From Sphingomonas sp. (GTDB lineage: Bacteria > Pseudomonadota > Alphaproteobacteria > Sphingomonadales > Sphingomonadaceae), in the NCBI RefSeq assembly GCF_024508665.1, contig NZ_JANINP010000006.1, positions 496,001-560,000 on the forward strand: a stretch of DNA of 64,000 bases. Reading direction: 5' to 3'. The stretch's first letter is position 1. Each line of letters opens with the position of its first letter. The notes beneath the pieces were generated by a model. The model did not search any database, was not told the DNA's origin, and saw nothing but the letters and a program-made list of their open reading frames with translations. Made by a program: the position numbers and the translations under genes. This document shows, in pieces, positions 1 to 64,000 of this stretch.

Positions 1-1
1 G

Positions 2-838
2 GTGTACATCATGATCCTGCCGGGCTTCGGCATGATCAGCCAGATCATCGCGACCTTCTCCAAGAAGCCCGTGTTCGGCTATCTCGGCATGGCGTACGCG
101 ATGGTCGCGATCGGCGTGGTCGGGTTCATCGTGTGGGCGCACCACATGTTCACCACCGGCCTCAGTGTAAACACCAAGATGTACTTCACCGCCGCGACGA
201 TGGTGATCGCGGTGCCGACCGGCATCAAGATCTTCTCGTGGATCGCGACGATGTGGGGCGGCTCGATGAGCTTCAAGACCCCGATGGTCTGGGCGCTCGG
301 CTTCATCTTCATGTTCACCGTCGGCGGCGTGACCGGCGTCGTCCTCGCCAATGGCGGCGTCGACGATTACATGCAGGACACCTATTACGTGGTGGCGCAC
401 TTCCACTACGTGCTGAGCCTCGGCGCGGTGTTCTCGCTGTTCGCGGGCTTCTATTACTGGTTCCCGAAAATGTCGGGCCGGATGTACAACGAGTTCCTCG
501 GCCACCTGCACTTCTGGGTGTTCTTCATCGGCGTGAACGTGCTGTTCTTCCCGATGCACTTCCTGGGCCTGCAGGGCATGCCGCGGCGCTATCCGGACTA
601 TCCGAACGCGTTCGAGCATTTCAACACGGTGGCGACCGTCGGCTATATGATCATGGTCGCGGGCATGGTGATCTTCTTCATCAACCTGATCTGGTCGCTG
701 GTCGCGGGCAAGAAGGCGCCGAACAACCCGTGGGGCGAAGGTGCGACCACGCTCGAATGGACGCTGTCGAGCCCGCCGCCGTTCCACCAGTTCGAGACGC
801 TGCCCGTCATAGACGGGGGTGATTCCCATCATCATTGA
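2..838 (+). CDS. ctaD: cytochrome c oxidase subunit I, C-terminal part (truncated by window start)
   Basis: Protein contains [35 protein letters not shown] and [11 protein letters not shown], typical of heme-copper oxidase subunit I; followed by ctaB/ctaG/ctaE. Confidence 0.96.
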
Positions 839-861
839 TCGGTATTGATCCGGCAACGGAG

Positions 862-888
862 CGCCCCGGAAGTTTCCGGGGCGTTTTC
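862..888 (+). terminator. Rho-independent terminator after ctaD
   Basis: CGCCCCGGAA-gt-TTCCGGGGCG perfect 10-bp stem followed by TTTTCGTTT. Confidence 0.85.
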
Positions 889-944
889 GTTTCGGCGCAG
901 CGGCTTTGCATGTCGCCGCGAGCCGCTTATAGGCCCCTCAACCC

Positions 945-1841
945 ATGACGACCGAGACGATCGCTCTTCCCGCCGACTGGCGTGATTTCCTGGCGCTGAC
1001 CAAGCCCCGGGTGATGACGCTCGTCGTCTTTACCGGTCTGTGCGGCATGCTCGCGGCACCTGTCGCGATCCACCCGGTGATCGGCTTCACCGCCATCCTG
1101 TGCATCGCGCTCGGCGCGGGCGCGGCAGGGGCGCTCAACCAATGGTATGAAGCCGATATCGACGCCAAGATGAAGCGCACGCGCGGGCGCCCGTTGCCGG
1201 CTGGGCGGATGAGCCGCGACTCGGCACTGCACTTCGGTGTCGGGCTGGGCGTCTTCTCGGTGCTGCTGATGGGGCTCGCGACCAATCTGCTCGCGGCGGG
1301 CATTCTGACCGCATCGATCCTGTTCTACGTCTTCATTTACACGATCTGGCTCAAGCCGCGGACGCCGCAAAATATTGTCATCGGCGGCGCCGCCGGAGCC
1401 TTTCCGCCGCTGATCGGCTGGGCGGCGGCGACCGGCAGCCTCGCGCCATTGCCGCTGCTGTTGTTCGCGCTCGTGTTCCTGTGGACTCCGCCGCATTTCT
1501 GGGCGCTCGCGCTGTTCGTGAAGACCGATTACGCCAATGCCGGCATTCCGATGCTGCCCGTGGTGGCAGGCGAACGGCCGACCCGCCTCCAGATCGGGCT
1601 CTACACCATCCCGATGGCGGTGGCCGCCGTGGCACCCTGGCCACTCGGCCTGACCGGCGCGATCTACGGCTGGGTTGCGGCGGTGGCGACGGCGTGGTTC
1701 GCGCTGCTCGCCGCACAGGTTACATTCCGCACCACCGGCGCTGGCGATCGCATGCGTCCCGAAAAACGGCTGTTCGCTTATTCGGTCGCCTATCTCTTCA
1801 TCCTGTTTGGCGCGGTCGTCGTCGATCGGTGGCTGGCATGA
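945..1841 (+). CDS. ctaB: heme o synthase (protoheme IX farnesyltransferase)
   Basis: UbiA-type polytopic protein with [14 protein letters not shown] and [21 protein letters not shown]; cox operon context. Confidence 0.96.
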
Positions 1842-1972
1842 CCCCCGACCAACAGCGACTCGCGGCGCAGCGCCGCAATGCGCGCGCCCTCGCGCTGGTG
1901 CTGGGCATGCTGGTGATCCTGATCTTCGCGCTCGCGATCGCCAAGATCGGGCTTGGTTGGTCACACGGGTGA
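1838..1972 (+). CDS. small single-TM protein (44 aa) of the cox operon
   Basis: ATG overlaps ctaB stop; [44 protein letters not shown]; one TM; located between ctaB and ctaG. Confidence 0.8.
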
Positions 1973-2511
1973 TGGCGATGCAGCGAACGACACGGACAGC
2001 GATTTTGGCGGCGATCGGCGTATGTTGCTCGACCGGCCTCGCCTGGGCCAGCGTGCCGCTCTATCGCATATTCTGCCAGGCGACGGGCCTGAACGGCACC
2101 ACCGGACGGGCGTTGCGGGCGCCCGGTGCGGTCGACGGCAAGGTCACGGTTGCGTTCGACACCAACGTCGCGCCGGGCTTCAAATGGAATTTCAAGCCCG
2201 AGAACGAGTCGGAGACGATCGATATCGGCGCGCGCGACATGGCGTTCTTCGATGCGACCAACACGTCGAACCAGACGCTGACGGGCACGGCGACATTCAA
2301 CGTCACCCCGGCGCAGGCGGGGATATATTTCAAGAAAATCCAGTGCTTCTGCTTCACCCAGCAGACGCTCAAGCCCGGCGAGACGCAACGCATGCCGGTG
2401 ATCTTCTTCGTCGATCCGGCGATCCTCAAGGATCCGGACGCGCGCGATATCCAGACCATCACGCTCAGCTATACGTTTTACCCGGTAGATTCCGCGAAAA
2501 CGTCAAGCTAG
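1972..2511 (+). CDS. ctaG: cytochrome c oxidase assembly protein CtaG/Cox11
   Basis: SVPLYRIFCQATGLNGTT and KKIQCFCFTQQTLKPGE copper-binding motif. Confidence 0.96.
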   Translation: MAMQRTTRTAILAAIGVCCSTGLAWASVPLYRIFCQATGLNGTTGRALRAPGAVDGKVTVAFDTNVAPGFKWNFKPENESETIDIGARDMAFFDATNTSNQTLTGTATFNVTPAQAGIYFKKIQCFCFTQQTLKPGETQRMPVIFFVDPAILKDPDARDIQTITLSYTFYPVDSAKTSS

Positions 2512-2544
2512 AGGCCTAAACAAACCAGTCTAACGGGGACCGAC

Positions 2545-3459
2545 ATGGCCGGCGCCAAGAACCACGATTACCATATCCTGCAACCCGATCCCTGGCCGCT
2601 GATCGGTTCGATGTCCGCGCTGGCGCTGGCGTCGGGCGGCATCATGTGGATGAAAGGCGCGCATTACGGCTCGCTACTGTTCGGGTTCGGCCTGATCTGT
2701 GTGCTGTTCACGATGTTCTCGTGGTGGTCGAACGTCATCAAGGAAGCGCATCAGGGTGATCATACCCCGGTGGTGCAACTCCATCTGCGCTACGGCATGG
2801 TGCTGTTCATCGCCTCCGAAGTGATGTTCTTCGTCGGCTGGTTCTGGGCGTTCTTCGACTTCTCGCTCTTCCCCGCGCCGGTCGTGTGGGACGCTGCGAG
2901 CAAGACGGCGAGCCTCGCGACCGAGAATGTCGCCGCCGCCTCGGTCTGGCCGCCCAAGGGCATCGAGGTCATCAACGCCTTCCAGTTCCCGCTGCTCAAC
3001 ACGATCATCCTGCTGCTCTCGGGCACCACGGTGACTTGGGCGCACCATGCGCTGATCCACAATCAGCGCGGCGGCGCGATGAAGGGCCTGTGGGGCCTGA
3101 TCGGCGTCGGCGAGAACGACGGCGTCAAGAAGGGCTTGTGGCTGACGATCGTGCTCGGCGTGCTGTTCAGCTCGATCCAGGCCTACGAATATTCGGAGGC
3201 GCCGTTCCCGTTCAAGGGGCTGAATTATGGCGCGTCGTTCTTCATGGCGACCGGCTTCCACGGCTTCCACGTGCTGATCGGCACGATCTTCCTGACCATC
3301 AACCTGATCCGCGCGTACAAGGGCGACTTCACGCCGAAGCAGCATTTCGGCTTCGAGGCGGCTGCCTGGTACTGGCATTTCGTCGACGTCGTGTGGCTGT
3401 TCCTGTTCGTCACCATCTATGTCTGGGGCGGCTGGGGCGCACCCGTCCACGCCGGCTGA
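2545..3459 (+). CDS. ctaE: cytochrome c oxidase subunit III
   Basis: HDYHILQPDPWPLIGS N-terminus and GFHGFHVLIGTIFL / WYWHFVDVVWLFLF signatures. Confidence 0.97.
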   Translation: MAGAKNHDYHILQPDPWPLIGSMSALALASGGIMWMKGAHYGSLLFGFGLICVLFTMFSWWSNVIKEAHQGDHTPVVQLHLRYGMVLFIASEVMFFVGWFWAFFDFSLFPAPVVWDAASKTASLATENVAAASVWPPKGIEVINAFQFPLLNTIILLLSGTTVTWAHHALIHNQRGGAMKGLWGLIGVGENDGVKKGLWLTIVLGVLFSSIQAYEYSEAPFPFKGLNYGASFFMATGFHGFHVLIGTIFLTINLIRAYKGDFTPKQHFGFEAAAWYWHFVDVVWLFLFVTIYVWGGWGAPVHAG

Positions 3460-3857
3460 TGACGGAGACGCGACCCGACGGGGGCGCTGCGCCCGCCGCG
3501 GTCGCGCCGGTTGAGGTCGCGCTGAAGGGTTTGTGTCCGCGATGCGGCAAGCCGACCCTGTTCGCCAGCTGGATACGATTCGCCGATAGCTGCCGCGCCT
3601 GCGGACTCGATTTTTCGACGTTCAACGTTGGCGACGGCCCGGCCGCGTTGCTGATCCTGGTTCTGGGTGGTGCGATCGTGGCGGCGGCAATCACACTCGA
3701 ATTGTCGGTGTCGCCGCCCTTCTGGGTCCATCTGCTCATTTGGATTCCGGTGACGGCGATCGCCGTACTGGGAGCGTTACGCGTTTCGAAGGCAGGGCTG
3801 CTCGCGCTGGAATATCGCAACAAGGCGCGCGAATATCGCAGTGAGGGCCCGCGATGA
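3459..3857 (+). CDS. DUF983 family protein
   Basis: ATG overlaps ctaE stop; GLCPRCGKPTLFASWIRFADSCRACGLDF zinc-ribbon-like Cys motifs plus 2 TMs, common in cox operons. Confidence 0.88.
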   Translation: MTETRPDGGAAPAAVAPVEVALKGLCPRCGKPTLFASWIRFADSCRACGLDFSTFNVGDGPAALLILVLGGAIVAAAITLELSVSPPFWVHLLIWIPVTAIAVLGALRVSKAGLLALEYRNKAREYRSEGPR

Positions 3858-4462
3858 AGCGCTTCCCGGTCGTCGCGACCATCCTGGTCGTGCTCGCGGC
3901 GGCGACAATGATCGGACTCGGCGTCTGGCAATTGCAGCGCCGTCAGCAGAAGCTCGCCGAGCTCGCGACCCTCGCTGCCAATCCGTCCAAACCGGTGATC
4001 GCCTTTCCCAGCCCGTCGATCGGCGACGATTTGCTCTTCCGCAAGGCCTGGGCATTCTGCCTGAAACCCGTCAGTTTCGCGCTCGATGGTGCGGGCAAGG
4101 CCGGTTTCCGCGTCATCGCGCGGTGCGCGACCGGGGCGGAAGGGCCGGGCTTCTCGGTTCAGCTGGGCACGACGCACGATCCGGAGTTCAAGCCGCGCTG
4201 GGCCGGCGGCAAGGTCAGCGGGATGATCAGTCACGCGCCGTCGGATCGACCGCTGATCGCCAGCCTGTTCGGAAAATCGGCGCCCCGGCCATTGCTCCTG
4301 GTCGCCGACACGCCGGCGGCCGGACTGACCGCCAATGAGATGCCCAGCATCGAATCGATCCCCAACAACCATCTCGCTTATGCAGTGCAATGGTTCCTGT
4401 TCGCCGGGGTCGCGGTGATCATCTATCTGCTGGCGCTGCGCCGCCGCGCGCGTAAGGGGTGA
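3854..4462 (+). CDS. SURF1 family cytochrome oxidase biogenesis protein
   Basis: N- and C-terminal TMs, GVWQLQRRQQK near N-term, NNHLAYAVQWFLFAGVAVIIY C-term. Confidence 0.93.
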   Translation: MKRFPVVATILVVLAAATMIGLGVWQLQRRQQKLAELATLAANPSKPVIAFPSPSIGDDLLFRKAWAFCLKPVSFALDGAGKAGFRVIARCATGAEGPGFSVQLGTTHDPEFKPRWAGGKVSGMISHAPSDRPLIASLFGKSAPRPLLLVADTPAAGLTANEMPSIESIPNNHLAYAVQWFLFAGVAVIIYLLALRRRARKG

Positions 4463-4464
4463 AC

Positions 4465-5862
4465 ATGCACTATGTGAGTACGCGCGGGGCCGCCCCCGCG
4501 CTCGATTTTCGTGAGGTCACGCTGGCCGGGTTGGCGAATGACGGCGGGCTTTACATCCCCGAGACATGGCCGTCGCTGAGCCGCGACGAGATCGCCGGTC
4601 TCGCCGGATTGTCCTATGTCGAAACCGCGGTCCGGGTGATGGCGCCGTTCGTCGGCGACGCGTTGACCGAGGACGAACTGCGCGATTTGTGCAGCCGGGC
4701 CTATGGCCGATTCTCGCATGACGCGGTGACGCCTCTGGTCCAGCTCGACCATCACCATTGGCTGCTCGAGCTCTTCCACGGTCCGACCCTGGCGTTCAAG
4801 GACATCGCGTTGCAACTGCTCGGCTTGCTGTTCGAGCGTTTTCTCCAGGGCACCGATCAGAAGCTGACCATCGTCGGCGCGACCAGTGGGGATACCGGAT
4901 CGGCGGCGATCGACGCGGTCGCGGGTCGCACCGGGGTCGAGATCTTCATGCTTCACCCCAAGGGCCGCGTGTCCGACGTGCAGCGCCGCCAGATGACCAC
5001 CGTGCTGGCGCCCAACGTCCACAACATCGCGATCGAAGGCAGTTTCGACGACGCCCAGGCGATGGTGAAGGCGATGTTCAACGCCAATGCGGCCGGGACC
5101 GGGCCGCTTGTGCATCTGACCCTGTCGGCGGTCAATTCGATCAACTGGGCGCGGCTGATGGCGCAGGTGGTCTATTATTTCTATTCGGCCGTGCGGCTCG
5201 GCGCGCCCGAGCGCGCGATCGCCTTTTCGGTGCCGACGGGCAATTTCGGCGACGTGTTCGCGGGCTATGTCGCGGCCAGGATGGGGCTGCCGGTCGCGAA
5301 CCTGATCGTCGCGACCAATGTCAACGACATCCTCCACCGCGCTCTGTCGAGCGGCGATTATTCCGCCGCCAGCGTCGTGGCGACGCCGACCCCGTCGATG
5401 GACATCCAGGTCAGCTCGAACTTCGAACGACTGCTGTTCGACGTCGGCGGGCGCGACGGCGCGGCGATGGCGGCGCAGATGGCGGGGTTCGAGGCGTCCA
5501 AGGCGATGCGGCTGACCAACCAGCAGCGCGAGGGCGCCGCGCATCTGTTGTCGAGCGCGCGGATCGACCTCGACGACATGGCGCTGGCGATGCGCTGGGC
5601 GTACGAGCGGGCGGGGCAGGTGATCGACCCGCATACCGCGATCGCCCTCGGCGCGGCGCGGCAGGCGGGTATCGACGCGCCGATCGTCACCCTGGCGACC
5701 GCGCATCCGGCCAAGTTCGGCGACGCGGTCGAGCGCGCGACTGGCGTACGCCCGGTGCTGCCGGCGCGCGTCGGGGATTTGTTCGAGCGTGAGGAGCGCT
5801 ATGAGACGCTGCCGGCGACGTTCGAGGCGGTGACCGACTATATCGCGAAGACGGCGGCTTGA
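4465..5862 (+). CDS. thrC: threonine synthase
   Basis: MHYVSTRGAAPALDFREVTLAGLANDGGLYIPE; PLP lysine motif FHGPTLAFKDIALQ. Confidence 0.96.
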   Translation: MHYVSTRGAAPALDFREVTLAGLANDGGLYIPETWPSLSRDEIAGLAGLSYVETAVRVMAPFVGDALTEDELRDLCSRAYGRFSHDAVTPLVQLDHHHWLLELFHGPTLAFKDIALQLLGLLFERFLQGTDQKLTIVGATSGDTGSAAIDAVAGRTGVEIFMLHPKGRVSDVQRRQMTTVLAPNVHNIAIEGSFDDAQAMVKAMFNANAAGTGPLVHLTLSAVNSINWARLMAQVVYYFYSAVRLGAPERAIAFSVPTGNFGDVFAGYVAARMGLPVANLIVATNVNDILHRALSSGDYSAASVVATPTPSMDIQVSSNFERLLFDVGGRDGAAMAAQMAGFEASKAMRLTNQQREGAAHLLSSARIDLDDMALAMRWAYERAGQVIDPHTAIALGAARQAGIDAPIVTLATAHPAKFGDAVERATGVRPVLPARVGDLFEREERYETLPATFEAVTDYIAKTAA

Positions 5863-5870
5863 TGAACAGA

Positions 5871-5960
5871 CCCTCACCCTTCCGCGGCTGCGCCGCTCCC
5901 TCCCTCTCCCAATGGGAGAGGGAAGGGGCCCATCGCGCCAGCGATGGGAAGGGTGAGGGT
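5871..5960. repeat. intergenic palindromic repeat, family A copy 1
   Basis: Outer arms CCCTCACCCTTCC...GGAAGGGTGAGGG-type; nested hairpins GCGGC/GCCGC, CCCTCTCCCAATGGGAGAGGG, CCCATCGC/GCGATGGG. Confidence 0.85.
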
Positions 5961-5977
5961 GTCTCGAGAGACATCCC

Positions 5978-6847
5978 ATGAACCTCCTCACCATGATCGG
6001 CGAGCCCTGGGCCGATTACGGCCTGGTCGACTCCGGCCACGGCCGCAAGCTCGAACGCTATGGCCGCTTCCGCTTCATCCGCCCCGAACCGCAAGCGATG
6101 TGGGCGCCGGCCAATGCCGACTGGAAGGCCGATGCCGAGTTCATTCCCGGATCGGACGAGGAAGGCGGCGGGCGCTGGCAGTATAGCGGTCAGGTGCCGC
6201 GCGACGGTTGGCCGATGAAGTGGGACGATGTCGCCTTCACCGCGCAGACCATGCCGTTTCGTCATCTCGGCTTCTTCCCCGACATGGCGCCGGTATGGAC
6301 CTGGATGCGCGAACGGCTGGCCGGGCTCGACGATGCCGAGGCACTCAACCTGTTCGGATACACCGGGGTCGGGACGCTGGCGTTGGCGTCCAGGGGCGTG
6401 AAGATGGTCCATGTCGACGCCTCGAAGAAATCGGTCGAGGGCGCGCGGGCCAATGCGCGGCTGGCGGGGTTCGACGACCGGCCGGTGCGCTGGATGGTCG
6501 ATGACGCAACCAAGTTCGCCGCGCGCGAGGTGCGGCGCGGGCGGCGGTACGACGGCATCCTGCTCGATCCGCCCAAATTCGGACGCGGGCCGGAGGGCGA
6601 GGTGTGGCGGCTGGAAGAAGGCCTGCCGGGCCTCATCCAGGACTGCCGACAATTGCTCGACCACAAGTCGCGCTTTCTGTTCCTGACCGTCTACGCCGTG
6701 CGCATGTCGGCGCTGGCGATCGGTGAACTCGTCAGCCAGGCCTTTTCCGATCTCCCGGGCAAGGTCGAGGCGGGCGAACTCGCGGTGCGCGAGGAAGCGC
6801 GCGGCCTGTTGCTTCCGACCGCGATCTGGGCGCGCTGGAGTCGATGA
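5978..6847 (+). CDS. class I SAM-dependent methyltransferase (RlmI-like)
   Basis: LNLFGYTGVGTLALASRGVKMVHVDASKKSVEGARANARLAG and GILLDPPKFGRGPEGE motifs. Confidence 0.88.
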   Translation: MNLLTMIGEPWADYGLVDSGHGRKLERYGRFRFIRPEPQAMWAPANADWKADAEFIPGSDEEGGGRWQYSGQVPRDGWPMKWDDVAFTAQTMPFRHLGFFPDMAPVWTWMRERLAGLDDAEALNLFGYTGVGTLALASRGVKMVHVDASKKSVEGARANARLAGFDDRPVRWMVDDATKFAAREVRRGRRYDGILLDPPKFGRGPEGEVWRLEEGLPGLIQDCRQLLDHKSRFLFLTVYAVRMSALAIGELVSQAFSDLPGKVEAGELAVREEARGLLLPTAIWARWSR

Positions 6848-6871
6848 GCAGCCGAGGCTGGTCCGCGGCGA

Positions 6872-8272
6872 TCAGCCGCGGATCGGCGGTCGCCGTCCTG
6901 CCCAAGGCCTTGCTTGCTCCAGCTCGAAGGCCAGTTCCAGCAACGCCGCTTCACCACCGACCGGCGCGCCGAACTGGGCGCCAATCGGCAGGCCCGCCGT
7001 CGACCACGCGCCGGGCACGCTCATCGCCGGCGCGCCGACCACATTGTACGGCGTGGTATAGCCCACATAGCGGGTAAGGCGCTCGGCCATCGTCTCGACC
7101 GGTAGATCGGGGGCGAGCCAACCGATCTCGGGCGGCGGTAGCGAGAGGACGGGCGACAGGATCATATCGAATTGGCCGAGCCACGCGTCATAGACGCCGC
7201 GCAGCGAGGTGAGGTACGCGACGGCCTGGTCGACCGCCCCTTCCGGCGCTCCGGCGATGATCGCCGCCATGGCGAGGCTGAACGGTTCGACCTCGTCGGG
7301 TCCGGGGCTGTGGCCGAGCAGTCGGCCATCCTCGGCTAGCAGATTAGCGGCGCCCTGCGACCAGGTCAGCAGGAATGCGTCGGACATGCCGACGATCGCT
7401 TCTGGCCAGGCGGTTGGTTCCACGTGATGGCCGAGATCGCCGAGCAGCGCCGCCATGCCTTCGATCGCGGTCGCGACTTCGGGATCGGGCGACTGGCCGG
7501 ACACGCTGTCGAGCACCAGGCCGATGCGCAGTCGCCGCGTCGACGGCCCGGTTATCAGTCCGACCGGCGGCAGGCCCGAATCCTTGGCCTCGACCGCGGC
7601 GAGCAGAGTGGCGCTGTCGCGAACACTGCGCGAGACGCACAGCTGGACACTGAGCGGCATCGGGAAATGGCCGGGATCGGTCGCCAGGGTACGGTCGCGC
7701 GACGTCTTGAGCCCGAACAGGCCGCAGCAGGAGGCCGGGATGCGGATCGAGCCGCCGCCGTCGCTGGCATGCGCGAACGGCACGACATGGGCAGCGGTCG
7801 CGGCCGCTGCCCCGCCCGAGGAGCCGCCCGCCGATCGCGCCGGATCCCAGGGGTTGCGCGTCGGCCCGAACGCCAGCGGTTCGGTGGTCGGCAGAAAACC
7901 GTGTTCAGGCGTCGCGCTCTTGCCGATCGGGTTGAGCCCGGTCGCCAGCATGCCGTTGATCAGCGCGGCTTGCCGGGTCGCTGTTGCTGCCCCAGCTGTC
8001 GCGCGCGTGCCCATCCGCGTCGGCAGTCCGACGAAATCGTCGAGATCCTTGATCAGGTAGGGAACGCCGGCGAACGCGCCATCGCCGAGCGGGCCACGCG
8101 CCCGAGCCCTTGCACGCTCGAAATCATCGGACACCAGGAAATTGAGCTTCGGGTCGAGCGCCTCGGCGCGCGCAATCGCCGCGTCCACGACCTCGAGCAC
8201 GGACACCGCGCCCGATCGGATGGCCGCGGCCGTTTCGGTAGCATCCCAATCGGCCATCTCCGTCACGCTCAT
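6872..8272 (-). CDS. amidase (amidase signature family)
   Basis: Ser-rich motif [46 protein letters not shown] region and catalytic Lys IKDLDDFVG. Confidence 0.94.
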   Translation of the reverse strand: [466 protein letters not shown]

Positions 8273-8439
8273 GCGGCTCCACTCCTGTCTATCGTTACCG
8301 CGATGTGTGGCGCGGATCAGAAGGGCAGGCAACGACCTCGCTACCCGTTTCGAGGTCGTCAGGCCGAGCTAAGATGCGGCCGGTTTTCCACCGCTCGGCG
8401 ATCATGCTATCGTCCGCCGACATTGCTGGGAGCGGCTCA

Positions 8440-9579
8440 ATGCATCGGTTTCTGAGCACCTTGACCATCCTGTTGGCGGCGACATTGGCTGTCCTCCCTC
8501 GCACCGCTTTCGCTCAGCGCGCGGGCACGCTCATCGCCGCGCAACCCGTTGGGGACGCTCCCGCCAATATGCGCGCCTGGCGGATCGAATATTGGACGAG
8601 CGGGGATCGCAACCAGCCGATTCGGGTAACCGGGATGGTCATCGCGCCCAGGAACCGCTCCACTGCCGGTCCGCGGCGCGTGATCGCCTGGACGCACGGC
8701 CTGATCGGCATCGCAAAGCGCTGCGCGCCATCGCTGGGCAACACCAATTTCACGCTGATCCCGGCGCTCGATGACGTCGTTCGCCGGGGCTATACCGTCG
8801 TGGCGCCCGATTATCCGGGGCTCGGATCCGACATGGTTCATCCCGTGCTGGTCGGCGCCAGCGAGGGCAAGTCGACGCTCGACGCCGTCCGTGCCGCGCG
8901 GAGCATCCCCGAGGCCGATGCCGGCTCGCGCTTCGCAGTTTGGGGCGAGTCACAAGGCGGCCATGCCGCGCTGTGGGCCGGGCAGCTGTGGTCGAGCTAC
9001 GCTCCCGATCTGCAACTCCTCGGGGTCGCGGCGATCGTGCCGCCGACCGACCTCCACCGCAATTTCAAGGAAGGCAGCGACGCCCGCGTGCGCGCCTTGC
9101 TGACAGCCTATACCGCGACCAGTTGGTCGCGATACTACGGTGCGCCGATGTCGACGCTGGGACCGCGCTCGGTCCAGAACGTGATGACTCGGCTGGCCGA
9201 CAATAATTGCGTCAACTTCGACGCCAAGCCGAAGCTCGGCACGATCATCGGCATCGCTATCGCCCAACGCGCGATCCGCAACCTCGACCTCGGCACCAAA
9301 CAGCCCTGGGGACGGTTGATGCGCGAAAACAGCCCATCGGCCGCTGCGATCAAGGTGCCGGCGCTGATCGCCACGGGCACCGGCGACACCATCGTCGCGC
9401 CGGCGGTAGTACGCGACTTCGCGCGCGCCGCCTGCGCCGCAGGCAAGACTGTGCGCTTCATTTCGGTGCCGGGCGGCGAGCATGGCACCGTCGCCCGTAC
9501 CGAGGCGGAGGTCACGCTCGGCTGGATCGATGCGCGCTTCGTGGGCGGGCGGGCGCCGAGCAATTGCGGGTCGTTCTGA
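8440..9579 (+). CDS. secreted lipase/alpha-beta hydrolase family protein
   Basis: Signal peptide; GESQGGHAALWAGQ nucleophile elbow; C-terminal GGEHGTV. Confidence 0.85.
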   Translation: MHRFLSTLTILLAATLAVLPRTAFAQRAGTLIAAQPVGDAPANMRAWRIEYWTSGDRNQPIRVTGMVIAPRNRSTAGPRRVIAWTHGLIGIAKRCAPSLGNTNFTLIPALDDVVRRGYTVVAPDYPGLGSDMVHPVLVGASEGKSTLDAVRAARSIPEADAGSRFAVWGESQGGHAALWAGQLWSSYAPDLQLLGVAAIVPPTDLHRNFKEGSDARVRALLTAYTATSWSRYYGAPMSTLGPRSVQNVMTRLADNNCVNFDAKPKLGTIIGIAIAQRAIRNLDLGTKQPWGRLMRENSPSAAAIKVPALIATGTGDTIVAPAVVRDFARAACAAGKTVRFISVPGGEHGTVARTEAEVTLGWIDARFVGGRAPSNCGSF

Positions 9580-9675
9580 GCGCCTGTGCGTTCTCCGGCA
9601 AGCCCGGCGGCGATCTTCGCGGCGTCTCTTCGGCCGCTAGCGGCGAGGCGCATTAAAGCGGTCTAGCGGAATCGA

Positions 9676-10551
9676 TCAACACTCTTCGTCGATTACGATC
9701 TCGACCGATCTCACCTCGGCTTCGTCGATGCTCTGCTTGCCGAAATGCTGTTCGTCCTCGATGTTGATCACGGTCATGAACGTCTTCATTTTCAATATCT
9801 TCGCGATCCTATCGCCGGCAACCAAGACTTCGTCGTGGGGCACCGAAGAGTGCTCGCCCTCCGTCTCGGACTTCATCTCGGTACGATGGATGTCCTGGAG
9901 CGATAGGGCGCGCAGGATTGCCAAGGAATCGCACGATATCGGCTTACCCAGCCTCAACGACATTACGGTGCAGGATAGCTTGAAGCTGACCTTACCTGAC
10001 CTCGCCCGATCAAGGATCGTGTCCATCGCGTACGTTGCCCGAGCGACCGAGGGCAAGTTGCCCTCCGTGATCAGATGCCGGAAATCGCGAAAAGCGGCGC
10101 AAGCTTTGTATCGGTCGCCTCCGGTAGCGGACGGTCGCCTCCACAATCCGTATCGCGTGTCGACCTTGAGATCGTTGTCCCATTCTTCCTTGTCGAGGAT
10201 CGTACCGCGGACGATCTTCGGCGCGACGGTGTACACATCGACGCGGCACAGCGTTTCGCCATAGGGCTTAGGCACCGTGTAAAATTCGATCGGCCCATCG
10301 TGCAATCCCCTGGCCCGGTCGTCGGCGATCACGTTGCGCCCGACCCGCTGCAACAGCTTTGCGCCGAGTTCGGCGCTGCTGCCTTTTGGCGGCGGCGACG
10401 TCGGTTCGGGTATAGGCGTGGCCTCGGACATCGATACCGAAATTGGCTCCGGCCGAGCTGGGTGGGATACGAATGCCCATGTCGAGACCGCTCCCACAGC
10501 TACGCCAAGGACCAGAATCGCGATCTTCGGAGTGAGGGATGCGAGGCGCAT
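9676..10551 (-). CDS. membrane-anchored hypothetical protein
   Basis: Intact 291-aa ORF with N-terminal TM and Pro-rich linker; no family recognised. Confidence 0.65.
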   Translation of the reverse strand: MRLASLTPKIAILVLGVAVGAVSTWAFVSHPARPEPISVSMSEATPIPEPTSPPPKGSSAELGAKLLQRVGRNVIADDRARGLHDGPIEFYTVPKPYGETLCRVDVYTVAPKIVRGTILDKEEWDNDLKVDTRYGLWRRPSATGGDRYKACAAFRDFRHLITEGNLPSVARATYAMDTILDRARSGKVSFKLSCTVMSLRLGKPISCDSLAILRALSLQDIHRTEMKSETEGEHSSVPHDEVLVAGDRIAKILKMKTFMTVINIEDEQHFGKQSIDEAEVRSVEIVIDEEC

Positions 10552-10656
10552 GATCGGATGCTAACGCCACGGCGTTGGCTCCGCGAGCTAAGATGGCGTC
10601 GGCTCGCGTGCTCCGCTACGACGCGCTACCGCGTTCGCACTCGAGAAAGATATTGC

Positions 10657-11304
10657 TCAGTCCAACCCTGCGCGGATCGCAGCGCCGGCGACGAACGGCG
10701 CTCCTGCCACCAGCACCAGGCTGACTGCCGCCAGCAGTTTGAGCGCACCGATGCCGCCATCGAGACTGCCCGCGCCGAAGATCAGCAGCGGGACCGCGAG
10801 CGGCAGCAATAGCAAGCCGGCGATCGCGCCGGCGCCGCGCAGCCCAGCGACCAACGCGCCGGTCGCAAGCGCAAGCGCGGCCAGGCCGGGAGTGCCGATC
10901 AGCAGGCCGATTTCTACCCGGACCAGCGTCTCGGTGGAGAGATCGAGCAACGCCGCCGCGGGAAGAGCCGCGATCAGAACCGGCGGTGCGAAAGCGAGCC
11001 AGTGCGCGATCAGCTTGGCGAAGGCGATCGTCGCGGCGGACTGGCCGCGGGTCAGCAACTGGTCGATCACGCCGCTGGCCATGTCCGGCGCAACCAGGCG
11101 CTCGATCGGAATTAGCGCGGCAAGAAGGGCGGCCGCCCACAACACGCCACCGCCGACCCGCGCGAGCAATTTGGCGTCGGGGCCGATCGCGAAAGGAAAC
11201 AGGATCGCGACGAGCAGGAAGAACGCGACCGGCAGCAAAGCCCCGCCGCCGATCCAGGCCCGACGCAGGTCGCGGGCGATGAGCGAGGCGAGGATCGAGC
11301 TCAC
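10657..11304 (-). CDS. ccmB: heme exporter protein CcmB
   Basis: Six-TM protein, LIARDLRRAWIGGGALLPVAFFLLVAILFPFAIGP; overlaps ccmA. Confidence 0.93.
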   Translation of the reverse strand: MSSILASLIARDLRRAWIGGGALLPVAFFLLVAILFPFAIGPDAKLLARVGGGVLWAAALLAALIPIERLVAPDMASGVIDQLLTRGQSAATIAFAKLIAHWLAFAPPVLIAALPAAALLDLSTETLVRVEIGLLIGTPGLAALALATGALVAGLRGAGAIAGLLLLPLAVPLLIFGAGSLDGGIGALKLLAAVSLVLVAGAPFVAGAAIRAGLD

Positions 11305-11894
11305 GCCACGTTATCCAAATGGGGCAGGCTCCGGGAAAGATCGATCGTGATCGCATCGGGCAAAGTGATCGGCGTGTGGCTTGCGACCAGGATCGCGCCG
11401 CCCGAGGCGCGATGCGTGGCGATCGCGGTTTCGAGCAAAGAGAGTGCGGCTTTGTCCAACCCGTTGGCCGGCTCGTCGAGCAGCCAGAGCGGTGCCCCGC
11501 TGGCGATAATGCGGGCGATCGCGGCGCGGCGGCGCTGGCCGGTCGAAAGCAGGCGGACCGGGATGTCGGCCAGTTCGGCCAGAGCAAGCGCTTCGAGCGC
11601 GGCCCCGACCTTGCCGACCGTACCATCCAGCCCCGCCCAGAAAGCGAGCGCGCGGGCCAGCGGCAATTCCTCGTCGAGCGAGGCTTGCTCGGTCAGCAAT
11701 GCACGCGGCGCGTCGCCGGTGATGCGGCCGGCGGCCGGAGCAAGCAGTCCGGCGGCGAGGCGGATCAGGCTCGACTTGCCGATGCCGTTGGGGCCGGTGA
11801 CCAGTGCCGCATCACCGGTTCCGAGCGCGAAGGACAGGTCCTCGAACAGCGCGCGGCCGCCGCGAATGCAGGTGACGGAAGAGAAACTCAGCAT
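11301..11894 (-). CDS. ccmA: heme ABC exporter ATP-binding protein CcmA
   Basis: VTGPNGIGKSSLIRLAAGLL Walker A, LSTGQRRRAAIARI signature, LWLLDEPANGLD Walker B. Confidence 0.95.
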   Translation of the reverse strand: MLSFSSVTCIRGGRALFEDLSFALGTGDAALVTGPNGIGKSSLIRLAAGLLAPAAGRITGDAPRALLTEQASLDEELPLARALAFWAGLDGTVGKVGAALEALALAELADIPVRLLSTGQRRRAAIARIIASGAPLWLLDEPANGLDKAALSLLETAIATHRASGGAILVASHTPITLPDAITIDLSRSLPHLDNVA

Positions 11895-11914
11895 GCGCGC
11901 CCGCCCCGCTCGTA

Positions 11915-11931
11915 CCCCCGCTTTCGCGGGG
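11915..11931. repeat. short hairpin repeat upstream of ccmA
   Basis: CCCCCGCTTTCGCGGGG. Confidence 0.6.
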
Positions 11932-11967
11932 ATGACGACAGGCGAGACGTGGATGATGCGAGAGAGC

Positions 11968-12384
11968 TCACGCTTCATCCTCCAGCCGGTGCATATCTTC
12001 GTCGCTCAGCCCGAAATGGTGCCCGACTTCATGGATCACGATATGCCGCACGAGTGTCGACAGATCTTCGCCATCCTCGATCCATTCGTCGAGAATCGCG
12101 CGGCGGTATAGATGGATGCGGTCGGGCATCGCGCCCGATTCCATCGACGATTTCTCGCCGATAGGACGGCCGTGGTAGACGCCGGTCAGATCGAATGGGC
12201 TCTCGATATCGAGCGCCTTCAGCGTCTCGTCATCGGCAAAATCCTCGACGATCAGCACGACGTCGCCGAGATGGCGGCGAAACTCGTCGGGCAGCGCCGC
12301 GAGCGTGCGGCGTGCGATCGCCTCGATCTCTTGTGCGCTTGGCGCGACATGTGCGCCCTCTTGCCCGCTCATGACGAGCGGCAT
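11968..12384 (-). CDS. metallopeptidase family protein (zincin-like)
   Basis: [22 protein letters not shown]; HExxH zinc motif. Confidence 0.9.
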
Positions 12385-12424
12385 AGGCCGTTATCCATCG
12401 CGGCGGCAAGCAAGGGAGAAGGCG

Positions 12425-12715
12425 ATGGTCGAACAACTGACCGACGAGGAACGGGGTGAGGCGCTCGATGAACTCGACGAATGGGATTATGACGAAGGCC
12501 GCGACGCGATCAGCCGCAGCATCACCTTCGCCGATTTCAGCGAGGCGTTCGCGTTCATGACGCGTGTCGCGCTGCTGGCCGAAAAGCACGACCACCATCC
12601 CGAATGGTCGAACGTGTGGAACCGCGTCGACATCACCTTGACCACGCACGATGCCGGCGGATTGTCGCATCGCGACATCGCGATGGCGGAAGCGATCGAC
12701 GAGCTGGTGGATTAG
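12425..12715 (+). CDS. phhB: 4a-hydroxytetrahydrobiopterin dehydratase
   Basis: [40 protein letters not shown] is diagnostic of pterin-4a-carbinolamine dehydratase. Confidence 0.95.
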
Positions 12716-12732
12716 CGACAGTCGCAATCCGT

Positions 12733-13470
12733 CTAACGGATATCCTCATAGCCCTTGGTGGCGGGCTTGCCGCGGAAGACGATCGAGAAATAATTGAGGA
12801 AATAGATGCCGGCGATCTTGGCGAAGCCCTGTTTCTTCATCCGCCTTCCCGAGGTGGGCATCACGAAGCGCGGGGAGAACAGCACCTTGCCCTGCTGCTT
12901 GGCGCGCTTGGCGATGTCGACATCCTCACCGTAGAATTCGATCGAGCTGTCGAACCCGCCCATCCGTTCGAGCACGTCCCGCGGGATCGCGAAATTGCCG
13001 CCGACCATCATATAACCGGTGATGTTGTAGAGCGGCCGCGCGGCGACGAACCAACCGCTTGAGACCTTGTTGCGCAGGCCGCTGAGGTCGTAAAAACTGT
13101 ACGGCCCCGACAGGCAGGCCAGATCGTTCCGGTTTTCGAACTGCTCCCAGATCTGCTCGATCCAGCCAGCGGGCGGATGCGTATCGGCATCGACATAGGC
13201 CAGGATATCGCCGGAGGCCGACAGGAAGCCGCGCTGGCGTGCCCGGGTAATCCCTTTTTCCGGCTCGAACACATAGGTGACGCCGGGATAGCGCTCGATC
13301 ACTTCCCGGGTGCGGTCGGTGCTGTTGTTGTCGACGACGATGATTTCAGCCGCCTTGCCGGCGACGTTACGCATTACCGCGTCGAGGCAGGCGGGGAGAT
13401 ATTCCTCCTCGTTATAAGCGGGGATGATCAGGCTGATGGTCGGCCTTCGCTCTGGGGTCACGCCGGGCAT
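12733..13470 (-). CDS. glycosyltransferase family 2
   Basis: ISLIIPAYNEEEYLPACLDAV...AEIIVVDNNSTDRT...AYVDADTHPP. Confidence 0.93.
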   Translation of the reverse strand: MPGVTPERRPTISLIIPAYNEEEYLPACLDAVMRNVAGKAAEIIVVDNNSTDRTREVIERYPGVTYVFEPEKGITRARQRGFLSASGDILAYVDADTHPPAGWIEQIWEQFENRNDLACLSGPYSFYDLSGLRNKVSSGWFVAARPLYNITGYMMVGGNFAIPRDVLERMGGFDSSIEFYGEDVDIAKRAKQQGKVLFSPRFVMPTSGRRMKKQGFAKIAGIYFLNYFSIVFRGKPATKGYEDIR

Positions 13471-13600
13471 GTTTCGCTAGTGCCGCAATATCCGCTTCCT
13501 GGCCAGAGCAAGAGCATGGTAAAACCAGAGATATTCGCCGGCTAGGGTCCCGCGCATGTCGCGCTCGCGATCAGCGCCATAGGCCGCGGCGGGCGCCGCG

Positions 13601-14521
13601 TCAAAGCGCCAGCGACCAGGTCTGGCCGATCAGGTCCTGGCCGAATGAATGATGCGGCGCTTCGTCCACCAGCACGAAACCGGCGCGTTCATATATCTGG
13701 CGCGCGGCGGTGAGGACGCTATTGGTCCAAAGATCGAGCCGCTTGTATCCGGCCGCGCGCGCGCGATCGACGCAGGCCGCGACCAACATCTTGCCGACGC
13801 CGGTCCCGCGCGCGTCGCGCTCGACATAGAGCAGGCGCAATTTGCCCACGTCCGGTTCGTCACCATGAACCAGGAAGATCGAGCCCGCCATCCGGCCGTC
13901 CATCTCCGCTATCCACGCGGCGTCGCGAGCGGGATCGAAGGACTGGTGGAAGTCGGCAAGGATGCGCGCGACCAGCGCCTCATAGTCGCTATTCCAGCCA
14001 TATTCCTCCGCATAGAGGATCGCCTGTCGAGCGATCACCATGCCGAGGTCGCCGGGCCGAAGTCTGCGCAGGATGGGCCCGGATGGGTCTTCCTCGAACA
14101 CACGGGTAATCGTGCTCGCCGCCGAAAGCATCGCCGCGCGCCGGAATGGCGGCAATTCGTCCAGCAGCGCGCCAATCGCGCGGCGCGTGTTGTTTTCCAA
14201 AGCGGTAAAGGCTGCCCGGCCTTGATCGGTGAGCGCCAGCAATTGATGGCGACCATGCGATGGGTCGTCGCGCGTCGCGACCAGGCCGCGATTGGCGAAC
14301 CGCTTGATCGTGCGGCTGATCTGCGCCGGATCGAGACGGAGCGCGCGGGCGATCTCGGCGCCGGTCGGGTCGGACCGATTGGCCAGCTCGTAGAGAACGC
14401 GGGCCTCGCTCAGGGTGAACGGGCTGTCATCGAGATGCGCGTCGAGCAGTCCGAGTCGGCTGGTATAGACTCGGTTGAATGCGCGTAGCGCGGCCACATC
14501 CCGCTCCTGTCGAATCGTCAT
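13601..14521 (-). CDS. MarR-type HTH / GNAT acetyltransferase fusion
   Basis: N-term winged-HTH (RALRLDPAQISRTIKRFANRGLVATRDDPSHGRHQLLALTDQG), C-term GNAT (RLLYVERDARGTGVGKMLVAACVDRARAAGYKRLDLWTNSVL). Confidence 0.93.
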   Translation of the reverse strand: MTIRQERDVAALRAFNRVYTSRLGLLDAHLDDSPFTLSEARVLYELANRSDPTGAEIARALRLDPAQISRTIKRFANRGLVATRDDPSHGRHQLLALTDQGRAAFTALENNTRRAIGALLDELPPFRRAAMLSAASTITRVFEEDPSGPILRRLRPGDLGMVIARQAILYAEEYGWNSDYEALVARILADFHQSFDPARDAAWIAEMDGRMAGSIFLVHGDEPDVGKLRLLYVERDARGTGVGKMLVAACVDRARAAGYKRLDLWTNSVLTAARQIYERAGFVLVDEAPHHSFGQDLIGQTWSLAL

Positions 14522-14605
14522 CTCGCTTCATCCGCCATGTTGATCGAATCAACATTATAGGATGATGACTGAATCAACAATACGCGTATATTGGGCTGGC
14601 CTCGG

Positions 14606-15400
14606 CTAGTCCCGGCTGCCGATTCCGCGCCGCATCATCTTCCTCAACTGGCCCGGCATCCAGCGCGCTGCGAATTTCATGCGGAAGGCGGTCTTGCCGA
14701 CATAGGTGTGGACGGCATCGCCATGGACCGCGTTCCACGCCGCGTCCGCGACGTCGGCGGCGCTGCTCAGTTCCAACCCGCCCTCGGTCACCGTCTCGCG
14801 AATAGTGCGATTGCTGCCCTCGATCGGTCCCTGGAGCAGGGGCGTGTCGATAAAGGCGGGGACGAGGTCGCGGACCTTGATGCCGTCGCCATACCATTCG
14901 CCGTCGAGCGCCTCAGTCAACGAGCGCACGCCGAACTTGGTCGCCGAATAGACCGACAGGCCGGCCGAGCCGTAGATCGCCGAGGCCGAGGCGGTGTTGA
15001 GCAGGCAGGATCCCGGCGTCTTGGCCAGATAGGCATGGCCGATCTTGGCGCCGTTGAGCACGCCGACCAGGTTGATCTGGACGACACGGTCGAGATCCTC
15101 GAAGCTCATCTCGGCGATCGGGCCGCCGGTGCCGATGCCGGCGTTGTTGAACAGCACGTCGAGCCGCCCGCCGGTCTTCGACGTGAAATCGTCGAGGTCG
15201 GTCTTCCACGAATCGCGATCGCGCACGTCCATGATGTAGGTGTCGCTCATGCCCACGGGCAGCAATGCCGCGGTTTCGCTCAGCCCCTTGGCGTTGACGT
15301 CGGCCAGACCGACACGCCAGCCCTCGCGCGCGAAACGCTGCGCGACGGCGCGTCCGATGCCCGATCCACCACCGGTGATGAAGATTGCCTTCGTTTCCAT
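14606..15400 (-). CDS. SDR family oxidoreductase
   Basis: IFITGGGSGIGRAVAQRFAREG; LFNNAGIG; YSATKFGVRSLTEAL. Confidence 0.95.
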   Translation of the reverse strand: METKAIFITGGGSGIGRAVAQRFAREGWRVGLADVNAKGLSETAALLPVGMSDTYIMDVRDRDSWKTDLDDFTSKTGGRLDVLFNNAGIGTGGPIAEMSFEDLDRVVQINLVGVLNGAKIGHAYLAKTPGSCLLNTASASAIYGSAGLSVYSATKFGVRSLTEALDGEWYGDGIKVRDLVPAFIDTPLLQGPIEGSNRTIRETVTEGGLELSSAADVADAAWNAVHGDAVHTYVGKTAFRMKFAARWMPGQLRKMMRRGIGSRD

Positions 15401-15551
15401 CCTCGCTCCCCTTGATCTCGTCATGTCGGACGTGTTCCGGCATCCAACCATCCCCAAGCCACAGGCTTGCGGCACGTTGGACCCCGGAACAAGTCCGGGG
15501 TGACGAATTTGGCGGTTTGACCCTATCGCTCAGCTCCCGCACAACGGCGCC

Positions 15552-16325
15552 GTGAGCACGCAGGGCCCTTCTCTCGAACTAAGCGGCGTAACCAAATCCT
15601 ATCCAGGCGGCACTGTCGCGGTAGACGACGTCTCGGTCGAGATCGCCGGCGGCAGCTTCGTCGCACTGGTCGGCAGTTCGGGGTCGGGCAAGTCGACGCT
15701 GCTCAAGACGATCAACGGGCTGATCGAGCCGAGCAAGGGCAGCATCGCGATCGACGGGCAGGCGATCGACGTCGAGGATCGCTTCCGGCTGCGGCGGCGG
15801 ATCGGCTATGTCTTCCAGAATATCGGACTGTTCCCCCATCTGACGGTTGCAGAGAATGTCGCGATCGGGCTCAGGCTGGAGGGCGAGAAGAACCCCCGCA
15901 CGCGCGTTGCCGAGTTGCTCGGACTGGTCGATCTGCCGGCCGATTTCGCCGAGCGGATGCCCGACGCCTTGTCGGGCGGCCAGCGTCAGCGTGTCGGCGT
16001 GGCGCGTGCCTTGGCGACGGAGCCGCGCCTGCTGCTGATGGACGAGCCGTTCGGCGCGCTCGATCCGGTCACGCGCGACCAATTGGGCGGCGCGATCCGC
16101 GCGTTGCATGATCGGCTCGGGCTGACCACCATCATGGTCACGCACGACATGGCCGAGGCGCTGCTGCTCGCCGACCGCGTGCTGGTGATGGAAAGGGGAC
16201 GGATCGTTGCCGATGCAACCCCGTATGGGCTGTTAGCAGGGCAGGGCGGGGCGGAGGCGCAGGCGTTGGTCGCGGTGCCGCGCGAGCAGATGAGGCGATT
16301 GGCTGCGCTGGAATCAGAGTCGTGA
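15552..16325 (+). CDS. osmoprotectant/quaternary-amine type ABC transporter ATP-binding protein
   Basis: LVGSSGSGKSTLLKTINGLIEPSKG, LSGGQRQRVGVARAL, LLLMDEPFGALDP; adjacent OpuB-type permease/SBP. Confidence 0.93.
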   Translation: MSTQGPSLELSGVTKSYPGGTVAVDDVSVEIAGGSFVALVGSSGSGKSTLLKTINGLIEPSKGSIAIDGQAIDVEDRFRLRRRIGYVFQNIGLFPHLTVAENVAIGLRLEGEKNPRTRVAELLGLVDLPADFAERMPDALSGGQRQRVGVARALATEPRLLLMDEPFGALDPVTRDQLGGAIRALHDRLGLTTIMVTHDMAEALLLADRVLVMERGRIVADATPYGLLAGQGGAEAQALVAVPREQMRRLAALESES

Positions 16326-16337
16326 GGGGGCCGCTCC

Positions 16338-16473
16338 AATTCCTCCCCGCTCGCGGGGAGGGGGACCAGCCGAAGGCTGGTGGAGAGGGCGCGCCACAAG
16401 CGGCACCCCTTGAGGCCTACCCCCTCCACCATCGCTGGCGCGATGGTCCCCCTCCCCGTGCCGGGGAGGATTT
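16338..16473. repeat. intergenic palindromic repeat, family B copy 1
   Basis: ATTCCTCCCCGCTCGCGGGGAGGGGGACCAGC...CCATCGCTGGCGCGATGGTCCCCCTCCCCGTGCCGGGGAGGATT: inverted outer arms with nested hairpins. Confidence 0.75.
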
Positions 16474-16476
16474 CAA

Positions 16477-18042
16477 GTGACCGACTTCCTCGATGCCCTC
16501 GCGCGCGTGCCGGATCTCCTCGCACAACATCTCCTCCTCGCGATGAGCGCGCTGGTTCTCGGAATCATCCTCAGCCTGCCGCTAGCCGTTTGGTCGGCGC
16601 GCGTGCCCTCGGTCGGTCGGATCGCGCTCGGCTTCGCCAGCCTAATCCAGACCATACCGAGCCTCGCGCTGCTGGCGCTGTTCTATCCGATCCTGCTGTC
16701 GCTCTCGACCCTGGTCGGTGGCGGAATTCCCGCGTTAGGCTTCCTTCCCTCGCTCCTCGCGCTGACGCTCTATGCCTTGCTGCCGATTCTCAGGAACGGG
16801 GTGACGGGACTCGCCGGGATCGATCCAGCGGTAATCGAGGCGGCCGACGGCGTCGGGATGACGGCGTGGCAGAAATTGCGGCTAGTCGAGGCGCCGTTGG
16901 TCGCACCGGTGCTGATGGCCGGGATTCGAACCGCCGCGGTATGGACGATCGGCGCAGCGACTCTGTCCACCACGGTCGGCCAGCCGAGCCTGGGCGATAT
17001 GATCTTCGCCGGGCTGCAAACGCAGAATTGGGCGTTGGTTCTCGCCGGGTGCACAGCCGCAGCGGGATTGGCGCTCGCAGTCGACGCGCTGCTTGGCGTG
17101 ATCGAGCGCGGCATCGCGCGGCGCGGGCGGGGTGGCCCGTGGATCGCGTTCGGTCTGCTCGCGCTCGGCGTCGTGGTTGCCTTGCTCCCGGCGCTCCCGG
17201 TCCGGCAGGAAACGGTGACGATCGGCGCCAAGGGCTTTTCCGAGCAATATATCCTGGCGCGGATGATCGGCCATCGGCTCGAGGCGGCAGGCTATCGCGT
17301 CCGCTATAAGGAAGGGCTGGGGTCCGGCGTCATGTTCGCGGCGCTGACGTCGAGCGACGTCGATGTCGCGGTCGACTATACCGGCACGATCTGGACCAAC
17401 GAGATGAAACGGACCGACACGCCGCCGCGCGATGCGATGCTGGCGGCGATCCGAATCTGGCAGCAGAAACAGGGGCTGAACCTGCTTGGGCGGATGGGGT
17501 TCGAAAATGCCTATGCCTTCGCGATGCGTGGCGATCGGGCCAAGGCGCTGGGGATCGCCGGTCTCGACGATCTGGTGGCGAAGGCGCCGGAGCTGCAATT
17601 CGGCGCCGATCTCGAATTCCTCGAACGCCCCGAATGGAAAGCGGTGCGCGCCGCCTATCCGATCCGGTTCGGGTCGGCCCATGCCTATAGTCCCACCTTC
17701 ATGTATCGCGCGCTGGAAAGCGGGCAGGCCGATGTGATCTCGGCTTTCTCGTCCGACGGGCGGATCGCCGCCGACAAGCTGACCGTGCTGAGCGATCCCA
17801 GGGGCGCTATCCCCAATTACGACGCGATCCTGATCATCGCGCCGCGCTACGCGAAGGATGCGCGGATGATCGCGGCGTTGAAACCGCTGATCGGGCGGGT
17901 GCCGGTCGAGGCGATGCGCGAGGCCAATTACATGGTCGATCGCGATGTGGGGAAGGTGACCCCGGACGCGGCGGCGCAGTGGCTGGAGAAGCGGGTGGGG
18001 TTGCAGGCGGTAGCGCAGAAGCCGGCCTCTCGACGCGGCTAA
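16477..18042 (+). CDS. ABC transporter permease / substrate-binding fusion (OpuBB-OpuBC type)
   Basis: N-term five or six TM permease (AVWSARVPSVGRIALGFASLIQTIPSLALLALF), C-term periplasmic SBP (VTIGAKGFSEQYILARMIGHRLEAAGYRV...DVAVDYTGTIWTN). Confidence 0.93.
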   Translation: MTDFLDALARVPDLLAQHLLLAMSALVLGIILSLPLAVWSARVPSVGRIALGFASLIQTIPSLALLALFYPILLSLSTLVGGGIPALGFLPSLLALTLYALLPILRNGVTGLAGIDPAVIEAADGVGMTAWQKLRLVEAPLVAPVLMAGIRTAAVWTIGAATLSTTVGQPSLGDMIFAGLQTQNWALVLAGCTAAAGLALAVDALLGVIERGIARRGRGGPWIAFGLLALGVVVALLPALPVRQETVTIGAKGFSEQYILARMIGHRLEAAGYRVRYKEGLGSGVMFAALTSSDVDVAVDYTGTIWTNEMKRTDTPPRDAMLAAIRIWQQKQGLNLLGRMGFENAYAFAMRGDRAKALGIAGLDDLVAKAPELQFGADLEFLERPEWKAVRAAYPIRFGSAHAYSPTFMYRALESGQADVISAFSSDGRIAADKLTVLSDPRGAIPNYDAILIIAPRYAKDARMIAALKPLIGRVPVEAMREANYMVDRDVGKVTPDAAAQWLEKRVGLQAVAQKPASRRG

Positions 18043-18115
18043 GCCGCGTCGGACGGCGCCTTTGGCGCCGCCGGCCGGGCCGGCGCGTCTCCCTGAATAG
18101 CACCGCTATTCAGGG
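18031..18115. terminator. tandem hairpins between convergent genes (bidirectional terminator candidate)
   Basis: CGACGCGGCT-a-AGCCGCGTCG (spans stop codon), GGCGCC-ttt-GGCGCC, CCCTGAATAG-caccg-CTATTCAGGG. Confidence 0.65.
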
Positions 18116-18127
18116 GCGCGCTCGGCC

Positions 18128-20887
18128 TTAGAAAAACACCTTCCTAACACTCAACCGGATCGTGCGACCCATCGGGTCGAGATAATCGGGCTGATAGCTG
18201 ATCGGCGTGTTGCCGTTGGCGTCGCGGACGCGCTGGCGCGAATCGAGGACGTTGTTGACGGCCAGCGTCACCCGCATGCCCGCTGCCCAAGGGTTCTTCT
18301 TGAGGAACTTGAGCTGCTGGGTGAGGTCGGCGAAGAAGCGCAGGTTGATCGTCCCCAGGCTCGAAAAGTCGAGCGGATTGGGGTTGCCCGCCGTGCCGCC
18401 CAGCACATGCGTGCCGCTCTGCCAATCGGCCGACAGCCGGACGCCGAGGCCGTTATTGGAATAGCCGCCCTGCGCCTCGAGTTCGTGGCGCGACTGGCCG
18501 CCCGACCCGATCGCCCCGCCATTGAGCAGGTCGATCACCGGCAAGGTCGGCGAAATCTCGACCCGGTCGGTGAAATGCCAGGTGTGGTAGAAGGCGAATT
18601 GGAGCCGCCCGCCGCCGCCGCCGAACGCGCCGCGTCCGCCGCGCCCCCCGCCGCCACGGAACCCGCCGCCGCCAAAACCACCGCCGCCGACGCGTCCGCC
18701 GCCCGGACGGTCGCCGCCGGGTGCACCGTCCTGCGGCGGGGTATTGTTCGCGTTGGGCGCGCTGCCGTTAGCAGGCGGCGTGCCGGCGGCGTTCGGATTG
18801 TTGCCATCGCCTTGAGGCCGTTCGCCGAAGCGGCGGCCATTGGGCAGGCGCAGGCCCTGAAACGGATTGGGGCCGGTGCCGGCGCGGAAGGCCTCGACCT
18901 GCTTCTGCAGCTTCGACTTGATAGGCTTCGAGATGTTGAAGCCCCAGCGCAATTCTGAGCGGTCGGTGCGCGCGAAATTGACCGCGCGCGTATCGATCGC
19001 GGTCAGGTCGCCGTCGGCATCGCGCGTGAAGCGGTCGGGAAAGGCGGCCTCGACCGCCGCCGTCGCCGCCGGGAAGCCGGCGATCGCGTTGCGCACGCTC
19101 GACTTCACGTAATTGGCGGTCAGCGTGAAGTCGGTCTTTTCCCATGGTTTCAGGGTCAGCCCGATCTTCAGCGTATGCTTGCTGTCGGCCTTGAGGAAGG
19201 GATTGCCGCCGGTCGTGCTGGTGACGCTGACGGTCTCGCCTTTGACATAGTCGAACACCCGGACATTCGGCGTCACGACGGTGGGGTTGGCGAGTTGCGC
19301 GGCAGACGGAGCATCGTCCTGGTCGGTCACCGAGGCGATGAAGCGCACACCCTGGATCGGCTGCCAATTGGCGCCGTAACCGCGCGTGGTCAGCGTGCCG
19401 AAATCCGACAATTGGTGGACCGCGATATTGCCGTTGAGTGACAGGTCGCCGACGAACGCCAGCACGTGTTTCGACTTGCTCGCGATCGGCACGTCGAGAT
19501 TGATCTGGCCCGAGGCTTCGTTGCGCGTGGTCGATCCGCTGGTGCTGACCAGCGCGTTCTGCGGGTTCAGCCGGTAGGACTGGCTGTCGAGGCTCGATAG
19601 CGATCCGCCGACGCGGATTGCGGTCGAGATGTCGCCGGCGGGCAACTTGAGCAGCTTGCCATTGACCAGCGCGTCGACGCCGCCGCTATTGGATGTCGAT
19701 TGCCCCCGATTGGCCGGTGCGATCGAGTAATCGAGCGGATTGATCGGCCCGAGCGGATTGAACGTCGGATCGCCGGCATCGAGCCGGGCCTGAAGGGCGC
19801 TGACGTCGAACCCCGTCTCGCTGAACGTCTCACTGTCGACGCGATCGTAATTAGCGGTCAGCGACCAGCGCCATTGCGTCCCGAACTGGCCGTTGAAGCC
19901 GGTGCCGAGATGGTAGGTCAGCGCCGAATTGCGCTGCTTGAGTGGGTCATAGCCAGTGGGAACGCGATTGATGTCGACATCGTCAGCGGACGTAGAGAAC
20001 GGGTTGCCCGCGGGCAGCGTCAGGTCGAGCGTAGGCAGGCCCTGCGCACCGGTCGATTCGGTGTACTGGAACGTGCCGTTGATCGTCGCATTCACTTTGC
20101 CCAGCGGCCGGGCATAGACGAGGTTGGTCTGGAAATTGCGGCTTGACGACAACAGGGTACGATAGGGCCGCTGATCAAAGCCCGGATTGAGATCGATCGT
20201 TCCCGGTACCACCGGCCTCGTCACCGGCGGCAGGATGTCGCGCTCATTCTCATAGAGCGGCGAACTGTCGGTATAGCCGGCATGCAGACTGAACCGATTG
20301 TTGCGGCGGATCGTGACGATGTCGCCGGTCACCGACGGCGTGTTGCGGCCACCCTCGGTCGCAACCTGGCCCCCAAGCTCGGTAGTGATCGACTTGAAGC
20401 GCTGGCGAAGGACGATGTTCACGACCTTCTGATCAGCCGAATAGCCGTATTTGAGCGCGACTTCCTCGGGCAGGATGTCGACGCGTGCGATCGCCTCGGT
20501 CGGCAGATCGCGGATTTCAGCGAAGCTCGAAATGCGGCGGCCATTGAGCAGCACAACGGGGGCGCCACCCGACCCACGGTCGCTGCGGATCTGCGGCGCG
20601 AGTTCGGTCAACAAGTCGCTGATGCTGTTGACGCCGTAGGAGCGGACATCGGCCGGCCCGAGCGACTGTTCGGGCGGAATATCGCCGACCACCGCGCCGG
20701 GCAGGCTGCGCGACCCGGTGACGACGATGTCGTTTTCCTCTGGACCGTCGTCCTCCGATTGTGGCGCGGATGCCGGCTTCGACTGCGGGGGGGCGGGGGT
20801 CGGCGCGGGCGGAGGGACGGTTTGGGCATGGAGCGCGACGGGCGCACTGCCGGCAAGCAACAGGACAAGACTGATCGAACGACGCAT
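18128..20887 (-). CDS. TonB-dependent receptor with Gly/Arg/Pro-rich insertion
   Basis: Signal peptide, plug domain (DIVVTGSRSLPG...LNGRRISSFAEIRDLPTEAIARVDILPEEVALKYGY), C-terminal aromatic residues VRKVFF. Confidence 0.93.
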   Translation of the reverse strand: MRRSISLVLLLAGSAPVALHAQTVPPPAPTPAPPQSKPASAPQSEDDGPEENDIVVTGSRSLPGAVVGDIPPEQSLGPADVRSYGVNSISDLLTELAPQIRSDRGSGGAPVVLLNGRRISSFAEIRDLPTEAIARVDILPEEVALKYGYSADQKVVNIVLRQRFKSITTELGGQVATEGGRNTPSVTGDIVTIRRNNRFSLHAGYTDSSPLYENERDILPPVTRPVVPGTIDLNPGFDQRPYRTLLSSSRNFQTNLVYARPLGKVNATINGTFQYTESTGAQGLPTLDLTLPAGNPFSTSADDVDINRVPTGYDPLKQRNSALTYHLGTGFNGQFGTQWRWSLTANYDRVDSETFSETGFDVSALQARLDAGDPTFNPLGPINPLDYSIAPANRGQSTSNSGGVDALVNGKLLKLPAGDISTAIRVGGSLSSLDSQSYRLNPQNALVSTSGSTTRNEASGQINLDVPIASKSKHVLAFVGDLSLNGNIAVHQLSDFGTLTTRGYGANWQPIQGVRFIASVTDQDDAPSAAQLANPTVVTPNVRVFDYVKGETVSVTSTTGGNPFLKADSKHTLKIGLTLKPWEKTDFTLTANYVKSSVRNAIAGFPAATAAVEAAFPDRFTRDADGDLTAIDTRAVNFARTDRSELRWGFNISKPIKSKLQKQVEAFRAGTGPNPFQGLRLPNGRRFGERPQGDGNNPNAAGTPPANGSAPNANNTPPQDGAPGGDRPGGGRVGGGGFGGGGFRGGGGRGGRGAFGGGGGRLQFAFYHTWHFTDRVEISPTLPVIDLLNGGAIGSGGQSRHELEAQGGYSNNGLGVRLSADWQSGTHVLGGTAGNPNPLDFSSLGTINLRFFADLTQQLKFLKKNPWAAGMRVTLAVNNVLDSRQRVRDANGNTPISYQPDYLDPMGRTIRLSVRKVFF

Positions 20888-20997
20888 TTATTTTCCGCTA
20901 CTGGTCGGGAGCAACGCAGGCCACTACATTCGAATTGTCGCAGAAATGTGCCGTTTCGGTGCCTTCGTGGCGGCGGGACACATCCGAGGAGTGAGCG

Positions 20998-21513
20998 ATG
21001 CGGATCACCGTCAACGGTCAAGTGCGCGAAATAGAGGTGGACCCGCGAACTACCCTGCTCGATCTGTTGCGCGAGCATCTCGGCCTGACCGGCGCCAAGA
21101 AGGGATGCGATCACGGCCAATGCGGCGCGTGCACGGTGCTGGTCGACGGCCGACGTATCAATGCCTGTCTGAGCCTGGCGGTAATGCACGAAGGCGATGA
21201 GGTGGTGACGATCGAGGGCCTGGGCAGGGCGGACGAACTCAGCCCGTTGCAGGCGGCGTTCGTCCATCACGATGGCTTCCAATGCGGCTATTGCACGCCG
21301 GGACAAATCTGTTCGGCGACCGCCATGCTCGACGAAGTGGCTCGGGGCTGGCCGAGCCATGTCAGCGACGATCTCGACGATGTCGAGCTGAGCGATGCCG
21401 AAATCCGCGAGCGGATGAGCGGCAATATCTGCCGCTGCTCGGCCTATCCGACGATCGTCGCGGCGATCCGAGAAGTGGCGGATGCCGAGCGCCTGGCGGA
21501 GGCAGCGGAATGA
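20998..21513 (+). CDS. (2Fe-2S)-binding subunit, xanthine dehydrogenase/aldehyde oxidoreductase (PaoA type)
   Basis: [16 protein letters not shown] and [10 protein letters not shown]...[10 protein letters not shown] two [2Fe-2S] motifs. Confidence 0.95.
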
Positions 21514-22484
21514 AGCCGTTCGAATATGCGCGGGCCGCGACCATCGAGGAGGCGCTGGCCGCGGGTGCCGGTGGCGGGCGCTACATCGCCGGAGGTACCA
21601 ATCTGGTCGACCTGATGAAATTGCAGGTCGAGACGCCAGAGAAACTGGTGGATATCAGTCGGCTGGCACTTGATAGCGTCGAGCAGACCGCTGACGGCGG
21701 CGTGCGGATCGGGGCGTTGGTGCCCAATAGCGATCTCGCCGCGCATCCGCTGATCCGCGTACAATATCCGATGCTGAGCCGGGCCCTGTTGGCAGGCGCG
21801 TCGGCGCAATTGCGCAACAAGGCGTCGGTCGCGGGCAATCTGCTGCAGCGAACGCGCTGCTATTATTTCTACGAGACCGCGGCGGCCTGCAACAAGCGCG
21901 AGCCCGGCAGCGGCTGTGATGCGATCGGCGGGTTCAACCGCATACACGCGGTTCTCGGCACCTCGGCGTCGTGCATCGCGACGCACCCGTCGGACATGGC
22001 GGTGGCCTTGCGGGCGCTCGACGCGGTCGTCGTGACAGCGTTGCCAGAGGGACGAGAACGACGGATCGCGCTCGGCGAGCTCTACCGCTTGCCGGGCGAC
22101 ACGCCGGAGATCGAGACGAACCTCAAGCCCGGCGAGATGATCGTTGCGATCGCATTGCCCGTTCCGCCGCCCGGGCGGCAACTGTATCGCAAGGTGCGCG
22201 ACCGCGCTTCCTACGCCTTCGCCCTGGTGTCGGTCGCGGCGGCGGTGGCGGTCGAGGATGGTGTGATCAGCTCGGCCCGGCTGGCGTTCGGCGGGCTCGC
22301 GCCGATGCCGTGGCGCAGCGCCGAGGTCGAAGCGGCGCTTGCCGGCCGGCCTGCAGGAACCGAGGCGTTCGAGGCGGCGGCCGATGCGTTGTTGAGTGAG
22401 GCGCGCGGCTACGGGCATAACGACTTCAAGATCGTGCTCGCGCGGCGCACACTGATTGCGTGCTTACGCGACCTTACGGCGTAG
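21510..22484 (+). CDS. FAD-binding subunit, xanthine dehydrogenase/aldehyde oxidoreductase (PaoB type)
   Basis: [48 protein letters not shown] Cys insertion as in PaoB-like proteins. Confidence 0.94.
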
Positions 22485-22812
22485 CGGGCTGGTTGGTCGC
22501 GGCCATCTCGACCGGCTGACGGCCTTTCCAGTCGATGCGCTCGGCGGTTTTCCACGCCGCGTGGAGCTTGGCGTGACCTAGGCCAAAGCCGACCCGATCG
22601 GCGGTTTCGGCCCAGGATTCGCCAATTGCGGCCAGCCGCACGTTGGTCGGTCCCGGCGGCAGGTCGTCGACCCAGCCGCTGATCGCGGCCGGGTTGAACA
22701 GGGCCAGCCCGAACGTTGCCATGACGACAATCGTGCAGGTCCATTGGAGCGTTGCATGGCCGTCATCGCCTTGGTCGGGAAGATCGGCAGGGAATTCGTA
22801 GAGGTCGGACAT
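22474..22812 (-). CDS. small hypothetical membrane protein of the MBOAT/SGNH operon
   Basis: 112-aa intact ORF with one TM, just downstream of MBOAT gene; 3' end overlaps the convergent FAD subunit gene by 11 bp. Confidence 0.75.
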
Positions 22813-22823
22813 GGTCGGCTGCC

Positions 22824-24230
22824 TCAGAAGCGGAAGTAGATGAAGGGCGCGACTCCTTCGAAGCGCATCGCGTCGACCACCAGCATCGCCACGACCAGGG
22901 CGCCAGCGAACGCGGGAGCGGGCAGCGCGCGGAGGCGTTGGGCGAGGCGCGTCATCGAATCCCAGCGTAGCGCGTGAACGGCGAGGCCGAACGCGATCAG
23001 CAGGACGGTCAGCGGCGTGACGGTGACCGCACCCGTGGCGGGCGCGAAAATTCCGTCGAGATAGGCAAGCGCGTCGCCGAAACTTGCGGCGCGGAAGAAG
23101 ATCCAGCCAAGTGTCACGACGTGGAACGTCAGTGCGACCTTCGCCCAATGCGGCAGGACGATGTCGCGAGTGCGCGGACTGGTCGTCCAGACTCGCTCGG
23201 CCACCAGCGCCGCGCCATGCAACCCGCCCCAGATCACGAAGGTCCAGGCGGCACCGTGCCACAACCCGCCGAGCAGCATCGTGATCATCAGATTGCGGTA
23301 GAGCCTGAACTTGCCGCCACGGCTGCCGCCCAGCGCCTCGATATAGAGGTAATCGCGTAGCCAGCGGGATAGGCTGATATGCCAGCGCCGCCAGAATTCC
23401 TGGAGCGATGCCGAGCGATACGGCCGGTCGAAATTGCGTGGGAAGCGATAGCCCAGCAAAGCGGCAATGCCGATCGCCATGTCCGAATAGGCCGAGAAAT
23501 CGCAATAGATCTGAACCGCATAACCATAGGCTGCAAGGATCAGGTCGAGCGAGCCATGCGCCGAGGGGGCCGAGAAGACCGGGTCGACGAACTGGGTCGC
23601 CAGTTCGGACGCGATCACCGCCTTCTTGAACAATCCCCACACGATCAGCAGCAGGCCCATCGACACCATGCCGCGATTGAGTTTCGGAGTTTGTTGGAAC
23701 TGGGGCACGAGATCGGCAGCACGGACGATCGGTCCGGCGACGAGGTGCGGGAAGAACGACATCAGCAGTAATATGTCGAGCAACCGCGCGGCGGGAACGC
23801 GCCCGCGATGCACGTCGACGACGTAGCTGATGCCCTGGAACGTGAAGAACGAGATGCCGACCGGCAGGATGACCTGCATCAGGGGGGCCCCCTGGCCGAT
23901 GCCGATCAGGCTGAGCAAGCTGCCCGCTTGCTGGGCGAAGAAGTCGAAATATTTGAAGAAGCCGAGCACCAGCAGGTTGGCCGCGACGCCGCCGATCAAC
24001 AGCGCTTTGCGGGCATCCGCATCGTCACTGCGTGCGATCAGCGCGGCGACGCCCCAATTGATCAGTGCCGAACCGATCAGCAGCGGCACGAAGCGCCAGT
24101 CCCAAGCGCCGTAGAATATCCAGCTGGCGACGAGCAGGAGCAATTTGCGCCATTCGTTCGATCGTGCGGCCCAGACGGCTGGGAAGACGACCAGGAAGAA
24201 CAGGCCAAAGGTCAGCGTCGGGAACAGCAT
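22824..24230 (-). CDS. MBOAT family O-acyltransferase (AlgI-like)
   Basis: ILPVGISFFTFQGISYVVDVHRG; LQEFWRRWHISLSRWLRDYLYI; LLGGLWHGAAWTFVIWGGLHG. Confidence 0.96.
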   Translation of the reverse strand: MLFPTLTFGLFFLVVFPAVWAARSNEWRKLLLLVASWIFYGAWDWRFVPLLIGSALINWGVAALIARSDDADARKALLIGGVAANLLVLGFFKYFDFFAQQAGSLLSLIGIGQGAPLMQVILPVGISFFTFQGISYVVDVHRGRVPAARLLDILLLMSFFPHLVAGPIVRAADLVPQFQQTPKLNRGMVSMGLLLIVWGLFKKAVIASELATQFVDPVFSAPSAHGSLDLILAAYGYAVQIYCDFSAYSDMAIGIAALLGYRFPRNFDRPYRSASLQEFWRRWHISLSRWLRDYLYIEALGGSRGGKFRLYRNLMITMLLGGLWHGAAWTFVIWGGLHGAALVAERVWTTSPRTRDIVLPHWAKVALTFHVVTLGWIFFRAASFGDALAYLDGIFAPATGAVTVTPLTVLLIAFGLAVHALRWDSMTRLAQRLRALPAPAFAGALVVAMLVVDAMRFEGVAPFIYFRF

Positions 24231-24234
24231 CGCG

Positions 24235-25476
24235 TCACTCGCTCATCGCTGCATCGAGATCGGCCTGGAGCCGGGCGGCGAGCGCCTGACCACCGGGCCA
24301 GCGGAAATGGACATGGTCGGGGCGCATCAGCGGGGGCGTTGCCGCGGTCCACGCCCGCGCTGCGCAGGGGCCGCCCATCGCTGCCTGCCAGTCCCAGAAT
24401 GCGATGCCGAGATCGCGCGCGACGTCGCGCTGCATGCCGCGCACCCGCCCGAGTGCCGGCGGCGCGATCAAAGGGGGCGTTACCGCGTCGGGGCAGCCGA
24501 GCAGCGCGCCCTCCGCATTGGCCTTGAGCGCTTGGTTACGGGTCAGCGCATCGGGTGCGCCGAGCATCAGCAATGGGACGCCGGGCGCCAGCGTGCGCAA
24601 CCGGTCGATCTGGGTGCGTAAACCCGTCTCGTATTCGCGCGGATCGAGGTGCGGCGAGAACCCCTCGTTGGTGCCGAATGCCAGCACGATCAAATCGGGT
24701 GCGTATGCGCGCAATTCCTCGGCGATCACGGCGTCGTCGGTGCGGCCGAAATGCCGCAGCTGCGCGCCGACCACGCCGAGATTGGACAGCGCCACGCCGC
24801 CTTGGTCACGAAAGGTTGCCCAGGAGGTGATCGTCGTGGGCCGATCACCGGCGGTCACGGTGACCGACGATTGCGGCGTAGCGCTGCGGAGCGTCGTGCA
24901 GCGCGGGGTCGGGACGGGAGCGTCGAGGGTGATGCTTTGGTCTGCTCCGCCGAGCCGCACGGTCAGCGTCGCATCATTGGGGCCAGCCATCGCGCACAGT
25001 ACGAAGCGGTCGAAATCCATTGCTGGGCTGTCGCTGGTCAGCCCGATCGTCGCGCCGGGCTGGAGCGAGGTCAGCGAATAGCTCGAAAGGCCAAGCGGCA
25101 CCGCCGCATATTCAGACCCCTTGCCGAAGCTCGCCGCGATCCGCCAGCCGGGCGACATCGTCGCGGTCACCCCATGGGTGATATAGCCGTCCCATGGCCG
25201 TCCGGCGGCGAGCACGCCGCGCCCGCCATTGCCGTAGCGCGCCTGGAGCAGGTCGCGCCACGCGCCGGTAAGCACATCGCCCGCGGTATGGCTGTCGCCG
25301 ATCTGGACGATATGCACCGGGCGCCTGCCGGGTGTCCGCGTGCTCGCCGCGTTGAGCTGCGCGAAAACCGGCCGGAGCGTCGCGAGATTGCATGTCTCGC
25401 GCCAGCAACTGTCGGCAATGGCCACGCCAGGCAGCAGGGCGAGGACAATAGCGAGGGGCGTGGCGAGCAGTCTCAC
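24235..25476 (-). CDS. SGNH/GDSL hydrolase family protein (GTG start inferred)
   Basis: Signal peptide; VHIVQIGDSHTAGDV block I; DLIVLAFGTNEGF block; DHVHF catalytic-like end; GTGA overlap with upstream gene. Confidence 0.85.
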   Translation of the reverse strand: MRLLATPLAIVLALLPGVAIADSCWRETCNLATLRPVFAQLNAASTRTPGRRPVHIVQIGDSHTAGDVLTGAWRDLLQARYGNGGRGVLAAGRPWDGYITHGVTATMSPGWRIAASFGKGSEYAAVPLGLSSYSLTSLQPGATIGLTSDSPAMDFDRFVLCAMAGPNDATLTVRLGGADQSITLDAPVPTPRCTTLRSATPQSSVTVTAGDRPTTITSWATFRDQGGVALSNLGVVGAQLRHFGRTDDAVIAEELRAYAPDLIVLAFGTNEGFSPHLDPREYETGLRTQIDRLRTLAPGVPLLMLGAPDALTRNQALKANAEGALLGCPDAVTPPLIAPPALGRVRGMQRDVARDLGIAFWDWQAAMGGPCAARAWTAATPPLMRPDHVHFRWPGGQALAARLQADLDAAMSE

Positions 25477-26381
25477 CGCGCAATCTCGGGCGCAGAGGCG
25501 GGAGTCGCATCGATCGCGCGCGTTGCATCGACATAGTCGCGGATCCGCGCTGCGAGCCCCTTGGTTATCCACAGATAGCCGGTCATCGACATATGCACGC
25601 CATCGCCCTCGCGAACGAGCGTGCGCTTGCCGGTCTTGGGGTCGGGCAGATAGGCGGCATATTGGCCGTTCCTGTCCGAGGCGAGCGGGCGCGTGTCGAT
25701 GAACGGCACGTCGAGCCTGGCCATCTCGCTGGCATAGAAATCGTTGATCGCGCCCATGTCGCTGTCGGTCTGCGCCTCGCGCATGCGCGGCAGGCCGACC
25801 CAATAGACCATGGCATGGTGGCGTCGGAGCAGGGCGATGAAGCGATCGATCCGCGTCGCGATCTGCGCCTTCCAGCGGTCGCCGAGCATCGGGCCATATT
25901 TGCCCTCGTCGGTGATGATGCCCTGGACGTCGTTGGCGCCGAACGAGACGACCGCGATGTCGATCGGATCGGCACCGATCTGCTCGGCGGTATGCGTCTC
26001 GATATTGAGCCGCTTGTAGCGCGTGAAGCCGGTTGCCGGCTGGCTATATTTGACGACCTCGAAGTTTGCGCGCGGCAATTGCCGCTGGAGCCCAGACCAG
26101 ACACCGTCGCCGTACGAATCGCCGAACACCGCGACGCGCACCGGGCGGCCTTGGCGCAAGGTAGCGATCAACTGTTTTTGCGGCACCGATCCGCATAAGC
26201 GCGCGGCGGCGACCTCAGGCGGCGCAGCGTTCATCTTGGCGGGAATTGCGCAAACCGAGGCTTTTACTGCGGACGTGCCAGAACCGGCGTGTCCAGCGAA
26301 GCCGAGACCTATGGCAGCCCCGGCGCACACGCCGAGGAGGAGGACCGCGGAGCGATCCAATATTATGAATGGCAATGGCAT
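25473..26381 (-). CDS. DUF459-like SGNH hydrolase
   Basis: VRVAVFGDSYGDGVWSGLQRQL; DIAVVSFGANDVQGI; REGDGVHMSMTGY. Confidence 0.85.
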   Translation of the reverse strand: MPLPFIILDRSAVLLLGVCAGAAIGLGFAGHAGSGTSAVKASVCAIPAKMNAAPPEVAAARLCGSVPQKQLIATLRQGRPVRVAVFGDSYGDGVWSGLQRQLPRANFEVVKYSQPATGFTRYKRLNIETHTAEQIGADPIDIAVVSFGANDVQGIITDEGKYGPMLGDRWKAQIATRIDRFIALLRRHHAMVYWVGLPRMREAQTDSDMGAINDFYASEMARLDVPFIDTRPLASDRNGQYAAYLPDPKTGKRTLVREGDGVHMSMTGYLWITKGLAARIRDYVDATRAIDATPASAPEIAR

Positions 26382-26565
26382 GGTGAACCCGTCAGTTCGA
26401 GTACGACGTCGAGATACGCCGAATCATTTCACCAATCAACAGTATTTAGCAAAAAATGTGTGGAGATTACTTCGTAGATGATTAGGCTATACTATACAGC
26501 TGCTAAAAGCTTTCCATCATTGTCGCAGGCTAAATGCCGTACCTGCGTATAAATGGCGGTCTATC

Positions 26566-26579
26566 GCCGATATATCGGC
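26566..26579. promoter_or_regulatory. 14-bp perfect palindrome in AT-rich divergent intergenic region
   Basis: GCCGATATATCGGC. Confidence 0.4.
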
Positions 26580-26941
26580 AAGAATCTGGTATCAGTATTC
26601 GACCGCATTACTATCTTCGTCGGTTTTCCGCTGTTTTACCCGCCTACTGGGGATTCTCGCGACTAAAACGTCGATCGTTTCACCAACGACATTTTGTCTC
26701 ACGAGCATTCGAGCGACGGGCTGAGCTAAAATGCCGGTGAACCGTTCTCCGTCCGCGACGAATCGAAAATTATTTTGGACGCGTTCGCATTTCTGGTCGA
26801 ATCGCGGCCACGAGTCGCATCCTCAACCGGCCGCGCGTCGGGTCGCCTCACGCATAGCTTAGCCACGCGTTTCGCCGAATTGTCGGGCTAGCCCGTGCGG
26901 GCCGGGCGCTGCTAGGCCGGTCATTGAGGAGCCGCTACGGG

Positions 26942-28993
26942 ATGCGTCAATCAATTCAAAGGCCTGCGATCGCATCGCTGATTGGGATGGCGCGCAAATG
27001 CGCGCCAGTCTTGGCCGTCTTGGCTGCGATTGCGATCCCCGGGCGTGGCGGCGCCGACGGGCGGAGCGGAGGCTCGGGGTTCGACATCAGCGGCATGGAT
27101 CGTAGCGTCGCGCCGGGCGCCGACTTCTTCCGCTACGCCAACGGCGCATGGGAGCGCCGCACCGCGATCCCGGCGGACCGATCGAGCGTCGGCACCATCG
27201 GCCAGTTGGACGATCTCAGCCGGGCGCAGGTCCATACCATCCTGGACGAACTGGCCGGCGACCGTACCAGCCGCGCCGGGACGGCTTATCGAGCATTCCT
27301 CGACCAGGATCGCCTCGACCGGTTGGGTATGGCGCCCGCCAGTGCCTGGCTGACGACATTGCGCGCGATTCGGACGCCCTCGGATTATTGGACGGCTGCG
27401 GCACGGGCGGGCCGACGCGGCGTCGCGCTGCCGATCGCATTTGCGGTCGAACCCGACGATGGCGATCCTGATCACTACGCGCTGACCGTGTCGCAAGGCG
27501 CGCTCGGCATGCCCGATCGCGATTACTACATCTCCGACACCGGCCCAATGCGGCAAGCGCGCGCGGCGTATCGAGAATATCTGGCCCGCATGCTCCGCAT
27601 CGCCGGTGTCGGAACCCCCGATGGTATGGCGGACGCAATACTTCGTCTCGAGGTCGCGATCGCAGCGGCGCAATGGTCTGCCGCCGACAGCCGTGACGCG
27701 GCCCGCACCTATAATCCCGTGGCCGTACCGTCGCTCGACGCGGGACGCGGGCCCTATCGGGTCGCGACGTTGCTGCCGGCGCTGGGCTATCGCGCCACGC
27801 GCGTCATCGTGCGCCAACCGGACGCGGTCGCCAAGACACTGCGGCTGATCGATGCCGCGCCGGTCGCGACGCTGCGCGCCATGCTGATCGTCCGCACGCT
27901 GCATCGTTATGCCGAGGTCCTGCCGGCCGATCTGCGCGCCGCCGATTTCGCCTTTTATGGCCATGCGATCGATGGCGTCGACACGCCCGAGCCGCGCTGG
28001 CGGCGGGCGATCGCCTTCGTGCTCGATGCGGTGCCGGACGAGGTCAGCAAGCTTTATGCGGCGCGCCATTTCACGCCGGCGACGCGCGTCGCGGCGCAGA
28101 CGATGGTGGGTAATCTGGTCGCGGCCTTTGGGCGCCGGATCGACGCGCTCGACTGGATGACGCCGGAGACGAAAGCGCGTGCGCGCCGCAAGCTGGCGGC
28201 GTTCCATGCCCAAATCGGCTATCCCGATCGCTGGCACGATTATACCGGCCTGACGATGCGCGACGGTGACGCATTCGGCAATGCCGTGCGGGCCGCGGAG
28301 TTTGGCCATGACTGGGAAGCGGCCAAGGTCGGGCGTCCCGTCTATCGCTGGGAATGGAGCGCGACGCCGATGACGGTCGACGCCTTCGCCAATTATCCCA
28401 AGATCGCGATCACCTTTCCCGCCGCGATCCTGCAGCCGCCATTCTTCGATCCTGCGGTCGATCCGGCGGTCAATTATGGCGGGATCGGCGCGTCGATCGC
28501 GCACGAGATGACGCACCAGTTCGACGATCAGGGCGCCAAATATGACGAGCATGGGCGGCTGGCGACCTGGTGGTCGGCGGCCGATCGCGCCGCGTTCGCC
28601 AAACGTACCGCAGTGCTCGCGGAACAGTTCGACACATATGAGCCGCTACCCGGCCGGCACGTCAACGGCGCGCTGACGCTCGGCGAGAACATCGCCGACC
28701 TGGGCGGCCTGACGATAGCCTATGACGCCTATCGCGCTTCGCTCGGCGGACGAGAGGCGCCGGTGATCGACGGCCTGACCGGGGATCAGCGCTTCTTCCT
28801 GGGCTGGGCACAAATCTGGCGACTCAAATATCGCGACGCGGATCTGAGGCGACGGTTGCTGACCAACCCGCATGCGCCCGCCGCGCAGCGGGTATGGACC
28901 GTGCGCAACATGGAAGCATGGGCGCGCGCATTCGGTGTCGGCGCCGGGGACCCGTTGTATCTCGCACCGGTCAATCGGGCGGCCATCTGGTAA
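26942..28993 (+). CDS. M13 family metallopeptidase (PepO/neprilysin-like)
   Basis: SIAHEMTHQFDDQGAKYDEHGRLATWW HExxH and ALTLGENIADLGGLTIAYDAY. Confidence 0.95.
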   Translation: MRQSIQRPAIASLIGMARKCAPVLAVLAAIAIPGRGGADGRSGGSGFDISGMDRSVAPGADFFRYANGAWERRTAIPADRSSVGTIGQLDDLSRAQVHTILDELAGDRTSRAGTAYRAFLDQDRLDRLGMAPASAWLTTLRAIRTPSDYWTAAARAGRRGVALPIAFAVEPDDGDPDHYALTVSQGALGMPDRDYYISDTGPMRQARAAYREYLARMLRIAGVGTPDGMADAILRLEVAIAAAQWSAADSRDAARTYNPVAVPSLDAGRGPYRVATLLPALGYRATRVIVRQPDAVAKTLRLIDAAPVATLRAMLIVRTLHRYAEVLPADLRAADFAFYGHAIDGVDTPEPRWRRAIAFVLDAVPDEVSKLYAARHFTPATRVAAQTMVGNLVAAFGRRIDALDWMTPETKARARRKLAAFHAQIGYPDRWHDYTGLTMRDGDAFGNAVRAAEFGHDWEAAKVGRPVYRWEWSATPMTVDAFANYPKIAITFPAAILQPPFFDPAVDPAVNYGGIGASIAHEMTHQFDDQGAKYDEHGRLATWWSAADRAAFAKRTAVLAEQFDTYEPLPGRHVNGALTLGENIADLGGLTIAYDAYRASLGGREAPVIDGLTGDQRFFLGWAQIWRLKYRDADLRRRLLTNPHAPAAQRVWTVRNMEAWARAFGVGAGDPLYLAPVNRAAIW

Positions 28994-29166
28994 GCGATCC
29001 GCCCCGCGCACATCGCTGCTTGCCGATGCCGTAATTGTACGTAAGCGACGTGACGAGCGCATAACGTTATAACTAAAGATAGATCGTGTTCGTTTTGGAC
29101 ATAGTTCATCTCCAATGTAACGATAAATGAACGAATATATTGTACATGTAAGTTATTGTATATGCC

Positions 29167-30069
29167 GTGGCTGTGACTGGATCGGCCAGGCGGGTGGGAG
29201 GCGGAGTGCCGGGGATTTTCGTCAGGGCTTCGGAGTTTGCGCGGCAGTTCGGCCATCTCAGCCAAGCCGGAAGGCCAGTATTCGTCACGCATCACGGGCG
29301 CGAAACCCACGCCCTGCTGCCGATCGCTCATTATAACGAATTTGTCGCTACTGCGAAAAGCGACGATCATGATTCGCTCTTTTCAAACCAGGAACTTGCC
29401 GACTGGCTGCCATTATTGCTCGTCGTCGTTGACGCGGAGCGGAACATCATCATGGCCAACCGCACCGCGCACGCGATGGCGCGCAAGGCGGAAGGAAGCC
29501 TTCCCGGGAGCGGCTTGTTCGATGCCTTCCCGGCGCTCAGGGAAACCATGTTCGAGAGTTATTGCAACCGGACCGAGCGCACGGGCGAGCCCAGTTCGTT
29601 CGAACTGCCGGGGCTGTTCGGGTCGGACACCTGGCATCGTATGGAGACGTTCCGCACGCATCAGGGCGTCGTGATGCTCGCGCGCGATATTACCGACGAT
29701 GTGAAGGCCTATCGGTTGGCCGACACGAAAAAGGCGGTGATCGAAGCGATCCTCGCGCATGGCGGGATCGGCTATATCTGGTTCAACGTGCGCGGACGGA
29801 TCGAGGAAGTCGATGCCGCGATGAGCGACCTGCTCCAGCTTCCCCGCGAGCGGCTGTCCAACGTCTCGGTCATCGACCTCCTTCCGGTCGGCCAGCGCGT
29901 GATGCTGCGCGAAGTGATAGAGAATGTGCTGAGCCATGGCGGCACGCAACGGTTCGAGACCGAGTTCCTGCGCAACGACGGCACCACCGTGCCGGTGGTT
30001 GGGGCGATCAACGACCTGCGCGGCGTCTATGGCAGCGAAGGCGCCGTGATGGTGGTGACGCGCAAATAG
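29167..30069 (+). CDS. Phd/YefM antitoxin-like N-terminal domain fused to PAS domains (GTG start)
   Basis: N-term FVRASEFARQFGHLSQAGRPVFVTHHGRETHALLPIAHYNEF resembles Phd/YefM; then two PAS-like segments (LLLVVVDAERNIIMANRTAHAM...; YIWFNVRGRIEEVDAAMSDLLQLPRERL). Confidence 0.8.
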   Translation: MAVTGSARRVGGGVPGIFVRASEFARQFGHLSQAGRPVFVTHHGRETHALLPIAHYNEFVATAKSDDHDSLFSNQELADWLPLLLVVVDAERNIIMANRTAHAMARKAEGSLPGSGLFDAFPALRETMFESYCNRTERTGEPSSFELPGLFGSDTWHRMETFRTHQGVVMLARDITDDVKAYRLADTKKAVIEAILAHGGIGYIWFNVRGRIEEVDAAMSDLLQLPRERLSNVSVIDLLPVGQRVMLREVIENVLSHGGTQRFETEFLRNDGTTVPVVGAINDLRGVYGSEGAVMVVTRK

Positions 30070-30103
30070 TTCGGCCGTGCGGCGCCGACGCCAGCCCTAC
30101 CCG

Positions 30104-30514
30104 TCAGATCGAAAGCGGTTTTCCCAATTCCTGCGACAGCGCCGTGAACTCGGCATGCGCGGCGCTCGGCATGCCGAACGGCTTGGTCTGGCGGCGACAG
30201 GCCGCCGACTCCCGGGCCATGTGCTGAACAACGCTGAGGTGCAGATGCTGGTCGAAGATCAGTTCGGCAAAGCCGCTGTCGCTCCAGGCGGTGCTCGCCT
30301 TGATCGGCGCGAAGCCTTCGACGAACAAGGTAATCGGCCGTTCGACCCGGATCTTGAACCCGGCCCATAAGCCGCAGCCCGCGACGGACATTTCGAGCAG
30401 CAATATGTCGAGGCGGCACGACCGGAATTCGCGGATTTCGGCCGGCAGTTCCAACCGATAGCTGAGCGGTTGCCAGCTATCGTCACGCCGGAAAACTAAA
30501 TTCGATCTACCCAT
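30104..30514 (-). CDS. PilZ-domain-like protein
   Basis: RLELPAEIREFRSCRLDILLLEMSVAGCGLWAGFKIRVERPITLFVEGFAPIKASTAW. Confidence 0.7.
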   Translation of the reverse strand: MGRSNLVFRRDDSWQPLSYRLELPAEIREFRSCRLDILLLEMSVAGCGLWAGFKIRVERPITLFVEGFAPIKASTAWSDSGFAELIFDQHLHLSVVQHMARESAACRRQTKPFGMPSAAHAEFTALSQELGKPLSI

Positions 30515-30533
30515 TTCCTCCCCACCCCGGTCG

Positions 30534-32162
30534 CTAGCCGACCAACACCGGCGTGCCGCAGCGCACGCCATTCACCCAAACGTCCGCTTGCCCAACGTGA
30601 ACGCCGAGCAGCGACGTGACCTGGCCGAACACGCCGTCGAGCGGTGCAGCGGCCAGATTGAGAACCTGGCCGACCAATGCGGTCAGAGTGCCCAAATTCA
30701 ATCCCAACCCGAGCACGTTGACGTTGAGGTCGATCCGCGAGATCAGCGAGGACGCGACGCCTTGCAGCAGGTCGTTGGTACTGACCTGCTTCACTGCGTG
30801 ATTTGCGATGTCGCTCGCCGAAAAGAACACATCCTGTGGATCGGCGCCGCCCAATTTGACGTCGGCAAAGCCGGACACGCTGGCCAGCGGCGTGCGCAAC
30901 ATCGTCACGCGATTGAGCGTGGGTGCGGCCTGGAAATTTCCCAGCGCGGCCGGGTCGACATCGGCGATCGCGGCTTCGCCCAGCGATGGCGTCGCGGTCA
31001 GCATGACCGTCGCCTTGTTCGCGCCACCCGCGCAGGATACCTCCTTCAGCTTCGCGCTGGCGGCGGCCAGTTCGACGTAGATCGGCGCCCGGAGCGAGGC
31101 GAGGCCAAGTTGCGGCGCGACCTGGGTATCGAGATAGATTCGCGTCTGCGCCGTGCGTACCTCGACGTCGTGCGCCGCGGTGACCCGGAGCCAGGGCGAA
31201 TTTGCCGGCCGTTCGCCGATCGCGACCCATAATTTGGTCGAGGTAAGGCCCGGCACGGTCGCGCCGAGATCGACACTGATCTGATGCTGTCCGCCAAGCT
31301 CGAGCGTGCCGCGCAGAAGGGAATAGGCGTCGACCGTAATCGGCCGCGACGGATCGGATTGGGTATTCTCCGCAAGCGGACCAAGGTCGATCAACGAGGA
31401 CAATTTGGTCGAATTTTGCGGCAGCCGGTTGGCGACGGCGCTCAGCACCGACGACGCCTGGGCGTCGGTGACCGATGCGGCCATCGCGCGCGATATCTGG
31501 GGCAAGGTCGCCTGCATGTTCAACAGCTCGCCAAAAGTCGCGGCCTGGACGTTGAGCTGCGAGCGCAGCGCCTCGCTGAATCTGAGGATGTCGATCTGAG
31601 CCCCGGCAAGCGACTGATAGTCCATCGCGCTGAGTTGCAGGTCGGTACCGGCGAGTTGCGACAGCATGGCGTTGGGCAGGCCACCATTGACTCCAGCCAG
31701 CCGCGAGCCGATCGAGAAAGCTACCAAGTCGATCCGGGCGGCGGTGCCGCGCGCTTCGACCGGCGCCGTCCGTTTGCCGAAAATCCGCGCGAAATAGAGC
31801 GGCACATCGGCATGGACGAGGACGCGCGCGGCATTGGCGCCGTCGGAGCCCGCGACAAAGCGCGCGCTCGCCGCGACCTTCGGATCGTCGGCGTACCGGC
31901 CAGGCTCGACGCTCACGATCGACAGTCCTGGCATCGTATTGGCGTTACGCGCCGCGGCTGCGGCGCCGCTCGCATCATCGATGTTGCCCGCCGCCGCCAG
32001 TGCTGCCGCATCGGCTATTCCTTGGGCATGGCGCTTGGCCAAATAGAGATTGGTTGCGTCGACCGCGAGCGAAGCGACCCCCAGAAACGCGAGCAGCCCG
32101 CCACTGAACAAGATCGTGACGTTGCCGCTGGTCGAGGCGAACATGGAAGGTCTGGCGCGCAT
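30534..32162 (-). CDS. TadG-like Flp pilus assembly protein
   Basis: SGNVTILFSGGLLAFLGVASLAVDATNLYLAKRHAQGIADAAALAAAGN. Confidence 0.85.
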   Translation of the reverse strand: MRARPSMFASTSGNVTILFSGGLLAFLGVASLAVDATNLYLAKRHAQGIADAAALAAAGNIDDASGAAAAARNANTMPGLSIVSVEPGRYADDPKVAASARFVAGSDGANAARVLVHADVPLYFARIFGKRTAPVEARGTAARIDLVAFSIGSRLAGVNGGLPNAMLSQLAGTDLQLSAMDYQSLAGAQIDILRFSEALRSQLNVQAATFGELLNMQATLPQISRAMAASVTDAQASSVLSAVANRLPQNSTKLSSLIDLGPLAENTQSDPSRPITVDAYSLLRGTLELGGQHQISVDLGATVPGLTSTKLWVAIGERPANSPWLRVTAAHDVEVRTAQTRIYLDTQVAPQLGLASLRAPIYVELAAASAKLKEVSCAGGANKATVMLTATPSLGEAAIADVDPAALGNFQAAPTLNRVTMLRTPLASVSGFADVKLGGADPQDVFFSASDIANHAVKQVSTNDLLQGVASSLISRIDLNVNVLGLGLNLGTLTALVGQVLNLAAAPLDGVFGQVTSLLGVHVGQADVWVNGVRCGTPVLVG

Positions 32163-32169
32163 CGGCCCC

Positions 32170-32616
32170 TCAGAAACTAGTCAGCCGCACGGCGGCACTG
32201 CGCGAGAGGACTTTGTCGGGAATGGGCACGAAAGGCAGCTTCATCACCGACTGATCCGACATGTCGTAATTGACCGTGACGTTGAGCGTGGTGCCGTCGT
32301 CCTGGATGCCGATCGCCACCTTGCGCTGGTCGATACTGTCATAATGCGACAGCGAGTCCGCGACGGTCTGACGCGCGGTCAGCGCGCGTTCTTCCTGTGA
32401 CAGGCCCGACAGACTGGCGCGCGCGCCTTCGTTCGCGCTTTGCTGCAGGGCGCTCGCACAGGCCAGCCATTGTCCATAGACGATGATTCCCATGATCAGC
32501 AGCATCAGCACGGGCAGGACCATCGCCATTTCCACCAGGGCCGCGCCGCGTTCGTCGCGGAGAAGTCGCCGACGGTCACTGCGGTGGCGAGACAGGAAGG
32601 CGTGATGGCTTGTCAT
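32170..32616 (-). CDS. TadE family protein
   Basis: RDERGAALVEMAMVLPVLMLLIMGIIVYGQWL. Confidence 0.88.
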   Translation of the reverse strand: MTSHHAFLSRHRSDRRRLLRDERGAALVEMAMVLPVLMLLIMGIIVYGQWLACASALQQSANEGARASLSGLSQEERALTARQTVADSLSHYDSIDQRKVAIGIQDDGTTLNVTVNYDMSDQSVMKLPFVPIPDKVLSRSAAVRLTSF

Positions 32617-32692
32617 GACGACATGGTTAGGCGAGGGGAATTGCCGAAATCGCTAGCGACCGGCGCGATATAATTGCTCAAACTCCGCAAAT

Positions 32693-33373
32693 TTACGTGC
32701 GCCGGCTGCCGCATGCGGGGCGCGCGCCGGGCGGCGGAGACAGGCGCCTTGCCACTTCCGCGGCGAGCAGCGCGACTCCGGCTCGTGCGTCGGCGGCGAA
32801 CACGCTGCTCGATCCACACCAGGTCGCGCTGCCCGCCGGTCCGATCGACCAGGACAGCCCCAGCCTGGTATCCGAGCGGAGCTGATCGACCTTCAACTCG
32901 CCCCGTATTTCGCTGTTGCGCAAATGCTCGGGCAGATCCTGCTGGATCCTGCGCGACAGTTCGTCGGCTTCGCGAGCGGCGTCGGTCGATGTCGTTACGA
33001 TTGACACGTGCGCTGCCGGCGCGACCGTAGCCGCCGATCCCGGAGCATTACCGTCGGCGTCGGAGGCCGCGGTCGCGGTGGACACTTGGCCTTCGACCTG
33101 ACGCAAACCCAGCGCGTCGCTGCGCACGCCGACCATCATCAGTTCGGTGATGACGAGCATCGATAGACTCGACTGGACGGCTACCGGTGCTCCGGACCGC
33201 CACAACAGGATCAGCGAGGCGAAGGCGCCGAAGCAAACCGGCGCCAGCCATATCGCTGCCGGCGGCGTGCGTCCGACGATCAGCACGGCGGCCACGACCA
33301 CGAACAATCCGACCGGCGCGAGCGCTGGCCAGGGACTGGAAGGGCCGGGTGAGAATGTCGCCGTAGGTCGCAT
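32693..33373 (-). CDS. hypothetical protein with several N-terminal TMs upstream of tadE
   Basis: Intact ORF, TMs then soluble domain; same strand as tadE/tadG. Confidence 0.6.
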   Translation of the reverse strand: MRPTATFSPGPSSPWPALAPVGLFVVVAAVLIVGRTPPAAIWLAPVCFGAFASLILLWRSGAPVAVQSSLSMLVITELMMVGVRSDALGLRQVEGQVSTATAASDADGNAPGSAATVAPAAHVSIVTTSTDAAREADELSRRIQQDLPEHLRNSEIRGELKVDQLRSDTRLGLSWSIGPAGSATWCGSSSVFAADARAGVALLAAEVARRLSPPPGARPACGSRRT

Positions 33374-33539
33374 GCAAGCCTTTTCGCTGATGGGCGAGCG
33401 GTTTGCGCGCACGCCCATTGCGCGACCGTTGATGCGAGCCGAGCGTAAAGTTCGCAATTTGCGCAGTTTTTCGCTCCGATTCGGAGATGTCGGGTTGCGA
33501 GGTGACGATTCGGCGCAGATTCAGCGTGCTAGGCCGACG

Positions 33540-33569
33540 AAAAAAGGGCGCCCGTTGCCGGACGCCCCC
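33540..33569 (-). terminator. Rho-independent terminator downstream of TonB-dependent receptor
   Basis: On minus strand GGGGGCGTCCGGCAACGGGCGCCC followed by TTTTTT. Confidence 0.8.
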
Positions 33570-33593
33570 TTGGTGTCGTTATGGTCGGCAGGC

Positions 33594-36500
33594 CTAGAAC
33601 TTGACCTCCGCGGTCATCGTGAACGAACGGCCACGCGGATCGGCGACGCGCGGTTCCCACGAACTGCCCGAACCGGTGTTCGAATCGTACGTGATCGCGA
33701 ACGGCGGATCGGTGTTGAAGACGTTCCTGATCCCCGCCGTCAGCGTCAGATGGTTGCTGAAGGTCTGCGACACCGACGCATTGTAGATGATATAAGCCTT
33801 CACGCGCGGGTTGAAATCCGGACGACCGGCGCTGCCCGGCAAGGCCTGATTCTGATAGCCGTCGCGATAGATTTGCGAGAAGGTCAGGCCGAACCCGTCC
33901 TTGGTGTAGGCGATATAGGCGTTGTGCTTCCACTTGAGGCCCAGGTCGCCCGACAGGCTGAACACGCCGAGCAGGTCGGTGTATTTCAGATTGGGAAGCA
34001 GCTTTTCCTTTTTCTCGAGCAGCAAAGTGCCGTCGAACCCGGCCGAGATCGCGCCGCCCAGCGCATCGACACTGCCGCGCGCCGAGAAGTCGATACCGCG
34101 TGTCCGGCGCGACCCGAAATTGCCGGTGCGCAGGTCGACCAGGGTGATGATGCCGTTGGTTCGTTCGATACGGTCGCCGAATGCTCCGATATTGGCGAGC
34201 AATTGGGGGATGGTGATCGTCCCGATGACGTTGTCCACCGCGATCGACCAATAATCGGCCGAGAAGCTGAAGCGCGACGTCGGCCGCAAAACGGCACCAA
34301 AGCTATATTGTTTCGACGTCTCCGGCCCGAGGTTCCGGTTACCGCCGCTGAGCGAGTCGGGCGTGATCGGAGCGCATGCCGGTTGCGGCCCCGCCGTATT
34401 GCCTTGCGGGCAGAGCGTCGGATCGACCAGCGTATTGCCCGGGTTGGGCGATTGCGTGACGCCGTTGAAAATCTGGTTGAAGCTCGGCACGCGGAAGCCG
34501 GTATTGTACGATCCGCGGAACATCAGCCACTCGACCGGCGTCAGCTTGGCGGTGAACTTCGGATTGAAGGTTGAGCCGAAGCCGGTGTAATCATCGACGC
34601 GTCCGGCCGCCGAGATTTCAAGGAACTTGAACACCGGAAACAGGATCTCGCCGTACGCCGCCTTGACGTCGCGGTGGACCTTGCTGAGCGCGTTGACGTT
34701 GTCGAAGGCGACGTTGAAGATGTCGGGTGCCGAGACGTCGGCTGCCGAAGATCCGTTGAAGCCGTAGCTTTCGCGCCGGTAATCGATGCCCGCGGCCAGC
34801 TTCACCATGCCGCCGGGCAGCGGGAACAGGTTGCCCGAGACCGAGGCGTCGAACTGGCGCACTTCATATTTGCCGCCATAGAGCTTGACGCCCTTGGCCG
34901 ATACCGCGTCGAGCGCGGCGAGCGCCTGCGGCGTCTGCTGCAGCGAGAAGGGGTTGAGGATACCGCTGTTGAACAGCCCCACGATGCCGGGAGCGCTGGC
35001 GCCCGGCGCGGTCGGTGCCCGCGGGTCGGGGCCGCCGATCACGGCGTTCGGATCGCCATGGGTCTTGGCATAGGCGACCGCCGCCGCGCTCGCATAAACG
35101 CCGCGATAGCTATAGCCGCTGCCCAGGATCGAGGTCGCCCGGCTCGACGCGTAGGAGGCGCCGGCGCGATAATCCCAGCCGGGAGCGATCGGACCGTCGA
35201 TGCCGATCGCGGCACGGAACGTCTTGGTGTTGGTGACATATTCGCGTGGCCCGCAATCGGTGCAGCGCCAGCGGAATGCGATCGGCTTGCCGTAATTGGC
35301 CGCAACCGCCGGCAGCACGGACACGATGCTGTTATAAACTGCATTATAGGTCGGCGCCGTCAACGCATTGAGCGGGTAGGCGATCGGCATCGACGAGTTG
35401 TTGGCGCTATATTGGTTATTGGAGAAGATCTTGTGCGAGGTGGCATCCGACCCCGTCACTTCGGCATAGATTTCATGTCCGCCGAACTTTGCGGTCGCCC
35501 GGCCGTAATAGGTCAGCGTCTGGATCGGTTGTTGCAGCGTCGCTGCACGGCCGGTGTCCCAGGAACAAGCGAGCGCCGAGCTGGGATTGGCCCACAGCAC
35601 CGAGTCATAGTTCATCCCGCCATCGACCGAGTCGCATCCGGCGCCGCCCGGCAGGCGTAGCGGATTGACGCCGCCCGAAGCGGCGACGGTCGTGCCGGGG
35701 ATGAAGAAGCCGGGATTGGTAAGCAGCGAGGTCCCGCCGCTGGTGCCACCAAGCAGCGTGCCGCTCTGCGTAATGCCGACACCCGCCCCCGTCGGGTTGA
35801 TCGGGAAGGCAGTTGCGACGGGCGTGCCGCGCGTGTCGATCGACAGGCCGCGATTAGGCTGGTTGCCGTTGACGAACGAGCGGTCGGAACCGCGCAGGAT
35901 GCTGTTCCAGCTCTTGCTGACAGCGCCCATGACGTTGAAGCCCTGCTCGTCGAGCTTGCCGAAGCCGACGGTCGCTGACAGGCGATAGATCGGGGCGTCG
36001 CCCGCTTCGGTAATGTCGCTGAAGCCCTGGACGTCGATGCCGCGGAAATCGGTCTTGGTGATGAAGTTGATCACGCCGCCGATCGCGTCGGTGCCGTAGA
36101 TTGCCGATGCGCCGTCCTTGAGCACTTCGATCCGGTCGATCGCGGCGAACGGAATCTGGTTTACGTCGACCGCCGAGCCTTGCAGCCCGTGCGCGGCGAC
36201 GCGACGGCCGTTGAGTAGGACCAGGGTCGACGCGCTGCCCTGGCCACGCAAATTGGCGGCGGACAGGCCGTTGGTGCCGCGCGCTGCGCCGCTGACGACG
36301 TCGGAATTGGACGCGAGATTGTCCGCGCCGTTGCCGTTGGCGGCCAGGAACGAGATCAATTGCTCGGGGCTGCTGATGCCCTCGCGGCTGAGGTCCTTGT
36401 TCGTGATGATCTGCAGCGGCAGCGCACTGCGGTTCGGGTCCTGCTTGATGCGCGAGCCCGTAATTATGATTTCGTTGCCATTGCCGGCCTTGTCGCCTTG

Positions 36501-36710
36501 ATCGTCCGTGACCGGCGTCGCCGCCCCCGTTGGGGTCGCGGCAGGCGCGGTGGTTTGATCGCCGGTTGTCGATTGCGCATTTGCCGCGATCGGCAACAAT
36601 AACGCGGCGAGCGCGGTGCTTGACGCCAACACCAGTCGAAGCGAAGTCGATGCTGTCATAGCTATGATCCCCCTGGACACGCCCTTCCCTTGGCGCTTCA
36701 TTGACGACAT
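33594..36710 (-). CDS. TonB-dependent receptor
   Basis: Signal peptide ending ANAQS; EIIITGSRIKQDPNRSALPLQIITNKDL plug; C-term GRSFTMTAEVKF. Confidence 0.96.
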   Translation of the reverse strand: MSSMKRQGKGVSRGIIAMTASTSLRLVLASSTALAALLLPIAANAQSTTGDQTTAPAATPTGAATPVTDDQGDKAGNGNEIIITGSRIKQDPNRSALPLQIITNKDLSREGISSPEQLISFLAANGNGADNLASNSDVVSGAARGTNGLSAANLRGQGSASTLVLLNGRRVAAHGLQGSAVDVNQIPFAAIDRIEVLKDGASAIYGTDAIGGVINFITKTDFRGIDVQGFSDITEAGDAPIYRLSATVGFGKLDEQGFNVMGAVSKSWNSILRGSDRSFVNGNQPNRGLSIDTRGTPVATAFPINPTGAGVGITQSGTLLGGTSGGTSLLTNPGFFIPGTTVAASGGVNPLRLPGGAGCDSVDGGMNYDSVLWANPSSALACSWDTGRAATLQQPIQTLTYYGRATAKFGGHEIYAEVTGSDATSHKIFSNNQYSANNSSMPIAYPLNALTAPTYNAVYNSIVSVLPAVAANYGKPIAFRWRCTDCGPREYVTNTKTFRAAIGIDGPIAPGWDYRAGASYASSRATSILGSGYSYRGVYASAAAVAYAKTHGDPNAVIGGPDPRAPTAPGASAPGIVGLFNSGILNPFSLQQTPQALAALDAVSAKGVKLYGGKYEVRQFDASVSGNLFPLPGGMVKLAAGIDYRRESYGFNGSSAADVSAPDIFNVAFDNVNALSKVHRDVKAAYGEILFPVFKFLEISAAGRVDDYTGFGSTFNPKFTAKLTPVEWLMFRGSYNTGFRVPSFNQIFNGVTQSPNPGNTLVDPTLCPQGNTAGPQPACAPITPDSLSGGNRNLGPETSKQYSFGAVLRPTSRFSFSADYWSIAVDNVIGTITIPQLLANIGAFGDRIERTNGIITLVDLRTGNFGSRRTRGIDFSARGSVDALGGAISAGFDGTLLLEKKEKLLPNLKYTDLLGVFSLSGDLGLKWKHNAYIAYTKDGFGLTFSQIYRDGYQNQALPGSAGRPDFNPRVKAYIIYNASVSQTFSNHLTLTAGIRNVFNTDPPFAITYDSNTGSGSSWEPRVADPRGRSFTMTAEVKF

Positions 36711-36760
36711 TAAGCATCAAAATGGACGGATCTTGCCACCTTTCTTTTGCGCAAAACGGT

Positions 36761-36772
36761 GAAACCGGTTCC
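36761..36772. promoter_or_regulatory. candidate LacI-family-like operator between TonB receptor and MFS gene
   Basis: GAAACCGGTTCC near-palindrome centred on CCGG in the divergent promoter region. Confidence 0.4.
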
Positions 36773-36918
36773 CTTTTTATATGCGGGGGCGGCAAAGCGT
36801 TGCTCGACTGCAACACGGTCGTCTCGGGCGGAGCCGGATATGCATAGACCTATAACCCCGGTGCATGGAGAGGATCGCTGATGCATCACCTGAATGTCTG
36901 CTCGCTCGGCCTCAACGC

Positions 36919-38490
36919 GTGACGGTGGCGTCGATCGATCCGGGCGCGGCGGAGCGGGCGGTGCTGCGTCCCGGCTTCGGGCGGCTGGCGCTTTACGCGT
37001 TGCTCGGCTTTTCCGCCGGCTTGCCGTTCTACATGTTCAACACGGTATTGTTCCTCCGGCTCGCGCGGCACAATGTCGATATCGTCACGATCGGCTATTT
37101 CGCCTGGGTATCGTTGCTGCCGACGTTCAAATTCGCCTGGGCGCCGTTGCTCGACAAATACGACATGCCCGGGTTCGGCCGCTTCTGGGGGCGGCGGCGC
37201 GGATGGATCATGGTGTCGCAGCTCGGCATCTTTCTCTCGACGATCGGCATGGCGTTCACCGCGTCGGACAAGAGCCTGCCGCTGACCGCCTTGTTCGCGG
37301 TTTTGCTGGCCTTCTGGACGAGCACGCTGGAGATCGCGGCGGATGGCTGGCGCGTCGAACTGGCGCCGACCGCGGAGGAACAGGGGCCGCTCGTGGCGGT
37401 AAACCAATGGGGCTATCGCATCTCGATGGTGGTGGCCGGCGGCGGCGCGATCTACGTCGCCGCGGTGTCCGACTGGACCTTCGCCTATCTGGCGATCGGC
37501 ATGCTCGCGTTCCTGCCTTTTCCGCTTCTGGCCGCGATGCGATCCGAGAGCGGGGGCAATGAAGGCAGGATCGCCGCGCTGCTGGCGGGCTTGCTGACCA
37601 GCGCGGCGGCGATCGCGGGGATAACTGCCGGGACGGCAGTGGTCGGCTGGGCTTTATTGTCTGCGATCGGGTCGGTCGGCATCGATAATCCCGACGTCAT
37701 GAAATATTGGGTAGCCGGGGTCGGGCTGCTGCCGTTCCTGGTGCTCGGTGCCGCGGTGCCCTGGCTCCGCAGGCTGCCCTGGCACGCGCCGTTGCGCCGA
37801 TCGCTGGCGGTCGGGCCCTATGTCGACGTGGCGTGGCGATACGGTCTCGTCGTCATCCCGATCCTGCTGTTCATCTCGATCTATCGGACCGGCGATGTCA
37901 TGGCGAACACGCTGTCGCATCCGATGTTCAATGCGCTGGGCTATGGGCTCAAGCAGATCAGCGCGGCCGATGGCGTCGTCGCTCTGGTTTCGGGATTGCT
38001 TGGGGTGACCTTGGGCGGGCTGCTTGCCGCCAGGGTCTCGATGGGCTGGTCGCTGGTGATCGGCGGAGTGATGTCCGCGCTCAGCAATTGGATCTTCGCC
38101 TGGCTCGCGCACCAGGCGCCCGGCGGACCCGTCCTGTTCTCGGTGTTCGGGCTTAGTGTGACGGCCGGCGATCTCGATCTCTATCTCGCCATGGCGGTCG
38201 ATCAATTCGGGCATGGATTCGAAGGCGCGGTGTTCGTCGTGTACCTCTCGCTGCTCGTGAACCCGCGCTATCCGGCGGCGCAATATGCTTTGTTCTCGGG
38301 GCTCGCCTTCCTCATCCCCAGATTGCTCGCGGGACTGTCGGGGGTGTTCCAGAAAGCGATCGGCTATGACGGATTTTTCATCATGGCGGGGACGATGAGC
38401 ATCGCCGTGCTGGTCCTGCTGCCGCTCATCGTTCGCGCGAAGCCGCGACCCGACGATGACCCGAACGCGACGGGAGCCGTGGCGGCATGA
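36919..38490 (+). CDS. AmpG-like MFS transporter (GTG start inferred)
   Basis: LPFYMFNTVLFLRLARHNVDIVTIGYFAWVSLLPTFKFAWAPLLDKYDMP..GRRRGWIMVSQL; ALFAVLLAFWTSTLEIAADGWRVE is AmpG-like. Confidence 0.85.
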   Translation: MTVASIDPGAAERAVLRPGFGRLALYALLGFSAGLPFYMFNTVLFLRLARHNVDIVTIGYFAWVSLLPTFKFAWAPLLDKYDMPGFGRFWGRRRGWIMVSQLGIFLSTIGMAFTASDKSLPLTALFAVLLAFWTSTLEIAADGWRVELAPTAEEQGPLVAVNQWGYRISMVVAGGGAIYVAAVSDWTFAYLAIGMLAFLPFPLLAAMRSESGGNEGRIAALLAGLLTSAAAIAGITAGTAVVGWALLSAIGSVGIDNPDVMKYWVAGVGLLPFLVLGAAVPWLRRLPWHAPLRRSLAVGPYVDVAWRYGLVVIPILLFISIYRTGDVMANTLSHPMFNALGYGLKQISAADGVVALVSGLLGVTLGGLLAARVSMGWSLVIGGVMSALSNWIFAWLAHQAPGGPVLFSVFGLSVTAGDLDLYLAMAVDQFGHGFEGAVFVVYLSLLVNPRYPAAQYALFSGLAFLIPRLLAGLSGVFQKAIGYDGFFIMAGTMSIAVLVLLPLIVRAKPRPDDDPNATGAVAA

Positions 38491-39506
38491 TCGAACAAGC
38501 CTTCGCTCCCGCCGCGGCCGCGGTTGCCGCGGGCAGGATCCCCGGAGCGACCCTGGGTATCGTGGCCGCCGACGGACGCCGCTGGGTGACGCATGCCGGT
38601 ATGGCCGCCTTGCTTCCGGAGCCGGAGGCGCTCACGCTCGACCATTGGTTCGACCTCGCCTCGGTGTCGAAAGTGATCGCGACGACGGCGATGATCCTCG
38701 CCCTCGCAGACCAGGGCAGGCTCGACCTCGACCGGCCGCTGACCGACGCGATCCCCGATCTGCGCCAATATGACGTTGCCCACGCCGCCGAGCGCAAGCT
38801 CAGCTTTCGCGACTGCCTGGCGCATCGCAGCTTCCTGCCCGCGGTCGAGCCGATCTACACTTATGGCGACGATCCGGCACGGCTGCGCGCGTTCGTGTTG
38901 CAGCGTGAGTGGCGGCATGGACCGCCGGTCTATTCGGACATCAATTTCATCCTGCTGGGGATCGCGATCGAGCGGATCACCGGACAGCCGCTGTCGGCTT
39001 GGCCGTTGGGCGAGGGGCTGAGTTACGGTCCGCCGCCGGGGCCCGCCGTCGCGACCGAACTTTGCCAATGGCGCGGCCGCGTGCTCCGTGGCGAAGTGCA
39101 TGACGAGAATTGCTTCGCGATGGGCGGCCAAACCGGCCATGCTGGGCTGTTCGGGACGGTCGCGGGAGTGCTCGATTTCGCTTTAGGGCTGCTCGACGGC
39201 AGCGGTGCGTCGCCGGCGATGCTCGAGGCGATCCGGACTCCGTTCTACGGACACCGTACGTGCGGATGGGAACGGCGCTTCGACGGCTGGTCGGGCGGGG
39301 TGGCCTGTTCGGGTGAGACGATCGGGCATACCGGCTTCACCGGTACGGGCTTGTGGGTCGATTTCGATCGCGGCATGGCCTGGACATTGCTCACCAACCG
39401 CGTCCACCCGTCGCGGCACAGCGAGGCGGGGAAGAGCATCTTCGAGATCAGACCGGCGACCGGAAATGCGGTAATCGCCGCCTGGGATGCGGTACGCGAG
39501 ACTTAA
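38487..39506 (+). CDS. serine hydrolase (beta-lactamase/PBP-fold)
   Basis: FDLASVSKVIATTAMILAL SxxK motif; VYSDINFILLG. Confidence 0.92.
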   Translation: MIEQAFAPAAAAVAAGRIPGATLGIVAADGRRWVTHAGMAALLPEPEALTLDHWFDLASVSKVIATTAMILALADQGRLDLDRPLTDAIPDLRQYDVAHAAERKLSFRDCLAHRSFLPAVEPIYTYGDDPARLRAFVLQREWRHGPPVYSDINFILLGIAIERITGQPLSAWPLGEGLSYGPPPGPAVATELCQWRGRVLRGEVHDENCFAMGGQTGHAGLFGTVAGVLDFALGLLDGSGASPAMLEAIRTPFYGHRTCGWERRFDGWSGGVACSGETIGHTGFTGTGLWVDFDRGMAWTLLTNRVHPSRHSEAGKSIFEIRPATGNAVIAAWDAVRET

Positions 39507-39526
39507 TAGGCGAGCGGTCGGATTAG

Positions 39527-40804
39527 CTAAGTCTCGCAGGCATCCGCTCGCGAGAGCAGAAACGCTCGCTCGCGCCCGTTGCGGGTCAGCTGGGCAGCGG
39601 CCTCGAACTCCGGCCGCGCCTCGGCCAGCCGGCCCGCCCGGAACAGGAAGTCGCCTCTCGCCGCGGGAAACGGGGCATAATGGCGCAAGGCGTCGGCATC
39701 GGGGATCTCGTCAATCAGCCTGAGCCCCGCCTCCGGCCCGAACGCCATGCTGTGCGCGATCGCGCGATTAAGATCGACCACAGGTGACGGTGTCACGACG
39801 CGGAGTCGATCGTAGAGCGCGGCAATCCGGGCCCAGTCGGTATCGGCAGCGCGGCGCGCACGCGCATGGCAGGCAGCGAGTGCGGCTTGCAGTACATAAG
39901 ACCCCTGGCCGCCCAGGGCGTCGGCGCGCGCCAGCGCGTCGAGGCCGCGCAGGATCAGCAACTGGTCCCAGCGCGCGCGATCCTGCTCGGTGATCGGAAT
40001 GAACGCACCGTCCGGTCCGGTCCGCGCGTTCAGCCGCGAGGCCTGGATTTCCATCAGCGCCAGCAGGCCGAGCACTTCCGGCTCATCGGGCATCAGGCCC
40101 GCCAGGATGCGGCCGAGTCGCTGCGCCTCCCGCGCCAGTGCAGGCCGGATCAGGTCATCGCCCGCCGTGGCGGCATAGCCTTCGTTGAAGATGAGGTAGA
40201 GAACCTCAAGCACCGCGGGCAAACGGGCAGCACGTTCGGCGCCGCGCGGCACCTCGAAGGCCAGACCGGCTTTGGCGATCGCCTTCTTGGCGCGGACGAT
40301 ACGCTGGGCGATCGTCGCCTCGCTCGCCAGGAAGGCGCGGGCGATCTCGTCGGTCGTGAGTCCGCCGACTACGCGCAAGGTGAGCGCCGCGCGTGCATCG
40401 GACGACAGCATCGGATGACAGGCGGTAAAGATCAGGCCGAGCAGTTCGTCGCCGAGATCGTCGTCCAGCGCGGCGTCGAGCGCGGCGGTCGCATCCTCCG
40501 TTTCCTCGTCGAGCGTCCGCGCGATCTCTTCATGCTTGCGGTCGCGCATCTGGTCGTGGCGGATGGCGTCGATCGCTCGCCGCTTGGCGACGGCCATCAG
40601 CCAGGCGCCGGGATTGGCCGGGACGCCACTTCGCGGCCAGTCGGACAAAGCGACGATCAGCGCTTCCTGTGCCAATTCCTCTGCACGGTCGATGTCGCGC
40701 ACCATCCGGGCCAGCCCGGCGATCAGCCTGGCCCGTTCGATGCGAAAGGTCGCCTCGATCGCCCGATGCGTTTCGCCGTTGTCCTTGGTCTCGCTTGCCG
40801 TCAC
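39527..40804 (-). CDS. ECF-type RNA polymerase sigma factor with C-terminal extension (ECF42-like, DUF6596)
   Basis: DIDRAEELAQEALIVALSDWPRSGVPANPGAWLMAVAKRRAIDAIRHDQMRDRK; LAREAQRLGRILAGLMPDEPEVLGLLALMEIQASRLNAR. Confidence 0.94.
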   Translation of the reverse strand: MTASETKDNGETHRAIEATFRIERARLIAGLARMVRDIDRAEELAQEALIVALSDWPRSGVPANPGAWLMAVAKRRAIDAIRHDQMRDRKHEEIARTLDEETEDATAALDAALDDDLGDELLGLIFTACHPMLSSDARAALTLRVVGGLTTDEIARAFLASEATIAQRIVRAKKAIAKAGLAFEVPRGAERAARLPAVLEVLYLIFNEGYAATAGDDLIRPALAREAQRLGRILAGLMPDEPEVLGLLALMEIQASRLNARTGPDGAFIPITEQDRARWDQLLILRGLDALARADALGGQGSYVLQAALAACHARARRAADTDWARIAALYDRLRVVTPSPVVDLNRAIAHSMAFGPEAGLRLIDEIPDADALRHYAPFPAARGDFLFRAGRLAEARPEFEAAAQLTRNGRERAFLLSRADACET

Positions 40805-40846
40805 CCCGCCGCTTGTCCGTCAGGGACAGCGGCGGCGCAAGCCGTG

Positions 40847-41494
40847 CTAGCTGGATGCCGGCGCGTTGATCGCCAATTGCGCGGCGAATGCCCGTTGATA
40901 GGCGGGCCGCGCCTCGCCGCGAGCGACATAGGAGGCCAGGGTCGGAAACTCGTCGAGTATCCCCGACATCCGCAGCCGGAGCAGCACCGACACCATCAAC
41001 AAATCTCCGGCGCTGAACGCCCCGTCCAGCCACTCGGCATCGCCCAGGCGATCGGCCAGCTGGCGCAGCCGGGCGCGGATACGGTCGACGACCAGCGGCA
41101 AGCGCTCCTGTGCCCAGGGCTTGTCGCCTTCCGCGAATTTGGCGGTCTGGAGGTCGAGGATCGGCGTCTCCACCGTGTTGAGCGCTGCAAACATCCAGGT
41201 GATGGCGCGCGCCCGGGCATCGGGGTCCTCGGGCAGCAGCCCCGCATGCCGATCCGCGATGTGGAAGACGATCGCGCCTGTCTCGAACAGGGCGAGATCG
41301 CCTTCCTCATAGGTTGGTATCTGGCCGAATGGATGGACGGCCAGATGCGCAGCTTCCTTCATCCCGGCGAAGGAAACGAGCCGGACGCTGTAGGGCAGAC
41401 CCGCTTCTTCCAATGCCCAGCGAACGCGCGTGTCGCGCGCCAGCCCCTTGCCGCCGTCCGGCGACCGTTCGAACGCGGTAATGGTGATGGTCAT
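40847..41494 (-). CDS. glutathione S-transferase family protein
   Basis: TRVRWALEEAGLPYSVRLVSFAGMKEAAHLAVHPFGQIPTYEEGDLALFETGAIVFHIADRH. Confidence 0.95.
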   Translation of the reverse strand: MTITITAFERSPDGGKGLARDTRVRWALEEAGLPYSVRLVSFAGMKEAAHLAVHPFGQIPTYEEGDLALFETGAIVFHIADRHAGLLPEDPDARARAITWMFAALNTVETPILDLQTAKFAEGDKPWAQERLPLVVDRIRARLRQLADRLGDAEWLDGAFSAGDLLMVSVLLRLRMSGILDEFPTLASYVARGEARPAYQRAFAAQLAINAPASS

Positions 41495-41592
41495 TGTGGA
41501 TCTCCGGTCGGAGCTTGGCGCGTCGCCGAACGGCCGACGCGCCAATCGGGTTGGGACAAATGGAGAGGGCCTGCCGCTCCACCTGGCCGAGA

Positions 41593-42027
41593 TCAGGCGA
41601 CGCCGAGCTTGCCGCGATCGCCGCCGCGCGGGTTGGCGAGCTCCTCGGGCGTCACATAATCGGCCAGGTCCGCCGCTTCGTAGAATGGCCGAATCTCGAC
41701 CTCGCTGCGGCCCGGCATGCAATTGGGCATACGCTTTGCCCAGGCCACGGCCTCGTCCATGTCGCGGACTTCCCAGATCGAAAAGCCAGCGACCAGCTCG
41801 CGCGCCTCGGCAAAGGGTCCATCGATGACAGCGCGACTGGCGCCCTCGAACGCGACCCGCTTGGACTCGGAACTGGGCTTCAGCCCGGCGGCGGCGATGA
41901 ACACGCCGGCTTCGACCAGTTCCTCGGTGAAGCGATCCATCGCCGCGAACGCTTCCAGCATCTCGGGCGTGGGCGCCATGCCCGCTTCGCTTTGTTCGGT
42001 GGCCTTCACCAACACCATGACACGCAT
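41593..42027 (-). CDS. YciI/DGPF domain protein
   Basis: MRVMVLVKATEQSEAGMAP...VIDGPFAEARELVAGFSIWEVRDMDEAVAWAKRMP. Confidence 0.94.
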   Translation of the reverse strand: MRVMVLVKATEQSEAGMAPTPEMLEAFAAMDRFTEELVEAGVFIAAAGLKPSSESKRVAFEGASRAVIDGPFAEARELVAGFSIWEVRDMDEAVAWAKRMPNCMPGRSEVEIRPFYEAADLADYVTPEELANPRGGDRGKLGVA

Positions 42028-42220
42028 CGTCAGTCTCCTCGTTCGAGCCGGCCCCATTGGCCTCTCATCGGGACGACGAACGAGTGTGTCGGGAATCGAC
42101 ACGGATGCGCAAATTTTTTCGAGCGATGTGCCGGGCCCGATCGGGCGCTGCTTGCGGCGCTTTCGATAGCGCGATGGTTGACCAGATTGCGGGCGAGTGG
42201 AGATCGGTTATCTTTCGCCT

Positions 42221-42442
42221 ATGACAACGCCGAGTAAGAAACTGCATGGCTGGCTAAGCTTTTATAGGTTGGTCGCCCGCATTTGGCTTGCCGCTGGAAT
42301 TCTGGGTTGTCTGACCGTCACAGCGGTATACCTCTCGGGAGCCTCCGCCTTCTCATCGCGCGCTGAACTAGGCCTATCCGCCATTTTTGGCTTCCTCGCG
42401 GTGTGCGGAGGATTGCTGCTTATCGATACGCGCCGGAGATAG
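42221..42442 (+). CDS. small hypothetical protein with two TMs
   Basis: 73-aa ORF with two hydrophobic segments. Confidence 0.5.
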   Translation: MTTPSKKLHGWLSFYRLVARIWLAAGILGCLTVTAVYLSGASAFSSRAELGLSAIFGFLAVCGGLLLIDTRRR

Positions 42443-42475
42443 GCAGCGCCTTCGCGATAGGCTGGTCTAGGGCGC

Positions 42476-43915
42476 CTAATTCTCCGCGGCGATCAGCTCC
42501 AGCGCGGCGTCCACCGCCTTGGTCGCCTCGACGCCCGGCGGGATGTCGTTGGCATAGGTGGAGAAGGTCAGCGTCCGCCCGCTTTTGGCGATCATATAGC
42601 CTGACAGAGCGGCGGACGCGTTGAGCGTGCCGGTCTTGGCGAACAATTTATGGTCGAGCGGAGTGCCGCCGAACCGCCGTGCCAAGGTGCCGTCGACACC
42701 GCCGATCGGCAACGTTTCGCGCCAGGCGGCGCCCCAAGGCTGCGCGGAGATCCAGCGCAGCATGATCACGGCGCCGCGCGGGGCAACGCGGTTGTAGCTC
42801 GACATGCCCGAACCGTCGGAGAAGTCGAACGTGGCGCGCGGCACCCCGGCCTTGGCCAGCATCGCGCGCACGGCGACCTGGCCGTCGGCGATTGATCCGC
42901 TGCCGGCGACCAGCGACGAGCGGCGCAGGAACAATTCGGCGTGAAGATTCTGGCTGACCTTCATCGTCAGATGCATGTCGTCCATCAGCGGTGGCGGGGT
43001 CAGCTTGGCGAGCACCGGCGGCAGCGGCGGCCGCGCTGGCGGGGCATTGCCGCGGATCGAGGGATCGTCGCTCGGCATCAGCGGGCGATGACGGACATCG
43101 ACCTTGCCGGTGACGCGGACTCCGCGCGCCCGCAACAGCTGGACGAAGCGCCACGCCGCGTAGCGGGCCGGATCGTCGATTCCGACGCGCAGCTTGTCGG
43201 CCTTGGCATCGGCACCGATCGTTCCGGTCAGGCGAAGCTCATAGCCGTTCGGCGCGCGGTCGAACTCGACGGCGCTCTTGGCGCCGGCCACGGTCATCAG
43301 GCGGTTGTCGACAGTATAATAGGGCGGCAACTCGACCTTCGGGACGGTACCGACGGCACCGGGCGTGACCGTCACCTGCAATTCGTTATCGTCCATCGTC
43401 AGCGCCGAGGTAGCGGTTCCCGATCGCGTCGGGATATTGTTCCAGCTCATCCCCGGGCCCCAACGCTCGTCGGGCAGCAGGGTGTCGTCGCCGATCACAT
43501 CGCCGACGATCCGTGTTTTCTTCGCTACCGCGTCGGCCAGCGTTGTCAGGCAGTCGACCGTGCAGTCCTCGGCACCCGACAGCCGGGCATCGCCATTGCC
43601 GATCAGCACGACGTCTCGCCCCTCCAATCGGACCGCCGCGCCGCCGGTGGTGTCGGGCTGGGTCAGGTCGCCCATCGTGTCGAGCGCGGTCGCGGTGGTG
43701 AACATCTTGGTGTTCGACGCCGGAATGAAGCGCGCATCGGGGTTGATCGCGACGACGTCCTTGCCCTGATCGTCGACCACGACGATCCCGAAGCGCGTTC
43801 CCGGGCCGGCCGTATTCGCCAGCACCGCCTCGACTCGCGCGGTCAGGTCCTTGTCCTCTGCGGCGGCAGGTGCGGCAATTGCCAGCGCGACAAGAACCAG
43901 AGCCCGTTTCGTCAT
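42476..43915 (-). CDS. dacB: D-alanyl-D-alanine carboxypeptidase/endopeptidase (PBP4)
   Basis: FIPASNTKMFTTATALDTMGD SxxK; DGSGMSSYNRVAPRGAV SxN; LFAKTGTLNASAALSGY KTG. Confidence 0.95.
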   Translation of the reverse strand: MTKRALVLVALAIAAPAAAEDKDLTARVEAVLANTAGPGTRFGIVVVDDQGKDVVAINPDARFIPASNTKMFTTATALDTMGDLTQPDTTGGAAVRLEGRDVVLIGNGDARLSGAEDCTVDCLTTLADAVAKKTRIVGDVIGDDTLLPDERWGPGMSWNNIPTRSGTATSALTMDDNELQVTVTPGAVGTVPKVELPPYYTVDNRLMTVAGAKSAVEFDRAPNGYELRLTGTIGADAKADKLRVGIDDPARYAAWRFVQLLRARGVRVTGKVDVRHRPLMPSDDPSIRGNAPPARPPLPPVLAKLTPPPLMDDMHLTMKVSQNLHAELFLRRSSLVAGSGSIADGQVAVRAMLAKAGVPRATFDFSDGSGMSSYNRVAPRGAVIMLRWISAQPWGAAWRETLPIGGVDGTLARRFGGTPLDHKLFAKTGTLNASAALSGYMIAKSGRTLTFSTYANDIPPGVEATKAVDAALELIAAEN

Positions 43916-43932
43916 GGAAATCCGTCCCCCGA

Positions 43933-44364
43933 TCAGGAAAAAGCGAGCGGCGATGCCGCCCATTCGGCGCGCGCTCGCGCGATCAATGTCTTGAGGCTGG
44001 CGGCCTGCCGCCGCCATGCGCCTTCCGTCGCCGCGTCCCAGGTATCGACCGTGTCGCGCAACGCGTCGATCGCGAGGTCGACAAAGGCATCATATTCTTC
44101 CTGCCGCAGCGCGCCGTAATTGCGGTGGTTGAAAACCAATTCGGCGACCTGACTCCAGACCCATTTGCGGTCCTGCGCAAGGCCGTGCAGCCATTGCAGC
44201 GTCTCGTCGGTCATCCGTACCGCGGTGGCATCGACATGGATGAAGATCGCGCGACGCTCGGGGAAGCGGGCAAGGAACCGGTCGAATAACAGGGTGCGCA
44301 TCGCGGCCTCTCGACCGTCCAGCGCGATCAGGCTCGCTTCGATCAGATCGGCGTCACTCATCAT
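43933..44364 (-). CDS. globin-like protein
   Basis: LLFDRFLARFPERRAIFIHVDATAVRMTDETLQWLHGLAQDRKWVWSQVAELVFNHRNYG...WDAATEGAWRRQAASLKTLI pattern resembles single-domain globins. Confidence 0.6.
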   Translation of the reverse strand: MMSDADLIEASLIALDGREAAMRTLLFDRFLARFPERRAIFIHVDATAVRMTDETLQWLHGLAQDRKWVWSQVAELVFNHRNYGALRQEEYDAFVDLAIDALRDTVDTWDAATEGAWRRQAASLKTLIARARAEWAASPLAFS

Positions 44365-45595
44365 TGGCCGATCGGTAGATCGCCTCGTCGAGCTCGCCCT
44401 CCCAGCGCGCGACGGTCGTCGCGACCGCGAGATTGGCGCAGGCGCTCGGCACGGTGCGGGTCATGTCGAGTAGGCGGTCGAACGGCAGGACGAAGCCGAC
44501 GACGAGCGCGGTCTGTTCGGGTGGGACTCCGACTGCCGACAGGACCGCGGCAAGCATGAACAGAGAGGCGGACGGGACCGGCGCGGTGCCGAATGCTGCG
44601 AGCGACCCAGTCAGCAGGACGAGTAGATATACCGACGGCGTCAGAGGGGTACCGAACGCCTGGAGCGCGAACAGGCTGAGCAAGCCGACATACATGGCGG
44701 TGCCGTCCTTGCCGATGCTGGCGCCCAAGGGCAGGACAGTCGAATAGACCGGACGGCTGATCCCGAGATTATCTTCCGACACGCGCATCGCGACCGGCAA
44801 GGTGGCGCCGCTCGACGCGGTCGAGAAGGCGACCACCAACGCATCGACGATGCCGTGGAAGAAGGGCAGCACCGGCAGTTTGGCGACAAGCCGCAGCAAC
44901 AGGCTGTGTACCACCAACATTTGGATCAGCGATCCGGCGACCACCGCGAGCGCGAGCCAACCGACGTGGACGAACACCGCCGCGCCGTTCGCCGCGACCG
45001 CATTGGCGATCAGCGCGAAGACGCCGAACGGGGTCGCCTCCATCACGATCGTCACGACCTTGAGCAACACTGCCGAAGTCGCTTGCAAGAAGCTTGCGAA
45101 CGGCTTGCCCGCCTCGCCGGTCAGCACGGTGCCGACCCCGAAAAGGATCGCGACGAAGATGAGGGCAAGCATGTCGCCCTTGGCCAGCGCGTCGACGATG
45201 TTGAGCGGGATAATGCCGATCAGCTGGTCGTACGGCGTAACCGGCGCTCCGAGCGCATGTGGCGCGGCGGTGCCGAGCGGCGCGCCGGCACCCGGCCGGA
45301 TGACCGTCGCAACCAGCATGCCGACCGAGACCGCGATCGCGGTGGTCGCGGCGAACAGCCCGATCGTCCGCGCGCCCAGGCTGCCGAGCTTCTTCGGGTC
45401 CGCCAGACTGGTGATGCCGGCGGCGATCGTCACCAGCACGATGGGGGCGACCAGCATGCGGATCGCGCGGACGAACAGGTCGCCGAGGAACTGGACATAG
45501 GGTGCGCCCGCCGGCCAGACGAGCGCGAAGACCACGCCAAGGACGAGCGCGCCGACGACACGCTGCCAGAGCGGGATGGCGAACCAGAAGCGCAT
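44354..45595 (-). CDS. dicarboxylate/amino acid:cation symporter
   Basis: VAFSTASSGATLPVAMRVSEDNLGISRPVYSTVLPLGASIGKDGTAMYVGL, diagnostic of the DAACS family. Confidence 0.96.
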   Translation of the reverse strand: MRFWFAIPLWQRVVGALVLGVVFALVWPAGAPYVQFLGDLFVRAIRMLVAPIVLVTIAAGITSLADPKKLGSLGARTIGLFAATTAIAVSVGMLVATVIRPGAGAPLGTAAPHALGAPVTPYDQLIGIIPLNIVDALAKGDMLALIFVAILFGVGTVLTGEAGKPFASFLQATSAVLLKVVTIVMEATPFGVFALIANAVAANGAAVFVHVGWLALAVVAGSLIQMLVVHSLLLRLVAKLPVLPFFHGIVDALVVAFSTASSGATLPVAMRVSEDNLGISRPVYSTVLPLGASIGKDGTAMYVGLLSLFALQAFGTPLTPSVYLLVLLTGSLAAFGTAPVPSASLFMLAAVLSAVGVPPEQTALVVGFVLPFDRLLDMTRTVPSACANLAVATTVARWEGELDEAIYRSANDE

Positions 45596-45608
45596 TCGCT
45601 TTTACTCG

Positions 45609-45700
45609 CCCTCACCCTTCCCACCCGGCTGCGCCGGGCGGGCCCCTTCCCTCTCCCATTGGGAGAGGGAGGGAGCGCCGAAGGCGCGGAAGGGTGAGGG
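45609..45700. repeat. intergenic palindromic repeat, family A copy 2
   Basis: CCCTCACCCTTCC...CCCTCTCCCATTGGGAGAGGG...GGAAGGGTGAGGG. Confidence 0.85.
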
Positions 45701-45705
45701 TGGCA

Positions 45706-47274
45706 TCACGAACAAGTTCCGCCCGTCGGCGTGTGCGGCAGAGCCCGCCCGGCTGCAACGCCGGTGAGCTTGCCGTTATCCACCGCAACTTTGCCGTTGA
45801 CGACCACGGTCTTCACGCCGGTCGCGGGCAAAGTCGGCTGTTCGTAAGTCGCTTGCGCGGCATAGGTCTTGGGGTCGAACACGACCACATCGGCAAAGGC
45901 ACCCGGCTTCAATTCGCCACGCCCGGTCAGCCCGAACCACTTGGCGGTGACCGACGAGCTGCGCTCGATAAAGTCGCGCAACGAGATCACCTTATCCGCG
46001 ACGACGTATTTCGAATATTTGCGCGCGAATGTGCCCCAGACGCGGGGATGGCCGCTCGACGCATCGCTGTCGGTCATCACCCAGGGCTGTTTCATGAATG
46101 CGGCAATGTCGGACTCGCTCTGGTTGAACGAAACGACTCCCGGGTCGCGTACCCGGATTACCGCGATCGCCGCCGAGATCGGATCGGTCTTCATCGCCGC
46201 CGCGATCTCGTCGAGCCGCTTGCCGCGCCACTGCCCCTCGGTGATCAGCAGCGAGTGCGGGCCGCCGCGCTTGCGCATATTCTCGGCGATACCGTCGCGC
46301 AGTTTCTGCTTGAGGCTGGCGTCGTCGAACCGCTTGATCAGCGCCGTGGTGCCGCCGTCTTGCGCCCAGAGCGGGATCAGCGAGGCGACCAGGCTCGTGC
46401 CCGACGCCGACCAGGGATATTGGCTGGCCGTGATATTGACGCCCGCCGCGCGCGCTGCGTCGATCTTGGCGATGATCGCCGGCGCCATGCCCTGGACGTC
46501 GACGCCGAGCGCCTTGATGTGGCTGATATGGATCGGCATCCTGGTCGCCTTGCCGATATCGATGGCTTCGTCGATCGCCGCGGCGAGGCCGACCGTGTAG
46601 CTCGATTCGTCGCGGATATGGCTGTCATAATAGCCGCCATGCTTGGCCGCTTCCTTGGACAGCGCGATTACTTCGTCGGTCTTGGAGAAGCTCTGTGGCG
46701 CATAGAACAGGCCGGTCGAAAGGCCGATCGCGCCTTCGCACATGCCCTTGGCGACCAGTGCCTTTTCCTTGTCGAGCTCGGCCGGGGTCGGCGCGCGCTT
46801 GGCGGCGCCGATCACCTGCTCCCTGATCGTGCCGAAGCCGACATAGGTGACGAAATTGACCCCGACCGGCTTGCTCTTCGGCGTCGCCAGCGTGCCGGCG
46901 ACATCGGTGCTGCCGCCGCCGTCATTGCCGATGAACCCGGTAGTCACGCCCTGGAGCAGGAAGGCGGGGATCAGCCGCGTTTTGGCGTCGGCCGAGGCGA
47001 GCCACGGGCCGGCATGGGTGTGCGGATCGATGAAACCAGGGGCGACGATCATGCCGGTCGCGTCGATCGTCCGCGCGGCGGCGATCTTCAGGCTGGGGCC
47101 GACTGCGACGATCCTGTCGTTCTTGATCGCGACATCACCGGTGAACGGCGCGTCGTCGCCGGTATAGATCGTGCCGCCCCTCAGGATCAGGTCGGCGTCC
47201 GTGGCGGGGGAGGGGGCGGCGCCGATCGAACAACCGGCGAGCAGGGTGGCGGCGAGAGCGAGGCGCAGCTTCAT
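45706..47274 (-). CDS. N-acyl-D-amino-acid deacylase family amidohydrolase (lipoprotein signal)
   Basis: LLAGCS lipobox; LILRGGTIYTGDDAPFTGDVAIKNDRIVAVG; VAPGFIDPHTHAG; YDSHIRDES. Confidence 0.92.
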   Translation of the reverse strand: MKLRLALAATLLAGCSIGAAPSPATDADLILRGGTIYTGDDAPFTGDVAIKNDRIVAVGPSLKIAAARTIDATGMIVAPGFIDPHTHAGPWLASADAKTRLIPAFLLQGVTTGFIGNDGGGSTDVAGTLATPKSKPVGVNFVTYVGFGTIREQVIGAAKRAPTPAELDKEKALVAKGMCEGAIGLSTGLFYAPQSFSKTDEVIALSKEAAKHGGYYDSHIRDESSYTVGLAAAIDEAIDIGKATRMPIHISHIKALGVDVQGMAPAIIAKIDAARAAGVNITASQYPWSASGTSLVASLIPLWAQDGGTTALIKRFDDASLKQKLRDGIAENMRKRGGPHSLLITEGQWRGKRLDEIAAAMKTDPISAAIAVIRVRDPGVVSFNQSESDIAAFMKQPWVMTDSDASSGHPRVWGTFARKYSKYVVADKVISLRDFIERSSSVTAKWFGLTGRGELKPGAFADVVVFDPKTYAAQATYEQPTLPATGVKTVVVNGKVAVDNGKLTGVAAGRALPHTPTGGTCS

Positions 47275-47306
47275 GTACGCGATCCTTTCGGTCGCGGCGA
47301 GCGCCG

Positions 47307-48449
47307 TCAAGGATGGGCTAGCGATTCCTCGGTGGTGGTATAGCTCGAGTGCATACCCTTGTCGGCCGGGACATCGGTCGCGAAATAGGCGACCCCGGTG
47401 CCGCTGACGGAATCGATCCACAGTCCGGACTTGAGGCCATAGGCATCGCCGAGATGGCCGATGCGGCGCTTGCCGTCACCGAACAGGTCGTCATGGCACC
47501 CCGCCTGCGGCGTCGGGATCACGAACATGCCGAGGCCATAGCTGCACACCCAGCCGTCGCCGACGTCACCATTGCGGCCGTCATAGGTCCAGGCGGGCGT
47601 CTCCATCAGCTTGACCGAGGCCGGCGAGAGCAGGCGCACGCCATCGACCTTGCCGTTGCCGAGCAGCATCCGCCCGATCTTTTCCAGGCCGCGCGCGGAG
47701 ATGTGCAGGCCCGATTGCGGCGCGAACATGGCGCCATTGGCGCCGGCCTTCCAGCGCGACAGGTCGCAACTGCCGTCCGTTGCCGGCGTGACCGGACAGG
47801 CCGGACGCTTGCCGTGATTGTCGTCCCGCGTCACCTGTCCGCCACGGAACAGCACCACGCCATGCGCGATCGTCGCGTCGGCGCACGTGTCCCATTGGTA
47901 GCAGGCTTCGAGCCGGAGCGGCTTGATCACCAACCGGTCCATCAGCCGGTCGAACCTTTCGCCGGTTGCGCGCTCCATCACGGCGGCGACGACGGGGAAG
48001 TTGAAATTGGTATAGCGGAAGAACGTGCCGGGCGCGTGCTCGGCGTCCCAGGCCTTGGGGTTGGCCAGAGTCGCACGCATGTCGCCGTCCAGAGGGAGGA
48101 CATAGTCGATCGTGTCGGTCAAGCTGGAACGGTGCGAGAGCAACTGCCGCAAGGTGATCGGCGCGCCGGGGAACGCCGGATTGCGGAAGGTGTAGCCGAG
48201 CCATTTCGACACATCCGAATCCAGATCGAGCTTGCCCTGCTCGACCAGGCGCATCACCCCGATCGTCGTCACCAGCTTGGAGATCGAGGCGATCCGCACC
48301 GGGTCGTCGGGTGTCACTCCGCGATTGACCGCAGGATCGGCGAAGCCCTCAGCGCGAGCCGACGTCTCCCCCTTGCGGTCGAAAGTGACGCGGACCGAAG
48401 CGACGGGCTGTGCCGCGCTGGCCGCGGCGAACATCAGGAAGGACAGCAT
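47307..48449 (-). CDS. serine hydrolase (class C beta-lactamase fold)
   Basis: [57 protein letters not shown]. Confidence 0.93.
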
Positions 48450-48581
48450 GCGGCGAAGGCTACGTTTACTTCACCTCGGCTGCAATGATCGCGTCCGCCG
48501 CATTGCAGTCACCCGCGTAATCGCTCGAAACCCGCCTGGCGATGACCGACTGCCGTCGGCTATGCTTTCGGCTTGCAGCCT

Positions 48582-49118
48582 TCATCCTTTTCTGGCGGCG
48601 AGCGCATGCAATCCCGGATCGATCAGTTCGTCGATGAACAATGCGACCAGGCTGCTTTGATTGTGGACGCCGGCCTTGCCATAGACTTTCGCCAATTGCG
48701 CCCTGACGGTGCCTTCCGCCGAGCCGCGAAATGTCGCGATATCCGCAATGTCGCAGCCCTTCAGGGCAAACAGCGCAACATCGGCTTCCGCGGGTGTCAG
48801 CCGCCATTCCGCGAAGCGCAGGCGCATCAACTCGCCCAATACGCCGCGTGCCGCGGCGACCTGCGTTTCATCGGCTCGTGCACGCAGGACCAGGGTCCTG
48901 ATATGCCAGGCGCCGAACAGGATACCCGCAAATAACGCCAGGACGGCGCTCGCTTCGGCGGCGAGGTGAGGCCCCAGGCCGTCTTCGGCGACATCGCCGG
49001 CGGCGTCACTCAGGAAGAAGATCGCAGCGAACAATTGCAGCAGGACGACAAGCCCGAGGATAAGTGCCGTGCGGTTCAATGCGCTGCGCCGATCCTTCAT
49101 TCTCTCCGCGCCCACCAT
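48582..49118 (-). CDS. membrane-anchored LuxR-type HTH regulator
   Basis: Two N-terminal TMs; C-term LTPAEADVALFALKGCDIADIATFRGSAEGTVRAQLAKVYGKAGVHNQSSLVALFIDELI. Confidence 0.88.
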   Translation of the reverse strand: MVGAERMKDRRSALNRTALILGLVVLLQLFAAIFFLSDAAGDVAEDGLGPHLAAEASAVLALFAGILFGAWHIRTLVLRARADETQVAAARGVLGELMRLRFAEWRLTPAEADVALFALKGCDIADIATFRGSAEGTVRAQLAKVYGKAGVHNQSSLVALFIDELIDPGLHALAARKG

Positions 49119-49352
49119 CAGCTTAGGTTCGGCCGGATATCATCCAAGCATATTCCGGCGCGCCTCGAATAGAACGCCGCGGAGAGGAGGCGCGATAAGT
49201 AAATTCAACAGGTATCCCGTCATCTGTCGCCGCTTGGACGTCCTCGGTTGCAAATCCTCGCAGCCGTGACCGGGCAATCGGCCGCGCATGGGACTCACGG
49301 GCGCATCCGGCGCCTGCCCGCTTGATGCGGCCGAACGCCCGCATTGTCGGGC

Positions 49353-50297
49353 TTATTTGCTCAGCGTGCCTGGCGAGACTGGGATGCTGGTGGTGCCGCC
49401 CTCTTCGAACGATCCCGCGCGATAGAGCAACGTGATCGATACGCGGCGGTTGCGCGGGTCGGCGGGGTTCTTCTCGATCATCGGCTCGCGGTCGGCGACG
49501 CCCTCGATACGGTAGAAGCGATCCTCGATCAGGCCGCCCGATGCCAGCCGGCGGCGGGTCGCCTCGGCGCGGCCGGTCGACAGCATCCAGTTGTTCATCG
49601 CCAGCGGATTTCCATAAGCGAGATTGTCGGTGTGGCCGCGGATCATGATCGGGTTTTCCATGCCCTTGACCGATCCGGCGATCATCCCGATCAGGTCGCT
49701 CGCCGCCGGAACCAGCTGGGTCGTGCCCAAAGCGAACATCGAATAATCGGCATCGTCGACCAGATCGATGCGCAGGCCATCGCGCGTCTGGATGAATTTC
49801 ACGTGGCTGGCGAGCTTGGCGAGTGCAGGCGACTTCATCGCCTGCTCGAGCTTGTGCTTCATCTGCTGGAAATTCTGATTATCCTCGGCGGTCAGCCGCG
49901 CCTTGAGCGAGCCTTTCTCGCCGGAGCCGATTTTCGCGCCGCCGGTCGCGCCCACCGGAATGGTCAGCGATTTAGTTCCGGTTTGCGACGCGCGGTTGGG
50001 GTAATTGTCCTTGTCGGTAATCGACGACCCGCCGAACATGCCGTTCGACCCCGCGCTATTCTCCTTCATGTTGACGAGCGTCGGGGAGAAATAGTCGGCG
50101 ATGCCCTTGCGCTGCTTCTCGGTCGTCGCGCCGAGAATCCACAGCAGCAGGAAGAAGGCCATCATCGCGGTTACGAAGTCGGCATAGGCGACCTTCCATG
50201 CGCCGCCATGATGCGCGCCATGGGCCTCGATATAGATCTTCTTGACGATGATCTTGGGCGGCTGATTGCTGCCATGCGGTGCGCGCGCGGCGGCCAT
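49353..50297 (-). CDS. motB: flagellar motor protein MotB
   Basis: GGAWKVAYADFVTAMMAFFLLLWILGATTEKQRKGIADYF; OmpA-like C-term IMIRGHTDNLAYGNPLAMNNWMLSTGRAEATRR. Confidence 0.96.
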   Translation of the reverse strand: MAAARAPHGSNQPPKIIVKKIYIEAHGAHHGGAWKVAYADFVTAMMAFFLLLWILGATTEKQRKGIADYFSPTLVNMKENSAGSNGMFGGSSITDKDNYPNRASQTGTKSLTIPVGATGGAKIGSGEKGSLKARLTAEDNQNFQQMKHKLEQAMKSPALAKLASHVKFIQTRDGLRIDLVDDADYSMFALGTTQLVPAASDLIGMIAGSVKGMENPIMIRGHTDNLAYGNPLAMNNWMLSTGRAEATRRRLASGGLIEDRFYRIEGVADREPMIEKNPADPRNRRVSITLLYRAGSFEEGGTTSIPVSPGTLSK

Positions 50298-50318
50298 TAT
50301 TTGGCGCCTCCGGCGCGG

Positions 50319-50399
50319 CGGTGCCAGCCCGCTCCCCCCTCCGACCGCCCAATCAGGGTACGATCGTCAGCGGCCGGGTGGGGGAGCGGACTGGCACCG
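50319..50399. repeat. 20-bp-arm inverted repeat between motA and motB
   Basis: CGGTGCCAGCCCGCTCCCCC ... GGGGGAGCGGACTGGCACCG (19/20 complementary, about 41-nt loop). Confidence 0.8.
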
Positions 50400-50410
50400 T
50401 CAACCATAAC

Positions 50411-51274
50411 TCAACGTCCACGCAGGCCATCGAAGACTTCGGCGAAGGCAGGCTGGTTGGAATGGGCGATGCCGGAGCGCGCGGCCTCGATCACCAAGGG
50501 CTGCGGGTGACCGTGCAGCGAAGCGATGATGATCTGCTTGACGACGTGATAGATCGCGGCGTCGGCGTCGATGATCTGCTTGAGGCGCGTCGCCAGCGGA
50601 CCGACCATGCCATAGGCCAGCAACACGCCCATGAAGGTGCCGACCAGCGCCGATCCGATCATTGCGCCCAGGATCGTCGGCGGCTTGTCGATCGATCCCA
50701 TCGTCTTCACCACCCCCAGCACCGCGGCGACGATACCCAGAGCGGGCAGGGCGTCGGCCAGGCTTTGCAGCGTTCCCTGCGGTCCCTCGACTTCGTGGTG
50801 GTGCGTCTTGATCGCGTTATCCATCACTTCCTCGACCGCGTGCACGTCGAGCGTGCCCGACGAGACGACGACGAGGCGGAGCGTGTCCGCGATCAGGTTG
50901 ACCAGCGTGTGATCGGCCAACAGGCGTGGATATTCGGCGAAGATCGCCGACGATTTGGGGTCCTCGACATGCGGCTCGAGCGCGATCGGCCCGTCCATGC
51001 GCAGCATCTTCATCAGCTTCGAGACGAGGAAGATGACGTCGAGATAATCCTGTTTCTTGTATTTCGGCCCCTTCATCACTTTCATGATGCCGCCGCCGAG
51101 CGCCTTGAGCTCCTTGGGCGAGTTGCCGATGATCAGCGCGCCGGCCCCGGCGCCGCCGATGATGAGCATTTCGTGGGGGATCGCCTCCAGCACCGGTCCC
51201 AGTGCCCCGCCGGTAAAGGCAAAGCCGCCGAAGACCATGGCCAGCAGAACAACGAGGCCGATTGCCGGAAACAT
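50411..51274 (-). CDS. motA: flagellar motor stator protein MotA
   Basis: MFPAIGLVVLLAMVFGGF; VVKTMGSIDKPPTILGAMIGSALVGTFMGVLLAYGMVGPLA. Confidence 0.96.
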   Translation of the reverse strand: MFPAIGLVVLLAMVFGGFAFTGGALGPVLEAIPHEMLIIGGAGAGALIIGNSPKELKALGGGIMKVMKGPKYKKQDYLDVIFLVSKLMKMLRMDGPIALEPHVEDPKSSAIFAEYPRLLADHTLVNLIADTLRLVVVSSGTLDVHAVEEVMDNAIKTHHHEVEGPQGTLQSLADALPALGIVAAVLGVVKTMGSIDKPPTILGAMIGSALVGTFMGVLLAYGMVGPLATRLKQIIDADAAIYHVVKQIIIASLHGHPQPLVIEAARSGIAHSNQPAFAEVFDGLRGR

Positions 51275-51306
51275 CTTAGCTCTACTTACCCCCTGCAATC
51301 ACGGCC

Positions 51307-51368
51307 TAACCGGATAACGACCGGTTGGATCGATGGTTAACCGGCTTTTCGTAGCCAACCGGTTAAGG
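51307..51368. promoter_or_regulatory. cluster of four ACCGG motifs upstream of motA
   Basis: TAACCGG, GACCGGTT, TTAACCGG, CAACCGGTTAAG; CCGG cores at 51310, 51321, 51341, 51359. Confidence 0.5.
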
Positions 51369-51438
51369 ATATTTCGTTTTCGACATTTTGTGCGTTCCGC
51401 GGGCGCATGGCAGGCCTTCGCGCCGCCGCTGCGAAGAC

Positions 51439-52332
51439 CTATTTGAGGAAGTTGAACAGCGACATGCTGGCCAGCTTGGTGAAGCTCGCCTGGGTCGCCT
51501 GCAGCACCGTCATGGTCTTCTGCAAATTGGTGATCGTCGCCGTGACGTCGGTGTCTTCCAGCGCCGATCGGGTCGCCTCGCGGTCGGTCGCGACATCCTT
51601 GAGCCGCGAGGTTTCGAGGTCGACGCGCGCGGCGCGGGCGCCGAGCGCGGCCTGCACGCTCGCCGCCTGGTCGTTGGCCGCCTGAAGCGCGTCCCCCGCG
51701 CTGCCGGCGATCCCCGAGACGTTGCCCGAGCCCCTGAGCGCTGCAGAGAGTGAGGAAATGGTCGAGAGGATGTTGCCGCCGCTTGCGTCGACAAACACGC
51801 GCGCAGCCGAATCGCCGGGCTGGATCGATTCGTTGGCGCCAACCGGGATCGAGGTCGGTCCCGTGGTCGCGAAACTGAACGTCCCATCGGCATTCTTGGT
51901 CACGGCATCGGCGTCGCCATTGGCGAACACCGCGGCGCCCCGCGAATCCTTGACGTTGGCGTAGCTGACCAGATTGGTGACGATCGCGTCGAGCTGGTCG
52001 GCGATCGCCACGCGATCGCTTGCCGACAATGTACCGCTGTTCGCCTTGACCGCGAGCTCCTTGGCTTGCTGAAGCGCGTCGGTGATCGAACTCAGTGTGC
52101 CGTCGGCTTGGCTGAGCGTCGTGCCGACCAGAGTCAGGTTGCCGCCATAAGCGGTGTCGTCGGCGCCGGCCTGCGCCAGGCTCTGCAGGCGCCGCCAGGC
52201 CACGGCGTCGTCGGATGGCGCGTTGATCCGGTGCGTGGTCGAGATCTGCGTCTGGAGATCGTCCGCCGTGGCGCCCAGTGAGCGCATGCTGTTCTGGTTG
52301 AACGTGTAGAACTGGTTGGTCGAGATCTGCAT
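51439..52332 (-). CDS. flgL: flagellar hook-associated protein FlgL
   Basis: Flagellin-like ends: ISTNQFYTFNQNSMRSLGATADDLQTQISTTHRINAPSDDAVAWRRLQ; order after flgK. Confidence 0.93.
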   Translation of the reverse strand: MQISTNQFYTFNQNSMRSLGATADDLQTQISTTHRINAPSDDAVAWRRLQSLAQAGADDTAYGGNLTLVGTTLSQADGTLSSITDALQQAKELAVKANSGTLSASDRVAIADQLDAIVTNLVSYANVKDSRGAAVFANGDADAVTKNADGTFSFATTGPTSIPVGANESIQPGDSAARVFVDASGGNILSTISSLSAALRGSGNVSGIAGSAGDALQAANDQAASVQAALGARAARVDLETSRLKDVATDREATRSALEDTDVTATITNLQKTMTVLQATQASFTKLASMSLFNFLK

Positions 52333-52337
52333 CGCGC

Positions 52338-53675
52338 TTACCTGATATCGAGGATCGTCTGGATCGTTTCGCGCGCGGCCTGGATGACGCGGCCGGTTGC
52401 TGCATAGGCCTGCTGGAACCGCATCAGGTCGACCGCTTCGTTGTCGAGGTTGACCCCGCTGGCGCTGTCGCGCGCGGCGACGGCATTGTCGTGGATGGTC
52501 GACTGCGCGCCCGCCACGGCCTTGCGCTGTGCGAGCGTCGCAGCGTTGGCCGTCGTTATGTCGACGATGCGGTTCTCATACCCCGCCGAGTTCCGCAATT
52601 GCGCCAGCGCCATCAGATTGGTGTTGTCGCGGGTGCCCCCGCCGACCGCGGCTGCGGCGATGTCGTGCGGGTCGCCGAGCGCCATCGTCATTTGCGCGGT
52701 GCCGCCGGTGCCGAGCGCGAACATCGCCTGGCCGGGATTGCCATCGAGATCACGGCCGCTGGTCTGGACCGTATTGACGCCGTCGGCGAAATCTTTCGCG
52801 ACTGCTTGAAGTTGCGCCTTGGCGTCGACCACGCGCTGCATCGAATCGGCAACGCCGGCCAGCGCGCCCCCGGTAGGGGCGAGAGTCTGCATCGAGGCGC
52901 CGTTAAGGACATTGAAGGTGACCGCGCCCGCCGCGTTGGAGGCGTAGACCACGGTCGCGGCCTGACCGGCATCGACCAGTATTGGCCCCGCTGTCCCGCC
53001 GCCGCGAACGGTGGCTCGGCCGAGCGAGTCGAACTGGACGTCGATGTCGGTCAGCGCGCTCATTTGCTCAAGCACTTGGTCGCGCTGGTCGAGCAGGGCC
53101 GCCGCGCCCGATGTGCCCGGGGTCGAGCGGCTGATGCCGTCGTTGATGCGGGCAAGCGTCGCCGCTGCCGAATTCAGCGAGGACACCGACGATTGCGCGG
53201 TGCCGCTGAGATCGACTTGAACCTGATCGAGCGCGGCTCCCGTGCTCGAAAACGCGTTGGCCGCTCCCGACGCCGCTTCGAGCATCGAGGCGCGTGCGCC
53301 GAGTGACGTGGGATCGGCGGCCAGCGTGGTCGCGGCGGTGAAGAAATCGGACAGCCGGGTGCTGAGCTGGTTGCCGTCGAGCGCCGTTTCGATGCGGTCC
53401 AGCCAAGTCACGCTGGTCTCGGTCTTGGCGAGGTCGGACCCCGACGTGCGGACCTGAGCAGTGGCATAGAAATCGCCCGCGCGGACGATTCCGGTAACGA
53501 CCGATCCCAAGCCGTTGATGGCCGAATTGGGGCTGGCCGCGGCAACCTCCGCCGTCGATGTGCTGCGACGCGAATAGCCGACCGTGCCCGAATTGGCGAT
53601 ATTCTCGGAAACGGTGTTGAGCGCGACCTGATAGGCCTTGAGCCCGCTCGCCCCGATCGACAGCATGTCGCTCAT
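52338..53675 (-). CDS. flgK: flagellar hook-associated protein FlgK
   Basis: MLSIGASGLKAYQVALNTVSENIANSGTVGYSRRS; GVNLDNEAVDLMRFQQAYAATGRVIQAARETIQTILDIR. Confidence 0.95.
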   Translation of the reverse strand: MSDMLSIGASGLKAYQVALNTVSENIANSGTVGYSRRSTSTAEVAAASPNSAINGLGSVVTGIVRAGDFYATAQVRTSGSDLAKTETSVTWLDRIETALDGNQLSTRLSDFFTAATTLAADPTSLGARASMLEAASGAANAFSSTGAALDQVQVDLSGTAQSSVSSLNSAAATLARINDGISRSTPGTSGAAALLDQRDQVLEQMSALTDIDVQFDSLGRATVRGGGTAGPILVDAGQAATVVYASNAAGAVTFNVLNGASMQTLAPTGGALAGVADSMQRVVDAKAQLQAVAKDFADGVNTVQTSGRDLDGNPGQAMFALGTGGTAQMTMALGDPHDIAAAAVGGGTRDNTNLMALAQLRNSAGYENRIVDITTANAATLAQRKAVAGAQSTIHDNAVAARDSASGVNLDNEAVDLMRFQQAYAATGRVIQAARETIQTILDIR

Positions 53676-54043
53676 GAGGCGTCGCCCTGATCAGGCGTGG
53701 ATGACGCCGTGGGCGTTGCCGCGGCGTCCTGTAACGCCTTTTGCGATTTTGCCAGGAACTCGGTCATCGCCTTGCCGATGCCGATCGGCTGGTGCGCGGC
53801 CATGCTCTCCGCGACCTGCTTGTCCTGCATGTCGCGGAAAGTGTCCGAATTCTTGGTGTCGAGCAGGCCGCCATCGTCGAGCTTCGCCTGGCGCATCGAC
53901 TTCAGCATCATGTTGATGAACACCGCTTCGAACTGCTGCCCCGCCTTCTTGAGATTGGCGCGCGAGGTCAGCCGGCTGGTGTCGGTCGAGACGCCTGCGA
54001 CCGGCTGGGCCGCGGACTGCGTCGGGGTCGCGATGTCGGTCAC
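53672..54043 (-). CDS. flgJ: rod-binding protein (FlgJ N-terminal domain only)
   Basis: KKAGQQFEAVFINMMLKSMRQAKLDDGGLLDTKNSDTFRDMQDKQVAESMA. Confidence 0.93.
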   Translation of the reverse strand: MTDIATPTQSAAQPVAGVSTDTSRLTSRANLKKAGQQFEAVFINMMLKSMRQAKLDDGGLLDTKNSDTFRDMQDKQVAESMAAHQPIGIGKAMTEFLAKSQKALQDAAATPTASSTPDQGDAS

Positions 54044-55140
54044 AGGATGATCAGGTCCGCTTTGAGCGCGCCCGCTTCCTTGAGCGCTTCCAGGATCGCG
54101 ACGAGGTCCGACGGCGTGGCGCCGATCGCGTTGACCGCCTTGACGATGTCGGCGAGCTTGGGTCCCGGGTTCATCAGGAACATCGGACGCTTCTCTTCCT
54201 CGACATTGACGCCGGATTTCTGTTCGTTCGCGGTCTGACCCTGGCTGAAGGGCGCGGGCTGAACCACCGTCTGTTTCTCGTCGATGCGAACGGTCAATTT
54301 GCCATGAGTGATCGCGGCCGCGCCGACGCGGACGGTCGAATTGATCACGACGGTCCCGGTCCGTGCATTGACGATCACACGCGCCGGCGGGTCGGCCGAG
54401 GTGACGGTGAGGTTCTCGATCTCGCTCATCATCGTCGCGCGAACATCGGCGCCGGCGGGGGCGTTGACCTTGATCGACACGCCGTCGACCGCTTCGGCGA
54501 CACCGCCGCCGAAACGCGCATTGATCGCGGTGGCGACGTTCTGAGCGGTGGTGAAATCGGACCGGGCGAGATTGAAGACCAAAGTCGGCGCGCTCTCGAA
54601 CCCGGTGTCGACCGCGCGTTCGACCGTGGCGCCTTCGGGAATGCGGCCGGTCGACGGCACATTGACCACGACGGACGATCCGTCCTTGCCCTCGATGCCC
54701 AGGCCGCCGACAGCAAGATTGCCCTGCGCCATCGCATAGATTTGGCCGTCGGCGCCCAGCAGCGGGGTCAAGATCAATGCGCCCCCGCGGAGCGACTTGG
54801 CCTTGCCCATCGATGCGACGGTGATGTCGATCCGCTGGCCCGGCTTGGCGAAGGCCGGCAGGTCGGCGGTGATCATGACCACCGCGGCGTTCTTCAGACC
54901 CGGATTGACCCCGGCGGGGAGCTGCAGGCCGAAGCGCGACGCAACCGCCTTCATCGACTGCATGGTATATTCGAGATTGTCGTCGCCGGTACCGGCCAGG
55001 CCGACGACGATGCCGTAACCGGTCAGCTGGTTGCTGCGGATACCCTGGAATCCGCCCAGGTCCTTGACGCGATCGGCGGCAGCCGGCGTCGCGGCGAAAC
55101 CGGTCATCAGGGCCAGAAGGACGAGCAGGGCACGCAGCAT
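54040..55140 (-). CDS. flgI: flagellar P-ring protein FlgI
   Basis: RVKDLGGFQGIRSNQLTGYGIVVGLAGTGDD. Confidence 0.97.
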   Translation of the reverse strand: MLRALLVLLALMTGFAATPAAADRVKDLGGFQGIRSNQLTGYGIVVGLAGTGDDNLEYTMQSMKAVASRFGLQLPAGVNPGLKNAAVVMITADLPAFAKPGQRIDITVASMGKAKSLRGGALILTPLLGADGQIYAMAQGNLAVGGLGIEGKDGSSVVVNVPSTGRIPEGATVERAVDTGFESAPTLVFNLARSDFTTAQNVATAINARFGGGVAEAVDGVSIKVNAPAGADVRATMMSEIENLTVTSADPPARVIVNARTGTVVINSTVRVGAAAITHGKLTVRIDEKQTVVQPAPFSQGQTANEQKSGVNVEEEKRPMFLMNPGPKLADIVKAVNAIGATPSDLVAILEALKEAGALKADLIIL

Positions 55141-55187
55141 GGGAGACTATCCAATCATTCGATCAGGTCGGCATGTGGCATGGAGAT

Positions 55188-55206
55188 GGTTAAAGCTCTG
55201 CTAACC
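55188..55206. promoter_or_regulatory. CtrA-like box upstream of flgI
   Basis: GGTTAAAGCTCTGCTAACC: TTAA-N7-CTAA on plus strand / TTAG-N7-TTAA on minus strand; ends 48 bp before the flgI start. Confidence 0.5.
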
Positions 55207-55262
55207 AAGCCGAAGGAGCGTTGAGTTTTGCTTCGGCGGCACTGTGGAGCAGCGGTGCTATA

Positions 55263-55362
55263 GCCCCTCCCCTTTAGGGGAGGGGTTGGGGTGGGGCTCA
55301 TCCACTGGCGATTAGCTTGCGGCACTGCCACACCCCCATCCCCTCCCCTGAAGGGGAGGGGC
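55263..55362. repeat. intergenic palindromic repeat, family B copy 2
   Basis: GCCCCTCCCCTTTAGGGGAGGGG...CCCCTCCCCTGAAGGGGAGGGGC. Confidence 0.75.
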
Positions 55363-55375
55363 TTTTGAGCAGCCC

Positions 55376-56062
55376 TCAGAATGGGCTTATCACCGAGAAG
55401 AAGCGGCCGAGCCAGCCCTGGCGGCCGGCGCGCGCGACGTCACCCTTGCCGGTATAGGCGATGCGGGCGTCGGCGACGCGGGTCGACAGCACGCGATTGT
55501 CGGCGCTGATGTCGGCGATGCGGACAATGCCCTTGATCTGGACGAATTCGTCGCCGCGGTTGAGCGTGACCCGCTTCTGCCCCTGCACCAGCATGGTGTT
55601 GTTGGGATAGACGGCGACGACAGTGACCGAGACTTCGCCCGAGAGCGAATTCGACTGGTCGGCGGTGCCCTTGCCGTTGAAATTGCGCGCGCCGCTGACC
55701 GACGCGTCACTCGGTTTGAACAGCGACAGCGCGCCGGTGCTCGGCGGGGTCAGGCTGAACCCGCCGCCCGAATCGAGCTTGGACGACGACGACTTTGATG
55801 CCTGGGTGTTCTCGACCAGGACGATGGTCAGCGGATCGCCGACCTTTCTCGCCACCGAACCTTCATAGAGCGCGGCATAGCCATTCTGCGCCTGGAAGAT
55901 CGATCCATTGGCGGGCGCCGGCGGCGGTGGCACCGGCGGAGCGGCGGAATAATCCTCGGCCGGCTTCTTCTTGCCGAAAATGCCCGCCTGGGCCGGCGCG
56001 GCATAAGCGACGATGAGGGAGGCGGCGCCGAGGCCGACGACGATATTGGCGAGCGTGCGCAT
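55376..56062 (-). CDS. flgH: flagellar L-ring protein FlgH
   Basis: SLYEGSVARKVGDPLTIVLVENTQASKSSS-type sequence; GQKRVTLNRGDEFVQIKGIVRIADIS. Confidence 0.94.
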   Translation of the reverse strand: MRTLANIVVGLGAASLIVAYAAPAQAGIFGKKKPAEDYSAAPPVPPPPAPANGSIFQAQNGYAALYEGSVARKVGDPLTIVLVENTQASKSSSSKLDSGGGFSLTPPSTGALSLFKPSDASVSGARNFNGKGTADQSNSLSGEVSVTVVAVYPNNTMLVQGQKRVTLNRGDEFVQIKGIVRIADISADNRVLSTRVADARIAYTGKGDVARAGRQGWLGRFFSVISPF

Positions 56063-56850
56063 CAGATGTTCTGGTTCACATATTTGAGCATGTCGTCGGT
56101 CGCCGAGATCATCTTGGAATTGACCTCATACGCGCGCTGGCATTCGATCATGTCGACCAGCTCCTCGACGACGTTGACGTTCGACGCTTCGAGCATGCCC
56201 TGGCGGACCATGCCGCGGCCGTCCTCGCCCGGCACGCCGAGATTGGCGGCACCCGACGCGGCCGTTTCGAGCATGTAATTGTCGCCCTTGGACTGCAGTC
56301 CGCCCGGATTGGCGAAGGTCGCGACCTGAAGCTGGCCGAGCTGGGCCGGCTCCGTCTGCCCGGCGATCGTCGCGGAGACGGTGCCGTCGGTGCCGACGGT
56401 GATCTGGGTCGCGCCCTGGGGCACGGTGATGCCGGGCATCACCTGATAGCCTTCGTTGGTCACCAACAGGCCTTCGGGCGAGCGCGAGAAATTGCCGGCG
56501 CGGGTATAGCCGAGCTGGCCGCCGGGCAGCTGAACCTGGAAATAGCCGTCGCCGTCCAGCGCCATGTCGAGGCTGTTGCCGGTTGTCTGCATCGACCCTT
56601 GCGTATCCATTCGGGCGGTGCCCTGGATACGTACGCCGGTGCCGAGGTTGAGCCCGGTCGCGTATTTGCTGTCGTTCGACGATTGCGCGCCGGCGGCGGT
56701 GACCGTCTGGTAGGACAAGGTCGCGAACGACGCGCGGTCCTTCTTGAACCCCGTCGTGTTGACGTTGGCCAGGTTGTTCGAGATCACCCGCATCCGCATG
56801 TCCTGGGCGTCCAGGCCGGTGCGGGCGATGTGCATCGCTGCGCTGCTCAT
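56062..56850 (-). CDS. flgG: flagellar distal rod protein FlgG
   Basis: MHIARTGLDAQDMRMRVISNNLANVNTTGFKKDRASF; ELVDMIECQRAYEVNSKMI. Confidence 0.96.
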   Translation of the reverse strand: MSSAAMHIARTGLDAQDMRMRVISNNLANVNTTGFKKDRASFATLSYQTVTAAGAQSSNDSKYATGLNLGTGVRIQGTARMDTQGSMQTTGNSLDMALDGDGYFQVQLPGGQLGYTRAGNFSRSPEGLLVTNEGYQVMPGITVPQGATQITVGTDGTVSATIAGQTEPAQLGQLQVATFANPGGLQSKGDNYMLETAASGAANLGVPGEDGRGMVRQGMLEASNVNVVEELVDMIECQRAYEVNSKMISATDDMLKYVNQNI

Positions 56851-56863
56851 CTCATTCTACTCC

Positions 56864-57607
56864 TTAGCTCGGCATCCGCATCACGGATGCGGCGCTTTCG
56901 TCCATGTCCTTGGCCGACTTCATCAGATTGGCCTGCACTTCGTAGCTGCGCTGATTCTCGATCATGTCGACCAGCGACTGCGTCATGTTGACGTTCGATT
57001 GTTCCAGCGCGCCCGAAATACACTTGGCATTCTCGTCGGTCGGCAGAATGCCGCCGCCCTGCACGTGGATCAGATTGTCGAGACCCTTGCTGGTCTGCGA
57101 CCCTTGCGCGCTGGCGAATTTGATGCGGTCGATCACTTGCGGGTTCTTGGCGTCGCCGCCGACTGGAACGATCGAGATCGTTCCGTCCTGCGCGATCGAT
57201 ACCGACGTTGCGGGCGGCACGGTGATGGGGCCCCCCGACCCCATCACCGGGAAACCGTCGCCGGTTTCCAAAACGCCCGTTGCAGAGATGTTTAGATCTC
57301 CGCGACGCGTATAGGCCTCACTACCATCATTCGCCTGAACCGCCATCCACTGCTCACCCGGAATGGCAATATCGAGGTTGCGCCCGGTGGTGGCGATGGC
57401 GCCGGCGCTGCGGTCGAAATCGGTCACTTCCTCGGAGGCCGGCTGGCGGCTGTCGAAGCCGGCGCCCTTGAGCATCAGGCTGTTGAAATTGATCTTCTCG
57501 GCCCGGAAGCCGATCGTCGACGCGTTCGCCATATTATTGGCGATCGCCGCCTGCGCCGCCATGTGGCTCTTCAGCCCCGACGCCGCTGTGTAGATCAGCT
57601 TATCCAT
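56864..57607 (-). CDS. flgF: flagellar proximal rod protein FlgF
   Basis: MDKLIYTAASGLKSHMAAQAAIANNMANASTIGFRAE. Confidence 0.95.
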   Translation of the reverse strand: MDKLIYTAASGLKSHMAAQAAIANNMANASTIGFRAEKINFNSLMLKGAGFDSRQPASEEVTDFDRSAGAIATTGRNLDIAIPGEQWMAVQANDGSEAYTRRGDLNISATGVLETGDGFPVMGSGGPITVPPATSVSIAQDGTISIVPVGGDAKNPQVIDRIKFASAQGSQTSKGLDNLIHVQGGGILPTDENAKCISGALEQSNVNMTQSLVDMIENQRSYEVQANLMKSAKDMDESAASVMRMPS

Positions 57608-57634
57608 GGTTCAGCCCCCAATGTCCTTCGATCA

Positions 57635-58891
57635 TCAGCTACGGATGTTGAAGATCGTCTGCGAAATCTGGCTGGCGGTATCGAGCGCCTTGGCGTTTGC
57701 CTGGAAATTGCGCTGCGCCGCGATCAGGCTGACCAGTTCCTCGGTGATATCGACGTTCGACCGCTCGATGGTCGACGACATCAGGTTGCCGAAGCCATCG
57801 GTGCCCGGCGAGCCGACCACGGGTGCGCCAGACACACCGGTCGCCGCCCAGGTCGAATCGCCCAGCTGCCGAAGCCCGGCCGGGTTGGTGAAGTTGGCCA
57901 GCACGACCTTGCCCAGCGACTTGACGTCGCCGTTCGAGAAGCTGGCCTTGACCATGCCGTCGCCGTCGACCGTCACACCCTGGAGCTGGCCGATCGCGGC
58001 GCCATCGGCGCTGCGCGACGTGACATTGAACGCCGTCGGAGTCTGCGCGCTCGCCGCGCCGAGGGTGAAGTTGATCGTCTGCGCGGCGGTGGCGCCCGCG
58101 GGGGTGACCGGATCGAACGTGGTGGCGCCGGTCGGCGCGGTCATCGCGCCGGTCGCGTCGAACGACATGGTGATATGGTCCGAACCGCCCGAGGTCAGCG
58201 CCTTGTCGCCGATGAAGCTATAGGCGGACCAGGTCGACGGCGTGCCGGTCGTTTCGCGCTTGAAATAGGTGGTCATGGTCTGCGGATTGCCCGCCGAGTC
58301 GTAGACCGTGGTCTGGGCCGACTGGTTGTAGCTCGACGGATCGAAGCGATCGAAGGTCGCGGTGGTCGGCACCGCGGCGCTCGACGGCATATTGACCGTC
58401 ATGCCGACATTCTGGGTCGGGCTGGGCGTACCGCTGGTCGCCGGCAGCTGGAGGCTGATGGCCTGGTCGAGGCCGCTCGCGACGACCGCACCCGATCCGT
58501 CGACCGGATAGACCTGGAGATAATTTCCCTGCGCGTCGGTGACATAATGGTCGGGGTCGACCTTGAAGCCGCCGTTGCGGGTATAATTGACGTTCGAACC
58601 GTTAAGTTGCGGCTTGATCGCGAAGAAGCCGTCGCCCGAAATGGCGAGATCGAGCGCCGAGGACGATTGGATGAAATTGCCCTGGCTGAACTGCTGGACG
58701 TTGCCCTTCACCATCGTGCCGGCGCCGACCATCATCGTCGGCGACAGATTCACGCTCGACGCGATGACGTCGGCGAACTCGGTAACGCTCTTCTTGAAGC
58801 CGTTGGTGTCGACGTTGGCGAGATTGTGCGAGATCGTCGACATCTGGGTCTGGGCGGCGGTGAGGCCGGAAAGCGAGGTGTAGAAGGACAT
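57635..58891 (-). CDS. flgE: flagellar hook protein FlgE
   Basis: MSFYTSLSGLTAAQTQMSTISHNLANVDTNGFKKS; ITEELVSLIAAQRNFQANAKALDTASQISQTIFNIRS. Confidence 0.96.
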   Translation of the reverse strand: MSFYTSLSGLTAAQTQMSTISHNLANVDTNGFKKSVTEFADVIASSVNLSPTMMVGAGTMVKGNVQQFSQGNFIQSSSALDLAISGDGFFAIKPQLNGSNVNYTRNGGFKVDPDHYVTDAQGNYLQVYPVDGSGAVVASGLDQAISLQLPATSGTPSPTQNVGMTVNMPSSAAVPTTATFDRFDPSSYNQSAQTTVYDSAGNPQTMTTYFKRETTGTPSTWSAYSFIGDKALTSGGSDHITMSFDATGAMTAPTGATTFDPVTPAGATAAQTINFTLGAASAQTPTAFNVTSRSADGAAIGQLQGVTVDGDGMVKASFSNGDVKSLGKVVLANFTNPAGLRQLGDSTWAATGVSGAPVVGSPGTDGFGNLMSSTIERSNVDITEELVSLIAAQRNFQANAKALDTASQISQTIFNIRS

Positions 58892-58920
58892 GGTTCAGGC
58901 TCCTTGGGAGATTGGTTGGA

Positions 58921-59607
58921 TCAGCCGATCTGGCGAACGGAGGAGAGGTCGACGTTGCCGATCCCGGCGACGTTGAGGACGGGGCTGCCCGAGCTGGGCA
59001 TCGAGACCGAGGTGACCGGCGCCCAGACCAGGGTGTGGGTGGCAACCGTGGCGCCATTGGCATTGGCGGTGCTGACGACCTTGAACGGGCCCGCGCCAGC
59101 GTCCGTGCCGGCTTCGGTCTTGCCGTCCCAGTCGAAATTGACCGTGCCCTTGGTCTGGGCGCCAAGGTCGAGCGTCTTGAGGACGTTGCCGGACTGGTCC
59201 TGGATCGTGACCTTGACGTCGCTTGCCGCGCTATCGACATCGACCGCGCCGGCAATGCCGCCGGTGGTGCGCCCGAACGCTGTGTAGCCTTCGGTCAGCA
59301 CGGTCTTGCCGACATAGGCAAGCGCGTCGTTGGCCGAGGTGCCGGTCAGCTTCTCGGCAATCGACTTCAGCGTCGAGTTCATCTCGGAAATGCCCGAGAG
59401 CGACGAGAATTGCGCCATCTGGGCGACCATCTGGGTATTGTCGACCGGGTTGAACGGATCCTGATTCTGCATCTGCGCAGTCATCAGCTTCAGGAAGTCG
59501 GCCTGGCCGAGCGTCTGGCCCGATCCGGCCGGCGCCACCGTCGGCGTCGATGCGCCGGTGCGTCCGATGCCGATATTCGCCAGCGTGGTATCGAAGGTCG
59601 AGGTCAT
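58921..59607 (-). CDS. flgD: flagellar hook capping protein FlgD
   Basis: LGQADFLKLMTAQMQNQDPFNPVDNTQMVAQMAQFSSLSGI. Confidence 0.96.
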   Translation of the reverse strand: MTSTFDTTLANIGIGRTGASTPTVAPAGSGQTLGQADFLKLMTAQMQNQDPFNPVDNTQMVAQMAQFSSLSGISEMNSTLKSIAEKLTGTSANDALAYVGKTVLTEGYTAFGRTTGGIAGAVDVDSAASDVKVTIQDQSGNVLKTLDLGAQTKGTVNFDWDGKTEAGTDAGAGPFKVVSTANANGATVATHTLVWAPVTSVSMPSSGSPVLNVAGIGNVDLSSVRQIG

Positions 59608-59610
59608 CTC

Positions 59611-60021
59611 TTATTTCCCAAGCTTGAGGGTATCGAGGATCAGCGACTTGGCGGTCTGCATGACTTCGACATTGTTCTGGTAGCTGCGGCTGGTCTCCAT
59701 CATGTCGACCAGTTCGCGGGTCTCATCGACCGCCGATTCCCAGACATTGCCGTCCTTGTCGGCCATCGGGTTGGCGGGGTCGTAGCGCTTCGTCGGGTTC
59801 TCGCCGGCAGTGACGACGCTTTCGACATCGACTGTCGACATGCCGCTCGCCTTGTCGAAGCTGGTGCGGAAAACCGGCTTGATCGTGCGATAGGCGGCGT
59901 CGGCAGAGCTCGCGACCGACCCGGCATTGGCCAGGTTGGAGGCCGTCGTATTCAGGCGCACGAGCTGCGCGCTCATCGCGCGGCCCGAGACCTGAAAGAT
60001 CGTCATCGGTCCACTGCCCAT
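59611..60021 (-). CDS. flgC: flagellar rod protein FlgC
   Basis: VSGRAMSAQLVRLNTTASNLANAGSVA; ELVDMMETSRSYQNNVEVMQTAKSLILDTLKLGK. Confidence 0.95.
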   Translation of the reverse strand: MGSGPMTIFQVSGRAMSAQLVRLNTTASNLANAGSVASSADAAYRTIKPVFRTSFDKASGMSTVDVESVVTAGENPTKRYDPANPMADKDGNVWESAVDETRELVDMMETSRSYQNNVEVMQTAKSLILDTLKLGK

Positions 60022-60023
60022 GA

Positions 60024-60377
60024 CTATTCGCCCCTCAGCGCGCGGGTGATCTGGCCGATCCGCCCGTTCAGGAAGGAAAGGGTCGACTGATATTGGACGG
60101 CATTCTCGGCGAACGCGGTCTGCTCGGTCGACAGGTCGACCGTATTGCCGTCGAGGCTGGGCTGCGTCGGTACGCGATATTTCATCGCGCCCGCGAGGCC
60201 GCCATCGGTCAGCCCGTCGGGGCCGGTCGCCGCCGACAGAGCCTGCTGAAAGTCGATGTCGCGCGCCTTGAACCCGGGGGTCGAGGCGTTCGCGATGTTC
60301 GAGGCGAGCACGCCCATGCGCTGACCGCGCACTTCGAGCGCCGCCCCATGTATCCCGAACAGAGTGTTGTCGGCCAT
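60024..60377 (-). CDS. flgB: flagellar rod protein FlgB
   Basis: LFGIHGAALEVRGQRMGVLASNIANASTPGFKARDIDF. Confidence 0.95.
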   Translation of the reverse strand: MADNTLFGIHGAALEVRGQRMGVLASNIANASTPGFKARDIDFQQALSAATGPDGLTDGGLAGAMKYRVPTQPSLDGNTVDLSTEQTAFAENAVQYQSTLSFLNGRIGQITRALRGE

Positions 60378-60413
60378 TGCCGTCACCTCGCGTGAAATCC
60401 TGCGCGAGAGGTC

Positions 60414-60430
60414 AGCAAGGGGCGTGCCAA
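60414..60430 (-). promoter_or_regulatory. sigma-54 promoter of the flgB operon
   Basis: Minus strand TTGGCACGCCCCTTGCT: matches TGGCACG-N4-TTGCW, GG/GC spacing correct. Confidence 0.88.
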
Positions 60431-60457
60431 TTTCCGTCCGGAGGGCGATTTGACCGG

Positions 60458-60530
60458 TTTTGCCGAGAGAAGGCTGTCAAAACGGCAAAGCTTTGCCGGT
60501 TGCGGCAACGGAATTTGCCGGTTTGCCGGA
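60458..60530. promoter_or_regulatory. CGGCAAA/TTTGCCG motif array (candidate sigma-54 enhancer)
   Basis: Six TTGCCG/CGGCAA copies incl. perfect palindrome CGGCAAAGCTTTGCCG (60483-60498). Confidence 0.65.
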
Positions 60531-60552
60531 GTGTGAATCGGCAGGCGACAGA

Positions 60553-60642
60553 CCCTCACCCTTCCGGCGCTTCGCGCCTCCCTCCCTCTCCCGCGTGCGA
60601 GAGGGAAGGGCCCGCCGCCATGGGCGGTGGGAAGGGTGAGGG
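60553..60642. repeat. intergenic palindromic repeat, family A copy 3
   Basis: CCCTCACCCTTCCGGCGCTTCGCGCC...GGGAAGGGTGAGGG. Confidence 0.85.
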
Positions 60643-60663
60643 TATGTTGGCCCCGCCGACGAA

Positions 60664-60680
60664 CTGGCACCATGTTTGCA
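60664..60680 (+). promoter_or_regulatory. sigma-54 promoter for MotA/TolQ-like gene
   Basis: CTGGCACCATGTTTGCA: TGGCAC-N5-TTGCA with correct 12-bp GG-GC spacing. Confidence 0.75.
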
Positions 60681-60695
60681 GTGCATCGCGTATAT

Positions 60696-61367
60696 ATGAC
60701 GACGGATCCCATCACGCTCGGCGCTTTCCTCGACCCCGCCGCGATCGGCATTGTCGCCGGCGGCACCGTGTTCGCGACCTTGTTGCGGACCTCGCTCGGT
60801 GATGTCGGGCGCGGCATTGCCGCGCTTCGCGCGCTGACGCGCAAACCGTTCGACGCGACGCCCTTGGTCGACCAGATCTCCGCGCTCAGCCGTATCGCGC
60901 GCCGGCACGGCATGCACGCGCTCGACCGCTCGGTCATCGCCGACCGCGACGTTGCCGCGGCGGTCGCGGACATCGTCGATGGCGCGACGCCCGACGAGAT
61001 TACGCGCCAGCTCGACGAGCGCCGCCGCGCCCGCATCCTGCGCCACGCCGCCGCCGCCGATATGTGGGCGGGCGCCGCCGAAGTCGCCCCGGCGATGGGC
61101 ATGGTCGGTACTTTGGTCGGCCTGGTGAAGATGTTCTGGGCGATGACCGACCCGGCCGCGATCGGCGGCGGGATGGCCGTCGCGCTGCTTGCGACGCTCT
61201 ATGGGGCGCTGGTCGCCAATCTGATCGCGATGCCGGTCGCGGTGCGCTTGCGCCGCCGCGCCCGCGCCGAAGCCGAAGAGCGCACCCGCCTCGTCGCGCC
61301 GCTCGCCGCACTCGCCGAAAAGGGACGCGTCAAGGCGCCGACCAGCTTCATGCCGGCGGCGGTATGA
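60696..61367 (+). CDS. MotA/TolQ/ExbB proton channel family protein
   Basis: About 3 TMs; WAGAAEVAPAMGMVGTLVGLVKMFWAMTDPAAIGGGMAVALLATLYGALVANLIAMPVAVRLR. Confidence 0.93.
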   Translation: MTTDPITLGAFLDPAAIGIVAGGTVFATLLRTSLGDVGRGIAALRALTRKPFDATPLVDQISALSRIARRHGMHALDRSVIADRDVAAAVADIVDGATPDEITRQLDERRRARILRHAAAADMWAGAAEVAPAMGMVGTLVGLVKMFWAMTDPAAIGGGMAVALLATLYGALVANLIAMPVAVRLRRRARAEAEERTRLVAPLAALAEKGRVKAPTSFMPAAV

Positions 61368-61894
61368 GCGAGACGGACCTGCTCGATCCGCCGCCCGCGC
61401 GGCCGCTCTGGCTATGGACGCTGGCCGACCTCGCCTTGCTGCTGGTCGGCTTCTTCGTGCTGGTCCAGGCGACCGATCGCCAGGCTCTGGCCAAGGGATT
61501 GCGCGAGGGGTTCGGGGGCAAACCCGCGGCGGCGACCACGATCTCCACGCCCGCCGATCCGATTCCTCTCGCCTCCGCCGCAGCCGGTTTCGCGCCGGGT
61601 TCGGCCAGGATCGTCATTACCGACGGCCTGCTCGACTTCGCGATGGAAAGCCTGCGCGATCCACGTGTGACCCTGCGCATCGCCGGGAGTGCCGAGGGGA
61701 CGCGGGCGGATAGCGACCCGACCACCGGCAGCGCCCAGATCCTGGCCAGCGACCGTGCCCGCGCGACCGCCAGCTGGCTGATCGCGCATGGCGTTGCCGC
61801 CGACCGTATCATGATCGCGACGCCCGGAACCGGCCGTCGCATCGCGCTGGTGACGATGAGCTTCACCGGCGATCCCGACAGGAAGAGACCATGA
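61364..61894 (+). CDS. compact OmpA-family protein with one TM (MotB/TolR-like partner)
   Basis: ATGA overlap with preceding gene; WTLADLALLLVGFFVLVQATD TM with Asp; SDRARATASWLIAHGVAADRIMIATPGTGRRIAL OmpA-like end. Confidence 0.85.
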   Translation: MSETDLLDPPPARPLWLWTLADLALLLVGFFVLVQATDRQALAKGLREGFGGKPAAATTISTPADPIPLASAAAGFAPGSARIVITDGLLDFAMESLRDPRVTLRIAGSAEGTRADSDPTTGSAQILASDRARATASWLIAHGVAADRIMIATPGTGRRIALVTMSFTGDPDRKRP

Positions 61895-62415
61895 CTCGAA
61901 CCCTATGCTTCATAGCGCTGATGTTCGCGGCGAGCCCCGTCGCGGCACAGAATTTCCAGAGCACCACGCTGATCGACAAGGCGGTTGCCGGATTTACCGG
62001 TCATGCGATCGGCGAGTCCGGCGGCGCGCGAACCGCTGTCGACACGCGGCTGAAGCTCGCGGCCTGTCCGATGGTTTCGCTCAATTGGCGCACCGACAGC
62101 CATGATTCGGTCGTCGTGACCTGCACCGATCCGCAATGGCGCATCTTCGTGCCCGTAATGATGCCGGCGAGCCCGGCACCCGCCGCGACGCCGGCAGCGG
62201 CGGTCGTTGCGGCCAAGGCGCCGATCGTCATCAAGCGCGGCGACCCGGTGACGGTGGTGGCGGGCGATGGCGGCTTTTCGGTTACTCGCGACGGTATCGC
62301 GACGACCGACGCTGCCGCCGGCGCCCGCGTGCTGGTCCGCGTCCAGGATGGCAAGCCGCCGATCCAGGCGATCGCGGTTGAGCCGGGCAAAGCCATGATT
62401 CCGGGCGCGGAATAA
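61891..62415 (+). CDS. flgA: flagellar basal body P-ring formation protein FlgA
   Basis: Signal peptide; DTRLKLAACPMVSLNWRTDSHDSVVVTCTDPQWRIFVPV; KRGDPVTVVAGDGGFSVTRDGIATTDAAAGARVLVRVQ. Confidence 0.9.
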   Translation: MTRTLCFIALMFAASPVAAQNFQSTTLIDKAVAGFTGHAIGESGGARTAVDTRLKLAACPMVSLNWRTDSHDSVVVTCTDPQWRIFVPVMMPASPAPAATPAAAVVAAKAPIVIKRGDPVTVVAGDGGFSVTRDGIATTDAAAGARVLVRVQDGKPPIQAIAVEPGKAMIPGAE

Positions 62416-62477
62416 TTTTTTCTAAAGAATTTGGGCAGGCGGACGTTCGATGATCCAGACACGCTTCAGGGTGGACA

Positions 62478-62774
62478 ATGGTGGACTCGATCGGACCGAA
62501 GGGCTCAACGCCCAATGCCCGTATCGCTCCGGTGCTCGGAGCGGCGGCCGCCGCGAGAATCGCGTCGGCCATCGCCACGCCCGAGCAGCAGATGCAGGCG
62601 TCGCACCCGGTTGGTCAGTTGGCACAGGAACTCGCCGCCAAGCCGCCGGTGGATGCGAGCCGCGTCGACCGGTTTCGCAAGGCGATCGCCGATGGCAGCT
62701 TCCAGCTCGACCCGCAGAAGGTCGCGGATCGGCTGTTGTCGCTAAGGGGGGAATGGATCGATGACGCGGCGTGA
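62478..62774 (+). CDS. flgM: anti-sigma-28 factor FlgM
   Basis: VDASRVDRFRKAIADGSFQLDPQKVADRLLSLRGEWI. Confidence 0.87.
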   Translation: MVDSIGPKGSTPNARIAPVLGAAAAARIASAIATPEQQMQASHPVGQLAQELAAKPPVDASRVDRFRKAIADGSFQLDPQKVADRLLSLRGEWIDDAA

Positions 62775-63078
62775 TGGCCTGATCAAGGTAATCGACCTGC
62801 TTCACGCCGAGATCACGGCGATGAAGACGAACGATGTCGATGCTCTCGACAAGGCGACCAGCGCGAAGCTGGCCGCGCTCAACGACCTAGCCGCGATCGA
62901 CGGCGGCATGCTCGAGCCCGGCGTGCGCGAACTCGCGGAGGAAGCGCACCGGCTGAACGAGACCGCGCGGATCTATTGCAACCTGATGGCGGCAAATGTT
63001 CGTCGCCGCCTGCAAATTCTTGCCGGTGACGCTGCCGGTGGATACCGCGCCAACGGGCATCTCGCGGCCTACGCGTAA
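62761..63078 (+). CDS. FlgN-like flagellar export chaperone
   Basis: Overlaps flgM; LIKVIDLLHAEITAMKTNDVDALDKATSAKLAALNDL helical FlgN-like sequence. Confidence 0.75.
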   Translation: MTRRDGLIKVIDLLHAEITAMKTNDVDALDKATSAKLAALNDLAAIDGGMLEPGVRELAEEAHRLNETARIYCNLMAANVRRRLQILAGDAAGGYRANGHLAAYA

Positions 63079-63138
63079 GCTAGTGCTCGCAGGATCGCCT
63101 GCCGCTTAAATCTCTACACAAATTCAAGCTCTTCTATT

Positions 63139-63224
63139 CCCCTCCCGCCTGCGGGAGGGGTTAGGGGAGGGCATGTTTCCAGGCAAAGGGGTGATTTGAC
63201 ACGCCCTCCCGCAAGCGGGAGGGG
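63139..63224. repeat. intergenic palindromic repeat, family B copy 3
   Basis: CCCCTCCCGCCTGCGGGAGGGG...CCCTCCCGCAAGCGGGAGGGG. Confidence 0.75.
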
Positions 63225-63258
63225 AGTTTTCCTCGGCAAAACACCCCATTAACCAAAA

Positions 63259-63275
63259 CTGGCACGCGCCTTGCT
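63259..63275 (+). promoter_or_regulatory. sigma-54 promoter of SltF-like gene
   Basis: CTGGCACGCGCCTTGCT, matches consensus TGGCACG-N4-TTGCW. Confidence 0.88.
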
Positions 63276-63314
63276 GAGTGTTCCCCGCAACAGGGAGCAT
63301 TGAGCCAGAAGCCT

Positions 63315-64000
63315 ATGGGCGGCGTCGTAGCACTTACTGGAAATGTCGACCGCGTCAGGACGGCGATCGCGAATGCGAGCCGCTCGACCGGCATGGATTT
63401 CGACTATCTGCTTGGTCAGGCCCAGCTCGAAAGCGGGCTGAACCCGGGCGCGCGCGCCGGCACCTCTTCGGCGACCGGCCTCTATCAATTCATCGACCAG
63501 TCGTGGCTCGGCATCGTCAAGCAGCACGGTGCGCAGAACGGCCTGGGCTGGGCGTCGAACGCGATCACCCGCTCGGGCAATCGCTGGGTGGTGAGCGATC
63601 CGCAGATGAAGAGCGCGATCCTCAACCTGCGCAACAATCCCGAAGTGTCCGCCACGATGGCCGCCAATTTCGCCTCGGACAATCAGGCATCGCTCGAAAG
63701 CTCGTTGGGTCGCGGCGCCACCGGCACCGATCTCTACATGGCGCATTTCCTCGGGCTGAGCGGCGCCAAGTCGTTTCTCCAGACGATGCAGAGCAACCCC
63801 GGCGCATCGGGCGCGGCGATGTTCCCCGCTGCGGCGCGCGCCAACCGCTCGATCTTCTATGATGCCGGCGGCAACGCCCGCAGCCTGGGCGACATCTATC
63901 AGCGCTTCGCCGCCAAGCTCGACAAGGGCGCGGCCAAGGTCGGCGCAACCAGTCTGGCGTCCGACGCGCTCGACGGTTCGGGCGCGACCGCCTTCGCCAA
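63315..64000 (+). CDS. lytic transglycosylase domain protein (SltF-like), truncated by window end
   Basis: ATG at 63315 opens frame MGGVVALTGNVDRVRTAIANASRSTGMDFDYLLGQAQLESGLNPGARAGTSSATGLYQFIDQSWL; not listed in ORF track because open at the end. Confidence 0.92.
   Translation, partial: MGGVVALTGNVDRVRTAIANASRSTGMDFDYLLGQAQLESGLNPGARAGTSSATGLYQFIDQSWLGIVKQHGAQNGLGWASNAITRSGNRWVVSDPQMKSAILNLRNNPEVSATMAANFASDNQASLESSLGRGATGTDLYMAHFLGLSGAKSFLQTMQSNPGASGAAMFPAAARANRSIFYDAGGNARSLGDIYQRFAAKLDKGAAKVGATSLASDALDGSGATAFA

Follow-up and report, generated by a model that had tools for sequence, protein, structure and literature searches.

A conserved ladder of CGGCAA/TTGCCG half-sites as a probable sigma-54 enhancer between divergent flagellar operons of Sphingomonas

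Introduction

In the FlbD/ftr system of Caulobacter crescentus, which operates at class III flagellar promoters, the rod and hook genes depend on sigma-54 and the activator is encoded in an early flagellar cluster, as at the Sphingomonas locus described here. FlbD exerts dual control, which includes repression of its own tier via ftr4 at fliF (PMC3930126). Caulobacter has no FliA (PMC3930126), whereas both fliA and flgM are present in the genome analysed here. A CtrA-like box and an operator precede the activator operon in Sphingomonas, an arrangement resembling that of FlbD/ftr in Caulobacter, provided that CtrA binds the box as presumed. The Sphingomonas system also has features of those of Vibrio FlrC and Pseudomonas FleR, since the AAA+ domain of its activator is closest to that of FlrC and a sigma-54 flagellar tier stands above a FliA tier.

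For activation by NtrC, a separation of no less than 70 bp is needed, and one of about 1 kb is tolerated (PMC7408454). In the NtrC-type enhancer of glnA and the face-of-helix enhancers of NifA, as in Sphingomonas, dyads precede a sigma-54 promoter by some 90 bp or more, and dependence on the face of the helix was seen in one such system (PMC7408454). Unlike the NtrC and NifA enhancers, the Sphingomonas locus contains four to seven half-sites at a pitch of one helical turn, conserved between two divergent promoters; this multi-half-site ladder also distinguishes it from the ftr system of Caulobacter. FlbD-like regulation has been proposed for Sphingomonas strain WG from annotation and expression, with FlbD and FliX listed (PMC8921679). 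In the literature that we searched, which was incomplete and included few subscription journals, neither the binding motif nor a ladder with one-turn pitch was found described for sphingomonads.

Results and discussion

Organization of the flagellar locus

The analysed stretch of 64,000 nucleotides, referred to as the window, corresponds to C6:496001-560000 of a 4.64-Mb genome assembled into eight contigs. Among named relatives, Sphingomonas pruni is the nearest by FlgB (97%), followed by S. asaccharolytica and S. mali (both 93%). The rod/hook operon on the minus strand begins with flgB (60024-60377, ATG at 60377; Flg_bb_rod, PF00460), which is followed by flgC, flgD and the remaining rod and hook genes, and then by flagellin and motA/motB genes. 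The divergent operon on the plus strand begins with a MotA/TolQ/ExbB-like gene (60696-61367; PF01618), whose top NCBIfam model is PomA with 146 bits, under the cut-off. It continues with an OmpA-like gene, flgA, flgM and flgN (61364-63078; PF00691, PF13144, PF04316 and, under its cut-off, FlgN PF05130). A flgJ-like gene, flhA and fliA are located downstream. The fliA gene was identified as such, and flhA was named from the gene order and its annotated counterpart in Qipengyuania.

Besides the canonical motA/motB (49353-51298, minus strand), the window encodes a second stator-like pair, formed by the MotA/TolQ/ExbB-like protein and the short OmpA-like protein (60696-61894, plus strand) at the head of the flgA-flgM-flgN operon. 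A MotA/TolQ/ExbB gene occupies the equivalent position in Qipengyuania citrea; the plasmid of S. paeninsulae has no such annotated gene in the interval from flgA to flgB.

Three sigma-54 promoters are conserved

Three sigma-54 promoter elements, six half-sites and a palindrome had been described in a first-pass annotation of the window, and all of them were located where it had placed them. The promoter of the flgB operon (TGGCACGCCCCTTGCT, 60414-60429, minus strand) matches the -24/-12 consensus exactly and has a predicted transcription start at about 60403. The promoter of the divergent motA-like/ompA-like/flgA/flgM/flgN operon (TGGCACCATGTTTGCA, 60665-60680, plus strand) has a predicted start at about 60691. 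The third promoter (TGGCACGCGCCTTGCT, 63260-63275, plus strand), assigned from its motif match and its conservation, precedes the flgJ-like, flhA and fliA genes. The exact pattern TGGCACN5TTGCW has three matches in the 4.64-Mb genome, which are these three flagellar promoters and no others; the reversed control likewise has three matches, so that the evidence resides in their location and not in their number. Genome-wide counts with one mismatch allowed were uninformative (280 matches versus 310 for the control) and were dropped. The predicted start of the divergent operon is only about five nucleotides ahead of the ATG of the MotA-like gene at 60696, which suggests that its mRNA may be nearly leaderless.

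The promoters were compared among 80 flgB loci of named Sphingomonas, which are mutually related. The flgB promoter is kept in all 80; compared with TGGCACN5TTGCT, 70 are exact, nine have one mismatch and one has two. A divergent sigma-54 promoter with at most one mismatch was found in all 76 loci with enough upstream sequence, at a distance of 123-605 bp, and the remaining four loci, which end at contig ends before reaching it, are outside this count. The counterparts of the divergent promoter in relatives mostly read TGGCCCGCN3TTGCA. The third promoter is kept in 73 of 73 loci.

An array of half-sites separates the divergent promoters

The putative enhancer is an array of six CGGCAA/TTGCCG half-sites that spans 69 bp (60460-60528). 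The half-sites start at 60460 (reverse), 60483 (forward), 60493 (reverse), 60503 (forward), 60515 (reverse) and 60523 (reverse). The half-sites at 60483 and 60493 form a perfect 16-bp dyad (CGGCAAAGCTTTGCCG, 60483-60498), the proposed binding site of an activator dimer, which S. pruni and S. mali share unchanged although its flanks diverge. Third-order Markov sequences of the size of the window contained at most four half-sites per approximately 76 bp, a number reached in five of 300 runs, compared with the six observed. The pattern CGGCAA-N2-6-TTGCCG alone, present at 25 places in the genome, was rejected as an unspecific marker. The triple pattern CGGCAA-N3-6-TTGCCG-N3-6-CGGCAA is specific, since its only match in the whole genome is the array at 60460-60528, and its control is absent.

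The half-sites are positioned from about -60 to -122 relative to the predicted start of the flgB operon and from -166 to -228 relative to that of the divergent operon. These distances fit the known range of such enhancers, and the array is a putative sigma-54 enhancer. The central dyads lie roughly 87 and 108 bp upstream of the predicted flgB start, compared with the 70 bp or more that is typical of sigma-54 enhancers, and the closest half-site is at -60. Several features of a sigma-54 enhancer are found together here: the array is located upstream of -24/-12 promoters, rpoN and sigma-54 activators are present in the genome, and the motif is associated with sigma-54 promoters.

In the window, an inverted-repeat (REP-like) element of about 100 bp (60548-60647) separates the array from the divergent promoter; its 18-bp arms are 94% complementary. 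The element increases the distance from the array to the divergent promoter; it is unrecognizable in S. pruni and present as a variant in S. mali. A second REP-like element is located at 63138-63225. Both are about 90-100 bp long, and each immediately precedes a sigma-54 promoter of the plus strand.

The array persists while individual half-sites move

Nearly all of the 80 Sphingomonas flgB loci contain three to seven half-sites upstream of flgB, and 74 of them have four to seven within 130 bp upstream. In four related loci (L126, L161, L177, L181), an array of five sites is displaced to 124-183 bp upstream of flgB. The expectation of the first-pass annotation that the array would be conserved in related genomes is thus borne out by the retention of the flgB promoter in every Sphingomonas locus together with half-sites in nearly all of them, and it extends to other genera of the family. 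The core of the array (ACCGGCAAAGCTTTGCCG) and the adjoining half-sites are identical in the window, S. pruni and S. mali, and the spacers diverge. The half-site nearest to flgB (CCGGCAAAT in the relatives) is placed differently in the window, approximately one helical turn away. Comparison of these sequences indicates that half-sites turn over on a fixed lattice, and across species they change place and orientation yet keep to the grid.

The third promoter differs in this respect. The first-pass annotation pointed to a CGGCAAA heptamer 19 bp before it (63234-63240, plus strand), which is present as located and does not belong to a conserved array. Because neither S. pruni nor S. mali has an exact half-site there, we rejected the lone heptamer as an enhancer of the third promoter; with 18 copies of CGGCAAA/TTTGCCG in the window, a single copy at 63234 is ordinary by count. 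Half-sites near the third promoter are modestly enriched, about fivefold, and scattered (1.52 versus 0.29 per 200 bp); of 73 loci, 23 lack them altogether and 11 contain at least three. The third promoter presumably is under the same activator without having an array.

Half-sites follow the helical repeat

The distances between the starts of half-sites peak at 10-12, 21-23, 32-34, 43-44, 55, 66 and 77 bp. At a period of 10.75 bp, the half-sites of an array have a mean phase coherence of 0.82, compared with 0.45 for the best of 200 random placements. When similar arrays were collapsed to allow for the relatedness of the species, the 14 dissimilar ones that remained had a within-array coherence of 0.71, compared with a null maximum of 0.505, and phasing within the array is secure. 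Phasing to the flgB promoter weakens on this reduction: the coherence of the same 14 arrays with it is 0.47, above the 99% level of the null (0.41) and below its maximum (0.55); phasing of the array to the flgB promoter is therefore likely but less secure. In the 44 loci in which the divergent promoter is less than 100 bp away, it is in phase with the array (0.595, null maximum 0.377), whereas in the 32 loci in which it is more than 100 bp away, the coherence of 0.22 is inside the null, and the two are unphased. Among facing CGGCAA..TTGCCG pairs, a start-to-start distance of 10 bp, which corresponds to the 16-bp dyad CGGCAA-N4-TTGCCG, is the commonest in the 80 loci.

We speculate, tentatively, that in place of one or two fixed operators selection may maintain a 'helical ladder' of four to seven interchangeable half-sites at a pitch of one turn, which come and go in either orientation and stay on one face of the helix. 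Such a lattice could seed the ring of the sigma-54 activator and be phase-locked to promoters closer than about 100 bp and not to distant ones.

The motif accompanies flagella and sigma-54 promoters

The triple pattern is present in 102 of 151 genomes of the same genus, in which the reversed control has two matches. It occurs in 101 of the 136 genomes that contain flgB and in one of the 15 that lack it (Fisher p = 4e-7). In Sphingomonadaceae, 103 of 301 genomes, representing 43 of 96 genera, contain the triple, compared with one match of the control. In the rest of the class, approximately 24 of 380 genomes contain it, mostly within open reading frames, and all but one of these occurrences lack a nearby sigma-54 promoter. 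The exception (L268:330-663), a flagellin locus from a different alphaproteobacterial family, has six CGGCAA/TTGCCG half-sites close to a sigma-54 promoter and hints that the motif may predate the sphingomonads.

The proposed enrichment of the motif near sigma-54 promoters was confirmed, since 42 of the 60 triples examined (22 of 30 from the genus and 20 of 30 from the family) have an exact TGGCNCN5TTGCW no more than 250 bp away, and 59 kb of background contained no match to this pattern. The gaps between array and promoter cluster near 43, 53, 64 and 74 bp. The annotated plasmid of Qipengyuania citrea, an independent example, has the same operon layout, with half-sites at -69, -58 and -48 relative to the sigma-54 promoter of flgB. 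In a plasmid flagellar cluster of S. paeninsulae that appears decayed, the sigma-54 promoter of flgB is perfect and a single half-site is located 181 bp from it.

Probable use of the array by both operons

The array is most likely an enhancer of the FlbD/FlrC-like type common to the flgB operon and the motA-like/flgA operon, both the binding and the sharing being read from sequence comparisons. Its role as a common enhancer, which the first-pass annotation had proposed, is supported indirectly by the constancy of the divergent promoter, by its phasing when near, and by the four displaced loci. Sharing is less certain in the window than in relatives without the repeat, because the distance from the array to the divergent promoter is long there and is interrupted by the inverted repeat of about 100 bp.

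The array might instead serve flgB alone, with the divergent promoter fired by weaker or more distant sites of its own, so that the two would be mere neighbours. The spacing speaks partly for this reading: the gap between the array and flgB is tight (median 45 bp, interquartile range 43-56), whereas the gap on the side of the divergent promoter varies loosely (median 79 bp, interquartile range 46-186), phasing to the latter is lost beyond 100 bp, and in the window the repeat element lies in between. Nevertheless, the divergent promoter is kept wherever it could be looked for and is phased to the array at short range, and in the four displaced loci the array is 124-147 bp from flgB but only 46 bp from the divergent promoter. 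Sigma-54 enhancers, moreover, tolerate long distances (PMC7408454), and we consider exclusive use by flgB unlikely.

The candidate activator

Sigma-54 promoters need an enhancer-binding activator, which the first-pass annotation expected to be of the FlbD, FleQ or FlrC type. The genome encodes one RpoN and eight full sigma-54 activators. The product of the gene at C2:411944-413191, located directly ahead of fliE-fliF-fliG-fliH-fliI and divergent from a flagellin gene, is the candidate, the only one of the eight that fits and the only one to track flagella. It agrees with the expectation in being FlbD/FlrC-like, with an AAA+ domain (PF00158) that carries KGAFTGA and a Fis-type helix-turn-helix (PF02954), the latter nearly invariant among 24 relatives. 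The nearest solved structure by sequence is that of Vibrio FlrC (E 3e-78, AAA+ domain).

The identity of the protein as FlbD of the Caulobacter type was rejected. Its top NCBIfam model is FlbD (NF050807), which it matches with 310 bits against a cut-off of 750, and FliX (PF10768) was not found in the genome by a search that was positive in the Caulobacter control. Unlike Caulobacter FlbD, and unlike FlrC and FleR, the activator has no recognizable N-terminal receiver, as no Response_reg match was obtained. For residues 1-95, AlphaFold predicts a compact alpha/beta domain with good confidence; the mean pLDDT of the whole model is 64.7, and its matches in the PDB add nothing to the sequence result. 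A further difference from FlrC and FleR is that no histidine kinase is encoded among the flanking genes at two activator loci, those of the window's genome and of Qipengyuania.

A 16-bp dyad of the form CGG[A/C]AA-N4-TTGCCG is located at about -86 from the activator gene and is present, 84-93 bp upstream and with at most one mismatch, in 28 of 29 relatives. It is followed by a CtrA-like TTAAC-N6-TTTACC box, which has zero or one mismatch in 20 of 29 relatives and which CtrA would presumably bind. Both patterns were written after the sequences had been seen, so that only their positional conservation counts. In the gap between the activator and flagellin genes on C2 (L015:11250-11355), a second cluster of six half-sites overlaps a sigma-28-like sequence of flagellin, TAAAGCCC-N11-GCCGTTCT. 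This cluster is present in the window's genome and one close relative, and elsewhere there is mostly a single dyad. On the plasmid of Qipengyuania citrea, fliE is likewise preceded by an activator gene of this type, and the activator-flagellin intergenic region contains no exact half-site.

The half-sites could alternatively be bound by a different regulator, either another sigma-54 activator, such as NtrC/NtrX, or a protein that is not an activator. The presence of eight full sigma-54 activators leaves room for this, and one genome of the same genus (G029) contains flgB and the triple, while an ortholog of the FlbD-like protein was not found in it. The distribution of the proteins argues otherwise: the FlbD/FlrC-like activator is present in 71 of 72 genomes with flgB and in one of nine without it, and the latter genomes retain several other sigma-54 activators but, that one exception aside, not the FlbD-like protein. 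In addition, the FlbD-like gene, which sits in a flagellar cluster, is itself preceded by the dyad. Binding by another regulator seems improbable. That the array is a structural repeat, such as REP-like palindromes or terminator hairpins, with no enhancer role is very unlikely: CGGCAA..TTGCCG dyads elsewhere in the genome do exceed the reversed control (25 versus 2), suggesting other, hairpin-type uses, and true inverted-repeat elements are close by, but the array is upstream of both promoters, its position, phasing and linkage to sigma-54 are kept in many genera, and its half-sites keep to the grid even where their location and direction differ between species, of which hairpins have no need.

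Proposed mechanism of transcription activation

Based on the array as an enhancer bound by the FlbD/FlrC-like protein and common to both operons, the following mechanism can be proposed. Dimers of the activator would bind the 16-bp dyads CGGCAA-N4-TTGCCG through their Fis-type helix-turn-helix. Since half-sites recur approximately once per helical turn, several dimers may become aligned on one face of the DNA, which would help the AAA+ ring to assemble. The ring could then remodel the sigma-54 polymerase waiting at the flgB promoter, resulting in an open complex. Across the gap, the same ring may act at the promoter of the motA-like, ompA-like, flgA, flgM and flgN genes. The activator probably also controls its own gene, via the single dyad about 86 bp upstream of the start codon, beside the CtrA-like box. 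FliA, encoded in the third operon, and FlgM, encoded in the divergent operon, would set the next tier. The roles of FliA and FlgM in the next flagellar tier are established.

Implications for flagellar control in Sphingomonadaceae

The candidate activator raises the question of how assembly is sensed by a protein without a recognizable receiver domain in a genome without a recognizable FliX. The natural variation in spacing and orientation over scores of species constitutes a comparative set for the grammar of enhancers, in which the number of half-sites, their orientation, and helical phase versus distance can be compared. If half-sites are indeed maintained as an interchangeable one-turn lattice, these loci would be a natural series for measuring where DNA looping stops depending on helical phase. 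For the Sphingomonadaceae, a large and poorly studied family, the array offers a concrete DNA code for flagellar control, together with the name of its probable activator.
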